Assembly: GCA_013407085.1 (NCBI GenBank)
Contig: JACCGJ010016194.1
Location: forward strand, 1-64,000
DNA: 64,000 nt
DNA from: Atriophallophorus winterbourni
Lineage: Eukaryota; Platyhelminthes; Trematoda; Plagiorchiida; Microphallidae
Direction: 5' to 3'
Shown here: one piece after another, positions 1 to 64,000 of the stretch
Layout: each line of letters begins with the position of its first letter
How positions within the stretch are numbered: the stretch's first letter is position 1
Notes under the pieces: generated by a model
What the model was told of the DNA's origin: nothing
Databases searched by the model: none
The model's input: the letters and a program-made list of their open reading frames with translations, nothing else
Position numbers and translations under genes: made by a program

Positions 1-1368
1 TTCAATGTCTGACAGAAATAAAATTTCATTTAAATTATGTCAAGATTTACGAATGGCAAGGATGCAAGAAACGAATGAAGAACAGAAGTTGAAGTTAATT
101 ATGGGGAAAGTGGTGCGAATTGTAATGAAGTTGTCACAAAAAATTGATAAATAAATTATATATGCATGAATTAATGTTTTTACGGAAAGTTTGGCTAAGA
201 AGATTGACAAGGGAACATAAATCTCTCGGAATAAGAAAATATAAGAAATTTTGGGGATGAGAGAGGGTGTGGCTAATAGCAGGGATTAGGCAGTAGGGTG
301 CTGTGCTCCAATACTCTTGGAGAATTGTCGACGAATCGAACCAAAATTTGTTCACTAGCTGGATTTCCGTTATCTGCAGGAGAATAAATCGCATACGGAA
401 CAAATCTCGGGCGGATAGATTTCGAGCCAATTACAGTGATGGTTTGTTATTTGAAGACACTGGAATATAATGAAAGATTATCTCTTTTCAGCATGGTGAG
501 AGGTCATCAAACTAAAATAGTACATCATTTAAGAAATAAGAATGTACATTCAAAAAACAGTGTTTTTTTCAGTTTTTTCAGTTTTTTTTCATTTTTTGGT
601 AGATTTTTAATATGTTGCACGTTGAGATAAAAAATGAGACATTTATAGGCCTCATGAGAAATGGAAGGCAGTTATATACATAATAGTGTATTTAAAATGT
701 TATCGAAGGCAATGTGGAGATTAATTAGTGTAAAAACATTTCTAGGGTCCGGTAACCTGGCACTTCAATGGTTCAATGGTTTATTGTGGTGTAACAGCGT
801 AGCTCAAAAATAACCACAGGTTGATATGTACAATGTGGTGGAAATAAAATAGTGAGTGTCATCTGTATAGGGACGAGGAGGCCTTAGAGCGGGCCACACT
901 CGCTTTGGAATTGCGCCATCCTTATATTGCGAGGCGGTAGCAGGAGAATACGGAGGCATCGGGGTGGCGTTAGACCTGGAAACAAGTAAAACTGACAGAT
1001 GGTTAGGAAGGCAATGAACGGAGTAGTAAGTTAAGGAGGACAACGTACCTGAAAAATGAAGCTAGTACGCGATGCTGTGTAGTGGATCAGTGCTTATCGG
1101 AGAACAAAAGCAATCGGACAGACAAGGCCTCACGGTATGTTGTTGTGGAGAACATTTAAATGAGCGTTCAGGACCTTCTTCATTATTATATAGTGCAATT
1201 TTACTTCCGCGTAAGAGGAATTTATGGTTAATTTAACAAAAGTTTTGTCGTGCTCTCGTGAGGAGATGTCATGCTTGCTCATTGAAGTTCAAAGAAGAGG
1301 AATACCTAAATCCGAAATCTCTAACTTCTGCAAAAGGAGTTATGGTTGAGCCATTCAATGTAAGTGTC
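1..1368. other. no recognisable gene
   Basis: AT-rich sequence. Short open frames show no family motif. A T-rich run lies at about 559-598. I see no LINE, SINE or exon signature before the LINE fragment that follows. Confidence 0.5.
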
Positions 1369-2218
1369 TCACGGAGAATTGAGCAGCGTTATCCCATATA
1401 TTGTCTTAGGAGCCAAAACTTCTAATCCCCATTGTGCGCCCCAGCTTGATAGAGATGCAAGATCAGTGTTAAAGGATATCAGAGTTTGTGACATTTCATT
1501 AGGCGGAAATGATAAGACGACTTTTATGTCATCAACGAAGATAAATAGTTTAGAGTGGTTCACAACACTTTGCAAACCATTACCATAGATGAGAAAAAGA
1601 AGGGGGCCTAGAACGCTGCCCTGAATTACGCCACTTGGAATCGGCTGATTAGGTGAAGTAACACCGTTAACGCTAATTTAAAAATGTGCGATCAGACAAA
1701 AAAGAATAAAACCAGCTTAATAAAAGCCCATGAATACCTGAATATGATAACTTTGAAATGAGTAGCGTATGTGAAACCCGATCGAAAGCCTTGCTTATGT
1801 CTGAGAATACAATAATCACGGATAATCCTTGGTCTAGTGAACTGGTTATGTGATCTTAATATTCTAACTGGCAGGTTACACAAGACTTTTGGCTAAGGAA
1901 TCCATGTTGGACTGAAGAGAACGCATCTGGACCAAGGTAGCCCAACAAAGAATTTTTGACTAACCTTTCAAATAACCTAGACAGAATAAGAGTATGATTA
2001 ATAGGGCGATAATTCGTAACGAGGTATGAATTACCAGATTTTAAACGTGGGATAATAACAAAGTGTTTCCAATGAGTTGGAAAAATTCCAGATTTGAAAG
2101 AAATATCGAAAAGATTTATTGAAATTAAGAGAGAGTCTTCATTATCGTTGTGCAAGATGGCTGATATAAAACCTATATCATCAAACGCATTTTTGTGCGG
2201 TAGAATTTTAAAGGTCAA
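1369..2218 (-). mobile_element. CR1-like LINE reverse transcriptase fragment
   Basis: Read on the minus strand, this is a broken reverse transcriptase. The 5' part carries the approach to the palm (THWKHFVIIPRLKSG, then NYRPI) and QHGFLSQKS. A middle part in another frame reads like DISKAFDRVSHTL. The 3' part has the catalytic box as FVDDIK. Stops and frame changes separate the parts, so it is a dead copy. No endonuclease precedes it: the fragment stops where the next LINE, on the opposite strand, begins. Family placement rests on these RT motifs only. Confidence 0.75.
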
Positions 2219-2313
2219 GTGGACGTTTGCTCCTTACGATATTTTGATATTTTTGTGGATATCCGATCTATTTCAAGATTATTACGAGAGCTTTTATTCT
2301 ATTTTCAACGGAT

Positions 2314-3240
2314 TTGAACATGATTATGACTCGCGAATCTGCAAAAGGAGATCATGCTGCACCTACTGCAAGAAAGCCTCAAGAGAATGAGGGCTCCGCT
2401 GCTCACTCTGAAGATTCTTGTCTGGTTTGTTCGAAACAGGTCGTCAATAACGCTAAAGCTGTTCAATGTGAAATTTGTTCGATGTGGATACATATTCGAT
2501 GTGGTGGAATGAAGCCGGAGATGTATCGTTGACTTCAGAAGAATTCATGCGATATCATTCGCACGATGTGTAAGATATGCCTCCCACCGACTGGTTTCAA
2601 CCTCGCAAATACTCAGCTTCAAGTTGACACGGCTTTTGCTAAGACCTTTGAAGGTATTGATGGGAGTATTGTGAATAGTGGCTCACCCTCGAGGAAGGAT
2701 AACCACCACACATCATGTGTACAGCAAGTTTGCGTGCAATCTGGAGATGTACGCACCTTTGCGGAAGTGGCTTCCTCGTCTTTACTCGGTTCCAAAGACG
2801 GAATTAGTTTTGCCGGTGAAACGAACGTTCTTGAGGCCAAAGAGGTCCGGGAACCATCAAAGCTAGATAAAACTATAAAGAAGAAACACCAGAGCCTCAC
2901 GGCTGTTTAGAGTAAACAATCCCGCGACTTTCTTCACAATGCGTTGGAGCAAACAGGTGCTTTGGCGCTAGACAGGGTTAAACAGAATCGCGAGTTCCGA
3001 AATTCTGCTCTTGCCCCTCATTTCGACGAAGGTGAAAAGGGTGTAACGGTAAGAACAGCGTTTCCTCTAGGCCGCAGGCCAGCGTCAAGAGATCGCCCAA
3101 GACCGTTTAAGATTGTGTTAGACTCTGTTGAGCAAGTGACCTTACTGATAAAGAGGGGTTACATGGTAAATGGTAGTGAACTTCGACTCCTGCGTGATCT
3201 TTCTTCGGAAGATCTTGTGAAGATGCGAAAAGCTACTTAG
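2314..3240 (+). pseudogene. LINE ORF1 with PHD finger
   Basis: One reading frame runs through this region and is cut by stops at 2530, 2908 and 3238. The first part holds a C4HC3 PHD-type zinc finger: CLVC, then CEIC, then HIRC, with the last pair CKIC at about 2569 beyond the first stop. PHD fingers are known in ORF1 proteins of CR1 elements, where ORF1 acts as a nucleic-acid-binding partner of the RT. Downstream residues are charged and poorly conserved. A later stretch (RPRPFKIVLDS, then a run like LIKRGYMVN) resembles the RNA-binding part of CR1 ORF1. Because the frame itself is intact apart from three stops, decay has been by substitution rather than indel. Confidence 0.7.
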
Positions 3241-3323
3241 GAAATTAGCGAGCGCAGAGCCGCAGGTGAAACTAACTTGCGCATTGTGGGTTTTCGTGTT
3301 GTGAGGATGAAGCCAAAAGTTCG

Positions 3324-4384
3324 TTGACGACCTCTGACGATATGCATTCGGAGGGATCTGGATCTTCAAAAGTGATATATTTTAATGCGAGGAGCTTAAG
3401 AAACAAATTGGATGAACACATTGATCGGATTAGATGGGACCCTCCAGCGATCATTGCGGTGACGGAAACCTATCTCTCACCTGAGCAGGATGATCCCGAG
3501 CTGGTCCTACTTGTATATAGACTCTTTCGCTCAGATCAAACAGACGCTAAATTCGGTGGTGAGGTTGCCTTATATTTCCAACAACATATTTCCGTCGCAG
3601 TGTTGGATCGCTTCCAGCAGACTGCCGGTAAGGCTGATAGTATATGGTGCCGTATAAGGACTGTAGCTTCATTTGTCAAGATAGGTGTCGCTTATCGTTC
3701 TCCCAATACTCAGGCAGATACTCTAATATCACAGATATGTCAGTATGGTAGATCCTCACACTGCTTAATTATGGGTGATTTCAATTCTCCTAGTATTGAT
3801 TGGACTTCGCTAAATGAATGTTCTGGGTCGTTCAAACACGACTTATTGGACGCTGTGGTTGATGTGGGCCTCGTACAGCACGTTTCCCATCCGACCAAAG
3901 TAGGCCCTACTGGGTGGGAGTCTATTTTGGACTTGGTATTCACTCTACGCAGTCCGATATTACTCAGCGTCGGACTGAAGCTCCATTAGGCTGCAGTGAC
4001 CATGCCACTTTAGGTTTTATGTGGAAACGCAACACTGGCTGGGTACATGATCAGATTCCCAGAAGAAATTTTTGGAAGGCAGACGCGGGTAGGTTACCGG
4101 ATGTTGCTTCATCTCTCGATTGGTCTTTTGATCGAGCAGCTGATGTTGAAGATTGTTGGCTGGTGATCCGTAATAACATTTTGACAGTTATTGAGGTGGC
4201 TGTTCCGTTGTCCACACGTCGTCGTAAGGCGAAAGGTACCCCTTGGTTTGATAAGGAGATAAGGAAACTTTTGCTGCAACGTCAAAAGCTCTGGTCGACA
4301 TCCGTAAGTCGGGAAAACGCCACTGACTATGACAATTATCGGCAAGCTAGAAAACTTTGTACGCCACTGTCTAGAAGACAGTGA
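3324..4384 (+). pseudogene. LINE ORF2 endonuclease domain
   Basis: This is an APE-like endonuclease: NARSLRNKLD at the start, VTETYL (catalytic Glu region), GVAYRSPN, MGDFNSPSIDW, and SDHATL at the C-terminal end. A frameshift near 3945 moves from one frame to the next. The linker then continues (TPWFDKEIRKLL) and is truncated at about 4345, where sequence expected between endonuclease and RT is missing. The enzyme would nick target DNA to start target-primed reverse transcription. This copy cannot be translated intact. Confidence 0.75.
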
Positions 4385-5955
4385 TCCACCTTCTGTCTCT
4401 AATAACAGTGAGGTGCTGTCTGATCTTGATGCAGATGTAGAGACTGTTAGACTCCTGTTGGAACAGTTGGACACACAATCCGCGCTAGCACCAGACGGTA
4501 TTCATCCGTTGGTTTTACCAGCACTATCAGAAGTGTTGTGCGTTCCGCTAGCCATGTTTTCTACAAAATCGGTATCATTAGGGCTCTTGCCACAAGAATG
4601 GAAACAGGGTATTATTAAACCTATGTGTAAGAGTGGAAACCCTAGTAGTCCCGCTAATTACGAGCCGGTCACATTGACTTCTGTGATCGGTAAAATTTTA
4701 GAGAAGTTGATCAAGAGGAAATTAGAGCACTTTCTTTTGGAGTGTGGGCGTTGGTGTCCACAACAACATGGATTCACCAAAAATCGCTCATGCGTATGTA
4801 ATCTGCTCCTGGCGCGAGAAAGTTGGTGTGCTTTGACTGATTCTGGTCAAGAGGTCGATGTCATTTTTATCGAATTTAGTAAGGCGTTTGACCGCGTGCC
4901 CCACCGCTGATTGCTCGTCAAGCTGGAGGGTTTGGGTATTCAGGGTTGTCCACTTAAATAGATCGAGGCATTCATCTCAGGGCGGTCAAACCGTGTCGAG
5001 GTGAATGGAGTTTTGTCTTCAGAGATGAAAGCAGGCTCCGGAGTGCCGCAGGGATCTGTCCTTGGCCCATTCGTTATTCAAAGTTTTCGTAAATGATATT
5101 CCGGACGCGGTAGCGATCGATTCTCTTTTATTCGCGGATGATCTCAGATTGTGGGCCTCTGTCAGTTCCTGCGATGGCCACAAGCAACTGCAACAAGCAG
5201 TTGATGACTTAGTCATTTGGACACATCGCTGGTCACTACCTATCAATGAGGACAAGACAGTGGTCATGCGCATAAACTCCGATAACACTGGTGGTGAATA
5301 CATTCTTGGAGATGAGCCTATTAGAGCGGTGATGGTCGAAAAAGACTTAGATATTCTGGTTATGGATTCCTTGAAGTCGAAGGCTGACACTTGTCGGAGA
5401 ATAGGCAGCGCTACCAGAATGCTCTGGGCGATTCGGCGTTCCTTTGCGTCCGTTACCCCGCAAATGTTCCAGACACTTTTCTCTGTGTACATACTTCCTC
5501 TGTTGGAATATGGGCTACCTGTTGCATTTCCTCAGTCCAAAGGCGAATGCGACTCCTTGGAGAGGGTACAAAGGAGGGGCACTAAGATGGTTTGTGGAAT
5601 GCGCCAACTCGCGTACGAGGATAGGAGGAGCTTGCTGAAACTCTACCTCATAGAGCTTCGAAGGGAAAGATATGACCTGCTCCTGACACGCCGTATTCTT
5701 CTCGGTCAATATGGAGACGAGTTCCTCCAGTACTTCCGATTAGTAGGTGAGTCGAGGACTCGTGGACATGACTTTAAGTTGCAGAAGCCTAGAAAGCTGA
5801 AGCTGAGTAATGCGAGCACGCTATCCACGCGGGTGGTGAACACTTGGAACTCTCTACCGGAAGAGCTCCTATTTCTACCATCTGAACAGCTATTCAAAAG
5901 CGCGTTGGATCAGCATTTGTTGAGACGGATGGACTTGATCCCCGGAGTGATATAG
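4345..5955 (+). pseudogene. LINE ORF2 reverse transcriptase domain
   Basis: RT blocks appear in order: APDGIHPLVL, WKQGIIKPMCKSG, QQHGFTKNRSC, FIEFSKAFDRVPHR, SGVPQGSVLGP, the catalytic box LLFADDLRLW, the thumb (PINEDKTVVM), and a C-terminal region ending with NTWNSLPEELL. Stops follow PHR (about 4908) and a frameshift lies near 5085, just before the catalytic box. The catalytic aspartates survive, but the protein is split into at least two frames. Confidence 0.8.
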
Positions 5956-5983
5956 TGGCGTTCCTCTACTCTCAGGGTTTGCC

Positions 5984-8030
5984 TTGTCAGCAGAAGTCAC
6001 CCATGTCTATTACTGTGATGAAGCTCAAACGGGATTGTACCCCTTCTGCTTTCGATTCAGAAGAAGAAGAAGAATTACGATAAACGAAGATCTCCCCCAC
6101 AGTGAGACATCGATAAAGATCGCTTCTCACTCAATCCAACTAACATCGGTATTTCTTACTGTCGCTAGAAGAAGACTGGCACTTGCATGTGCTTATAGAA
6201 GCCCGACTGCTCCATCATTAGACGACCAATTACTGATGGACACATTGGAAGTACTAAAAGGGCAATGCAACGCATTACTAATTGTCGGAGACTTCAATCT
6301 CCCGGGCATTGATTAGCGTACTGAAATTTCTTCACCAGGGTCAGTTGAGTCGCAATATCTAGACTGGTTTCATGTCGGGGCCTTTTATCAACATGTCAGG
6401 GAACATACAAGGTTTAGGACAGGACATACTCCGTCAACTTCAGATTTGCATTCTTTCTTCTGCAGTTTTTATCGGCGCGATCCAGGTAACTGTTTAGCTC
6501 GGTGGAGGTTAATCAGGAAATGGTCACCACAGTTCTGTCGCAGCTGGACAAAACTAAGTCAGCCGGCCCCGACGGTATACATCCGGCTATTATTCAACCG
6601 CTCGCGAATATAGTTAGTATTGCAATCAGAAATCTTTTCGAAGCTACCTTACTCTAGGGTATACTACCGGATGATTGGAAACGAGCAGCGGTAATAGCCA
6701 TATACAAAAAGGGTCCCATTTCGGATATACGCAACTACAGGCCAGTAAGCCTGACAAGCATTCTTTGCAAGTGCTTGGAAAAAATCATTCGGCACCAGGT
6801 ATGTAAACATTTGGTAGCCAATTCCTTACTATCCGATGCCCAGCACGGATTCTGGAAAGGAAGTTCATGCCTAACCAATCTTCTAAGTTTTCTGGACGAA
6901 GTGACATTACGCCTCGATGAAGGGAGAGTAGTCGAAGTCTGCTATCTTGATTTTCAAAAGGCATTTGACTCGGTGAAACATAGGTACCTTCTGCACAAAC
7001 TAAGTATGTGTGGCGTCACAGGTGACCTACATCGATGGTTAGACAGCTTCTTAACTAATCGCACTAACTATGTTAGAATTGCAGGGGAGTGCTCGCAAGA
7101 ATCACTGATTCTCAGTGGAGTGCCTCAAGGCTCGGTGCTTGGTCCATTACTTTTTCTTATTTTTGTAAACGACCTGGCAGCGTGCTTGAGTTCACGCTGC
7201 TTCCTTTTTGCTGATGATGTTAAGATCCTAGGAACCGACAGTAGAGATACGCTTATCTCTGATTTAGAAAAAGTAATCGAGTGGACAAAGACCTGGGACT
7301 TGCCACTAAACTTGGGGAATAGCTGTCTTCTGACGACTGATTTAGCGACAACCCAACTAGATGTTGGTGAATGAACTATCAAAATAGCGGCTGCTCCGAA
7401 AGTAAAGGATCTTGGCATTACTATAACAGGCGATTTTAAATGGGCTACTCAATATGCCGAAGCTGCAAACAAGGCTCAGATAATTGTTCAGACTTCGCTC
7501 AGCGTTATCTTGCCGAAAACCTTCAATCTTCATTCCCTTATACAAAGTAGTCGTGCGGCCTCACTTGGAATACTGCGTTCAATCCTGGGCACCGTACTTA
7601 AAAAAGGATATAGCATGTCTCGAAAGGGTCCAGCGCCTTGCGACTAGGATGGTTGAGGGTCAGGCAGGTAAAACTTATGAGGCTAGACTCAAGGACCTCG
7701 GTTTGTTCTCACTAAAGAGACGGCGGCTGCGAGGTGACCTAATAGAAGCCTTCAAGATTCTAAAGGGTCTTACAGGTGGTAATATTACTGAAATCCTTAA
7801 ACTTGCACCTAAAGCAGCTACAAGAGGTAATTCCATGAAACTTCTTAAGAGTAGGCCCAGGTTGCTGGCACGTGAGCACTTTTTCAGCAACCGTGTGGTC
7901 AACTTCTGGAACAAGCTCCCAGCTTGTATAGTAAGCCTCCCAAATGTGTTGAGCTTTAAAAGGGAATTAGACGTTAAATGGTCTATCATATTTCCGCATA
8001 TTGTCTAATAAAAAAACTTTATAAAAAAAA
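5984..8030 (+). mobile_element. second CR1-like LINE, 5'-truncated, with intact RT core
   Basis: A partial endonuclease (ACAYRSPTAPSLDDQ, IVGDFNLPGID at about 5984-6316) is followed by a gap and then RT: SAGPDGIHPAIIQPL, WKRAAVIAIYKKG, YRPVSLTSILCKCLEK, LDFQKAFDSVKH, SGVPQGSVLGPLLF, FADDVKILG. A frameshift near 7480 leads into the C-terminal region (RPHLEYCVQSWAPYL, NFWNKLPACIV), ending at 8008. An A-rich stretch follows (about 8010-8035), consistent with the 3' terminus. RT blocks up to the thumb lie in one frame, except for a stop before 6665. Confidence 0.8.
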
Positions 8031-8044
8031 CGTATTTTTACATT

Positions 8045-8156
8045 TTTATCATATCTGTCTAGGCCTGGACAATCTGACAGTAAATTAGCCCACATGCAGT
8101 CTATGACTGTGTTTCACTTTACCTCAACTAGGCTAGTGATTTCATACACCACACAT
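8045..8156 (+). repeat. SINE fragment, 3' half
   Basis: Carries the conserved CTGTCTAGGCCTGG block, the AGCCCACATGCAGTC block and the TTTCATACA end of the window's SINE family. The 5' half is absent. Confidence 0.65.
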
Positions 8157-8913
8157 TGTTCACGCATATTATTGCATTGTTTCCTGAATAGCTGACCTCT
8201 CACCGTGCTGGTGAAGAGAAACCCGACCTTACTTTCCAGATATTCGGAAACAAGAACGTGGGAAAAGTACGAAATGTATACTCGATATCGAAGTGCCGGG
8301 TGCTCAACCGCATACCGTCGAAGGAAATCTGGGCGCGTGATTGGCTCTTAGCCACCTTCAGCCCTCTGCAACTTCAACTTGAACTTGAACTTGAAGAAAC
8401 GAAGGCGCGTCATTTAAATACTTAAATTTTCGAAGTCCCTAATTTTGTGAGTCATCGATTAAGTGTGAAAAATGATTCAAAATTCTTTTCTTGGCCTCTA
8501 CTCTAGCTGCAAAAAAAGGTTTCTTAAGGTATAGAGTGCGACGTGTGCATGCTTTAGGCACATCCTAAATGTTCTGGACTGTCGCCAACTCAATTTAAGG
8601 TTTGTCAATAGTATATTGTGGTACAAAAAGCTATGAACTCAAAATATAACGATAGGATAGTCAGTACAGGGGGTTGGGTGAAATTCAGCGGGTACGGCGT
8701 CATTTGCTAAATTTCCATAAAGGGTGGGGTTATGTATCATAACAGTCAATACAGGGGGAGATGAATCGGCGTAGTTCCGTATATGTATCTGGAAAGGAAG
8801 AGAAAAATGGGTGCTGTATCGGGAAGAAGGAAAAGCAAAAATCCATTAAAATTGTTGAGAAAAATAGAGATGAGCGTCAAATCGCTTTTTAAAAATGAAG
8901 AGCGATGGGGAGG
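8157..8913. other. no recognisable gene
   Basis: No conserved coding motif or known repeat from this window is visible. Confidence 0.4.
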
Positions 8914-9645
8914 TTACGACAAAACTGCTGGCTCATTCGAAAAACGAGGTGTATGGAGAGAAGAGAAAATTTTTCGGAAGTTCAACCGACTGGGCTGGTG
9001 AGCTAGCTTGTATACATGTCCCCGGGTTCCGGAACTGGGTGCCATCAAAAGCAGTCCATGGCACGGATGTTTGTTCTCCTTAAGGATCTGGAAAACCAGT
9101 ATCAGATCCCCTCGGATGCGACGGTAACTCATCGGGAACACGTTGAGTTGCTGGAGGCGGTCTTCATAGTTCAGCAAACTGAGTCCTTTGACGAGCTTTG
9201 TGAATCTCCGTTGAGCCTGCTCTAGGACGTGATGGTCACGCTTTAGCTATGGAGACCAAACGGATACCGCATATTCCAGGTGGGGTCTGATGTACGCGTG
9301 TAGGAGCGAGGAAAAGACTCGGCGGTCAAAAGACCCGAAGGCCCTTTTGAGGAGCCCTACGTTGCGATTGGCTACTGATGATGTAGCCCATCGATGGCCA
9401 TGCGCTGACTGCATGAAGTCCGTTGAATCTTTGGTTGAGGAGCGTAGTCTTCTTGAGGCAGTAAGCGTTCTCCTCCACGTCCGTCTCCGAAGTCCAAAAC
9501 CTTTGCCGAAGTAGCTAGGTCTGTGATCCCGTCTACCTCCAGCCAGTATGCCACTCCCTTGAGACCACTGAAGGCGAAACCATCGCCATCCTCCTGTGCC
9601 CCGAAGGCTCCCTGGAAGCAAGTTAAAACAAATCGAGGTGGTCAT
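8914..9645 (-). mobile_element. CR1-like LINE, C-terminal end of ORF2
   Basis: On the minus strand this reads as the post-RT C-terminal region: NVGLLKRAFGSFDRRVF, RPHLEYAVSVWSP, then in a second frame NYEDRLQQLNVFPMSYRRIRGD and GTRGHVYKLAHQP. A frame change near 9240 separates the two. The same block order closes the LINEs at 2.3-6.0 and 6.0-8.0 kb. The catalytic part is missing. Confidence 0.7.
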
Positions 9646-10591
9646 ACTTGCTCAACAAAGGATGTCCGCGCACTTTCCCGGTGGCTGAGCTATAAACTAG
9701 AAACCAAGGTAGCTCAACACAGTCCAAAAATGTCTTAATCTTGACGCAGGTTGAGCCTTTCATGCGAGACTCAAAGGCTTGTAAGGAAAGTGAACACAGA
9801 AAGGTTATCGACCTCCGTGCTTTAGGCATGCTACCAACTACTCCGCTGAAGCGAGTTCACCGGGTCGACAAAGGGAGGGGTGGCCCAAACGACGCATCTA
9901 CCAGATCCCCAAGGCCAATTGTATTCGAATTCACAAAGCAGTGCGATCGTGACTACTTTCTTTCAAAAGCTGAGAAGCTTAATCTCTTTTAGGGTAAGTG
10001 CATCGTGTAACGTGACACCACGCCACACAAGAAAACATCTAGACTAATTTGAGCTAGAAAGTTGAAGTTAGGTGTAAATCGTAGCTCACCGTATTGGCTC
10101 CTGAGGCGAAACTCAGTAAATGACAATAGTGTGACGATGACGATAAAACAAGAAAATTGTACTCCAACATTGAATAGCGCCACCGTCGAGCTACGTCCTT
10201 GAGAGGATGAATCGTGGTTGAGTTGCTGTGACACGGACCACGCGGATGAAACTGGATGCCAGGAGTTGTCATCCGTTTCAAAAACGAATGCTGTCTCTTG
10301 ATGAAATACAGCCTTCAAAAACGCGAAGCAGCCTCGGGTATTACGCCCGAGGACAAATAGCTCTTAGGTAGCCCTAATACCCGGAGTCTGGCCCCATGTG
10401 CTAGTGCTCTTCTGTTCTATGCAAACGCTTGTAGCATTAGAAATAAATGCGCTGAACTCCTCTGTAGAGTTGACGACACCTACTAAAACATTGTGGGTGT
10501 GACGGAATCATGGTTCTCATGATGACCACATACCAGCTGCAATAGCTGACAGGTTTAGCGCCGTAAGATGCGACCGACCTCTTGGTAAGCT

Positions 10592-10605
10592 AGCAGGAGG
10601 AGTTG
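10592..10605 (+). repeat. left target-site duplication of nested SINE
   Basis: AGCAGGAGGAGTTG, matched imperfectly by AGCAGGAGCGGCGTTG on the other side of the SINE. Confidence 0.5.
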
Positions 10606-10849
10606 ATGTGCAATAGGCACGGATGTGCAATCGTGAAGCATTTATGTGCTGTGCGGCTAACATCGTGCTAAATTGATAGGCCAACGGTAGTGGGCTGTAT
10701 GCTGAAACACGCTGGAGCCTCACTACCATTTCTATTCCCCCTCATATCTGTCTAGGCCTGGGCAACCTGACGGTATCTTAGCCCACGTGCAGTCTCTGGC
10801 TGTGCGGCACTTTGTTTGGATCAGGCTTGTGCTTTCATGCCATACATAC
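10606..10849 (+). repeat. SINE, full length, nested in LINE endonuclease
   Basis: A complete member of the dispersed SINE. It has the 5' GCACGGATGTGCAATCGTG block, a central hairpin (GGTAGTGGG against CCTCACTACC), the CTGTCTAGGCCTGGGCAACCTG block and a short CATACATA tail. It interrupts the endonuclease between the residues LAGGV and ALLLF of the host LINE. It is about 240 bp long and has no coding capacity. Confidence 0.85.
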
Positions 10850-10865
10850 AGCAGGAGCGGCGTTG
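10850..10865 (+). repeat. right target-site duplication of nested SINE
   Basis: AGCAGGAGCGGCGTTG directly after the SINE tail. It resembles the left flank with two extra bases. Confidence 0.5.
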
Positions 10866-11974
10866 CTCCTTTTTGATAACGCTATTCCTTTTGAGAAAAG
10901 TATTTCTCTTTCTACAACGAACGTGCAGATAATATCTGCCTTGCTCATGCTTGGATACACGCGTATACTGGTAAGCTGCGTCTACTGTAGTCCGAACACT
11001 GGTTTGGAAGAGGATGCTCTTTTGAAAATTAAGCTTTCATCTCTTTTGGCCATAGCACCACGTAATGTAATCTTCGGTGATTTTAATCTACCCAAAATAA
11101 ACTAACAGTACCAAACCTCGCATGCTCCAGGGAACACAAACGACTTTCTGGACTGGCTTCACTCCCATGCACTTCCGTCTACTATTGACCTAGTTATTTC
11201 AACTTCTGAAAGCGATATAGAAAATTTAGTCTTCATACCACCACTAGGAAAGAGCGACCATGTAGTGTTAGCCTGTGAGTTACTCTTGTCATTTGGTAAA
11301 CCCCCACTTAAGCTGTCTCGATGCTTCCATAGAATTGATCCTGCTGCCCTACTGCCTGCAGCAGCGCTACTCCCATGGCAAAACATTGACCATGTGGATG
11401 GGATGTGGGGGCAGATCAAGAAAAACGTCATTCATCATCAGGATCGATTTGCTCCTCTCGTACCCGTTCGCAAAAATGGTAAACCTCAATGGTGGTCAGC
11501 CTCAGTCTCCGTAGCGTACGTCACCGCGACTCAAAATGGAGGCGTTACAAGCTTACTCCCTAATGTGGGACTTGGGTCCGTTACAGAAAAGCGCGAAATA
11601 TCGCTGTTTCCAAGATACGTGCTGCAAAGTTCTCTTTCGAAATGAGTCTCGCTTAAGAGTGCGAAATATTCTGGGCACTCGTTTCGACTTGGTCCGCTAT
11701 CGCCCTGTGATACTGATACTAGGGATTGTTGTGTTTAGCGGCATCTTAAGAGTTCGGATCAGCATAGAAAATTCTTGGGCGTAAAGCTGGATCCATTGTA
11801 TTAGATTAGCAAATTGTAACGTTCTACACACGATCCGAATTGATTTGAGAAGGAACTTCTGTTTGACTGGAGTAACCAACGCTTTACTAATTTAAGAATG
11901 AGTGTATAATAGCTGACACGTAAATAAAAAGATTTTAGTCAAAAACACACTTAACGGCAGCCGACAATATTAAT

Positions 11975-12071
11975 CTTTTTTACTTCAAAGGAGTGTTTGA
12001 TTCAGTCGATCGAAATGTCCTGTGTATCACCTTGCTGTGGAAAGGCGTTCCGCAAAAGTATGTCGCTATAC
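11975..12071 (+). mobile_element. short RTE-like RT fragment
   Basis: The plus strand reads FYFKGVFDSVDRNVL and GVPQKYVAILR. This matches the RT segment of the minus-strand element next to it (GKGVPQKYVNIRR), but in the opposite orientation. It ends exactly where the CAT-repeat tail of that element begins. Confidence 0.6.
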
Positions 12072-12689
12072 TGCGTTTACTTCATCATCATCATCACAGA
12101 CAGCATTACATCTGTACCACGTACCGAATGCTTAACTGCCACACAACCATGAAAAAAGTAAAATCCTAAAAGATGGGGAAGGGTGGGACTTAAATAGAAG
12201 AGTAAGCACAAACAAACTGGGAAGAGGTGCCTACACCTCGAATGGAAGATGCATTCAAACAAGTTTCGTGAACGAGTAAAGCGACATTGGCGTGGCAGCT
12301 TTCTTGCGGCTTTCACTGTCATGCATCATAAAAAGCTTTTCTCGTCACTCCATTTAACAACATACAAGGTAAACACTCCAAGAAGATGCTTGTGCAAGAC
12401 CGCCATTGAACACGGTTTCGGGACGTATCCTGAAGCGTAACTAGCCATTGCGATATCTGATCGCGGGGACACCAGCCAGGAAGACGCACTGCGCCGACTT
12501 TGGAAAGGTTACTTGTAAGGGTTTTTAACTGCCTATGCCACATGACGGTTTTGCCAATCAGGATGTGACGTCGCAAAAAGAATCCGTTTCGGAAATCGGT
12601 GGTCCGGCATCCGTAAAACGTGACCAAACCAGCGTAACCTATGCAGGTTGACCTGCATCTCTATATTAACCTTTACTTTACTTTTACTC

Positions 12690-12720
12690 TGCGACTATTT
12701 CCTTCTGGAGGATGAGTCGG
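12690..12720. repeat. 31-nt inverted partner of repeat-R start
   Basis: Starts TGCGACTATTTCC and ends GGAGGATGAGTCGG. It is the near-perfect reverse complement of 13352-13382, the first bases of the inserted repeat R. It lies in LINE-derived sequence outside the repeat R copy. Confidence 0.6.
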
Positions 12721-12839
12721 TGCGTATGCGATTGTAACAGCTAACTCGTAGAATGTTGCGGAGACATCGGTTGTCAAATACTTGGAGACGCTGAATGTGT
12801 TCTTTACGTAAGGTCCGGATTTCGCACTCATACAGTAAC

Positions 12840-13398
12840 AAAGGTTGTCATATCCGGGGGTGGCAGTGGGGATAAGCTCCCACTTTATAAAATGCTCCCA
12901 TATGGCATGCGTCTCAAATAGCCTCTGACAACCAAGTCCAGCTTCTGGCCTGCGCGAGTGGCTCCCTGAGCCCGGCGGAACTGCTTCTACCAACAGGAGA
13001 AGGGGCGAGGGCGAGTGACTGGCGCCTGAAAACCAGTTTGCTTCGGGCAGATGGAGCTCGTTAGCCTGGGAGGGCATTTCATCTAAAGGAAGGAAAACCC
13101 TGATTTTAAACCTCCGCTGCCTTGCGGGATACCCGATCGCGGGAACGGCTTCGGGAGAAAACCCTGAGCAAAAATCTGGAACAGAGTTTGGTGGACGGTT
13201 AGTTGGTGCACACCAGCTCTTTCTGGCAACTCCCTGCTGCCTTGCAGGTTGCACTTGGTCGTGCAAAGGCTAGAGAAGCTGACTCGAACAAACGCCGAGT
13301 GGTGCTGGGGACGCCGCTTTGTACCCAAATTCCCAAGAATCTTCACTGAAGCCGACTCATCCTCCAGGAGGAGATAGTCGCACAAAAGAAAAGTAAGT
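12840..13398 (-). repeat. dispersed repeat R, copy 1, inside RTE-B
   Basis: About 560 bp, read on the minus strand from TACTTAC..GTGCGACTATCTCC to GACAACCTTTG. Copies at 37162-37701 (plus) and 35886-36110 (minus, truncated) share it closely. It splits the RTE C-terminal region. It has long open stretches on the minus strand that are also open in copy 2 (LEDESAS, QGSRELPER, VHQLTV), but with frame changes between copies. I do not recognise a protein, so I treat it as a non-coding or degenerate mobile sequence. Confidence 0.65.
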
Positions 13399-13484
13399 AA
13401 GTACAGCCCGAACTGTCGCTTTATAGACTCTACCCTTTAGTAACAGAGTCCTTTCTGACGCCAGAGGTGACCTAGGTTGCGGAA

Positions 13485-14009
13485 TTATATGGTCGCTTTA
13501 GAAATGCGTGCCGAAACCTCGTCATCTAACGATGCAGAATTATTAATACAACTACCGAGATACGTAAAACGATCTTCAATTTCAAGCGCCTGATTGTCAA
13601 GTAATAAAGTTCTGTTTGATAATTCGATATCCTGCAGCAGAACACTGCACTTAGAATGTGCAAAACGCATTCCAACTCTGGGCACAATACTAGCTAGCTT
13701 GTTCAGTATCGCCTGTGCATCTGTGTACGAGTCGAAGAGCAGAATTATATCATCAGCATAGTCCAAGTCGCGGAGCTTGCCAACTGGCATTATGTGAACT
13801 CCGAAATCTTGGGCTCCTTCGTTGCATAATTCCATGATGGCATCAATTACAAAATTGAACAAAAACGGAGAAATCGGACATCCTTGTCGGCCGCCACTTG
13901 TGTTGTGGAATTTGGGTAAGAGTTCGTTGTAAACCCTGACGCATTCGGATGCATGAGCATAAAGTACACGTCGTATGTTGACATACTTTTGCGGAACGCC
14001 TTTGCCCAA
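13485..14009 (-). pseudogene. RTE-like reverse transcriptase core
   Basis: 174-codon open stretch. It contains GVPQKYVNIRRVLY, SGGRQGCPISPFLFNFVID, and the catalytic box LDYADDIILL with both aspartates. Then come MRFAHSKCSVLLQDI and RFTYLGSCINNSASLDDEV. This covers the palm and the start of the thumb of an RTE-type RT. The open frame begins inside the domain, so it is a fragment of the larger broken element. Confidence 0.8.
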
Positions 14010-14400
14010 CAGGACATTTCGATCGGCTGAATCAAATGCTCATTGAAGTCTAAAAATATGGCTATTTTCGGCTGTCGATAGGTGTACCGTAGTTCTAAGA
14101 TGTGGTCGACACAGCCTCTGCCAGGCCGAAGCCAGCTTGCTGCTCTCGGATCTGTGATTCCCTATGCGATGTTAATCTTCCAAGACATATGGACGCTAAT
14201 AATGTCGTAATGATAGGGGTGGGACTTATCCCATGGTGATTAGAGCAGGAGTTTCACACACTTTTTTAAATATAGGTGTGATTACCGATTCGCCCCAACT
14301 CTGAGGGACGGATTCTGACAAACACCTTTGGGGTGAGCATGTACTTCAACGAACTTAAGTAGTTTCCCGCGTAGCTGAATGCCTGAGTAAAAATGCTCAA

Positions 14401-14990
14401 GCCAGCTATGCTTACGACCTGGAGGTCGTGCGTATAATAATTTTAAAAAATGTTAGACTCAGACGAATCAGCTTTGCTTCCGAATAAAATTATTTAAAAT
14501 GGCTTCCGCTCTGGACAGTGCCGCAAATTGAAGTTTATTGTTTAGATGCACTTGTGCCGATATTTTTTATTAACTCGGGTAAATGACTCCGAGGTCTTAA
14601 CGTCCGTAAGGGCTTAGACTAAGAGAAGTGAACGTTGTTAAAAAACGGAAGGGTTGAACTGAAGCGTCGATTGGCGAATGTTGAAAGCAATATACATATC
14701 TTAAATGTTCGCGCAAGACGAATCATTCAGTTAATCAACAAATCAGTGAAATTTCACTTAGAAAAACTGCAATCCGTGGCTACTGCTTATCATTTATAAA
14801 TGCTAAATAAAAGTTATTATTTATTATTATTATTATCACACAAGTCTTTACAGACGATGTGCCAACAAGTATACCATGAAGAAGGTACATGATGAAAGAA
14901 AGAAAAAAGGAAAAAACAGAGGGATTTTTGTCTGTCTGTTTACACATGCCGTTTTTGATCTTTTTTGGAATTAGGGAGGGTCACTGATAA
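14401..14990. other. unassigned, with short ATT-repeat tract
   Basis: No coding motif is visible. A TTA/TAT microsatellite lies at about 14812-14837. Confidence 0.4.
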
Positions 14991-15300
14991 ACAGGAACCC
15001 TGCTGGAAATGGTAAACTGCTTGGATAAATCACCATAGGCTTTGACTCTGCCGGTGGTGTGGTAGTACAGCTTCTTGAGCAGGATTACGTACTTCGGTGG
15101 GACACCATGGCGAATGAGACAGTCCAGAGAGCGCTTCTGTCAATGGAATCAAAGGCTGCTCGTATGTCAAGAAAGACGATAATTGTTAGACGTGCGTATT
15201 GGTAACGTTGCTCCAAAATTTGGCGCAGCGTGAAGATTTGGTCCATACACCCGCGTCCTCCTCTGGGTCGGAACTATTCAGCCAGACATTTTTGGAGTTG
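14991..15300 (-). mobile_element. RTE-like RT fragment
   Basis: The minus strand reads RGRGCMDQIFTLRQILEQRY, then IVFLDIRAAFDSIDR, then a stretch like GVPPKYVILLKKLYYHTTGR. This is the same part of RT as in the RTE element at 25.1-25.7 kb. It is truncated on both sides. Confidence 0.7.
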
Positions 15301-16031
15301 TTGAAACATAGTTAAATGAAAACATTTCAGAGCGAGGTAGCAATATCACGTTGCTGAGTTTCACGCTGTGATAGCGTTACCTCACACGACAAAGTACTTA
15401 TTTGTGTTAGAAAAATGAAATCAAGTGCAGCATTCCGTCCACTTATCGCGGTAAAGACGCACACAATGCAATTATGGTGTTTCCTCTCCATGCCATGTGG
15501 TGAGTATGTTGTCGGTTTAGTCTACAGAAACTTAACTAACACAATAGATGACTGAATACACCAAGCCCGAAACTTCAGCCATTTTACACGCATTCTGCTG
15601 ATGAGAAATTTCAACCTCTGCCATATCAACTAGTGCACACACAATCTTATACCGGGCCATCTACCCATTAAAGACGCGTTTTTCAAAATAAGTCTTGAAT
15701 GCGGACTTAAACAACATGTAATCTGTGACGTTTTAATCGGTTCAATCACCATCCTGATTAATTAATTATCATAGAAAATCATGGGGAAATGTACAAATCA
15801 TCAAGCAATTTTTAAAGGTAGTCATTGCACTGTAATGGCTCGTTTAATCAACTGCATGCAGGTGTTCCATCCTGTGTTCAAAGCATTTCATATAGAAAAC
15901 TGATTTTGAATGCTTTAAAAAACGACAGCATCTTTCAATGTGGTCGGACGCAACAGTCGGTAAACGTGTGCTGTTACTGCCCTTAAAAAGTTTATCATAC
16001 TCGCTGAGCCCCATGTATTAATTGCAGTTAA
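15301..16031. other. no recognisable gene
   Basis: AT-rich and without motif. It lies between the RTE fragment and the AT repeat upstream of the kelch gene. Confidence 0.4.
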
Positions 16032-16033
16032 TT

Positions 16034-16067
<34 letters not shown>

Positions 16068-16097
16068 GTATATATAATATATATATATATATATATT
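16032..16097. repeat. AT dinucleotide tract
   Basis: Almost pure TA repeat of about 65 bases, self-complementary, about 200 bases upstream of the kelch gene start codon. Confidence 0.9.
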
Positions 16098-16299
16098 AAC
16101 TTTCAATGTTTTATTATCCTTTTGCAAGTTTTTTTTTTTGTTTGTTGTTTATGTGCTTTGCGTGATTTCACGTAATTATTTACTTACTTCACATACTTAT
16201 GTGTTTGCAGACGTAACACCTACATGTACGCCTAAGTCCATGTATTAAATCATCGCTCTTCACCGACACAATTAAACGACAATCGAATAACATTGCACA

Positions 16300-16456
16300 A
16301 TGCTTGGTTGGATTAAATTACAAAAAGCACCATTTGCACGCGTGAATCATCAGGCTATTTTTCTCTCAAATGATTTATATGTTTTCGGAGGTGTTTCCGA
16401 TTGTTTTCTCTCAATGGAAAATGTTCAACAGATGGAAATTTTCTCATGGAATATAG
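16300..16456 (+). CDS. KLHDC3: kelch gene exon 1
   Basis: ATG at 16300 to the donor GTTAGT, 157 nt, ending in phase 1. Encodes the first kelch strand set (RVNHQAIFLSNDLYVFGG). Confidence 0.8.
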
Positions 16457-19400
16457 GTTAGTTCATTATTGTTTTCTATATATAAAGAGCGAAACCGTTG
16501 GAACAAACTTCCTCACCCCTTACCTCTTCTGGCGTTCGATTGCCGGACTGCACAGTATTCCTTACCTGCAACAGTAAGTTTATTTCTTAAATCATAATAT
16601 TAACAATATCACGACGGAACCTGGTCTTTTCAACTTGTAAGTATCGTGATAGATGTCACCCGGCTAAATTGATTTGTCACCTATAATAATCTACACGAGG
16701 AAACGAACTTTTGTTTCACTGCTACCTATCTTTACGCATGAACAACCTGACAATATCTCAGCCTATGTCATGTCTCTGAATATACAACAATTTACCTTGA
16801 TCCAAGCTTGTGGTTTTATGCACATAATATATCGAGCGAGACCATTAACACTTTACATACGTAACAAAATCATATGTAAACCTGTGCCCCGTGATACAAT
16901 GATGTCGTCTAACGTAATGAGTTAAAAGAAGTTTAGCCTGTTAACCTAGTTGGAAGTCGGAGCAAACTAGGTTATCCCATATAACCCCGCATTTTACACA
17001 TTGATTGTCATGGAGAACTACTAGCCAGATGCGACTGACTTCAGGTGAATTACTGAGGAGACCTTAGGGTGGCAAGGGCTTGGGGAGATGAATGACAACG
17101 AGGAAAGTTTAGCCGACCTATGCACCGCAAGCAATCTGGTCTTTGAAGGAAGTGTTTTTCACCACAGAAGAATACACAATGCGACTTTGGTGTTACCAGA
17201 TCTGTTAACAGAAAACCAAATAGACCACGTGTATATCGGGAAGAAGTTTCGACGCACTCTTCACGATGTACTCGGCAACCGAGGAGCTGGCGTTGCTTCC
17301 GACCATCATTTACTTGTCGCCAAACTGAAATTGAAGAAAAACTGGATCATGTAGTCCAGCCAACAACAGCGCTACAAAACCCCTATTTTGAAAGACAGTA
17401 GGAAGGAAGCAGAGTTCAAGTTCACCCTCTTCAAACAGTTCCAGGTCTTGTTCTGAATAAGTTCTAACATGATCTTACTGTCTCCACCTGGTGACAACAC
17501 ACAACCAGAAGCCGTTTGTGAAGTGTAAGTGAATGGGACATGAGCACCACAATATTTATGTTCTAACAGTTTTTAGCTAGCTCTGTTTGTAAATTGTAAT
17601 GTTCTACTACTGGATTCCATGTGTTTGTTCTGGTATATACTGACTTTAAGATTGCTCCGTTATCTGGTTCTTGAGTTTCTCTCTGGACGTGAATCACCTT
17701 GTTCCGCTCTGGGCTCCTTGTTATTCTTTACAACTATGCGGATACGTTGCTTGACTTCAAGCACTGTTTGCTATTGCTCTCTTTTAACGCACGCATATCC
17801 CGAAACAGGGGATTGTTCGTTTTACATGTACTTTGTGAATTCGATTTCATTTAATATTCTCCAACAATCGCGTCCACCCTCAAGCGCTTTTGAGCCCACG
17901 ACACCGAGCAGAATCTTAACCAAACGTTCATCTTGCATATTACTTGTTTCTATTTGTGAATGCATAGCGTCGTTGCATTTTTGATAAGTATTGACAGTTG
18001 TACGAATTCAGTAATGAATCTTTTTGCAAGATGCTTAATTTGGTCGTGAATCAATGGTTTGCTTCTTACACATAAACTCATTGATCTTGTTACTATTGCT
18101 AGGTGGTTGCTCCTGAACGCTTTCCTACTCATCGTTTCGGGCATACAGTTGTTCCATGGCGTGGTCGGGGTTGGTTGTTTGGAGGCCGGGATGTATCCTC
18201 TCTGTGCTCCGAGCAGCTTTACATGTTCTGTCCCGGAAGCGACACAGAATCCGGTCCGAGTTGGTCACTAGTCCACGGGATCACAGGCACTCCCCCGGCA
18301 CCGCGAGATGGACACTCGGCTGTGGTGCATGAGTCAGCCATGTTTATTTTCGGAGGATACGTTTCGTCGGTATGCGGTGTGAACAAACGTTTCCGTTCAT
18401 TCTTGATGTGCTTGATGCTGCTGGTTCTCTAACTAAATAGAAATGATGCACTCTCTCCGTTGATGTCGGATCATTGCCAGTGTATTGAGCCATACACTTT
18501 TTCTATTGCAACCCACCCATTAAAGCGAACCCGTCCAACATTGGCTGATCAGAAGTGAGTCTTTTCAAGCCACTCCGCACGGATGTGCAATCTTGCAGCA
18601 CTTCTGTGCTGTACAGCTAACACCGTGCTAAATGGATTTGCCGTCGGTAGTGAGCTGCATGCGAATACACGCTTGAGTCTCACTTCCATTGCTATTTTCC
18701 TTTCCCATATCTGTCTAGGTTGGGGCAATCTGACAGTATCTTAGCCCACATGCAGTCTCTGACTGTGCGTCACTTTGCCTGGATCTGGCTTGTGACTTCA
18801 TACATCATACATAAATACTCCTCCCAGTTAATGGCTGACTGTCCGTCAATATTTTTCACTTTATACCACAGGACATGTCCCAACCAGCGATGACGACGTC
18901 AGTTAATCGTTGAAAGCTTGTTCCCTTGCTTCTTAGGACGCGGCGCATGACCTTGCAAATATTGTGTTGGTACCCGTTTCGTTAACCATTACCGTTCCCG
19001 TTTACCAATTTTAACTTTTCTTGTCACTTCATACATCATACATAAATACTCCTCCCAGTTAATGGCTGACTGTCCGTCAATATTTTTCACTTTATACCAC
19101 AGGACATGTCCCAACCAGCGATGACGACGTCAGTTAATCGTTGAAAGCTTGTTCCCTTGCTTCTTAGGACGCGGCGCATGACCTTGCAAATATTGTGTTG
19201 GTACCCGTTTCGTTAACCATTACCGTTCCCGTTTACCAATTTTAACATTTTCATTCCAGTCACCGCTTTCATTTTCTACACGAAACATCGTGTACGAACA
19301 TGTTCCTCCACAAAATTCATGGCATTTTTACTTGTGCTATCTTGTGACAGCACTCATTATGCGTAAACTGGTTTCCCGTTTGCTGAATACCCGGGAAAGT

Positions 19401-22400
19401 TAGTAGAGTGTTAAGTATACGGAACTTGAATTTGAAACGGTAATTAGCAGTGATATATCGCAGTGATTTGTGACAAAATTATGGGTTTATCCGTCTCATT
19501 TCAGTGGATCAAACCGTTGCTTATCACCTTGTTTTACTGACTGACTGCCTATTAGGGGCTCCAAACCCTCAAGTAATAAAATGCGTTTCGTTCCGGTCAA
19601 CGTTTTATAGCTCAGCTTTCGAAAACGCTCTTCATTCTCGTTCATTTAATCATTTTAAGACATTGCTATCTACTTTGACTTGACGTCTTTTCTATAATCT
19701 TATGTCTGTTTGCTAGGTTGATTCCTTCGACAATAAGGTCTACCGCTTGGACTTTCACACTTGGTCCTGGACTCATCTGCAAGTATTTCACCCTGGTCGA
19801 TCTATGGGATCTGCCGCAGAAGAAGAAGAATCCTTTCAGGTCGAGTGTCCTCTAGCACGGGATTTCGCTTGTTTGTTCAGTCATCAAGGGCGTTTGTTCC
19901 TATTCGGTGGCCGATCTCAAAAGAACAGTCCTGTCTCTGATGTATATGACTCTGCTTTATGGGAGTTAGTTCCTTCCGAAACTTCAGACGACGTGAGCTG
20001 TAAATGTTGCTCTCCAGACTGCTCAGTTTTGACCAAGACTCATTTTCGGATGGCCTGGGAGGAACAGACGGGCAATTGGGACAGGTAGTTCTTTTTAGCT
20101 AATCTTATTTTGGTTTGCAGTTTCGCGTTGTTAGCTCTGTTAAACAAGTCAGCTTAATCGACTGATAATTTGCATCAGACGCATGTTATTGTTATGGTAT
20201 ATTTTATGAGGGATGTACTGAGCTCAGACGAACTAGGTCTCAACTAATCAGCCGACTGCGTGAGCCAAACTGTTTTCCATTTTCAGGCGTGGGCGACCTG
20301 ACAATGACCCAACCCACGCCTCGCCGGGACAATTACAACAAAATCTAACTTCATCGCGCAGGGTAAATCTGGTCGCCCTACATGCTGCATACATTTTGGG
20401 GGGGGTAAACGAAAGCTAGCTACTGCTGGTCTACAATCCCTTTCTGACCATCTCACTTCCATTTTAATCCATATTCTCCGGCATCCATTTGTGTTCGCTA
20501 CCAGTTTCCAGTGTTTGCTCTTATAAGTTTTAATTACAATCTACTCACCAGCGTCATCACATCGGTATTAGTTACCGTGCAACAATGACACAGTAAAATT
20601 CTAAATCGGTGGGAAATGAGGAACGTGGAAAATTTGCGGGATCTGTAGAATAAAAAAAGCACATGTACACCGAACTGAGGTGTTCACATCGCAACGGAAA
20701 CAAGTATTCAATCAACTTTTGGGAAAATTTAGAGCGATGTTACCTCAAAAGCTTCTTTACGGTTCTCACTATTGTAACCATTTTTCTTCGTCACTCCTCT
20801 TGATAGGACCGTTCTGAACCACATTTCAGCGGGTGAGCAGCCCCTGCAAAATGTGTTCCATCGGAACCCAACTAGGAAAATGTGCTGTCCCAAGGAAGAC
20901 CAGTTTAGGTGTGTGTGCGTGTGTGTGAAATCACCAACCTGATTCAGGCAGCACATTCATAGACTGTATGTGTGGTAACATACTGTCGATTACCTAGGAC
21001 TAATAGTTATATGAAAACGAAAATGGTAATGAGACTGCAGCGTGTTTCCACGTGAAGCTCATTGCCTTAACAAATCAATTGACCACGTTGCTACCCTCGC
21101 ATTGCACACCCGTGCCAACTGATTTAATCATATTCTTCCCTCTGGTTGTTAGCTTTGAGCCGTGGTTCACAAGCCCCACTCGCCCTCCTTCGCTTTGGCG
21201 TCTCCTGTCCTCGCCACCTCCGGACCAAACGAAACATTGTTGTTGTTGTTGTACCATATCACCCGATTTCTCATCCAATTCCCGTTGGGCCTCCGGCCTG
21301 GTCAGATGGTTACGATTGCATCCGGGACATGGGGTTCAAATTCCCAATAAAGCGATCACAAAACTATACCGTCGTTCGACCATTTCCAGCCCGTTTGGAA
21401 GACGAAGCGCGTCAAACTGTACGTCCCTTGCTTAACATTAAATCAGTTATTCAGTAAACATGCTGTTACAGTATGAAAGTACAGAGATCATCCCTAGCGT
21501 TGTAATGTCATGAGCTTATTTCTTTCGATCGTCTTAACTGGCTCTGCCTTGTATCGGCCTTAATTGATGATTTATAGTCTATTATCCTAACGTATCCACG
21601 AATCGATCTGTTTTCCCAACCGCTGTTTATTTCCTTGCTGGATGCTTGACGTTCAATTTGTCCACACGTCATCTTCAGGGGCCTACAACGGTAATTTGTA
21701 CGTCGCATTTGGCGTACTTTCAGAAGCGTCCAACTACAGTTCCCAATTGCACTTTGACGACATCTGGCGGTTCAATTTGGCCTCCTGCGCTTGGTCTCGT
21801 TGCCAACGCACCGAACCGTGGCCTGACGGACGTCGGCGGGCATCCGCGACGCTTTATTGGCCACGCCTCATTGGTTGTTCGCAGCGCCCGCCTGTATTGC
21901 TGCTGTTTGGTGGCACTCAACCAGAACCAATGCTGGAAGCGAAAATCAATGTTGCCCCGCCGCTGTCCCCGCACGAGATTCGCACCGAGTTGCTCGCGTT
22001 GGATCAGTATTCGTTCGGTTTGTGCTGTGATTTATGCTTCTTTTTCATTCTAGCGTTATCGTTTTCATATTCAAATGTCAGTGCTTCTCACGCCGCTCAA
22101 GTTGACCGACCATGTTGATGCCCAGGTGTCATAGCGTAGGAAAAACAGTACACGTTTCGCAGCTGTGATGCACATGAGAGTGTTCAGTCTATAATATGGC
22201 TTAACGTAATTAAATTGATCTCTCTCAAAATGGATGTGCAATCGTGTAGTACTTGTGTGTTGTGTGGTTAGCACCGGTAGTGTGCTGCATATGAAAACAC
22301 GCTGGCTCGGCACTGCCATTTCTACTGTAACTATCATTTCTATCTTGACCTGGACAACCTGACAGTATCCTAGCCTACGTGCGGCATTTCACCTGGATCA

Positions 22401-25400
22401 GACTCTCGAAACGTAGCTTGGCGTACCGATGCTTTCCAAGGCGGAACCCCTTGTTTCGACTGGTGAACTTCCTTCACAAAATGATGTATTAAATTCCGGT
22501 TTTCATGGATTCAGATTCAATTGCTTACCATTTGTAATTAGGCAGTCATGTAGCATAGCATCATTTCGCATGACTGTTCTTATCTTTTAGTGTAAGCAAT
22601 ATGAGACAAAAGAACGTGTTCCCCTACTTTATTTCTCCTAAGTTTGGTTAACAGGATCTATTAAATCGATACCGACCAAATTATTGAATGAATTGCTGAC
22701 ACACCTAATGTATTCATTTCGCTGGAACTCTTACAATTCTCGCTCTTATGTTGTATCATCATGATTGTTCCTGATGAATGATTTTTCGCTTTCAGAACGC
22801 TGGTGTTCACCTACTATCGCCCCCGGTCTAACTCCCCCGAGTAATCTAGGTCCCGCGTCTCCGGTAGTCGTTTGCTTTGTCAACCCCAGCAACCGCTGCA
22901 CACAACTATCTCTCGTTCTTGTTCTCCCCCCTACACCCCAACCAATTCTCACCCCTTCCTGTCATCTGTCTATATTCTCCGCTTTCTACGTCATGTCCGG
23001 GGCAGCCATATCGTCATGGTTTTGTTCACCACGTCAGCCTAAATGTTCCAAGGAGGACGAGGTACTCGATCAGCTGTTGAATAGCACCCCGCAGACCGGC
23101 ATTGATGCCGTGCGACTGTATCACATTCTGCGGACAGCCTGGTTGTCAGACAGGTACATACCAGACAGTCGATCGCAACATGCCCCACCTGGACACTACT
23201 GCGTTCGCTTGGTTTTGACGCAAGCCAATGATACAATTGTAGCGTAAGTTTTGCACATTATCGTAAAAATTCATCTATAATCGTCAATGGTAGAGTTTGC
23301 CATATCTAGCAGTACAATTTTCAGTACTTCCGAAATCGGCCCACTAAATCGGCTACTACACTGAACATCGCTAGCAAATCGTATAGTTAAGATTTTATTG
23401 ATTACAGGTCTGCATGCCTTCGATATTCACTGGAGTTCGTCCGCACAATCGGATGCGTACTACAACTGTACGTCATAGTATCCGTGGTAACGGCATAGAT
23501 ACAGGGGAAAAAAATGGTAACGTGCATAGACTTCGGTGATTAGGCAGCGCATTGCGAATGGGAAATCGTCGTTTTGTTTGCCACTCCTAACTCGGAATAG
23601 CGTCGTTGTATCGCTAGTCGTACTTTGACTTGGTTCAAGAGATCAGAATTCGCAATGGCTTCTTACCCTTTGCGATATTGCTTAAGATCGTGTTCACTGG
23701 CGGTCTTGTTGTAATCATCTTGGAATGTTTGATTAATCTTGTATGTTCTCATGTGAAGTGGCGATGAAAGCTTGCTATGATGCGTGACTGTAAAAACCGA
23801 AAACCAGCCGCTCTACCCGTTCGCAACACTTGCTTGTTTGATTGGATGTGCAGACACCTCATCCCGGTATATCTGTATATAATCATTTAAAGGTTTAGTA
23901 ACATTTTCGGTTCTACCCACCAGGATTCAAACTTTCTATGGTTGTATGGCTGTCAAACACTCGTTACTAGCTACCGGTATCTGTTTTTATTGTATTTTCA
24001 TTTCTCATATCTGTCCAGGCCTAAGCAACCAGACACTATCTTAACACACGTGCTATTAATGACTGTGTGACACTCCCTGGATAAAGCTTGTGATTTCATA
24101 CATACATGCAGACATACATACATGCATACATACATCATCAGCATCATCATCATGAAGCACAAGTCTGGAGCCAGACAAAGTGCCAAGCAATATGAAGCAA
24201 GTAAGCAAGCGCGTGGAAAAGGGAAAGCAGGCAAGCGGAATACGCAAAAGCAAATGCACAAAAAGCAACTTGTTTTTGTAGTTTCACTGCATGCGATTTT
24301 TTGGTTTTTTGTTTTGTTTTTGTTTTTTTGTGTTTTTATGTAAAATAATACCGGATAAAAAATTATGACACACAATAAAATACACTGGCGCCACTGACTT
24401 CGGTTTGTAGCCATATCGCGTAAGGTTTCCAGCCAACTATTAGGTGGAGCTTTTGGACCCCACCCAGGCAAACGAATACGCCAAACTGAGCCTAGCGCTA
24501 CGGTGAGTTTCTTCATCCCAACGCGCCACGTCATGGACTGGCCACCCGATCTTTTCTTCCAGCTTCTGTCAGGCTCTGCGAATAAGGCGCGGTACGGTAA
24601 ACCGTGAGAAGGCATTCTTAATACATGTCCCAACCATCGCAAGCGAGCAAGCATCAGCATTTCTCTCAGTCCGCGGCCACCTGGTCCTAACACCCGCTTG
24701 CAGACATCTATATTTGTAACACGATGCTGCCACCGAATGCGAGCAATTCTACGCAGGCAACGGGTATCAAAAACAGAAAGCCGACGGACATCTTCCGCTC
24801 GGATAGACCAGGTTTCGCAGCCATAAAGGAGTGTAGCACGCACCACTGCGTTGTACACTCGGCCTTTAGTATGGAGTGAAACATCGCGTCGACGCCACAG
24901 GTGGCGAAGGTTAGCAAACGCTGCATCCGCTTTGCGAACACGATGTGAGATCTCGTCCTCGACACAACCTCCAGCGGAGATACAACTGCCAAGGTAAACA
25001 AAGCTGTCGACCAATTCAAGATTGACATTGCACACAGTTAGGTTTGGAAGAGAGCCGCTCCAATCCTGGGTAAGTGTTTTACACTTGTTAGGCGCAAAGC
25101 ACATGCCATACCTTGAAGCTTCAAGTGCCAGGCGGTCCAGGGCTTGTTACATTATATGAGGGTCGTCTCCCAGAAGTGCGATGTCATCGGCAGACTCTAG
25201 ATCGGTCGCTCGCTCACCCGGCAGAAGTTCAACACCTGTGCCCACCAGTCCAGCTAAAGCTTTTCTCAGGACATCGTCGATCGCGAAGCTAAAAAGGAAC
25301 GGCGAGATAGGGCAGCCCTGCCGCACCCCGCTGGAGATATTGAACGAGGACGACAATTGTCCGTACGCTCGAACCCTGCCCGAAGTTTGGCAATATAATG

Positions 25401-28400
25401 CTTTCAAGATCCAAACATACTTCTCGGGCACTCCATGTCTCAGTAGACAGTCCCAAAGACTTTCACGATCGATTGAATCGAATGCCGCTCGGATGTCAAG
25501 GAATACCACGATAGTTGGTTTACGAAAAGTGTGGCGTTGCTCCAGTAACTGACGGAGTGTGAAAATTGGATCTATGCACCCTCGGCCGGCACGAAACCCA
25601 GTTTGCTCCTCACGGATTTGCTCTTCCCGTTTGGTACTCAATCGGTGAAGCAGAATGGACGCCAGTATTTTAGGAGCTACTGAAATGAGACTGATACCCC
25701 GATGATTTTCACAGGAATCGCGCCGTCCCTTTTGAAAATAGGAGCAATTATTGATTCTCTCCAAGGGATCGGAACGCGTTCCTCAGCCCATATGTTGGCG
25801 AACAGCGTTTGAAGTTCGCGAACTAAAGCGAAACCGCCATCTTTGAACAATGACGGAAGCAAAGCATCAGCATCTGATGCCCGATGGCGCTTAAGGCTCC
25901 GGACTACACTGTAAATCTCTGATTGAGTCGGAGCCTCAAGAGAAATCGACCATGGGGTACAGTGTTCCGTATTCTAGATATCAGTGGGTGCAGAAGGCCA
26001 GTTAAACTGTGCTTTAAAATGTTCTGCCCATCGCTCCATGCGTCTGTGCATGTTAAAAACTGGCAAACCATCTGCTTCACGTATCAACTCACTGATGCCT
26101 GGTCGCCCGCTTCCAGTTGTTTTGATGAGTTGGAACAATTTTCTGAAATTGCCTACAGCTGCCGCAGATTCCATTTCCGTAGCCTTAGAACTCCACCAAC
26201 TTTCCCTGTCGGTTCTCAAACTGGCAACCAGTTTACGTTTAATAAGCCTTCGTGACGCATCATGTATGCTATCAGCAGAAAGCAAACGACGTTGGTCCAT
26301 TAATTGGAGAGAATTCGCAGAAACCCAGTGCTGAGCTACACGGGAAGTCAACCCACAACTATCCAACGCGGCTGTTTCCAAGGAGGTTTGAATCCCACTC
26401 CATTGGTCATCGATACTATTTTTGGGAACTGTAGACAGATGCAGACTCAAATTGGCCTGAAACCCTCGGAGAACCGGGAGATCGTTAAGCCTAGCAACAT
26501 TCAACGGCCTTGCAACATTTCTACGTTTCCCACCAAAACGCATCGAGAGCTTAGCACAGACTAACGCATGATCGGACTCTAGACAGGTGCCCAGTAGGAG
26601 CGGCAATCTTGCACACTCCCTCGCCAGGAGTAGCTGATAGCAATATGGTCAATTTGCGTGAACAAGGCCGCCGATGGAGATCTCCAGGTGGAGCAGTGAC
26701 GCTTCGAATGGCGGGAGTTGGTGCTGGCAAGGTACAGTCTGTGCTCTGAGCACAAGTTAAGCAATCTTTCGCCGTTGTCATTACGATGACAATCGAGACC
26801 AAACCGTCCACCCACGAAATGCTCGTTTAAAGATAGACGTGCATTCATGTCTCCAGCTAGGACAACGATGTCACTCCTCGATGCGAATCTAATGAGTTCT
26901 TGTAATCTTCCGTAAAACTCATCCTTGTCAAGTTCAGAGCTACAATTAGTCGGTGCATAGGCAGCAACCACAAACAGGTCGCGGGATTGGTCTCGAAATC
27001 GGCCTTTTTTGCACGAACCCTGTAGTCTTACTGCACAAAGGCGACTGTCGACTGGGATCCAGTCTAACAGTGCGACCTCAGCTCGCTCACTCAAGACGAT
27101 TCCGACACCAGCTTGACCAGATACCATGGCATCGTCATCAGTGGACAACGTAGATAGTGTGACTTACGTAAGTTAGAAGGGTTAGACAATCGTGTAACTG
27201 AGCTAGAGTTATGCATGCGTGTTTCCGACAAACAGCACACATCGACGTCGAGGCTATCAAGCGTGCGAGCCAAGGCTGCTCGCTGTCCGATGCTAGCTAA
27301 AGTCCGTACATAAAACGCCGCTAATTTGAATGGTACGCGTGGGCGGAAGAACGCTCTGGAGGCATTCGAAGCAGGCAAAATATTCGAAGTGGCTGAATTC
27401 GGAAACCTCGATGAACAAGCTGCACTTCTGTCAGGGCTAACCAAAGAACCACAAAACGAAAAACAGTTATTAAAAAAGTTTGCATGCAGTGAGATCATGC
27501 AAAGCATTTTGAGCAGAGAGCAAAGAGCTTGAGAGCAGAGAGCGTGAGAGCACGGGATCTGTCATTTTTACCTTGATTTTCATAATTGCTTGTGGGCGTG
27601 ATACTACCCGGTTGCCCAGGCCGAAGTAGGGGGTAGCTTAGGGGGCCCCACCCGGAGCCTTTGGCTAAAAAGCCTGAACCACAAGGCAGTGGCTTGAGAC
27701 TGAGTTTGTCTGACCTCTATCCATCGACCTTCCAGGTATGAGTAGCACCCAGTATAGCTCAATGGGTCATGAAGGTACACAAACCATCGCACCACGTTAA
27801 GGTCCAGTCTCAGCGCATACATATATACAAACTTGCTAAATTGATTTGCGACCGGTACTGAGCTGCATGCAGAAACGCACTGGAGTCTCACTACCATTTC
27901 TATTTTCCCTCCCATATCTGTCTAGACTTGTGCAACCTAACAGTAACATCGCCCACGTGCAGTCTCTTACTGTGCGGCACTTTGCCTGGATCAGGCTTGT
28001 GCTTTCATACCATACCATACCATTATCCGCACTCTGAAACACGCTGGTGTCTCACTACCTTTTCTATGTTATTTCTCTCATCTTTCTAGGCCTGGGCAAC
28101 CTAATAGTATCTGAGCATGCAAACGTGGATCAGGCTTGTGCTTTCATACATACATATTGTCCGTAGTGCGTGATCTAGCCCACGTTGCCTGTGTAGGTTG
28201 ATCTGCGAAATGGTTAATATATTCCCGAAGCCTCTCGGGCTTCGGTCGCATAGGTTGCTGGTGGAAGTTGTTCACAGTCCGTTTAGGCATTTACGTTCCT
28301 ACCGGTATGTTTTCAATTTCACTCTCTTGCTCCAGAAATGCTTTACCAGAGGACCAACTTCGCCCGATCGTTTTGGAACACCACTCGTTCAGCTACTCGG

Positions 28401-30496
28401 AAGGGGGCGTGTTTCAACACCAAGTTTCTGGCACGGTCGATGACGTGCCCGAACAGCCACAACCCGCACAGTGCCGTACCAATTGGCTCAATGTGTTGGA
28501 CGTTTTGGAAGAATGCGTTCGCCGTAGCGCTGCAATGCCGCATCATCATTGCTGCTTTACCACCACACACTTCATGGCTGCGCTGTGTTTGGACTGTGGT
28601 GAACCTGTAACACCGCCCAAGGAGATTAGTGTTTGGTGCAACATGTCTTCGTTGTTCTCGACGAGGCGAAATTCTGCTGCCGTGGGTGACTCTGTGAACA
28701 TCGTGTCCGCATTAACTAGCCAGATTAAACAACGCTTGACCGGACCCTTGACGTATTGTAAGTCCATGGATCGGTTTTTTCGCGTTCTTGTTTGGATCAT
28801 CGTGACATGTTTTATAATGTAGAGTGGGGATTTGTGTCTGGCCATTCACATTTCCTCGGTGAGCGTCTGTGACAAAGTGCCGCACAGTCAGAGACTGCAC
28901 GTGGGCTGAGATACTGTCAGGTTGCCCAGGCCTAGACAGATATTACAGAATAATTAGAAAGAAAATAGAAATGGTAGTGAGACTCCAGCGTGTTTCAGTA
29001 TGCAGCTCACTACCGGTGTTTGTACGGGGTTCGAAGACGCTCGATTGGACATTAACCATATCATCACAAATTCATTCACAAATTAATTGATTTCGTCTCG
29101 ATCCATCCCGTGGTCAGACGCGTCTATTACTCACGTGACAATGAATAAAACGCCTATCTTTGATAGATAAATCTCTTTATCACAACACAATCCTCCGCAT
29201 ATGTGTGGCGGTTGTCATTTCGATCTTATTTTTCAATCGATTTGCACCAACCGGTCCACTTCAAGCCGCCCTATCCACGTTGGTTTTTGTTTGACTGACC
29301 GAGAAGCATTGCATGTCGCTCAAAATTGCGACTGACGTTGTCGATCTCCCGAGTCGATTGTCGCTTGAACCGTACTCATGCGTTTCTTTCCAAACTGTTA
29401 TGATGGATGAATCATCGATGTTGCAGCAGAGTCAGTCTTTGCGTTCTATCAATCTATGCGTTGTTCTTAACCCAACAGTCAGGAAAACAGAACAAGAACG
29501 GAATGGAGCGTTGATCGAGAGTCCAAGGTCCAAGCGCCCAGTGAGTGCGTTTGACCGTGGAGATGGTTTGCCTTTATATGGCAACAGCAGAGTGAACGTG
29601 TGCGGGTACACCATACTGGTGGGAAGGTGCATAGCGGGAACGATGGAAGTTGGTTGTCATGGGCGAGTTTGCGATTGTTATTGTCGACAGTTTCGACGTT
29701 TGCTGCTCTTGTGTTCCGCATAAAATCTGAAAGCGTGTGATTAGCACTGATCGCCAATGCACTTCACAATAATACTTTGCCATTTAAGCTAACATTTCCT
29801 CAATCACATCATTCTACACATGCGCACACCCCCAATACCCTCCACAGCTGCTTTGTGCGCATTTGCTTTAACATATTCCGCTTGCCTGCTTTCCCTTTTT
29901 CACGCGCTTGCTTATCTGCTTTTCTTGCTTCATATTGCTTGACACTTTGTCTGGCTCCAGACTTGTGTTTCAAGATGATGATGATGATGATGATAGTGAC
30001 GGCCGAATCCGAAAATGGCTGCATTCGCTCTTTTCCTTGATGAGTGCGTGAATTCTTCTCACTTGTTCCGTTTCATACAAATTCAACTGGATATAAGTAC
30101 CGGTCTGTTTTCTTTGTTCCGTGCAGCGTAACAACGCGTTGTTTAATGAGCGATGTTTCACTAGGGTGACAAGGTTACTTTTCCTCCACCCTTTTCATTA
30201 CGCAATGGTTTTCAGGGTGTTTCTCGTTTGTGCAAACCAAATTATCTTCTCATGCTTTTTACCCGCTTTGTTGAAAAATCTTTTGGTAACAATTCTGTAC
30301 TCATCGCCTTTTTCTCCAGCTGATGTGCCTCCCCATCTCCCGGGTCCCCCGAGAATCATCCGGCTTTCCTCGTCCACTTCTTTTCGACGCTCCTCGTCTT
30401 TCCGCCTTGATCAGAGCTCGAACTCATTAGAATGGCCGGACATCGAGCCGTTAGTACCCATCGCGAACACTGGAGTGATTTGCCGTTTCAAAACTA
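16300..30496 (+). CDS. KLHDC3: KLHDC3-like kelch-repeat protein, nine exons, 3' end not found
   Basis: Exons at 16300-16456, 16488-16573, 18103-18369, 19717-20084, 20807-20832, 21679-22017, 22796-23243, 28336-28757 and 30320-30496 join without breaking the frame. The first six give about 414 aa that follow human KLHDC3: start MLGWIKLQ..RVNH, RWNKLP, RFGHTVV, RDGHSAVV, repeated FGG turns, AYNGNLY, DIWRFN. Such proteins form a beta-propeller; KLHDC2/3/10 are known substrate receptors of CUL2 ubiquitin ligases that read C-terminal degrons. The exon 6/7 junction yields SFERWCSPTI, which fits a BC box. The next roughly 350 aa are Pro/Ser-rich, unlike KLHDC3, and unrecognised. An in-frame TAA four codons before the ATG supports the start. 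Introns carry LINEs and SINEs. The last exon ends in phase 1, so at least one more exon is expected. Confidence 0.75.
16488..16573 (+). CDS. KLHDC3: kelch gene exon 2 after 31-nt intron
   Basis: 86 nt between acceptor TATAAAG and donor GTAAGT. The reading ERNRWNKLP continues the kelch repeat where KLHDC3 has LRWTKLP. The phase runs from 1 to 0. Confidence 0.75.
16662..16828 (+). repeat. diverged SINE copy in kelch intron 2
   Basis: Order conserved: CTAAATTGATT, a degraded hairpin, AACCTGACAATATCTCAGCC, GATCCAAGCTTGTG and the 3' end. Substitutions are many, so the copy is old. Confidence 0.55.
17060..17455 (+). mobile_element. LINE endonuclease fragment in kelch intron 2
   Basis: Reads GKGLGEMNDNEESLADLC, NLVFEGSVFHHRRIHNAT, LTENQIDHVYIGKKFRRTL, ASDHHLLVAKLKLK, then after a stop QQQRYKTPILKD. 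The block order (NQIDH, then SDHHLV) is that of APE-like endonucleases in the craft-type LINEs whose RT C-terminus is seen at 54.4-55.4 kb. Only the C-terminal half of the domain is present. The frame is intact over 88 codons. Confidence 0.7.
17446..17560 (+). repeat. repeat X copy with decayed hammerhead
   Basis: Shares GATCTTACTGTCTCCACCTG and a downstream GTGTAA..GGGACATGAGCACCAC with the repeat X copies at 40.1 and 50.3 kb. The hammerhead core is mutated. Confidence 0.6.
17482..17523 (+). ncRNA. degenerate hammerhead ribozyme remnant
   Basis: CTCCAC, then CTGGTGA (A to G in the core), then CAAC..ACCA, GAAGCC, and GTGAAG closing helix I with one mismatch. The positions match the intact copy at 50271-50312, but the core is broken, so self-cleavage is unlikely. 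Confidence 0.5.
18103..18369 (+). CDS. KLHDC3: kelch gene exon 3
   Basis: 267 nt, phase 0 at both ends, between acceptor TTGCTAG and donor GTATGC. Encodes VAPERFPTHRFGHTVVP, GWLFGGRD, APRDGHSAVVHESAMFIFGG, two propeller blades. Confidence 0.85.
18577..18815 (+). repeat. SINE, full length
   Basis: Has the 5' GCACGGATGTGCAATCTTGCAG, hairpin arms GGTAGTGAG and CTCACTTCC, and the CATACATCATACATA tail. Its tail is the start of a 231-bp tandem duplication. Confidence 0.85.
18789..19246. repeat. near-perfect 231-bp tandem duplication
   Basis: Copy 1 is 18789-19019 and copy 2 is 19020-19246. Both start in CTTGT(G/C)ACTTCATACATCAT and end ACCAATTTTAAC. The unit holds the SINE tail plus a minus-strand LINE remnant (RRHRWLGHVL). 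Only one or two differences are visible, so it is recent. Confidence 0.9.
19717..20084 (+). CDS. KLHDC3: kelch gene exon 4
   Basis: 368 nt from acceptor TTTGCTAG to donor GTAGTT, phase 0 to 2. Encodes DNKVYRLDFHTWSWTHL, RDFACLFSHQGRLFLFGGRS, and a long Cys/Ser loop (CKCCSPDC) absent from vertebrate KLHDC3. Confidence 0.85.
20807..20832 (+). CDS. KLHDC3: candidate 26-nt microexon of the kelch gene
   Basis: Sits between a pyrimidine-rich acceptor ending TTGATAG and donor GTGAGC. Its length (2 modulo 3) is exactly what is needed to bring exon 4 (phase 2) into frame with exon 6. It supplies TVLNHISA before AYNGNLY. The match to KLHDC3 at this point is weak, so it stays a candidate. Confidence 0.5.
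20931..21066 (-). repeat. diverged SINE copy in kelch intron
   Basis: On the plus strand CCTGATTCAGGCAGCAC, TACTGTCGATTACCTAGG and ATGGTAATGAGACTGCAGCG follow the reverse complement of the SINE in order. Confidence 0.55.
21679..22017 (+). CDS. KLHDC3: kelch gene exon 6
   Basis: 339 nt, acceptor CATCTTCAG, donor GTTTGT, phase 1 to 1. Encodes AYNGNLYVAFGV, FDDIWRFNLASCAWSRC, DGRRRASATLY, PVLLLFGGTQPEP, ending TELLALDQYSF. This aligns with the last two KLHDC3 blades. Confidence 0.8.
22231..22403 (+). repeat. SINE copy with internal deletion
   Basis: TGGATGTGCAATCGTG at the start and CTGGACAACCTGACAGTATCCTAGCC later. Parts of the 5' half and the 3' end are missing. Confidence 0.7.
22796..23243 (+). 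CDS. KLHDC3: kelch gene exon 7, start of C-terminal extension
   Basis: 448 nt from acceptor TTTCAG to donor GTAAGT, phase 1 to 2. Begins ERWCSPTIAPGLTPPSNLG, completing a BC-box-like motif. The middle is rich in proline and hydrophobic residues from C/T-rich DNA and might hide an unspliced intron. The end (DEVLDQLLNSTPQTGIDAVR) looks like ordinary protein. No family recognised. Confidence 0.55.
23244..23968. other. kelch intron, no recognised repeat
   Basis: I see no coding motif or repeat before the SINE at 23969. Confidence 0.4.
23969..24131 (+). repeat. 5'-truncated SINE abutting an RTE tail
   Basis: ATATCTGTCCAGGCCTAAGC, CTTGTGATTTCATACATACATG, then an irregular CATA/CATGCA tail that runs into the CAT-repeat tail of the opposite-strand RTE element. 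Confidence 0.75.
24340..25146 (-). pseudogene. RTE-A C-terminal region
   Basis: Starts just after the stop at 25147. Reads GMCFAPNKCKTLTQDW, VDSFVYLGSCISAGG, RKADAAFANLRHLWRR, RVYNAVVRATLLYGCETW, RCLRRIARIRWQHRVTN, ARLRWLGHVLRMPSHGLP, RLPGWGPKAPPNSWLETL. This is the complete RTE-type thumb and tail, which lie after the catalytic domain and are thought to help bind template RNA. It is open over more than 240 codons. Confidence 0.85.
25147..25862 (-). pseudogene. RTE-A reverse transcriptase
   Basis: Reads WRESIIAPIFK, then after a frameshift NHRGISLISVAPKILAS, REEQTGFRAGRGCIDPIFTL, VFLDIRAAFDSIDRESLW, SSGVRQGCPISPFLFSFAID, and the catalytic box as LESADDIALLGD. The usual tyrosine of YADD is serine here; both aspartates remain. 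The domain is otherwise whole. Confidence 0.85.
25863..27507 (-). pseudogene. RTE-A endonuclease and linker
   Basis: The endonuclease reads FYVRTLASIGQRAALARTLD, DVDVCCLSETRMHNSSSV, AGVGIVLSERAEVALLDW, VVAAYAPTNCSS, VVLAGDMNARL, TQIDHIAISYSWRGSVQDC, and, in another frame, ESDHALVCAKL. A linker follows (MERWAEHFKAQFNWPSA) before the RT. All APE catalytic blocks (SETR, AYAPTN, GDMNA, IDH, SDH) are visible. Two frameshifts (near 27130 and 26600) split the domain. Confidence 0.8.
27836..28018 (+). repeat. SINE lacking its first ~55 bases
   Basis: Starts at CTAAATTGATTTGCGACCGG next to the RTE-A 5' end. It keeps the hairpin, the CCCATATCTGTCTAG block, the ATCAGGCTTGTGC end and a CATAC pentamer tail. 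Confidence 0.8.
28019..28203 (+). repeat. SINE subfamily with extra 3' sequence, copy 1
   Basis: A 5'-truncated SINE that begins ATTATCCGCAC. After the CATACATACATA tail it carries about 45 more bases (ATTGTCCGTAGTGCGTGATC..TGCCTGTGTAG). The same composite occurs inverted at 60453-60653. Confidence 0.75.
28336..28757 (+). CDS. KLHDC3: kelch gene exon 8
   Basis: 422 nt between acceptor GCTCCAG and donor GTAAGT, phase 2 to 1. Encodes NALPEDQLRPIVLEHHSFSY, WLNVLDVLEECVRRSAAMPHH, FMAALCLDCGEPVTPPKE. Cys/His residues are common, but no zinc-finger spacing is recognised. The function is unknown. Confidence 0.6.
28866..29013 (-). repeat. SINE copy
   Basis: On the plus strand GGCAAAGTGCCGCACAGTC-like sequence, then AGATACTGTCAGGTTGCCCAGGC and the hairpin arms GGTAGTGAG/CTCACTACC, in reverse-complement order. 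Confidence 0.8.
29014..29849. other. kelch intron; weakly shared old repeat
   Basis: Part of it (about 29215-29320) resembles 49170-49260 (ATTTTTCAATC..CGACCGG..TACTTCAAG), suggesting an old unnamed interspersed repeat. No exon is seen. Confidence 0.35.
29850..29996 (+). mobile_element. solo 3' tail of RTE-A
   Basis: Matches the 3' UTR of RTE-A in the opposite orientation: TTCCGCTTGCCTGCTTTCCC, ACGCGCTTGCTTA, then TTGTCTGGCTCCAGACTTGTG and a GAT-repeat tail. It is a 5'-truncated insertion of about 150 bp. Confidence 0.8.
30320..30496 (+). CDS. KLHDC3: kelch gene exon 9
   Basis: 177 nt between acceptor TTCTCCAG and donor GTGAGT, phase 1 to 1. Encodes a Ser/Arg/Pro-rich stretch (PPHLPGPPRIIRLSSSTSF) and then EWPDIEPLVPIANTGVICRF. 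A following exon is required but was not identified. Confidence 0.55.
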
Positions 30497-31660
30497 GTGA
30501 GTTTTACCCTGATCTCGTGCAGAAATCAACCGAATCACTTGTACCAATTTTCCTTGATTTTTCCAACTTTTATCTGTCTCTATCGTTTCATGGTATGTCT
30601 CACAATTGCGCTTGCAGTGTTCCCGTTAGGTGGTATCATGTGCACTATGTTTGCATGAGAAAACAATTTGTTCCGAGTTGGTGAGAAAGGGAAATCTGAG
30701 GCTTGCGAGACACCCTTTAGGCCACTTGCTTATGCACTTCCTGCGAAGCGCGGTATAAAATCAGTTGCGTTTTATTTTGAAGTCGGAGAGATTATCCTGT
30801 ACTCAGCACTGTGGAAATCAGTTGGGAGAACGATTAGGTTAGTGATCGCGATAGATTTATTTGATGATTAGAGATTTTGGGGTGGACTTCCTTCTTGGTC
30901 GTTTATTCTCTAAAAAATAAACGGCGCACTAAGTTGAAAATCTGAAGATAAGATTAACTTTTTTGCCATTGGACGATTGTGTCGCATAGTGATTCTATTT
31001 GAGACGAATGTATTTCCGCGGTTAATTGTTTACCGGCTCACCTTGTACGTGAATTCTTAATCACGTTTGCTACTCAGTATTCCATCGTGAAACGGGAAAA
31101 ATTACCCAGCCAGCATGGGTGAGCACAATGGGAGAGAGTGTTTCTCTCGAATCGGACATCGACCAATGGAGACCAACAACAACAATTACCTCACTGAACA
31201 ATCAATATCGCTGGACCAATCACTTTTAAGCAAGGATTGCTGATATCGATCGAGGTATACGTACTAAATCTCAAGAATTAAAGAAGGTATAACCTCGAAT
31301 GCAAGCACCCGTGTGCTTTGAAAATTTTCACCTAAAATTATACATATCTTCGCTTAGTGTCAGTGTAAAATTGATACCTGTTCTAATGGTTCCAAACTGA
31401 TGGTCGATTCAGTTTTCCTTGGAGTTCAAACTTTATTAAAAAGTGTTGGGAAGGTGAGCACCACAATACATTGGTCTATTGAAGAAATCTTCAACAGCTG
31501 TATCGACTGGACTTGTAATTTCGATTCTGTTGCCAATTATTGGTTGGAAATCAATCTAGCACTGCGTTACCTACGCAGCACAGAAATTGTGCATGATTGC
31601 ACATTCGTGCATGTGTCTGTTGTATACGAATTCTGTATAAAATTTAGTTTTATTTGAATG
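30497..31660. other. no recognisable exon or repeat
   Basis: Searched for the next kelch exon without success. Confidence 0.35.
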
Positions 31661-31812
31661 CAAGGATGTGTCATCGCGTACAGTACTTCTACACTGTGTA
31701 GCTAACACCGCGCGATAAACTGATTGGCCACCGATAGTGAGCTGCATGTGCAGTGTTTGACTGTGCGACACTTTAGCTCGGACTAGACCTGTGATTTCCT
31801 ACATTCATACAT
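31661..31812 (+). repeat. SINE copy with internal deletion
   Basis: The 5' half (CAAGGATGTGTCATCGCG, GCTAACACCGCGC, AGTGAGCTGCATG) is fused straight to the 3' end (TGACTGTGCGACACTTTAGC), with the middle lost. Confidence 0.75.
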
Positions 31813-32170
31813 ATAGTCTAATTCGGGTGAGTACAAAGTAAGCAGTCAATTTCTAGTTAATTCCGTAGGTCAGGTGCAACAATATAGAAACAAATTCCAC
31901 AGACTGGATCAAATATCGTATGCAAGATGAAAAAGCCTTTTCCCTATTCTGGTGAGTTCTATCCATGAATCAAGTTCCGAAAGATGTAAAATATCCGGGT
32001 CCGCACACTCAATGAGTTTGCAAGCTCATCAAACAAGGGTTGTTTAAAAATACAATTTCAGGAACAGGTTATTAAAGTTCAAATTGTGTATTCGATGTTG
32101 GTAGTGATGCAACATCGCTAGCGAAAATACTGGGATGTTGCTTTTTCGGTTTGATTCTCGTTTTTGTGTC

Positions 32171-32422
32171 CTACTTTTCGCGAGTTCCTCTTGCAGCTCG
32201 CTGCTGTTCAATTTCCACGTGACCACCGTATTCCGTAATACTTTCAGGTCTACGTGAACTCTCGGAAGTGTACTTTTTGCATCTGGATCGGACGTTGTAC
32301 CAATTGTGTCTCATGCGTTTGCATGCGTTGCATCCGCCTTGGTCCGTAATGGCATCACTAGTTCCCAGGAATATTCGGTAAGACATTTTAGCGTAACTTA
32401 TGGCGGTGTGTGTTTTCTTCAC
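32171..32422 (-). other. unassigned open frame
   Basis: 83 codons with an unusual run of charged residues (GGCNACKRMRHNWYNVRSRCKK). No known family recognised, no splice support seen; it may be a repeat remnant. Confidence 0.2.
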
Positions 32423-32844
32423 ATCTTACTGTTTGGTATGTGAACTTGTGTTGCTTGTTGCACACACGCACTCTTGTACCAGCGTTCTCGGTCTTCGGTG
32501 ATGTAACGATTAACATGTTCATCTCACGAGAAATTTCTGGTTCGATTCGCGCTACGGTTGCAAGTTTTTTATAAAAAAAAATGTGCATATTCCTATTTTC
32601 CCGTGATACACAGGACACCAATAATACTTTGATAAATAACTGTGATAGACTAGAACCCGTTCAATGCGTGAACTCATATAGCCTGTATCGCCTCATGCAA
32701 ATGAAACGGGGGATACTCACTTAGCAGCCTAATAAGGAGCTAACATACACTCATTTTGTTTCCGTTTGCGATATCTTCAAACTTCTTGAGGAATCTATTT
32801 GGTAAATCCGTCATTTTATACCCGATCTAAATGCCGCCACCCGG

Positions 32845-33008
32845 TAGTGAGCTGCATGCTCAAACAAGCTGGAGTCTCACTGCCATATCGCTTACTGTTT
32901 ACCTATCTGTCTAGGCATTGACAATCTGACAGCATCTTAGCTCACATGCAGTCATATGACTGCGCGGCACTTTGCCTGGATCTAGCTTGTGCTTCCATAC
33001 ATACATAC
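32845..33008 (+). repeat. SINE copy, 5'-truncated
   Basis: Begins at the hairpin (GGTAGTGAGCTGCATGCTC), then CTATCTGTCTAGGCATTGAC, CTTTGCCTGGATCTAGC and a CATACATACATAC tail. Confidence 0.8.
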
Positions 33009-33869
33009 CGTTTGTTGGTGGCGCACCGTAACAGATCTGGTTGGAATGCCATTGCGGCATAATAGAGACGATGCTGCTGAGGTCTAACGGCGGATAAACC
33101 AAACTATGGTGTTTCTTTTGAAGGATGACGTGATCAAAACGCGTGCCTATGCGAAGAAATTACTTTTCGTTATGCCATTACAGGCTCTACAACATAACCA
33201 TAAAATGAAATCAATATCAAACAGCAAATCGTTGTCTTGATAGAGCTTTTATAGCGTTTCGATTGGCCAAAGTGGCGACTTATACAGTTGATTGTATTTT
33301 CCATGTTCACCAGCATTCTGTCATTTGTGTTTTAAGACGACTACTTTTGCGAACAAGTTGCTTTATTCAAACCCTTAAGTAAACGTCAATTATACCTGGT
33401 AAAATATCCTCTGAGAACAGTAAAGGCGTTGCGAGCTACGGGTTTTATACCTCAATTCAAAGACGCGTCGCATGGATAACGATGGTAAACGGCTAACGTA
33501 TAAATGGGACACAACACACTGCTCCTTAAGGATGAGGCAGCATCGGGTTGCGCGACCGTGAATAAAATCAGGTGCATGTTTTTCCCGAAAGTTTACATCA
33601 GGTAAATATCTAGATAACTCAGTGCTGGGTTAAGCGAGCACAAACTGCGAATATTTTAGCGCACATGCGGTTCCAGCTCTCATCTAGCTCTGAAACTGCG
33701 TTCAGCCCTAGATGTACGCAAATTATAGCGTAAGATGAAGAACACTACCTTATATGGAACGACTCCACATTTAGGCATCAGTTGAATCAATGCTTTATAG
33801 GAATGTTGTCAACAAGGTTAACAATGGATCGTATCGATCATCACATGTATTTGCGATGCCCGATGTTCA
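33009..33869. other. no recognisable gene
   Basis: No motif or repeat identified. Confidence 0.4.
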
Positions 33870-33945
33870 CATCAGCCTGATCCAGGCAAAGTGCTGCACG
33901 TGGAAAGAAGGTTGTCCAGGCCTGGGAAGATTTGAGATAGAAAAA
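33870..33945 (-). repeat. SINE 3' fragment
   Basis: CAGCCTGATCCAGGCAAAGTGC, then TGTCCAGGCCTGGGAAGAT. The middle is deleted. Confidence 0.6.
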
Positions 33946-34299
33946 CACAGCGTATGTAAATGGGAATTAACTATTGTCGGCCGTACTTGCTTTTATTCAC
34001 ACAATGTGACCACATTTCGATGATTAACAAACATAGTAATCTTGATCGCAAAGATCGGCAGTTGGAATCGATCGTTTCTAATCCAAGAACATCACATTTG
34101 TTAAAAAGAGATTCTGAATTCTCCCATCGATACGAGTTTGTTGAGATTGATATACACTCAAAGGTCGACATGCTGTCTAGCACCATACATATGACAGCAT
34201 CCGTCAGAGTTCTGTCTGAGTGGTTATCGACAGCTAAATGTTTTACTCGGTTTATTGTAACGTATCTTATGTGCGGACATACTACGTGCATGGTGTTCA

Positions 34300-34362
34300 T
34301 CGTGTGTTCGCAGAGCTTGCGTAGTTGTTCTTGGACGTTTCATCATCAGGCTAGATGACATC
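34300..34362 (-). repeat. Penelope-type terminal motif, copy 1
   Basis: On the minus strand GTCATCTAGCCTGATGATG, then AAACGTCC and GCGAACACACG. The same block lies next to the Penelope-like fragment at 39.8 kb. Confidence 0.5.
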
Positions 34363-34554
34363 ATCAGCAAAACTTCTTTCGAAGCGTCTTGCAGTGCATT
34401 TAGCACCGATACTGTTGAGTGCACTTTCTCACCATCAGTGGAATGCATTCACAATGGTTAATCTACTATTTTCGAAATTCTCATTAGATTCCTTTTAGGA
34501 TGTATGCAGTCAAACATTTTAATCCAAAGGGTCCGTGTGTATATGTGTATGAAT

Positions 34555-34622
34555 GAAAACACAAGCCTGATCAAGCAAAGTGCCACATGGTCTAAGATAC
34601 TGTGTCCGGTTGCTCAAGCGGA
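34555..34622 (-). repeat. SINE 3' fragment
   Basis: CACAAGCCTGATCAAGCAAA, then AAGATACTGTGTCCGGTTGC, in the reverse-complement order of the SINE end. Confidence 0.6.
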
Positions 34623-35885
34623 CTGATGTCCGAAATTAAACGTGTTGCGGTTCGCGTTCTGCCAGGCGGCAAACTTCTCTCGTTGAACCCTGTGGTCGAT
34701 CTGTTTTTTTCTTCCATTCGATTGACATGTAAATGCTCAATCGATACAAAATCGTGGGGAGTTATTCAATTTAATGGTCTAAAAAGCACATAGCTTTACA
34801 AAAACCACAGAATAATATGCGAATTACAAATAACATAGGTAGTAAAACGGGGTTTGTTTGCCTACTGATTAGTTCAGGAATCACGTAAAAATACATAGAG
34901 CAGAAATTGTTTTCAACCAGTTTGATAGGGTAAATATGTATAGTTTACTTCGATGCATTGGTTCAAAGCTTTATGATGCAGAATATATTGTTTCAATGTT
35001 TGGATTGGTCGACATGAAGTTGTCCAGTTCGATTTGAATATATCCAAGCTGGGTGAATGTGCAACGTTACGGGGTAGGGAGTTCCAAGTAAAACATACAC
35101 GTACAGAATAAAAATACCTTATGAAACGGTTTTAGTTGAGGAAGGTGATAAGAACGTGGAGATCTAGTAACAATGCTCGCATGAAGTCTACACTTATCTT
35201 GGACGTGGATATAAGCGTGTTGCTTTCATGTCTCATGACTTTTCGTAACGATCCACTGTCAATTCCCATGTGAGAATACTTTTGATTTTGAAACACAATG
35301 CGGTTCCTACTTGTTCCACCCCTATTGCTTTCTGTTTGTATTTTATGAGTTTTAACATCGTTTTGTTTCAGAGAAGATTATGAACGAATTTGCAGTCTTA
35401 CCTCCGAGGGGCATGAACGTCTCCAGCGGGCACTTTTCTCGTGATATAACTTTGTAACCGATACGACGTTTCAAGTGCTTCGTATTCAATTCTCAAAATG
35501 CTTTCACGTTGCATTATTCTTCGAATAGACTACTGCTATTGATTCCTTCCTTTGTTTCGCGAACTTTTTAAGTTCAGTGCATTTCACCGATTGCTTTCAA
35601 CTTTGCTGTGTTGCAAATGTCCTTGAAACAGGACGAGGTCTATTGCTCATAATGATATTTTTCTATTTTATTCACTGGCATTGTTTAAGCGTTCCAAAAT
35701 GTTATGAAAATACTTTGAGTGACGCATGCTACTAGATTGTCTGTCGTAAATTCTTTGTCAGTTGGCTTTCTAACGTGTTTGTCGTCCTTACCTACATGCG
35801 TGCTCAATCCTTTTCATTTTGTGCCTTGCTCGTCACCCCCAATTCTTCATTGCTTGCGAGGGTAGAATGATCACAGGCCAATACA
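34623..35885. other. no recognisable gene
   Basis: About 1.2 kb of AT-rich sequence without any motif I can assign. Confidence 0.4.
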
Positions 35886-36110
35886 GAGAGAAAAAATCTG
35901 GAACAGTCTCATAGACTGTTAGTTGGTGCACACCACCTCTTTCTGGCAACTCCCTGCTGCCTTGCAGGTCGCACTTGGTTGTGCAAAGGCTGGAGATGCT
36001 AACTCGAACAAACGCCGAGCGGTGCTGGGGACGCCACTTTATACCTAAATTCCCAAGACCCTTCATTGGAGCCGACTCATCCTCCAGGAGATAGTCGCAC
36101 AAAGTAAGTA
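35886..36110 (-). repeat. repeat R, copy 3, truncated
   Basis: Corresponds to the first ~225 bases of repeat R, read on the minus strand from TACTTACTTTGTGCGACTA to GAACAGTCTC. It forms an inverted pair with copy 2. Confidence 0.75.
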
Positions 36111-37020
36111 GGAAAGAAACAGAACGGTCAGCGTATAACATCTTGCCATTATGTCATGGGCGCAATAGGTAGATGAGGACCTTCGTTTAACTTACCAGTC
36201 TTGGTCGATGACTAATAAATCCTACATAGAACTATAACGGTCCACACATTCTCATTTTCGGAATTTGGATGAGCAACCCTTCTGTTTTGGTCTGACAATC
36301 AACTTTAGAATTTTTGAAATGTACTCAAATAATTTGGTCGTAGCGACGTTGCGAAGAAATTATACTAATACGCTTGTCAGAAATGTATCGAGTATTGGTT
36401 GAGACTGATCGAGCAGTCCGGGTAGACCAGGACCTTTAGTACAGTTAAGCGGTCCATTGCTCTAGTGAGCTCTAGAGTAAAAGTATCGATACATGCATTG
36501 GTTAAAGCGGAATAAGAGTTTGCTTTTCGGTTGCTTCCTCGGACCAATACACTCAGCGGAGTATCACACAGTATTATTGCCACCTGATTGGCTGCGGGTT
36601 GTCCAGCTTCATGTTGACGCTAACTGTCCCTCATCTTAGAAAACATGTCCAGGTGCGCAGTCAAGACGGCTTTCTACTGCTTCATGTGTGATTTTCGACA
36701 AATCGTTATTGCGCATCCGTATTTCTGAGGGCTGTGTGCTTGATAAGAAATATTTTAATGCACTGCAAGATTCGTAAAGGGTTGGCTACTAGTGAACTTC
36801 AACAAGTGCAACTACTTCAATGGGAAAAAGCACATAAACTCAATATGCATGTACAATGAAGCAAAATATTGGTCTCTGGATGTGCTCCAGCTTATAAACC
36901 GCACATCAAACACGCACTACTTTCGTAAAAAGCGTTCTTAAGCTTGACAAACGAGTGTTTTATATTTTCCCATTATGCGTTTCAGTATTTTGTGCAGTCT
37001 TGGTCTCAGTTATGATAACG
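36111..37020. other. spacer of the inverted pair
   Basis: 36111-36139 still belongs to the arm. Nothing recognisable follows up to the Penelope-type motif at 37021. Confidence 0.4.
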
Positions 37021-37084
37021 AATGTTGTGTGTTCGCTGAGCTCGCATTGTAGCAGTAGGACGTTTCGTCAAGCTAAATGACATC
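37021..37084 (-). repeat. Penelope-type terminal motif, copy 2
   Basis: On the minus strand GTCATTTAGCTTGACG, AAACGTCCTACTGCTACAA and GAGCTCAGCGAACACACAAC. It matches the block at 39783-39850. Confidence 0.5.
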
Positions 37085-37161
37085 GTCAGCTGAGCTTCTT
37101 GTGAAGTGTTCGTAATCGTCGTGTTTTCTTATTTTATACGCTGACCGTTCTGTTTCTTTCC

Positions 37162-37701
37162 TACTTACTTTGTGCGACTATCTCCTGGAGGATGAGTCGG
37201 CTTCAATGAAGGGTCTTGGGAATTTAGGTATAAAGCGGCATCCCCAGCACCGCTCGGCGTTTGTTCGAGTTAGCATCTCTAGCCTTTGCGCAACCAAGTG
37301 CGACCTGCAAGGCAGAAGGGAGTTGCCAGAGAGAAATGGTGTGCACCAGCTAACCGTCTACGAGACTGTTCCAAATTTTTTCTCACGGTTTTCTCCCGAG
37401 GCCTTTCCCGCGATCGGGTATTCCGCAAAGCAGCGGGTGTGAAATCAAGGTTTTCCTTCCCTTAGATGAATTGCCCTCCCAGGCTAACGAGCTCCATCTG
37501 CCCGAAGCAAACTGGTTTTCAGGAGCCAGTCACTCGCCCCTTCTCCTGTTGGTAGAAGCAGTTCCGCCGGGCTCGGGGAGCCACTCGTGCAGGCCAGAAG
37601 GTGGACTTGTTTGTCAGGGGCTATTTGAGACGCGCGCCATATGGGAGCATTTTATAGACTGGGAGCTTATGCACACTGCCACCCCGGCTATGACAACCTT
37701 T
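37162..37701 (+). repeat. repeat R, copy 2, full length
   Basis: 540 bp from TACTTACTTTGTGCGACTA to GACAACCTTTG. It agrees closely with the copy inside RTE-B. The preceding 29 bases (37135-37163) are also shared, inverted, with copy 3. Confidence 0.75.
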
Positions 37702-38139
37702 GGTTGTTCTCAAGGTCACACGGCTTAATGTTCGGTTTCTCATTGGCACATTCATGTCGTCCAATTAAACGTGTTGATTCAATGACCGCGTTGTAAAGTG
37801 TCACGCTTCGAGGAATTCCCGTATGTGGCGCGTGCGTCCTCTTGCAACGACTCTGGTTTCATTCCAGTTGGCTTAATGTCTTAAGAACGCCACGGACGAT
37901 GGTCTTAAGTCCGTCCGTGTGCACGATTAGTGGCAGTGGATGATAAACAAACCTAAATCTGCCGTTGAAATGCACTCTAATCTTGTTCCAAAGGTGCAAA
38001 AAATGGATGTACGTTTAAGCTGAGTAGCCGAACGCCAAAATGGGTGCCTGCGAAATGCTGCGTGGCGGGCTCATCGACACGATACCACTGTTGAGAGTTG
38101 GGAGACATTCCGTTTGCCGAGAAATAAGGTGAACAAACT

Positions 38140-39088
38140 TGTTGTTGATGACAAATTGACTTATGAAAAACATTTAATCAACAAAATGGAATCAAACCCC
38201 AAAATTCTCTATCAGATCATAAATAACCGGTCTAGGGTGTAACCAGGGGTTGCTGCACGTGATGGGACAACAACCACAGCATCGCAATCTGCCGAAGTTC
38301 TAGCCCATTTCTTCTCCACTGTCTTCAGCCCACGAAACACCGTTATCTGTCCCTTAACTCCCGTAATCTCACCTCAAAACGTTTTACAACAACTACCTAT
38401 TGCCCCGGACAGTGTCCTCCGCACATTGCTAAATCTCAACACGAAAAAATCTCCCGGAGCTGACGAAATTACCCAGCTGATCCTCAAACACTGTGCTTCT
38501 ACTTTGTGTACGCCCCTGAACTAATTGTTTAACCTCTCTTTATCCCAAAGTTTCGTTCCCTGGGATTGGTAGAATGGCATCATTATCCCAATTTACAAAG
38601 GAGGAAACCGTTCCGAAATATAGAACTATCGACCAGTAACACTTCTACCGGTGATCTCTAAAGTGATGGACCGCCTCGTAGCAAACAGCGTCACAAAACA
38701 TCTGAAAGACAATTGCTTGCTCGCAGTCGAACAACGGCTTCAGAAAAAGATACTCTTGCCTTTCAAACCTTCTGCTCGCCCTCGATGACTGGACACAAGC
38801 TGTAGACAAAGGTCTCACAGTACACGCTTGTTATCTTGATATGTCAAAAGCATTCGATCGTGTCAACCACAGTCTGCTATGTGGAATCAAAGGTTCATTA
38901 CTAGCCTGGTTTTAGGATTATCTCCGCGACCGTGTCATTCGACTAAGTATTGACTGGTTAGTTAGAAATAAACTACCTTTCAATTTCAGAAAATGCAAGG
39001 TATTGACTGTTGGAAGATATTTCGAGTTCTCTTACACCATTGGTTCCCATATTCTTGAAAGCACTGACAAGGAAACGGACTTGGGTGG
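38140..39088 (+). mobile_element. CR1-like LINE RT fragment (same family as 44-46.7 kb)
   Basis: Reads KKSPGADEITQLILK, IPIYKGGN, YRPVTLLPVISKVMDRL, CYLDMSKAFDRVNHSLL, then RNKLPFNFRKCKVLTVG, and LESTDKETDLGG at the end. Stops and frame changes occur throughout, and the catalytic box is deleted between about 38940 and 38950. It joins a minus-strand Penelope-like fragment at about 39088. Confidence 0.7.
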
Positions 39089-39089
39089 T

Positions 39090-39768
39090 GATCTGGGCCT
39101 TGAACTTCAGTCTCTTGAGGGCAGTGTTAATCTTGTTTTCTAGTCGTTTTGTTTTATCTTCACTGTTCTGTCGGTAGGTGTTCGTGTCCCGCAGCAGTTC
39201 TTCAGTTTTCGTGATGTAATTAGCTTTATCCATGACTACCGTCATTCGCCCTTTGTCTGCGGTTTAATGACTGTTCTATTCGCTTTTATGTTGTTTGATG
39301 GCTTTCCTTTCCTCATAGCTAAACATCGGGTGTTCTGTTTCTCTGTCATGCGGGAATGATTTTTAGCCAAACATTTTCTCTCATGTCTTGATTCATATCT
39401 TGAGATTTGATTATATCTTCCAGACCCGCTAAGAATTCACTTGTGTCGGCATCCCGATTATTAAATTTTAGTCCTTTCGCAAGCACCCGCTTTTCGGTCG
39501 TTGTCAATTGATTTGTTGAGAAATTTCTCACCCATGTTTCTACGTAATTATCCCATTCATTAGGCGTGATTCTTTGCGATTTCAGGTCAAGTGTTCTTCG
39601 CTTCTTCATATTTGCTTGGCCCGTTTTTATTTTAATTGCTTTCTCCAGGTCATCTGCTAGTTGCTGCCCAATGTGGACGTCGCACCTAGCTCGTTCTTCA
39701 TTTTTTATAGCTTTGTATTTCCTCAGTCTTTCGTAGGCATGTGTGATCATCACGATATCCATTCGCAA
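39090..39768 (-). mobile_element. Penelope-like element, N-terminal fragment
   Basis: On the minus strand, 39346-39768 reads WVRNFSTNQLTTTEKRVLAK, the hallmark N-terminal motif of Penelope-like proteins (NLS..LT..E..VL.KGL.F). The next frame reads EERKAIKQHK, then TADKGRMTVVMDKANYITK, LLRDTNTYRQ, KTKRLENKINTALKRLK, the stretch just before the RT fingers. Stops separate the two. The RT core and any GIY-YIG domain are missing: the element ends at the junction with the CR1-like fragment. Confidence 0.75.
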
Positions 39769-39782
39769 TTTTGTTTCTCCTT

Positions 39783-39850
39783 GTCATCTAGGTTGATGAC
39801 GAAACGTCCTACTGCTACAATGCCAGCTCAGCGAACACAACATTCAATCC
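39783..39850 (+). repeat. Penelope-type terminal motif, copy 3
   Basis: GTCATCTAGGTTGATGACG, AAACGTCCTACTGCTACAA, GCTCAGCGAACACAACATTC. It lies immediately upstream of the Penelope-like frame, on the opposite strand from it. Confidence 0.5.
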
Positions 39851-40106
39851 CTGAGCTACAAGTATTCGCTTCAATACGATAACGAATCAATGTAGAGAAT
39901 CCATCATACATAACAGAAACTAGTGCTCGGCAGGCAAAACAAGCAGTTTACACAATAGATTTCCTGGATTTGTTCTATTTTTCCCACCAAAAACTTTAGA
40001 AATATTCGATACATCCAATCCCTACATGAACCTTTCGGGTGAAGACGCCCAACTTTCGTATCTATGATCTTAAGCTGAAAGAACCGCTTTCCATCCAAGT
40101 TGCATC

Positions 40107-40200
40107 ACAAGCTGTTACTGAACCTAATCTTACTGTCTCCACCTGTGGAGTGTAATTTCGGGGATGTGAGCAACACATAACTCTGTTACTGTATACTTTC
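40107..40200 (+). repeat. repeat X copy lacking the ribozyme core
   Basis: CTAATCTTACTGTCTCCACC is joined directly to TGTGGAGTGTAATTTCGGGG and GTGAGCAACACAT. Compared with the 50.3-kb copy, about 28 bases (the hammerhead interior) are missing between CCACCTG and TGGAG. Confidence 0.7.
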
Positions 40201-40809
40201 AACAAGTGGCAACGTTAATAACTTTTTTGATTTCAAGACTAAATTTCGTTATTTTTACATCATTCGTTTCCGGAATTTGTATACAGCTAATCCCTTGTGT
40301 AGGTTTTTCTTTCTATTTGAATTATTACAATCTTATGGTTAGTTTTAAGCTAAGTGCTTTTACAATCATTAAATATCTTAGATCACTTTAAAGACTTCGC
40401 GGAATTTTTCACATTCCCACAGACACTAATTCATACAGCATGCGGGTTAGACGACAATATTTGTCACACAGCTACCACCAGGCTAAACACAAAAGAACAC
40501 GGAAATTTGGGTCTCAAATTTGTTGTAATTCAATTTTTATCAGTGATATAACCTGATATTCCCGCCGTTTTGTTCAAGTGCCAGTGCACCTTTGACTGAT
40601 GACGGTGCCAGCGTTGTGTTAGCGGGAGAACTAAGGGGGAAAGTTTCGTTCGTGAGTACAGAAAATTGTTCGCAGCTTGGAGAACTAACCTCGGAATGAA
40701 TCATAAAACAAGTAAAGCAATGAATGACACTGAAAAGAGGCCGGAGCTTAAAATGACGAGATGCTTAGAGTTCTGTGCTCTCTTAGAATTTGTTCATTTT
40801 TAGCCATTC
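40201..40809. other. region downstream of alpha-tubulin, no recognised feature
   Basis: Should hold the tubulin 3' UTR. No canonical AATAAA was seen on the minus strand within about 130 bases after the stop. Confidence 0.4.
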
Positions 40810-42625
<1,816 letters not shown>

Positions 42626-44179
42626 TTTGATTTTGTTGCTCTGTGTCTAGACTTCCGCAGTCTGCTAGGCCGAGCGTGTGAATTATGAATCTCAGCAACC
42701 CAGATCGATTAATCAATTCAAAGATGAATTTGAAAATCCCAGGGTGTCCACTTATTGATTGACCTTGGCCTGGCCCGTAGCGGCAGTAAATAGATAAGCA
42801 TAACCTTGAAGATTAGTGCGTCAAATTGAAGAACAAAACTTTATTCGAAAATGTTCGTTATTTCAGCGTCAGGCTAGTTTTAACAATAAAAACAACGAAT
42901 TCTATACGGATTGTAAACCAATTGATTGGAATATGTTTTGGATTGATCTTGTATTCATAATGGCAAGAACTGTATGCAATCGGTTAGAACAGTTTTTCGG
43001 TAGCACTTCACTTCTGACAGAAGCTTCGTCGTGCTAAGAGTGATAGGTTACTGAGCGTGACTGAATAACATGACAACCATCAACTCTGTTGAGCAGTCTA
43101 TAGTAAACCTAGAGGGAGTCAAGTCACGTAGGTATGTCGGGGATCAAGGTCGATTTAGCTAATACGTTACCCAAAACTGTTCTAACCGATTGAATACAGA
43201 TGGTAAACTTATTTATTTATTTACTCTCTGTTAAACATTTGGTTACAGAAAACGTTTGGACAATGTTTAATTCACAATTTATGTGCCTCCATGGTACAAT
43301 GAATTTAACTGTATCCTAAATCAATGTGATGTGCCGATTCAGAAACGCTAAAATTGGTAATTGATAAATTACGAAACAATAAGCTTAGATAAGCTTACTG
43401 AATTGTCGGTTGCGAAAGCTTCTCGTATGGTATGCGCTTAGACATGACTGTCTTTAGACCAGAGAATTTTAATATAAATCTCGATTGAAAGCGCTCTTGA
43501 TCAAAATCTACGTAAGTGTTCCAGAAGGAGAGATAGTTTTCAATGAAACCCCTTCGTTTAGCGCTTTTGACGAGATACAAGATTTAAAAAATTTTGGTCA
43601 CCTTAAGTATGGTTTCACAATAATCATAACATAGTAAGTATCGCCTTAGTAACATAGCATAGTAAATCAGCTTTACGTGCCGTGCGCATATTGCGAGCTC
43701 CTGATTATTAGGATATACTATTCTTACACTAACACGTAAGTAGGTATATTCTACCTTGCTGGAATACCCTCGAAGCTAGCTCTATTTGGATATCTCACTG
43801 CCGTTACGGTATTCGATAATACGAACAAAATTGGATGTATCGTGATTTCCCATATTGGATCTACGCGTGCAACGTTGTTAATACTGTTCAAGTCCTCGTC
43901 AGAAAGATCTTATTCTTCACCATCGAGTGTTTATATTTTCAACATCGTGCGATCAACTGCCGAAGCGGATCGCCGGATTCAATTCTGATTTTGCTCTTAT
44001 TCGTGACCACCACGTTTTTGTCGCGCTCGCGATATTCATCATAGATCGTTCAACAGAACCACTGCTTGTGCATACACCACTGAACAGTGCTACTCACAAC
44101 CCTGATCCGATGATCCCGAAAAGAAATAAAAACCAGTAAGTCCTCAAGCGAGCCTGTCACATGTTACGCTTGTTTGTTG
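42626..44179. other. upstream of alpha-tubulin; no other gene recognised
   Basis: Probably holds the tubulin promoter, but I cannot point to a convincing TATA or initiator. Open frames at 43835-44139 have no motif. Confidence 0.35.
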
Positions 44180-46720
44180 AAAGTGCGTGAAAAAAGGCGA
44201 CAAATCGCTGACCTCGGAGTTGATAGCGATTACTAATGGAGAAATTTGTTCCGGTGTTCGTTACGTTGGCCAGTTTTGCAAGGCCAAAAAACTATGACAT
44301 CCTCGGAGGCGAAAACTCCTGAGAATGGATTGAGACGCGTTTAAATGGACTAGAATCCAGTATACCAAAAACCGAATGAACTGATAATAAACGTCATAAA
44401 TATACCGTCGTTGGCAGACCTAGAGGGTACTGTAAAAGAGCTGATAGAAAATCCATCATACTCGAACAGGCCAACATTTGCCCAGATAACCGCGCAGATG
44501 GTGATTGAAACGTGTAAGTGTTCGCCGGGATCAGTGACTCCTCAAATTAACAGAAAGGACTCACCAAGACCAGTTTTAAAAAGACCGACTCAAATTATAA
44601 AGCAACATCCGCGGGTATAATCCTTAGCGCTATATGTACCAACGTGGCCTAGCCACGGGAAACGCTGTTCTAATCCATACCTAAACATGAATTCGAAGAT
44701 GATGAAAACTCCATTTTATATCACGCAACTGCAACCACAGCTACCAGTTTGTTATCCAGAGTAGAATACAGAAGTAGTAAGCTATAAAGAAAGAGACTTG
44801 GTTAAATCATAATAATTTTGGTAGGGAAGCGATTCTGTAAAATACGGAATCACGTCACGACACTTGTAAGAAAAGGTCGCACGTAGTTCCAATGCAACTT
44901 GCTTAAAAGAGAATGGGAATGAATCCTAACCTTCTCTACAAGATAGTAAATGAGCGATCAAGAATCAAACCAGACGTATTCTTTGTACAACCCCCTAATG
45001 GATAGACTCATTCTGCCCAAGATACCGCTGATGCTTTAGCAACGTCTTACTCACTTGTCTTCAGTACTAAACGTTGTATCCCATATCAAGTTTTACCAAA
45101 TTCATCACGTTTGGAATTATTAAGTGAAATGACTGTCAGTGAATATATGGTAGGACGGGAACTTTGTCAACTAAACGAAAAGAAGTCCACAGGCGCAGAC
45201 AAAATTACCCGCCTGCTCCTCTTACGCGCATAAACAATCTCAGACTACATGAAGTAAAAATACCACCGCATTGGAAAGCCGGGATGAAAACTCCTATTTA
45301 TAAAGGCGGTAGCCATTCAGACACGGTAAACTATAGAACGGTAACGCTACTTCCAGTGATCTCTAAATTAATGGAACGCATTGTGACTGCGCGCCTAAGA
45401 GAACGTTTTGAAAACCAAAATATTTTGACCGCAGCACAACACGGTTTTCAAAGAAATCGTTACTGTATATCTAAACTTCTTACAACTTTCGAGGTTTTGA
45501 CCAAGGCATTAGACGAAGGTGAGGATGTACATGCTTGTTACAATGACATTTCCAAAGCTTTTGATAGAGTCAACAATGACATTTTAATAAAAAAGCTCGA
45601 AGCTCATCGAATAACGGGAATGTTGCTGAATTGGATAAGGGACTATCTTACTGATAGACACGTCCAAGTTCGCGTTGGCAGCACCTTCTCAAGAAGAATA
45701 GACATCACAATTGGAGTTCCGCAAAGCTCAGTGCATGGACCTCTTGTATTCTTGGTGTACATGAACGAGGATATTGGACGTAACTTGATACTGTTTATCG
45801 ATGATATTAAAATATGGAAACGTGCCAGGTCTGTTAATGACTGTCTGGCATCACAACCGGATCTGTGCACCTTATTTCGTTGGTCCCAGTCAAATGAGTT
45901 ACCATTTAACCTTGCGAAATGTAAAATGCTGCGGCTTGAAAAATCTCTTCACCACACGTATCAGCTTGGTACGCAAGATCTCGTCTGGACCCCCGCAGAA
46001 AAAGATGTCGGTATCTGGGTGTCTTTTAAACTTACATCTGGACATCATTGATGGGCGGGGTACAATAAAGCCTACCGTATCTTGATTCTTCTAAAAAGGA
46101 TTTTCGGAATTTTCACGCCCGAAACCTTACCCCGATTAATTAATACGTATGTACGTCCTGTTATGGAATATTACATCCAAGCCTAGGCATCATGGCTGAG
46201 GAAGGATATCGAAATACTTGACCGGATTTATCATCGTGCGACAAAGTTGGTGTCCAGTTACAGAAATTTACCTTTCTAAGGGCGAATGTTAAAACAAATC
46301 TACATGGAACAAAATATTTCATTTGCATGCTTTTCCGTCATCACACCCCACGACCGGGTTGTGCTGTTGGCACTCCTCAGGTAGGGCAGTAAGATCAGGT
46401 CCGAAGCAATGGATTTACCCAACGACAGACACGGAGTGAACTCCTGTTGGCATTCAAAATCTTGCATACTGAAAACCATCCCCTTAAACACTTGCTAAAG
46501 CCCAACGGCCTTACTTGAACACGAAAACATTGAAAGGCTTTAAGCATTCCACATTCTCGATTGGATATTCGTCGTAATTTTTTATCGGTAGGAATTTGTT
46601 TCACTTGGGACATTTTACCTGAAGTAATAACACGCTCGGAATCTGTTGCCGTTTTCATTTCTAAACTCGATGAGTATATGACGAACCGTGCGGTATATGA
46701 CTGTTCCTATTGATTTTTGA
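44180..46720 (+). mobile_element. CR1-like LINE, endonuclease deleted
   Basis: An ORF1-like remnant (44411-44620) runs straight into RT-proximal sequence (KKSTGADKITR near 45180) with no endonuclease between. RT follows at 45164-46051, then a C-terminal region in shifted frames: TYVRPVMEYYIQ, LLLAFKILHTENHPLKHLL, RRNFLSVGICFTWDILPE. It ends near 46715. Confidence 0.75.
45164..46051 (+). pseudogene. CR1-like RT domain with FIDD box
   Basis: Open over 295 codons: PIYKGGSHSDTVNYRTVTLL, AAQHGFQRNRYC, CYNDISKAFDRVNND, IGVPQSSVHGPLVFLVYMNE, LILFIDDIKIW, LPFNLAKCKMLRL, EKDVGIWV. The catalytic box reads FIDD, not the usual FADD, and GxPQGS reads GVPQSS. The thumb breaks off by frameshift near 46045. 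Two altered core motifs suggest a dead enzyme despite the open frame. Confidence 0.8.
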
Positions 46721-46867
46721 GAAATTTTATAGTTTTAGTCTATATTACTCGTCATCCTACGGTTATTGTTAATCTTACTGTTTTTTCTACCATAAAACGA
46801 CCTTAGTTCTGATTTCTAAAAAGATGTTGCTCTCTTTGATAAAATCTATCACAGAGCAACGAATTTA

Positions 46868-47110
46868 GTGATAAGTCTTCTCAATGATCCGTACACTGAA
46901 ATATTGAGCCGTCTGGGTCTCTGTGACTTTACCAAAAGGAGGATAGGGCGCGATATTATTCTGATCTATAAAATCTATCTACCGAAGGACATCCACCAAG
47001 ACACTTGCTTGATGTGTGCAATGACGTCTAAAGTTCCCGTATTGAATGTCGGCGACCATTTTTCGCCGTACGTGATATATTCTTTGAAATTCCCTACTCC
47101 ATGTAATTGA
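46868..47110 (+). mobile_element. CR1-like LINE C-terminal fragment
   Basis: ILSRLGLCDFTKRRIGRDII, LIYKIYLPK matches the post-RT block (a run like ..YEDRLKRLGL..RRIRGD) of the LINEs in this window. Everything upstream is missing. Confidence 0.6.
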
Positions 47111-47263
47111 CTCTCATTGCTTCGCGATGTTTAAAGTGAAATTGAACTTATACTTGCAACAGAACATCACTCCTGCGACTTACATTTACTATGTTCTACT
47201 CAATATATAGTACAATGTTTTCACATTTTCATTGATACCGTAATCATGTGGTGTTGTAAAGTA

Positions 47264-48400
47264 TTAAGATCTTAACCATAAATCCTTGATTCCTTGAATT
47301 CGTTCATGAAAAAGGAATAACAAATAATGGTCAATTTGTGTCAATGCCTGGTCGCTAAGTTGCAAACAGCCGCATTTTATGTACATACGAATTGCTACTA
47401 ATAAATATTCTGTGATGTGCACATAGATACAGAAAGCGTTCACCATTATCTGTCCTCTGAGCATCGAAAGTGAATGCACCACCGAGTTGCGACTCAGCAG
47501 CATCTCGGCGGTCAATTTGAGCATTCATATCTCAAGTAAGAATAAATATATCAGAATTCTTTGCGCACCGCAAGAGTGTACATAGTTCCTGATAGAAGAT
47601 ATATTTACTGTCACCAGTGCTACTATTTGTTGGAAAATAAGTGGCTATTACGACCAAGCAGCGCTTCATTTTAGTTTGGGAAATAGTATTGAAGATGTAG
47701 CTAGTCGGACGACACACATCCTGTGATTGACGGGAATCCCGTCTTTAAGTGAGCTTTCTGAAAACGTACTTGGAACTATACATACATCCGCTTGGTCTGA
47801 GGAGAAAGCAAAGAATTACATGAACAGCGCAAAAGTGCCCGTCGGAAAAGTTTTAATGCAGTCAATTCGATTATCGTAGTGTCATCATAAAGCCTTGTTT
47901 CTGACAAGTAGCAGACATCGATTAAAAATAAATCTTTGCAGGGGGCTAGAGAAGCTTGCTGGTCTGATTGACATTCATGGCACCTATGTATGCAAATAAG
48001 TTTTGGATTATAGATATGCTAATCTTGAAAAAGTTTCATACCGATAGATTATTACACTGGATACTGAAACCTAATGGTTCAAGAGTTGTTACGAATATGG
48101 TTCAACAGGTAAGGCGACCCGGTTTGTCGAGCACGACGTCCGATTAACCTTTGAGTTGTATTAGTTGTTATCATTATTGTATGCTGACTGGAAAACTGCC
48201 AGGTGACCCATACATAGACTGGAGAACAATTAGGGTTCTCGACCAGTTTTTGGCTCTATAGAGCATTACCCGTCCAACCTCTATAACCCAGCCTTCCTGA
48301 TGCGAGTGGCTTCGTCTATGCCCAAACGACATTACCGAATATAACTTGATGTTACGAAGTTACACAAAACGTGCCAATGTAAGGTCCAGTCTTCACGCGA
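47264..48400 (-). mobile_element. RTE-like endonuclease and 5' leader fragment
   Basis: The minus strand reads DVCYLSETRLYDDTTIIELT, CLVVIATYFPTNSSTGDSKY, then in shifted frames AQRTDNGERFLYLCAHHRIF, and a stretch like TQIDHYLLF. These are the SETR, AYAPTN, NGERLL and IDH blocks of an RTE endonuclease. The sequence above 47970, to about 48400, resembles the 5' leader of RTE-A (TTAAGGTCCAGTCTCAGCG at 27800). No RT follows, so the copy is 3'-truncated. Confidence 0.65.
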
Positions 48401-50007
48401 TGGACTCATAATCTTAATTATATTATCAATAAAGTAAGATAGCTCTCATCTTACGTGGTTCGTCTCTGCTCTCTTGGGGTGAGGCCTAATGATCCATTGC
48501 ATGTGCACACCAGCACAAACATTTTTACCATCAAAGTAATTGAACTGAACGAAATCTGTCGTGAAACGAAGCTGTATATAGTTGATGTAACCAAAACTTG
48601 TGTTTCCAGTCATCAATCAAACTTTATAATAAACTCTCTTTGCAGAACATCTGCATAATCAGGTGTGACGGTTTAAGAGAGTGTGAAGGATTGGCACGTT
48701 ACCTCAAACAATCGTTTATCTGTAGAATTATAAATGTTGGGACTCTTTTCCTGCATGATACAATATGATGCTCCTCGACTCTCGCTTTGGGAGACGAATG
48801 TTTTATTAGGATAGTCTTCCGTCCCGATCATAAAATAGACTGTTCGATGGATGATTTTATTGTAGGGACGGGTGAAGTGTTTCATCCGATCAGTCACTGC
48901 TAAACCTGGTTTTGATGATATTGTTCACACAAGCTTCGATGGCACTCGATGCAACCATTGCAGTTCACACCCACTTGACAATTGTGTCTCAATTCAACGC
49001 TGAGGTCAACTTGCGCAGCGCTAATTCCATTCAGCCACGAATCCCACAAACGAAGAGAAATCCGATTGGTCAAACGCCTTTGTTATGCACACGACAAGAA
49101 CAACGCTTCACGCATCGGCATAATACAGGCAAATAACGTAACAACAACAAAACTGATCTCAACATGTCTGTCCAGACTTTCACTCCTATTTTTCAATCAA
49201 TTATGCGCCGACCGGCTTACTTCAAGACTCGTTTGACCGACTTGACGAATTGCATATCGTTCGATAGCAGATGACGGCCTCTTCATGCTTCCAAGCAAAT
49301 CACAATGACCCGACCACCATACATAATGTTCTGCATATTTTTCGACCTGTTTACTCATTTTTGTAAGGTGAGACTGCATCAAGCGACTGAACACCCATCT
49401 ACATAGTGAGTTGCAGTCTAGACTTATTACCACCCAGTAAATTATTCTGGGACACAAGTTTCCCCTTTTTGTTTTACTTATATTGCTGAAAGAGAAAGCA
49501 CATGGCCAACCTTTCAGTGACGAATGTATAGAACCATTCAGCTGTTTATGCTGACTATCAGAGTGCAGATAGCAATACTTGGCGAACGAAAGTACAAAAA
49601 CGTTTCGTGTAGAATGCAGAGCTTGACATTTAAAGCCGCTATTGGTTAGGTTTGGCACAACCACTCTTGGAAAACAACAAAAGCCCAGAAGCACTCTTGT
49701 AAACGACACCTAGTTGCATGTATACACAAATTATCAGCAATTGCAATAATTTCACCACAAAATTAAAAATATGACGAACAAGTTTCGATATCAGGTTACA
49801 AATTGTCAAATGCAAGATGTTTCTTGTTCCTCTTCAATTATTACTTTAACACATGATCCCATTTTTATCAAACACCGTAGCGGACTTTTTGGGCAGAAAT
49901 TTCAGTGTAGAATCAGAAATCTCGTAATTCTTTTAAACAATGCGCGTCCCAAATTTTCCTCCGTTAATACGAAAACATTATGAATTTGGCAAAAAGATAG
50001 CCTTAGA
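48401..50007. other. no recognised gene; old interspersed repeat
   Basis: 48950-49260 shares CCACGAATCCCACA and neighbouring blocks with the reverse complement of 58990-59240. A 170-codon open frame on the minus strand (49197-49709) has no family motif and no splice support. Confidence 0.35.
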
Positions 50008-50231
50008 GTGATGTGCAATCGTGCGGTGCGGCTAACACCGTGCTAAATTGATTGTCCAGAGGTAGTGAGCTGCATGCTGAAACAGACTGGAGTCTCGCTA
50101 CCATTTCGTTCTTATTTCTTCCTCATATCTGTCTAGGCCTGGGCATCCTGACAGTATCTTAGCCCACGTGCAGTCTCTGACTGTGCGGCACTTTGCCTAG
50201 ATCAGGCTTATGCTTTCCTACCTACCTACCT
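50008..50231 (+). repeat. SINE with TACC tail
   Basis: Nearly complete, with a short internal deletion in the first 40 bases. The hairpin arms GGTAGTGAG/CTCGCTACC keep pairing through a T-G wobble. The tail is CCTACCTACCTACC. Confidence 0.85.
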
Positions 50232-50235
50232 CCTT

Positions 50236-50337
50236 AAGGTGATGTGTTGCTTACATCCCCCGAAATTACACTCCACTACCGGTTTCTGGCTGTTTGCCAT
50301 CATCAGGTGGAGACAGTAGGATTAGCCTTAGAATTTA
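50236..50337 (-). repeat. repeat X copy with intact hammerhead
   Basis: On the minus strand GGCTAATCCTACTGTCTCC, the ribozyme, then GTGTAATTTCGGGGGATG and AAGCAACACATCACC. Directly abuts the tail of the SINE. Related copies are at 17.45, 40.11 and 56.19 kb. Confidence 0.75.
50271..50312 (-). ncRNA. minimal hammerhead ribozyme
   Basis: Minus-strand parts in order: helix I strand CUCCAC; core CUGAUGA; helix II UGGC, loop AAACA, GCCA; core GAA; A plus CC pairing with GG plus U (helix III, ACC/GGU with no loop); cleavage triplet GUA; helix I strand GUGGAG. All 6, 4 and 3 base pairs are Watson-Crick and every conserved core base is present. A loopless 3-bp helix III cannot close in a monomer. The palindrome ACCGGU would let two copies pair, as known for hammerheads of Penelope-like elements and satellite RNAs. 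The role is inferred: processing of tandem or circular repeat transcripts. Confidence 0.8.
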
Positions 50338-50559
50338 ACGAAAATTTTGTTGAAAACCCGTGGAGAAATTAATTTAATGAATGGCCGATTTGATGAGATC
50401 GCAAAAGTGCTGTTCTTTAGGCTACCACATACTCAGAATCAAAATGCTCTTCCAACTTGGTTCAGCTCAAAATTGTCTGTTAAAATTGATAATTTAGGAA
50501 ATGGCTAAACAAAGTTAGTCTGTGAAGCCGCAGTTGCATAGGGTTCGTACAACGAACCA

Positions 50560-50790
50560 CGATGTTCAAACACAGAATCCCACAGTGTTTCCTGCTCAAG
50601 CACTAGAAGCGCTTATAGATGGCTAAAGGTGTTGCCGACAGGTTTATGCTGTACTTGTGTTTAATTTGGAATGCACTCCCTGAAACTAATGCTACCGCGT
50701 CAACATTTAGACACAATATTCGCAAAAACGATTTGATTGTACGTATGTATGGTGATTATTCAAATCGACTATACGTGACATAACATGATG
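50560..50790 (+). mobile_element. LINE 3' fragment
   Basis: Reads LIWNALPETNATASTFRHNI, the C-terminal motif that ends CR1-like ORF2 proteins in this window (NTWNSLPEELL, NFWNKLPACIV). Confidence 0.55.
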
Positions 50791-51099
50791 AGATGTTTCC
50801 TTTCCATGAACGAATATACACGATACAATGAAAATTGGGCAGCAAAATGCTTTTTGCCACTACAAATTCTTCAATCAGTAGGAAGACCTAAACAGATCCG
50901 AAGATCTGTCGCAAGAGAGACTGAGCTCTTTGAATGTAACTTTTGCGCGGTGTTGATGTAGACCTATGTTCGACCCACATGATTCAGTTACGGAAGTCAA
51001 GTCTGGGTTGCACATAAATGATATGCTGAAGACATCACGACAAGTAATACGCAGCAGTTTCACACGCAAAACCACCTAATCTTATACACCAGTAATATT

Positions 51100-51222
51100 C
51101 CTATTTTCTTTCTGATATCTGTCTAGGCCTGGGCAAACTAGCATCATATTAGCCCACGTGAATTCTCTGACTGTGAGGCACTTTGCTTGGATTAGGTTTA
51201 TGATTTCGTACCATACCATATG
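51100..51222 (+). repeat. SINE 3' half
   Basis: GATATCTGTCTAGGCCTGGGC, GTGAGGCACTTTGCTTGG, and a CATAC pentamer tail. Confidence 0.8.
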
Positions 51223-51702
51223 CCAATATTAACAGCAGCCAGACTACGTGCCATTTATGAGTGTGTTGCGCTTGACCTACGCATCAGCTGGATGAACTTT
51301 CTTTACCGGTAAACGGACCCCATTCACCAGAAGCAAACGCTTTCAGGTGCCGGTCACCCCACGGGTTCATCTTTCACGTCCACAAGATTATCTCGGTCGG
51401 GTTTGTGAACACGAATTTCATGGGCCACGAGCTGAATTTGGTTGTTAGAGACTGCAAGGATTAATTCCACGGCAACCTAGTAAGCATGTTGTGATTGACG
51501 TGCATCGTAGGTCCACATCAAACGTGAGCACCAGACCAGACAATGTTTGTTCGAACAAACAGTTTATTCCGATAATAATTAAATAGGATATGTCTCAAAT
51601 TGAACATTCGGGTGCAAGAAAAAAATGAAAATCAAATAGAAATTACAAAATATCCACACACGTCCACCGGAAATCTCGATAGAAATGTAGCAGTGCACGG
51701 GA
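51223..51702. other. CLN3 3' UTR region
   Basis: The minus strand has AATAAA at 51568-51563, about 135 bases after the CLN3 stop, a plausible polyadenylation signal. Nothing else is recognised. Confidence 0.5.
51563..51568 (-). terminator. candidate CLN3 polyadenylation signal
   Basis: AATAAA on the minus strand, suitably placed downstream of the stop codon at 51705-51703. Confidence 0.55.
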
Positions 51703-51819
51703 TCAGCGGGAGCACAGCCATGTTCGAAGGGGAATGGCAAGCAGCCCGGCAGCAGTGATTCCTACCGAATCAGAGACGGTTGACACGGCCATCGCAAATT
51801 CGCGATACGAAGGCGTAGT
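51703..51819 (-). CDS. CLN3: CLN3 last exon
   Basis: 117 nt including the TGA stop. Encodes YREFAMAVSTVSDSVGITAA and the final membrane segment. Confidence 0.93.
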   Translation of the reverse strand, partial: TTPSYREFAMAVSTVSDSVGITAAGLLAIPLRTWLCSR

Positions 51820-54800
51820 CTGGGAGGAAAAAAACGAGAATTAATTGTCATGGAGATTGAACACTCTGGCTTCAAAACTAGTACCTTGAGGTTTAGGCTA
51901 AAGAAAAATAGTTGCGCACCAATAACGGATCGCTAATTTGTACCCGAACGAACCCTGCGTAATTGGATTGGTTAGATTTCAAAAACCAATCACCGCTTCT
52001 AACTCGAAGAGTTGGGATGGTTATGTCAGCGTGCGCTGGATGAGATATTCTGAGCAGCCTCCTGCCCTGCAACGAAGCACGTGTCAAGGTGCTGTGTGTG
52101 TTGGCGAACCTGTACACTGTTTACAGAATTTACTTGGATAAGTACATCGAGGTTTAGAGAGGAATCAGTGACAGCAAGCAAACGTAGCGTGCTATACAAC
52201 GTGGAACGGTGAGCAAACTAAAACTGCCGAAGATAATTCAAATCTAGACATACCATGCATATCAAACACACAAGGGAAATACGTGTAGCACTATGCACGT
52301 GGGTAAAAAAACGATATTTGGAAGTGTTTTGGGAATATGGAACGAGTGATGTACTTAGCTCCATGCACCACCAAAAACGAGTATAGTTGAAAATCGTTCC
52401 CGCTAATATGAGTTAATTCCCTCGAGATCGTGATGGTTGCAAGTTTGTGCTCTATTTATGCTTATAGACATCAAACAGCGACAAGCAGAGCCAAATTAAT
52501 TGTTTCAGATTGAAAACAAATTTATCCAAACTTCAACAACCGTATTAAATTTGACCTTCACACACAAGGCCAACAGACAAGTCGTGAAATAGATTTGTAT
52601 CGGTAGAAACATGATCAGAATTCGAGTGGCTCCGAGATATATTTGGCCAACCGCGGACCCCCCGAGTTGTCCGTTTGTAGCAATTTGTAAACAACAAAAA
52701 GGAAAAGCACATTTAACGACAATCTGAAACATGCTTATGACAAAATTAAACTCACCTCTTGAATGATGCGATAGAATGTGTTAACGTAGGCCAGACCTCC
52801 CAGACAACCCTCGTAGAGAATGATCAAAAACATGATCCAAATGCTTGGGATAAAGCGATAGATCACTTGCGTCAAGCAGAGGATGAAATTGGCAGCCTAG
52901 CAAAACAAGGCAGGGAGAACGTATCATTTATTGAGGTTATCATTTGTATTCTTTAAAATGGTCGATTGGGGAGGCTTTGTTACTAAAATAGTTGGCATCA
53001 TCAGCGAAAATTCAGTAGAAGCGATTAGACGATTGAACTTAGCGGCGTTTCTAGCTACTGTGAGTTCAACCGTAATTGGTCGAATTTCGGGTGTCGTCGT
53101 TGTTTTTGCCTACCTATCGGATCGTCGAAGAGACTGTATATCGAGGAATGCTGAAACGCCGTTGTTGATGATTTGTGTTCAACCCCGATTATATTACGGT
53201 GGTTCTTGATCAAAATGAGTCAGAAGCAAAGATTTCTGATCGCTTTGAGGGGTGGACAGTCGGTGTTTATATATTCGTGTTTCGAGACATCGTTGAGTCT
53301 GTTCTGCACACGACGCAACTCCTTTTTCTTTGATTTTTCCCGATTCTCAGTGTTGGCTTTGTTTTGTGACACGAATCCCAAGAGGATTCATGCGGTAAGC
53401 GGTAGACGTAGGAGGAAGACAGCTTTGCCGTGTTGCTACTGTCGCGGTGTGGTCGATCTGCTAATGCCAAGGACTGATGTGCCATTTTATTCTATTTCTG
53501 TACTGTGCCCGTAACACTGTTTGCATTGATTGGCCAACGGTTCTGAGCTGCATGCAGAAACACGCTGGAGTCTTAATGCCATTGGCCATTTGATCTGTCT
53601 AGGCCTGAACAACCTCACCGCATCTAACCTCTAAACGACACTTTCCCTGGACATAGGATTGTGATTTCATTCACATTCTTCATGACCGAGGTTATTGACC
53701 GATGAAAGGCAGTTCGACAATGATTCTTAATTTGAGCAAATGCAAAAAGGGATCGCAGATTACGGAGAACCAGCTGAGAGAGCATTGATACTACATAGTG
53801 AGCCAGGGTTATTTTGAAGATGTGAATAAGTCAATTTTCAGTTGTCATACCTTCACGTCACAGTCAAAATATACTAGAAGCATAGGGGTTTTCTAAATAT
53901 TCAATTTCGGACAAAACAAAGTTCCCAGGTAACATTATTTCTGCTAATCCGACACCCAAAGTGAGCATGGCGAACCAATGATAAAGCAAATAAGATTCAC
54001 AGATAATTAAATTTAAACAAACAATGAATAATTGCTCGATGCCAAACATTTTCCATTGCATTAAAGAAACAAAGTTTGTGCAGAAAATCATTACGTACTT
54101 GCAAAACGGCCATGATCCACGTGTATTTCACTTGAAACAAGCTGACTGATGACCGTGAAATAAACACCCCGGTCTGATAAAGGACCTGGTACCTAGAAGA
54201 CACAAGACGGAGATTAGTGTTTAGCAGAGTTACCTAAAACGGAGCGAAAATATGGACAGTATTTAATACAACCCACTGCGGCAGCTAACTAGTTAAATTA
54301 TAACCACAGCACCGAAGATGTTGTGATGAATCAAGAGAAAATAATGATAAATAATATTGCAAAATGACCGATCGGGGAACCACCGATAGACCATAATTTC
54401 ATCTATCCATCTTAACAAGTTCAGCGCCCACCATGACATGTGCAGTTCTTAGCCGACGATGCAGCCATTATTGCTCACTCCCAAGAACACCTCCAATTGC
54501 TAATCGACTGCTTTTCGTCGGCATGCAAAGACTTTGGGCTAACAATGAACATGAGCAACACCAAAGTCATTGGTCAAGGGATTGTATCACCTCCAATCAT
54601 CACTGTTGGGAACTCTCAGTTTGAACCAGCACATCATTTCACATATCATGGTTCGACGATTGCGGATAACCTCTCGCTAGACACGGAAATTGATAAGCGG
54701 ATTGACAGAGCAGCTGTCATTTAGTCCCAATTGAACTCTCGTGTTTGGGGCAACCGCAAGTTGACTGTAAATATAAAGATGATGGCATACAGCGCGTGTG

Positions 54801-57800
54801 TACTAAATGCTTTACTATATGACATCGAAACCTGGACCATCCACGCAAGACATGAACGGAAGCTGAATGCTTTCCATCTACGAAGCATCCGTCGTATCTT
54901 GAACATATCGTGGATGGACAGAGTGACTAATGCTAGTGCTTTCAAAAGCTGGTCTACAGAGCATGTTCACCCTATTGCGACAGCGCCGCCTGCGGTGGCT
55001 TGGTCATGTCTACAGAATGGAAAATTGTGATATTCCGAAAGATCTACTCTATGGTGAGTTGCAAATAGGAAGTCGACGATTGGGAAGACCGCACTTGCGG
55101 TACAAAGACGTTCGCAGTAGAGATATGAAAGCTTTTTGTATGACCCCACGATTTGGGAATATCTTTCTCTTGACCGCTCACATTGGAGGTATTGTGTAAA
55201 GCGTCGTCTGCAAGCTGAGGAGGAGCAGATACAGCTCGTGGCTGCTGAACGCAGATCGCGCCGCCGGCGTGCAACTGATGCAATACAACCGAGTTCTGCA
55301 TATCGGTGCGAGAGCTGTGGGAGAGATTGTTCCTCCCGAGTCGGACTGTTTAGTCAACCAAAAAGATGTGCAGTATGAAAAAATCATGCGATTGTGATGT
55401 AAATCCACGGTGGACATCGACCGAAGGAGGCCAAAAACAACCCAATAAACGTTGGTACGGAGGATGGTAAACTTCACTAGTAAAATATCGAATGCCTAAA
55501 GAGAACGCTTCAATGTGAGATCGAACCAGGCTGAACAACAAAGTCATGGTGATCAAGTGATCTCTCGGAACGTAGGCAGTGTTCAAAGATACTGGTAACG
55601 TGAATGCGTTTTCGTCCGTTATCATTCCACTGTCTCACGCCTCACTGAAACCAACTTTGCCGGCTCCAACTGATTAGGGCGCGTTGCCCGAAAAACGGTA
55701 ATAAGGTGTAAAAGCCAGTGATGTGAGCACTAAAACAACCTTAGAGAGTAGTTTGACATATAGCATCTGGGAAATAAGGATTGCCACGTGATATCTATTC
55801 CATGACAGGTTCGAAGAAATGTGAGAATATGACTACGTGAGAAGCACACATTTAACACGCAGCATGAATAGCTGTCTACATGGAAGGCAGCGATGTCATC
55901 AAATGTCCGTTTTCTAGTTTCACAAGGAACGAGCATTTGTCGTACCGTGAAAACCTCACTGGTAAATTAAAATTATTTATAGAAAACGAACGCCCGAAAC
56001 GAGATGACAGCTTTGGTTTTTTGTGTCGAGTGGGTTTGGAATGTATATTCTATAAAACAAGGATTACAAAGCGGCCAAGTGATGACCAACAGAAATGATA
56101 GTCTAAGATTAAGGTACACCGAAAGCTCAGCTAGACAGCTTTGACATCCATACAGATTTCAACCCCAATTCACAATAAGAAGCGGTGCTCAAACCCCAAT
56201 CCCTTACACACCCTAATCGGTTTTCTGCTGTTTGTCATCATCAGGTGCATACAGTGAGCCGTCATCAGTGCAGTGCAGTGAGCCTTGATACAGTAGGGGT
56301 GTATTCCTAGCTAGTGAGAAATGATAATGTAACACCAAGTGGTGATGTGGATTTAGGTACGCAAAACGCATAAATGAGAAAATCGATAAAATGCTGAAAC
56401 GAGGAGAGAAATAGTGAACAAATTACAAGCTTAAGAGGCGCCTATTGGTCAGAGAAACCACATGGTCTCCGAATCGAAATTCGAACGTGGAATACGAAGG
56501 AAATATAGTTGGGAATCCAGCGCGCGTGGGGGGAGGTTGAAACCAAAACAACGAGGGAACAACAAAAACTTACCAACGATACTGCTCGGCTTGCGTCAAC
56601 GTATGTTCGAAGATAAGCAGTTCAAACTATGAGAGAAGAGAGGTTAGTAAGCAGTGAAAGAAGGAATGGTAGTAAGCAAAAAACAGGTAGGTTAATGGGT
56701 TTGAATAACGGAATCGGCTACTGCCAGTACGTGACGAGTGAAAAAGGAATGGTCGTTAGATGTGTGATGGCAAGGTATGCAGATACGTTCGGGGATCGAG
56801 CATCGTTAAACAAACAAGATTGGTCGTATCATTTTGCAAGTAAGCAAAATGTTTTGATTTTGTTTTCAATTCAAAAACTCTTACAGGGTTAAGAAAAAAT
56901 GAATCCCACTTCCTAGACTTGGTAAATATACTCAATGAAAAGCCGTTCGCAGAAGAAGAGAAGATAATTAAAAACAACATACCAGCGGACCCATCCAAAC
57001 CCGTATTGAATGAAATTAGAAGACGGAGTACCTTACTCGAGGTGAACTTAGTTGTTCGATGGTTTAAACGCTTTCAGTGTAAGCATGTTAAAGTTAGAAT
57101 GCACAATGAAAATGATCTAAAATAATGATTCTGAACCAGAGGGATCAAAGCAAATCGGGAGGCATAGAACAACACCAAAAGATTATTTCACCATCGCGCA
57201 TTCTAGTTTTTTGAAAATAAATGAAGCCGTCGTCGTTTAAAATGGGCTACGAGGGAAAATCCTTGCACAAATGAACGTGCATGGAGAATTAGAACTTACT
57301 ATTGGTGGGCAGAAGTAAGGTCACACGGAAAATTTATTTTCAGTAAATCCGTCACTGAGAGCCATGAGAGAATTCATTGTTGTTTAGTAACGGATGAGGC
57401 GACTTTAGACTGGCACACATTCATTCAAGATGATAAAGTGCAAATGAGAAAATTCTGTGGTCAGTTGAAACGGTTAACATCGCCAAAAATAACAAAGATG
57501 TTTAATTAAATGGTCAGACAACCAATAGGGTGGGTATAGCACTCAACGAACACAATCATGCCGACTGTAATAATGTATGTATGCATGCATGTAATTATGT
57601 ATGTCCGTCTGTATGTATGTGTGTGTATATATGTATGCATGTATGTATGTATGTAATTATCTATGTATTTATGTCAGTCTGCATGTATGTATGTCCGTCT
57701 GTATGTATGTGTATGTACGTACGCATTCATGTATGTATGTATTTATTTATGTATGTAATAATGTATGTATGTATGTATGTACGCATGTAATTATGTATGT

Positions 57801-60800
57801 CCGTTTGTATGTATGTATGTATGTATGCATGTATGTATGTATGCAGTCACAGTGGCTTAACGTAAGCTGCAGCAACAATCCGAATTTAAATCCGTACAAG
57901 CAATTATGTCGAAACGAAACACATTTTCGTTGAGTCACGCCATAAAGAAGCAAAAAATGGGAGAGATTACTGAACAGCAATATTTGCAGGTGATTCTTGG
58001 ATAGCCTGGGTTTGTTTAGATGCATAGTATAACATAGCACAAACATAAAAATGAGTTAACCACAAATTGCGCCAAATAACAAAACCCACTGGATTCAATC
58101 GAGATTGCCTTAAACTGTAAACGATAGGAAGTCACAACACGAAAATTAGATCATTTAGGCGACTATAGGGGATTTGACTGGACCCTTCGCGACTGGTTGG
58201 GTATACAACGCTACTCAAACGTGCCAATCTGCTTAAAGATTCATAAAAGCTTAACAATAATCGGTGAGACAGCAAGAGTACCCCGAGCCGCAAAGCGTGA
58301 GACTACAACGGCGATGGTCAGGGGTTCAAGCCACAACTTAAAGAGAGTATACGCATTGCTAATGAGCTCAAATAGGAGTGATACTCGAGTTCAATTGTTC
58401 AATTATCGAGTATCGTGACCAGTTTCTTATTATTTTGAAGCATGTGTTACTTATGAGCAGTCACAAACATAGACAAATAAATTGTTCAAATGCGCAGCAT
58501 CTAAAACGTAAAAATTTCACTTAACAAGCGTGTAGCAATTGGAATGACAAACTCACCAAAGATTGATTGATAATATATTCGAAAAAGTAAACAGCCGTCA
58601 AGGAGATCAACAGACACAATAGACCCTGAAAAAGCAATACATCAAGGAACTCGTCACGAACAAGCTAGAGATACAATTAGTCACAAATATAACCAGTGTG
58701 CTTAAAAATTGCAATGCAAATTCTTTTTGGCACTTTCGGTTGTTGTGTTAAGAATAGTGTAACATACACGGCAGGTAAACTATCACAAAACTCGCAACAA
58801 GCGATTGCAACTTGATAAAGATGAGGGGATAAAGTATAAATGTGCGTGTTCCGCCTTTTTGACTAGAGGGCTGTAATAACGCCAGATCGTGACACGCGGT
58901 TCTAACGTTGGCAAGGACTAGTTTATAAAAATGTATAATGTAAACTTCTCATCATATATTAAAGGTGTGAAGTATATTGGCGGTGAGCTATAATCTGACC
59001 ATTCGGGTGATATACAGAACGCCACCAAACGGTACAAGGACAGACAACACCCATTGGTCGTGCGCGCAATAAACGCTATTGATCAATCGGCTTCGCTTGT
59101 GATGTGGGATTCGTGGGTTAAATTGACTAGTATTAACCTCAGGGATGACGCGACAAGTTGGTATGAGATGTGGGGGGTGGCATGGATCGACTGTCACGAA
59201 GTCTGTGTGGCTTGCAAATGGTTCTCAACAAGCTACGCGAAGCCAGTATCTTGTCCCTTATTTGAGGACTGAAAAATCAGGAATTCTTTAGTCTGCTATC
59301 TTGCTCGCCATTTGGTTGATATAACGTGACAGTATGAACTTCGTCATTGAATCTTCACTCGAACAGTGTTTAATTACCACATTTGTACAAGTATTTATGT
59401 GTAGTCGAATTAATTTGATTGCTGAAAATTTCTATAATGGACGTTAGAACATGGAATGTGATTTCCGTCGCTTGACCTGGCGCGTAATCCCATTGCACGT
59501 GTCTATGAGAAGAACTAGAACCCCCAGCCTCGTTGGTACTCGCCGCAATATGATGATGATTGCACAAAATCCGCGTCTCGGTCTTAACAGTAGGAAAGTG
59601 AGATCGGCTCTCGCATTGCGAGAGCTCGCTTCGCGTTCACCAGTCTAGGTCACCTCTGGAAACGGTCTGAGCTGAGTTTGAGACTCAAGGGGAGAGTTTA
59701 CCTGGCCTCAGTCAGGTCGGTCTTGCTTTACGGGTGCGAGAGCTGGGCAGTACGCCAAGAGGAGCTCCGGCGATTGGAGGTGTTTGAACATCGATGTTTA
59801 CAGAGGCTTGCACGAGTGTGGTGGCAACACTGCACTAGCAACGTTGAAGTGAGGCACCGTGTTCTAGGTGTGGACAGCCTGATGCTACGAGACCTAATCG
59901 ACCATTCCCGTCTCCGCTGGCTAGGGCATTGCTTGAGAAGGAAGCCTGAGCGCATACCCTTCCGCGCGCTGCGTGTGTCGGTTGGCCCAGGCTGGCGGCG
60001 GTGTTCAGGTGGACAACCGCTGACCTGGAAGAAGACCTTAAAACGCTTGACGTCGGGTTTAGCTCGGGTCGGACGAACGCGGCTTCCTGGGTGGGGTCCA
60101 AGGGATAGTGAGTGTCTGTGGCTTGACACGCTGTCGACGATGGCTGAGAACCGGCAACAGTAGGGAGAGTGCATTCTATTTTGTGTTCCCCCCTCAAATT
60201 TGTAAAAAAATCAACAACAAAAATAAAAAAATCGACATGTGGAACAATGGACAAAAAAATTTCCCCTCATATTGTACCTTTTTTCTTTCTTTTTCTCGTG
60301 CATTGCCGGGTGCCACATGGATGTGAATTCGAGAATTTGTCAACATTGGTCTTCGCAGAATCATTGCTGGTAGCTAATACTAGCTTATTCACAACGATTC
60401 GATCGGTGATAAACAAACTAAATTAGCATCAATATATATATAGAGAGAGACAGATCAAGCTACACAGGCAACGCTGGCTAGATCACGCACTACGGACAAT
60501 ATGTATGTATGAAAGCACAAGCCTGACCCAGCCGCCCAGTCAGAGACAGCATGTGGACTGAGAAACTGTTAGGTTTCCCAGGCCCAGAAAGATGAGAGAA
60601 ATAAAATAGAAATGGTAGTGAGACCCCAGCGTGTTTCAGCGTGCGGATAATAGACCACTACAAATGGTTCTATTTACGACGCCACATCCGGATTACTGTA
60701 GAACTTATGGTGGCCAAACCGCCGTATGGCACAGTCAACTAAAGATCCAAACTAGTAAATTTTCTAAAGGCGGCGGAGTCCACCTTCAGGATTGAGGTCT

Positions 60801-61614
60801 CCCGGGATCAGAAATCATTCATTCATTCATTCAGTCCTCTCCGTGCCGGGTGGCACATGAGGCGAAGGCAACTTCACGCCAGTGGTTCCGGTCTGTCGCT
60901 GCTTCCTTTGCCGTCTGCACCGTGAATCCTTGTGCATGTAGTTCGCGTTCCAACGTTCTGCGCCAAGTTTCCTTGGGCCGTCCCCTTTTTCGTTTACCTT
61001 GCGAATGCCAGTGCATGGCTACCTTCGTATGCGAACTGGGATCCATTCTGCAGACATGACCGAACCACGGATCTGTTGTCATCGTTTTCGTAGCAATGTA
61101 GGTTTTACGGGATAGGGTTACTAGCCCTATTTACATGTGGGAATATCACTGACGATTGTGCTTAGTTGCGTTAAGTATCACGTTGGCGTGTTTGCGTAAA
61201 TGTGTAGTGCTGTCAGGTAAAGTGATGAGGAAATTTTGCAGTGAAGCATTTTTTTGAAAGCACAAGCCTGATCCAGGCAAAGTGCCGCACAGCTAGAGAC
61301 TGCACATGGGCTAAGATACTGTCAGGTTGCCTAGGCCTAGAGATGGTGGTAAGAGCTGCGACAAAGTTGTAATTCTTCTGGAGATTACAAATACGAGAAC
61401 AAGGAAAACTCGTACAGCGGACCGACCTTGACAATTTGCCACTTGACTCGGAGCGAGGGGTTGATCTGCTGCAAATCTACCACGTCGGAAGGATGAACTG
61501 GTTGTTCAACGATGGAACCATCACTGGATCGACGACTGCTGTCGGCGGTCGAGAACACTTCATACACGCCATCATCATGAATTGATTCCGAGTTGGTAGA
61601 GAAGTTGTCAGAAC
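51703..61614 (-). CDS. CLN3: battenin (CLN3), C-terminal six exons
   Basis: Exons 61614-61427, 58625-58557, 56626-56574, 54192-54099, 52896-52756 and 51819-51703 join in frame to about 220 aa. CLN3 is a multi-pass lysosomal membrane protein; in humans its loss causes juvenile Batten disease. Matches to the family in order: SLRVKWQIVK, VYFFEYIINQSLFELLIF, QAEQYRWYQVLYQTGVFISR, PSIWIMFLIILYEG, LGGLAYVNTF, REFAMAVSTVSDSVGI, GLLAIPLRTWLC. The first visible exon also holds a Ser/Asp-rich cytosolic loop (TADSSRRSSDGS). The last residues are CSR, so the CaaX box that ends human CLN3 (CQLS) is absent. The first ~200 residues are not found in the window. All donors are GT and acceptors AG, and phases agree, so the gene looks intact here. 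Confidence 0.92.
52756..52896 (-). CDS. CLN3: CLN3 exon, YEG membrane segment
   Basis: 141 nt, 47 codons, phase 0 at both ends. PSIWIMFLIILYEG then AYVNTFYRI, the best conserved stretch of the family. Confidence 0.95.
53515..53682 (+). repeat. SINE copy in CLN3 intron
   Basis: GATTGGCCAACGGTTCTGAG, ACACGCTGGAGTC, TCTGTCTAGGCCTGAAC and a TTTCATTCACATTC end. Several substitutions. Confidence 0.75.
54099..54192 (-). CDS. CLN3: CLN3 exon, YQVLYQ segment
   Basis: 94 nt. YQVLYQTGVFISRSS followed by a hydrophobic helix (YTWIMAVLQ). The donor is GTACGT. Confidence 0.95.
54430..55378 (+). mobile_element. LINE RT C-terminal part with terminal zinc finger
   Basis: Truncated just before the catalytic box. 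Reads QFLADDAAIIAHSQEHLQLL, FTYHGSTIADNLSLDTEI, then after a stop VWGNRKLTVNIKMMAYSACV, RKLNAFHLRSIRRILNISW, then in other frames LRQRRLRWLGHVYRME, GRPHLRYKDVRSRDMKA, and RCESCGRDCSSRVGLFSQ, a C2H2-like finger with its His replaced. It lies in a CLN3 intron, opposite in strand. It may be the same LINE family as the endonuclease piece at 17.1 kb. Confidence 0.75.
55379..56189. other. CLN3 intron, nothing recognised
   Basis: No motif or repeat identified. Confidence 0.4.
56190..56290 (-). repeat. repeat X copy with decayed hammerhead
   Basis: The minus strand keeps CTGATGA and AAACA of the ribozyme and a downstream TTTGAGCACC-like block. The flanks have diverged. Confidence 0.5.
56207..56248 (-). 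ncRNA. degenerate hammerhead ribozyme remnant
   Basis: CUGAUGA is intact. Helix II (UGAC/GCAG) and helix I (TGCAC against GGTGT) are mispaired. Probably inactive. Confidence 0.4.
56574..56626 (-). CDS. CLN3: CLN3 exon, FELLIF segment
   Basis: 53 nt. FELLIFEHTLTQAEQYR plus two bases of the Trp codon that is completed in the next exon. The donor is GTAAGT. Confidence 0.93.
57569..57842. repeat. ATGT tetranucleotide tract with higher-order units
   Basis: About 275 bases of TATG repeats broken by regular variants (CATG, TAATTATG, GTCCGTCTG). The TAATTATGTATGTCCGT variant recurs, so larger units have been copied. Open frames across it (MYVCMYV) are a by-product of the repeat. Confidence 0.95.
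57843..58556. other. CLN3 intron, nothing recognised
   Basis: No motif or repeat identified. Confidence 0.4.
58557..58625 (-). CDS. CLN3: CLN3 exon, EYIINQ segment
   Basis: 69 nt, 23 codons, phase 0. The membrane segment GLLCLLISLTAVYFFEYIIN. Confidence 0.93.
58990..59240 (-). repeat. old unnamed repeat
   Basis: The reverse complement shares CCACGAATCCCACA, TTGATCAATAGCG-like and GCGCACGAC blocks with 48950-49100. No coding motif. Confidence 0.4.
59580..60180 (+). mobile_element. RTE-like LINE C-terminal fragment
   Basis: RSALALRELASR, then after a frameshift near 59645 RLKGRVYLASVRSVLLYGCE, RRLEVFEHRCLQRLARVWWQ, HSRLRWLGHCLRRKPERIP, RLPGWGPRDSECLWLDTLS. An A-rich 3' end follows (about 60205-60230). 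It is open over 160 codons. It differs from RTE-A and RTE-B, so a third RTE lineage is present. Confidence 0.8.
60453..60653 (-). repeat. SINE subfamily with extra 3' sequence, copy 2
   Basis: The reverse complement matches 28019-28203 over both ends, including the ~45 bases beyond the CATA tail. Confidence 0.75.
60806..61085 (-). mobile_element. LINE 3' end with AATG tail
   Basis: The minus strand reads WFGHVCRMDPSSHTKVAMHW, GKRKRGRPKETWRRTLEREL, NHWREVAFASCATRHGED and stops, followed by a GAATGAATGAATGAATG tail at 60830-60810. This is the C-terminal end of another LINE type (GRPK.TWRRT). It is open over 83 codons and the rest is missing. Confidence 0.75.
61255..61343 (-). repeat. SINE 3' fragment
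   Basis: CACAAGCCTGATCCAGGCAA, AGATACTGTCAGGTTGCC, in reverse-complement order. Ends 84 bases before the CLN3 exon. Confidence 0.8.
61427..61614 (-). CDS. CLN3: CLN3 exon with cytosolic loop
   Basis: 188 nt, acceptor TTTACAG, donor GTCGGT, phase 1 to 0. SDNFSTNSES..STADSSRRSSDG then NPSLRVKWQIVK. Confidence 0.85.
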
Positions 61615-63344
61615 CTGTAAAGGGATGAGAATGATGGGCGGGAAATCACGGGGAAAAAGGACATTTTGTCAAGCACTGAGGCACGAAAAGATGTGTCATA
61701 AAAGAGAACAAACAACGCAAAACGTCCAACTTCGGCATTCGGTGATTACGTTTGATGTGATGAAAATGAACCGTTAGTGAAATAATACGTTTGGTCGAGG
61801 AGAATGTAATGACAAGTGGTTACCAGATTTGTGGTTTTGATTCTTGCGGCTGTATTTAATGTCAAAGATGTCTTGCTTACATGTATCGTTAACAGCTTGA
61901 CAACATCAGGGTGTCTGATAAAGAACGGTGCAAATATTTTTCAAAGGAAGTTAAAATTAATATTTGCTTAGGGAAAATTTAATTCAGGGATGCTTGTTAC
62001 CGCGAGACCACTCGGTAATCTAGATCGATGTGAGAGATTTAACAAGAGGAAATCTCATTTGGAGAACGTTATTAAACTGCAAGCTTGAGTGCAGCTGATC
62101 GCCACAATAACTTCCGTTGCACACATAGTTGTATTGCCTGAGAATTGTTGATCCAATCAGATGTTAAAAGATGATCGAAAATTTGAGTTGAGTGAGTCCA
62201 AAAGTGAAGCGCAATCATGACTATTGTCTGTGATATTCATCGACTGTCGCTATCGAACGATTACAACACAAGACTTGAAATCGTTCAACAATTACGATGG
62301 CCTAAACGCACACGGGAAACAAAAAGCGGCAAACTATCAGTAACTTTGGAAACGCACACACAACACTTGGCGTGTTCCGTTATAACAGTCTATTATTGTT
62401 CTAACGTCATCAAAACACCTTCGAAATATAACACAATCATGGATGTTGACGTTATCCATGGGTTTTGTGTTTCAAGTTTAGAGGAACAGGTAAAGGGGTA
62501 AAAGCGTAGCTGCTGCAATTCAAAATACGATACTTGTCGGAAACAGTTTTTAATGAATCAACATGGCGTTTCCAAGGACACAGTCTAACCCATCATCATT
62601 ATTTGTTATGATCAAGAAAGCATTTAGAAGGGACAGGTGACGATGAACAATATTGCTATAATGGTGAAGACAATTGCGATGCAGATAAATTTAATGGCTT
62701 CACAAATGGTATATATGAAAGCGGTACATTTGAAAGTGTGACAAACACGACTAGGTAGCTAACCAATTCATTGGAAACCATTAATGTAGAATCTGTATTC
62801 TTGTGGGTAATGCACGAAGCTACTGATATAATGTCAAGTAGTCTATACTGTAAAATTACCATAGACCGTATGTAGTTCCAATTGATCGAAATCGCGGAAA
62901 GGAACGCGTTCAACGTTTTCAGAATGACGGCAGCAATGCAGTTGGAATTTGGGGTGATCGGGCCGAACGAGCAAAAATAGGTAGCTGTGAAATTAGACAA
63001 GTTCATAGTACAAACGGTTAACGAGCGCAGTTCAGAAAACAACGCTGTAGCGATACGTGAATTGATTTTTCACCAAATCGGAAACTGTGGCGTGATATGG
63101 GTCGAAGTCCATTCGACGTCAGAGGACTATTTAGAATAATGAATGTGCTGTATTAAATAACTTTGTATCACATAACTAGCGGAGTTAATCTAGTGACTAC
63201 ATCAAAAGGGCACGTTTGAATGGGCCAGATGAGGGCAATCACGCTAGATGCTGTGCACGGAGGTCTTGAAAGAGATACACAGTAAAATCGGACGTGGAAT
63301 AATATAGCCATTATACTGGCAGCGCTACGTGATATATGATTTGA
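61615..63344. other. CLN3 upstream region, no exon identified
   Basis: Searched on the minus strand for the N-terminal CLN3 motifs without success. An open frame at 62656-63042 has no match to the family. Confidence 0.4.
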
Positions 63345-63418
63345 TATGAAAGCACAAGCCTGATCCAGGCAAAGTGCAGTACAGTCAGAGACTGCACGTG
63401 GGCTGAGATACTGTCAGG
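63345..63418 (-). repeat. SINE 3' fragment
   Basis: ATGAAAGCACAAGCCTGATC and CACGTGGGCTGAGATACTGT. 5'-truncated. Confidence 0.8.
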
Positions 63419-63603
63419 TGATAAGTCCTCTTAATTAGCACAATGTCCTTTGGATAAAGTGGACGAAAAAGGATAGATCTTAGTTGATAGGGTTGATCAA
63501 AAAACAACCAAACTGGTGGGCAGATTTAGCAAGCTATCTATCAGTGAAGGACTGAAATGACATCAGCACGGATGGCATGAATACTACCTGAATAATAAAG
63601 ATT

Positions 63604-63820
63604 GCACGGATGTGTAATCCTGCAGCACTTCTGTGCTATGCGGCTAAGACTGAGCTAAATCGATTGACTACCGGTTATGAGCTGCATGCTGAATCACGCT
63701 GGAGTCTCGCTATCATTTCTATTCTATCTTCTCTCTTATATCTGTCTAGGCGTGGGCAACCTGACAGTATCTTAGCCCACGTATGGTCTGTCACTGCACG
63801 GCACTTTCATTCATTCATTC
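63604..63820 (+). repeat. SINE with CATT tail
   Basis: Starts GCACGGATGTGTAATCCTGC, carries all central blocks, loses the last ~20 bases before the tail, and ends in CATTCATTCATTC. Confidence 0.85.
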
Positions 63821-64000
63821 AAAGAATAATGGATGTAGCATCACACTCCTATTTAAACCTGGTTCCAGACTACAAACAGGTGGTCATATGCTCACTCCAG
63901 AAACAATACTTGTCCACATTGTGTCGCCTCAGGTTTTACAAAGCTGTGGTCTGTTCTTATCTTAATATCTCTACTCTCAAAGAGGGTTACTATCAACAGG

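What the first reader, a model, noticed from the sequence alone, without database searches (positions are those of the whole stretch)
50271..50312. Intact minimal hammerhead ribozyme in a dispersed repeat
The minus strand holds every conserved hammerhead core base (CUGAUGA, GAA, GUA cleavage triplet) and three perfect helices: 6 bp (CUCCAC/GUGGAG), 4 bp (UGGC/GCCA, loop AAACA) and 3 bp (ACC/GGU) with no loop. The loopless palindromic helix III is what is expected of hammerheads that cut as dimers, as known in Penelope-like elements and in small circular-RNA-producing repeats (retrozymes). The host repeat, here called X, is not a LINE or the SINE. It may be a retrozyme or the terminal repeat of a Penelope-like element.
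Basis: partly seen in the sequence, partly recalled or inferred. Interest (0 to 1): 0.88.

Follow-up and report, generated by a model that had tools for sequence, protein, structure and literature searches.

The report
Self-cutting RNA in jumping repeats
The motif is a real hammerhead self-cutting RNA, predicted to work only in pairs; it belongs to a 241-letter mobile repeat with thousands of copies in this genome, whose insertion scars point to copying by reverse transcription that starts at two fixed places.

Summary
In detail: 50271-50312 (-) is a complete type I hammerhead, not expected by chance (0 strict hits in 610 Mb simulated). Its host repeat X is a ~241-bp unit, found singly, in head-to-tail arrays and in inverted pairs: a metazoan-type non-LTR retrozyme, not the terminal repeat of the Penelope-like element found in this genome. 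Exact 30-nt hammerhead domains: 2,061 of family X, 3,531 of a sister family Y (~233-bp period, GUC triplet). Y shows compensatory changes in helix II. Folding predicts a misfolded monomer and a double hammerhead for two copies. What adds most are insertion footprints: exact target duplications (8 of 18 in a contig-order sample, null 0.06), 3' ends concentrated at two unit positions, and inverted pairs that are all head-to-head (19:0 and 5:0), often with one duplication around the whole pair. This fits target-primed reverse transcription from both target strands, as reported in vitro for a Penelope-like enzyme. Cleavage, circular RNA and the enzyme's identity are untested. The window copy is a minority variant, interrupted by a 180-nt block.

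The parts
50271..50312 (-). Type I hammerhead motif (helices I 6 bp, II 4 bp, III 3 bp loopless; GUA; expected cut after 50277)
50266..50321 (-). Hammerhead with the outer helix I segment (UAC/GUA here) beyond an internal loop
50236..50325 (-). 3' piece of the X copy, unit positions 152-241; ends at the common 3' end site A
50506..50634 (-). 5' piece of the X copy, unit positions 233-119 (82% identity)
50326..50505 (-). 180-nt block that interrupts the X copy; origin unknown
50241..50257 (-). Hairpin before the 3' end (GATGTG-AGCAA-CACATC in the majority sequence; one change here)
   Evidence: by eye
17466..17551 (+). Diverged X copy (77% identity), core changed
40124..40185 (+). X copy that lacks the catalytic core between helix I strands
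56204..56255 (-). Diverged X-related copy with CUGAUGA and a changed helix region

Best explanation
X is a non-autonomous non-LTR retrozyme. Transcripts of head-to-tail units carry a hammerhead whose loopless helix III forms only between two copies (ACCGGU with ACCGGU), so cutting is expected in multimers. The RNA (circle or multimer) is then copied by a borrowed reverse transcriptase. Seen in the sequence: copies are flanked by target duplications; 3' ends lie mainly at two internal unit positions, A (about 240, ~40 nt past the cut and just behind a hairpin) and B (about 112-123); inverted pairs are head-to-head, usually joined with 1-8 nt of overlap, often with one duplication around the whole pair. 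I read this as target-primed reverse transcription started at A or B, sometimes from both target strands, the two cDNAs joining at their 5' sides. Inferred, not shown: ribozyme activity, circular RNA, and that the enzyme is the genome's Penelope-like element.
For: Tandem 241-bp units; 2,061 exact catalytic domains, control 0. Pairing across 50 distinct hammerheads 85.6% against at most 44.7% slid; 20 both-side cells against 5.4 in shuffles. Double-hammerhead cofold -36.5 against 2 x -16.4 kcal/mol. Duplications >=8 nt: 5 of 38 (null 0.07), 8 of 19 head-to-head pairs (null 0.27), 8 of 18 in the contig-order sample (null 0.06). 3' ends: 42 of 80 at 234-242/1-6 and 15 of 80 at 112-121; 14 of 25 and 4 of 25 (112-123) in the contig-order sample. 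Head-to-head to tail-to-tail 19:0, 5:0. A Penelope-like protein cleaves and extends both strands and starts RT internally in an AC-rich stem loop (PMC11167929, main text). A Penelope-like family with long open frames is abundant here.
Against: No RNA or cleavage data. Rfam misses it. Most copies have a C.A mismatch in helix II and only 20 of 98 pass the strict test. 5' ends do not pile up at the cut site. The unit folded as a circle is no more stable than shuffles (X 28 of 100, Y 74 of 100 shuffles as stable; z -0.65 for the linear unit), unlike the stable folds published for retrozymes. One of five covariation measures does not exceed shuffles. 8 of 24 adjacent unit pairs share no private change. 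PAc's hammerhead was not needed for insertion in vitro (PMC11167929).
Confidence: 0.75

Rival explanations
1. X is the pseudo-LTR, or a fragment of it, of a Penelope-like element.
For: Penelope-like elements carry type I hammerheads and stand in tandem (PMC11167929, PMC7761336). Penelope-like coding pieces lie in six groups of the X loci L001-L060; not compared with chance.
Against: The two Penelope-like junctions read have another hammerhead-like motif and no X; X units repeat every 241 bp with no ORF between them.
Confidence: 0.08
2. The hammerhead is a relic: X is an ordinary TPRT-moved SINE-like repeat whose ribozyme no longer works.
For: Helix II mismatch in most copies; insertion footprints do not need the ribozyme; cut-site 5' ends not enriched.
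Against: 453 exact consensus hammerheads; core diverges less (0.051) than flanks (0.097) in 98 copies, though these were chosen by similarity; compensatory changes between X and Y.
Confidence: 0.15
3. X is a satellite or a DNA transposon with inverted repeats (MITE-like).
For: Tandem arrays and inverted pairs exist.
Against: Only head-to-head pairs, joined at varied unit positions, in a minority of insertions (5 of 18); many single insertions have duplications and 3' ends at fixed sites.
Confidence: 0.03

Closest known systems
Metazoan non-LTR retrozymes (PMC7229834; outline, sections 13, 15, 17 and passages seen)
   Same: Type I hammerhead in short tandem repeats (150-450 bp), GC below 50%, dimers to long arrays, no LTR; amphibian ones have a very short helix III with a palindromic tetraloop and act best as dimers. 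X read that way is one A-U pair with the palindrome CCGG.
   Different: Published work suggests Penelope-like elements as movers but the passages seen give no 3' end sites or inverted double copies; here both are mapped. RNA circles were shown there, not here. The circle fold of X is not unusually stable.
Penelope-like elements, PAc of Anolis (PMC11167929; main text read)
   Same: Hammerhead near the RT start site; internal RT start near a stem loop; both target strands cleaved and extended in vitro; AT-rich targets; tandem units.
   Different: X has no long ORF and a 241-bp unit; the Penelope-like family of this genome has a different hammerhead-like motif.
Schistosome and newt hammerhead repeats (PMC4918200, PMC8490949, PMC7229834: passages or sections)
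   Same: Short repeats of animals with a type I hammerhead; newt type acts as a dimer.
   Different: Schistosome repeats hold a tRNA sequence (PMC4918200 passage); I did not look for one in X. Sequences were not compared.
Twin-primed LINE-1 insertions (recalled, no call)
   Same: Head-to-head inverted copies inside one target duplication.
   Different: X ends at internal sites without a poly-A tail; the second 3' end also tends to lie at a fixed site.

Membership tests
Type I hammerhead ribozyme | Core CUGANGA, GAA, NUH triplet and three helices | tested here: met
   chance control
Type I hammerhead ribozyme | Conserved core with compensatory helix changes among relatives | tested here: met
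   the main change is one family-level event (X against Y)
Type I hammerhead ribozyme | Self-cleavage | not testable with these tools
   Only folding: monomer core paired, two strands give a double hammerhead
Type I hammerhead ribozyme | Match to the curated Rfam model | tested here: not met
   The loopless helix III may be the cause (inference); a model miss is not a defining feature of the fold
Metazoan non-LTR retrozyme | Tandem units of 150-450 bp with a type I hammerhead | tested here: met
   241-bp units
Metazoan non-LTR retrozyme | Target duplications longer than 4 bp | tested here: met
Metazoan non-LTR retrozyme | Linear and circular unit-length RNA | not testable with these tools
   no RNA data
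Metazoan non-LTR retrozyme | Stable, highly self-paired unit RNA | tested here: not met
   55-61% paired in four X units, no more stable than mononucleotide shuffles for the one X and one Y unit tested. Reported as typical, not as a definition, so membership is kept
Penelope-like element pseudo-LTR | Sits at the ORF junctions of a Penelope-like element | tested here: not met
   two junctions read, no X

The most novel reading that the evidence does not exclude
Animal retrozymes are passengers of Penelope-like elements: the enzyme starts reverse transcription at two fixed internal sites of a multi-unit hammerhead RNA, one from each target strand, so that head-to-head double copies inside one target duplication are a normal product. 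The scars of X and Y would then point to the machinery that moves animal retrozymes.
Probability: 0.45. Interest if true: 0.75.

Novelty: new member of a known kind. Interest (0 to 1): 0.57.

Why it matters
A 2020 review says that animal non-LTR retrozymes show no conserved motif that would tell which autonomous element moves them, while naming Penelope-like elements as likely candidates (PMC7761336 passages). X and Y offer testable information: two preferred 3' end sites, target duplications and head-to-head double copies, in a genome with an abundant Penelope-like family with long open frames. The predicted dimer-only hammerhead ties cutting to multimeric RNA, which is what tandem units produce.

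Tried and rejected
Chance motif: rejected. Pseudo-LTR of the Penelope-like family found: rejected. Fifty-base partial matches beside units looked like fixed array ends; I take them for the tool's margin and remapped ends from the loci. 5' ends at the ribozyme cut: clusters at unit 199-222 and 132-142 come from loci picked by a query; in the contig-order sample 6 of 12 free starts lie at 132-147 (counted by hand), near an AACAGTGG/CCACTGTT stem, not at the cut. So I do not claim that cut ends are templates. The frame opened by the AUG of CUGAUGA (58 codons in L006) was considered as a relic of a Penelope ORF; by eye it does not resemble the Penelope N-terminus; not tested. Circle or multimer as template: adjacent units share 32 private changes against a mean of 9.9 for random loci (largest 27), yet 8 of 24 pairs share none: undecided. 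Pfam does not recognise the putative GIY-YIG piece; its naming is by eye. The RT piece hits RVT_1 below the curated cut-off and no solved structure. One large protein search gave one hit. Co-location of X with Penelope-like pieces was not compared with chance. Species not identified.

Full report
What is there. The minus strand of 50271-50312 holds a full type I hammerhead. A grammar with helix I >=6, II >=4 and III >=3 Watson-Crick pairs gave no hit in 610 Mb of simulated sequence, a relaxed one 23 hits in the equivalent of 9,531 windows. Rfam models miss it.

The repeat. The window's genome (G000, 537 Mb, 15,840 contigs) is held. 201 bp around the motif showed a 90-bp repeat (40 of 2,386 candidates scored) that is part of a ~241-bp unit. 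Units occur singly, in head-to-tail arrays (4.4 units in L063; overlapping matches spanning 2.8 kb, C15186 284062-286881) and in inverted pairs. The exact 30-nt domain occurs 1,027 + 1,034 times, the reversed pattern never. The majority form of the 42-nt hammerhead occurs 453 times, the window's form 15 times.

Sister family. Diverged matches led to family Y: CUGAUGA GUGC AAACA GCAC GAA ACC GGU C; 1,688 + 1,843 exact domains with A or G at one place, control none, in arrays of ~233-bp spacing (C129; 230 and 233 in L086). X and Y share roughly 110 nt that end with the hammerhead and little elsewhere.

Constraint. 50 distinct hammerheads were aligned (the window's and 49 others of the 77 distinct hits; 43 X-type, 7 Y-type or related). 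85.6% of cells pair, against at most 44.7% with the partner slid; 20 cells change on both sides against 5.4 in shuffles (0 of 500 as high); the number of pairs with such a change, 5 against 4.2, is not unusual. The basal helix II pair is G-C in six Y-type rows and the next pair is U-A in six; both together in five rows (read). Cells count sequences, and this is largely one family-level event. In 94 distinct X copies, chosen by similarity, site divergence is 0.051 in the core, 0.073 in stems, 0.097 in flanks.

Dimers. The isolated window hammerhead folds with C3-U4-G5 paired (probability 0.94-0.96). Two strands cofold as a double hammerhead: helix III is the 6-bp ACCGGU/ACCGGU, helix I lies between strands, the core is open; -36.5 against 2 x -16.4 kcal/mol. 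The X form does the same (-36.1 against 2 x -14.5), the Y form too (-33.1 against 2 x -14.5), with its monomer core less firmly paired. Alone, the two Y hammerheads fold no better than shuffles. This is prediction, not activity.

How it inserts. Ends were mapped on a 242-nt reference unit (L033 436-677; cut after 200). After dropping 16 overlapping or allelic loci and pieces under 78% identity, 42 of 80 free 3' ends lie at 234-242/1-6 and 15 at 112-121; 5 of 38 insertions with both ends free have an exact duplication of at least 8 nt, null mean 0.07, largest 2. In 47 kept loci (17 dropped) 19 neighbouring opposite pairs are head-to-head and none tail-to-tail; 15 of 19 junctions overlap by 1-8 nt; 8 of 19 pairs have an exact duplication (10-14 nt) around the whole, null mean 0.27, largest 3. 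One of the 19 (L037) joins X to a Y-like piece; one opposite X-Y neighbour pair in the other sense (L053) falls under the identity limit. These loci were picked by similarity to queries. So the first 20 places of the contig-order list were fetched (they must contain the exact domain). Two near-duplicates dropped, 8 of 18 have duplications (9-15 nt, a few of which may belong to the element end), null mean 0.06, largest 1; 14 of 25 3' ends fall at 234-242/1-6 and 4 at 112-123; 5 pairs head-to-head, 0 tail-to-tail. Three further loci, fetched because they are pairs, show GAACCCGATACT and GTTAATGGA (Y) and GAAGTTATT (X) on both outer sides (by eye). Flanks are AT-rich, 0.67-0.68, against 0.60 for the loci.

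Reading. Preferred 3' ends, variable 5' ends and duplications mean target-primed reverse transcription; head-to-head pairs whose outer ends are mostly RT-start sites mean that both target strands primed ('twin priming', recalled). For PAc the paper reports cleavage and extension of both strands, unlike R2 and LINE-1, and an internal start in an AC-rich stem loop (PMC11167929). Site A of X lies behind GATGTG-AGCAA-CACATC. The genome has a Penelope-like family: 150 of 4,020 candidates scored, many open frames of 600-924 aa, ~2,531-bp tandem spacing, a hammerhead-like motif at the ORF start with no obvious helix I by eye. In the 150 rows four contigs have neighbouring copies within 6 kb in opposite sense, all minus-then-plus (by hand). 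The link to X is analogy of mechanism, not proof.

Literature. PMC7229834: outline, passages, sections 13, 15, 17. PMC11167929: passages and whole main-text section. PMC7761336, PMC4918200, PMC8490949: passages. Others: listings. The 2014 paper on Penelope hammerheads is not held. Target duplications of retrozyme-like repeats and Penelope-like elements as candidate movers are already in print (PMC4918200, PMC7229834, PMC7761336). No held paper has both 'retrozyme' and 'twin priming'; one has 'hammerhead', 'retrozyme' and 'target-primed reverse transcription' (PMC10886601, listing only).

Limits and changes. No RNA evidence; species unknown (a metazoan is likely from a tubulin gene, kelch pieces and the element types; not proven). 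On checking, I lowered novelty from 'new variant' to 'new member' and interest from 0.60 to 0.57, because the palindromic helix III with dimer action is described for amphibian retrozymes (PMC7229834, section 15), and I withdrew a statement that Penelope-like pieces beside X are at chance level, which I had not tested.

Noticed in passing
window 34286-34395 (-), 37028-37109 (-), 39782-39841 (+); L018 2584-2664 (+): Short Penelope-like fragments that cover the hammerhead-like motif and the next ~40-80 nt of AC-rich sequence.
   Followed up: partly
window 39337-39753 (-): Penelope-like N-terminal coding piece, 44% identical to L064.
   Followed up: partly
window 50021-50230 and many other places in the window: Abundant SINE-like repeat beside the X copy, with a CTAC-rich end; many copies by self-comparison.
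   Followed up: no
window 18789-19252: Near-perfect tandem duplication, period 231, 2.0 copies, 99% matches; not compared with Y.
   Followed up: no
L016 2508-2830 (-), L058 2224-2279 (-), L006 1852-1907 (-), L011 1629-1684 (+): Further hammerhead-like variants, so more than two subfamilies exist; the L006 one is the weak Rfam hit.
   Followed up: partly
Y copies, e.g. L053, L087, L088: Sequence ATGCAAAT, recalled as the octamer of snRNA promoters, recurs ~30-50 nt past the Y hammerhead.
   Followed up: no
window 40810-42558 (-) and 19717-23247 (+): Alpha-tubulin-like gene pieces (Pfam Tubulin for 41893-42558) and kelch-repeat pieces.
   Followed up: no
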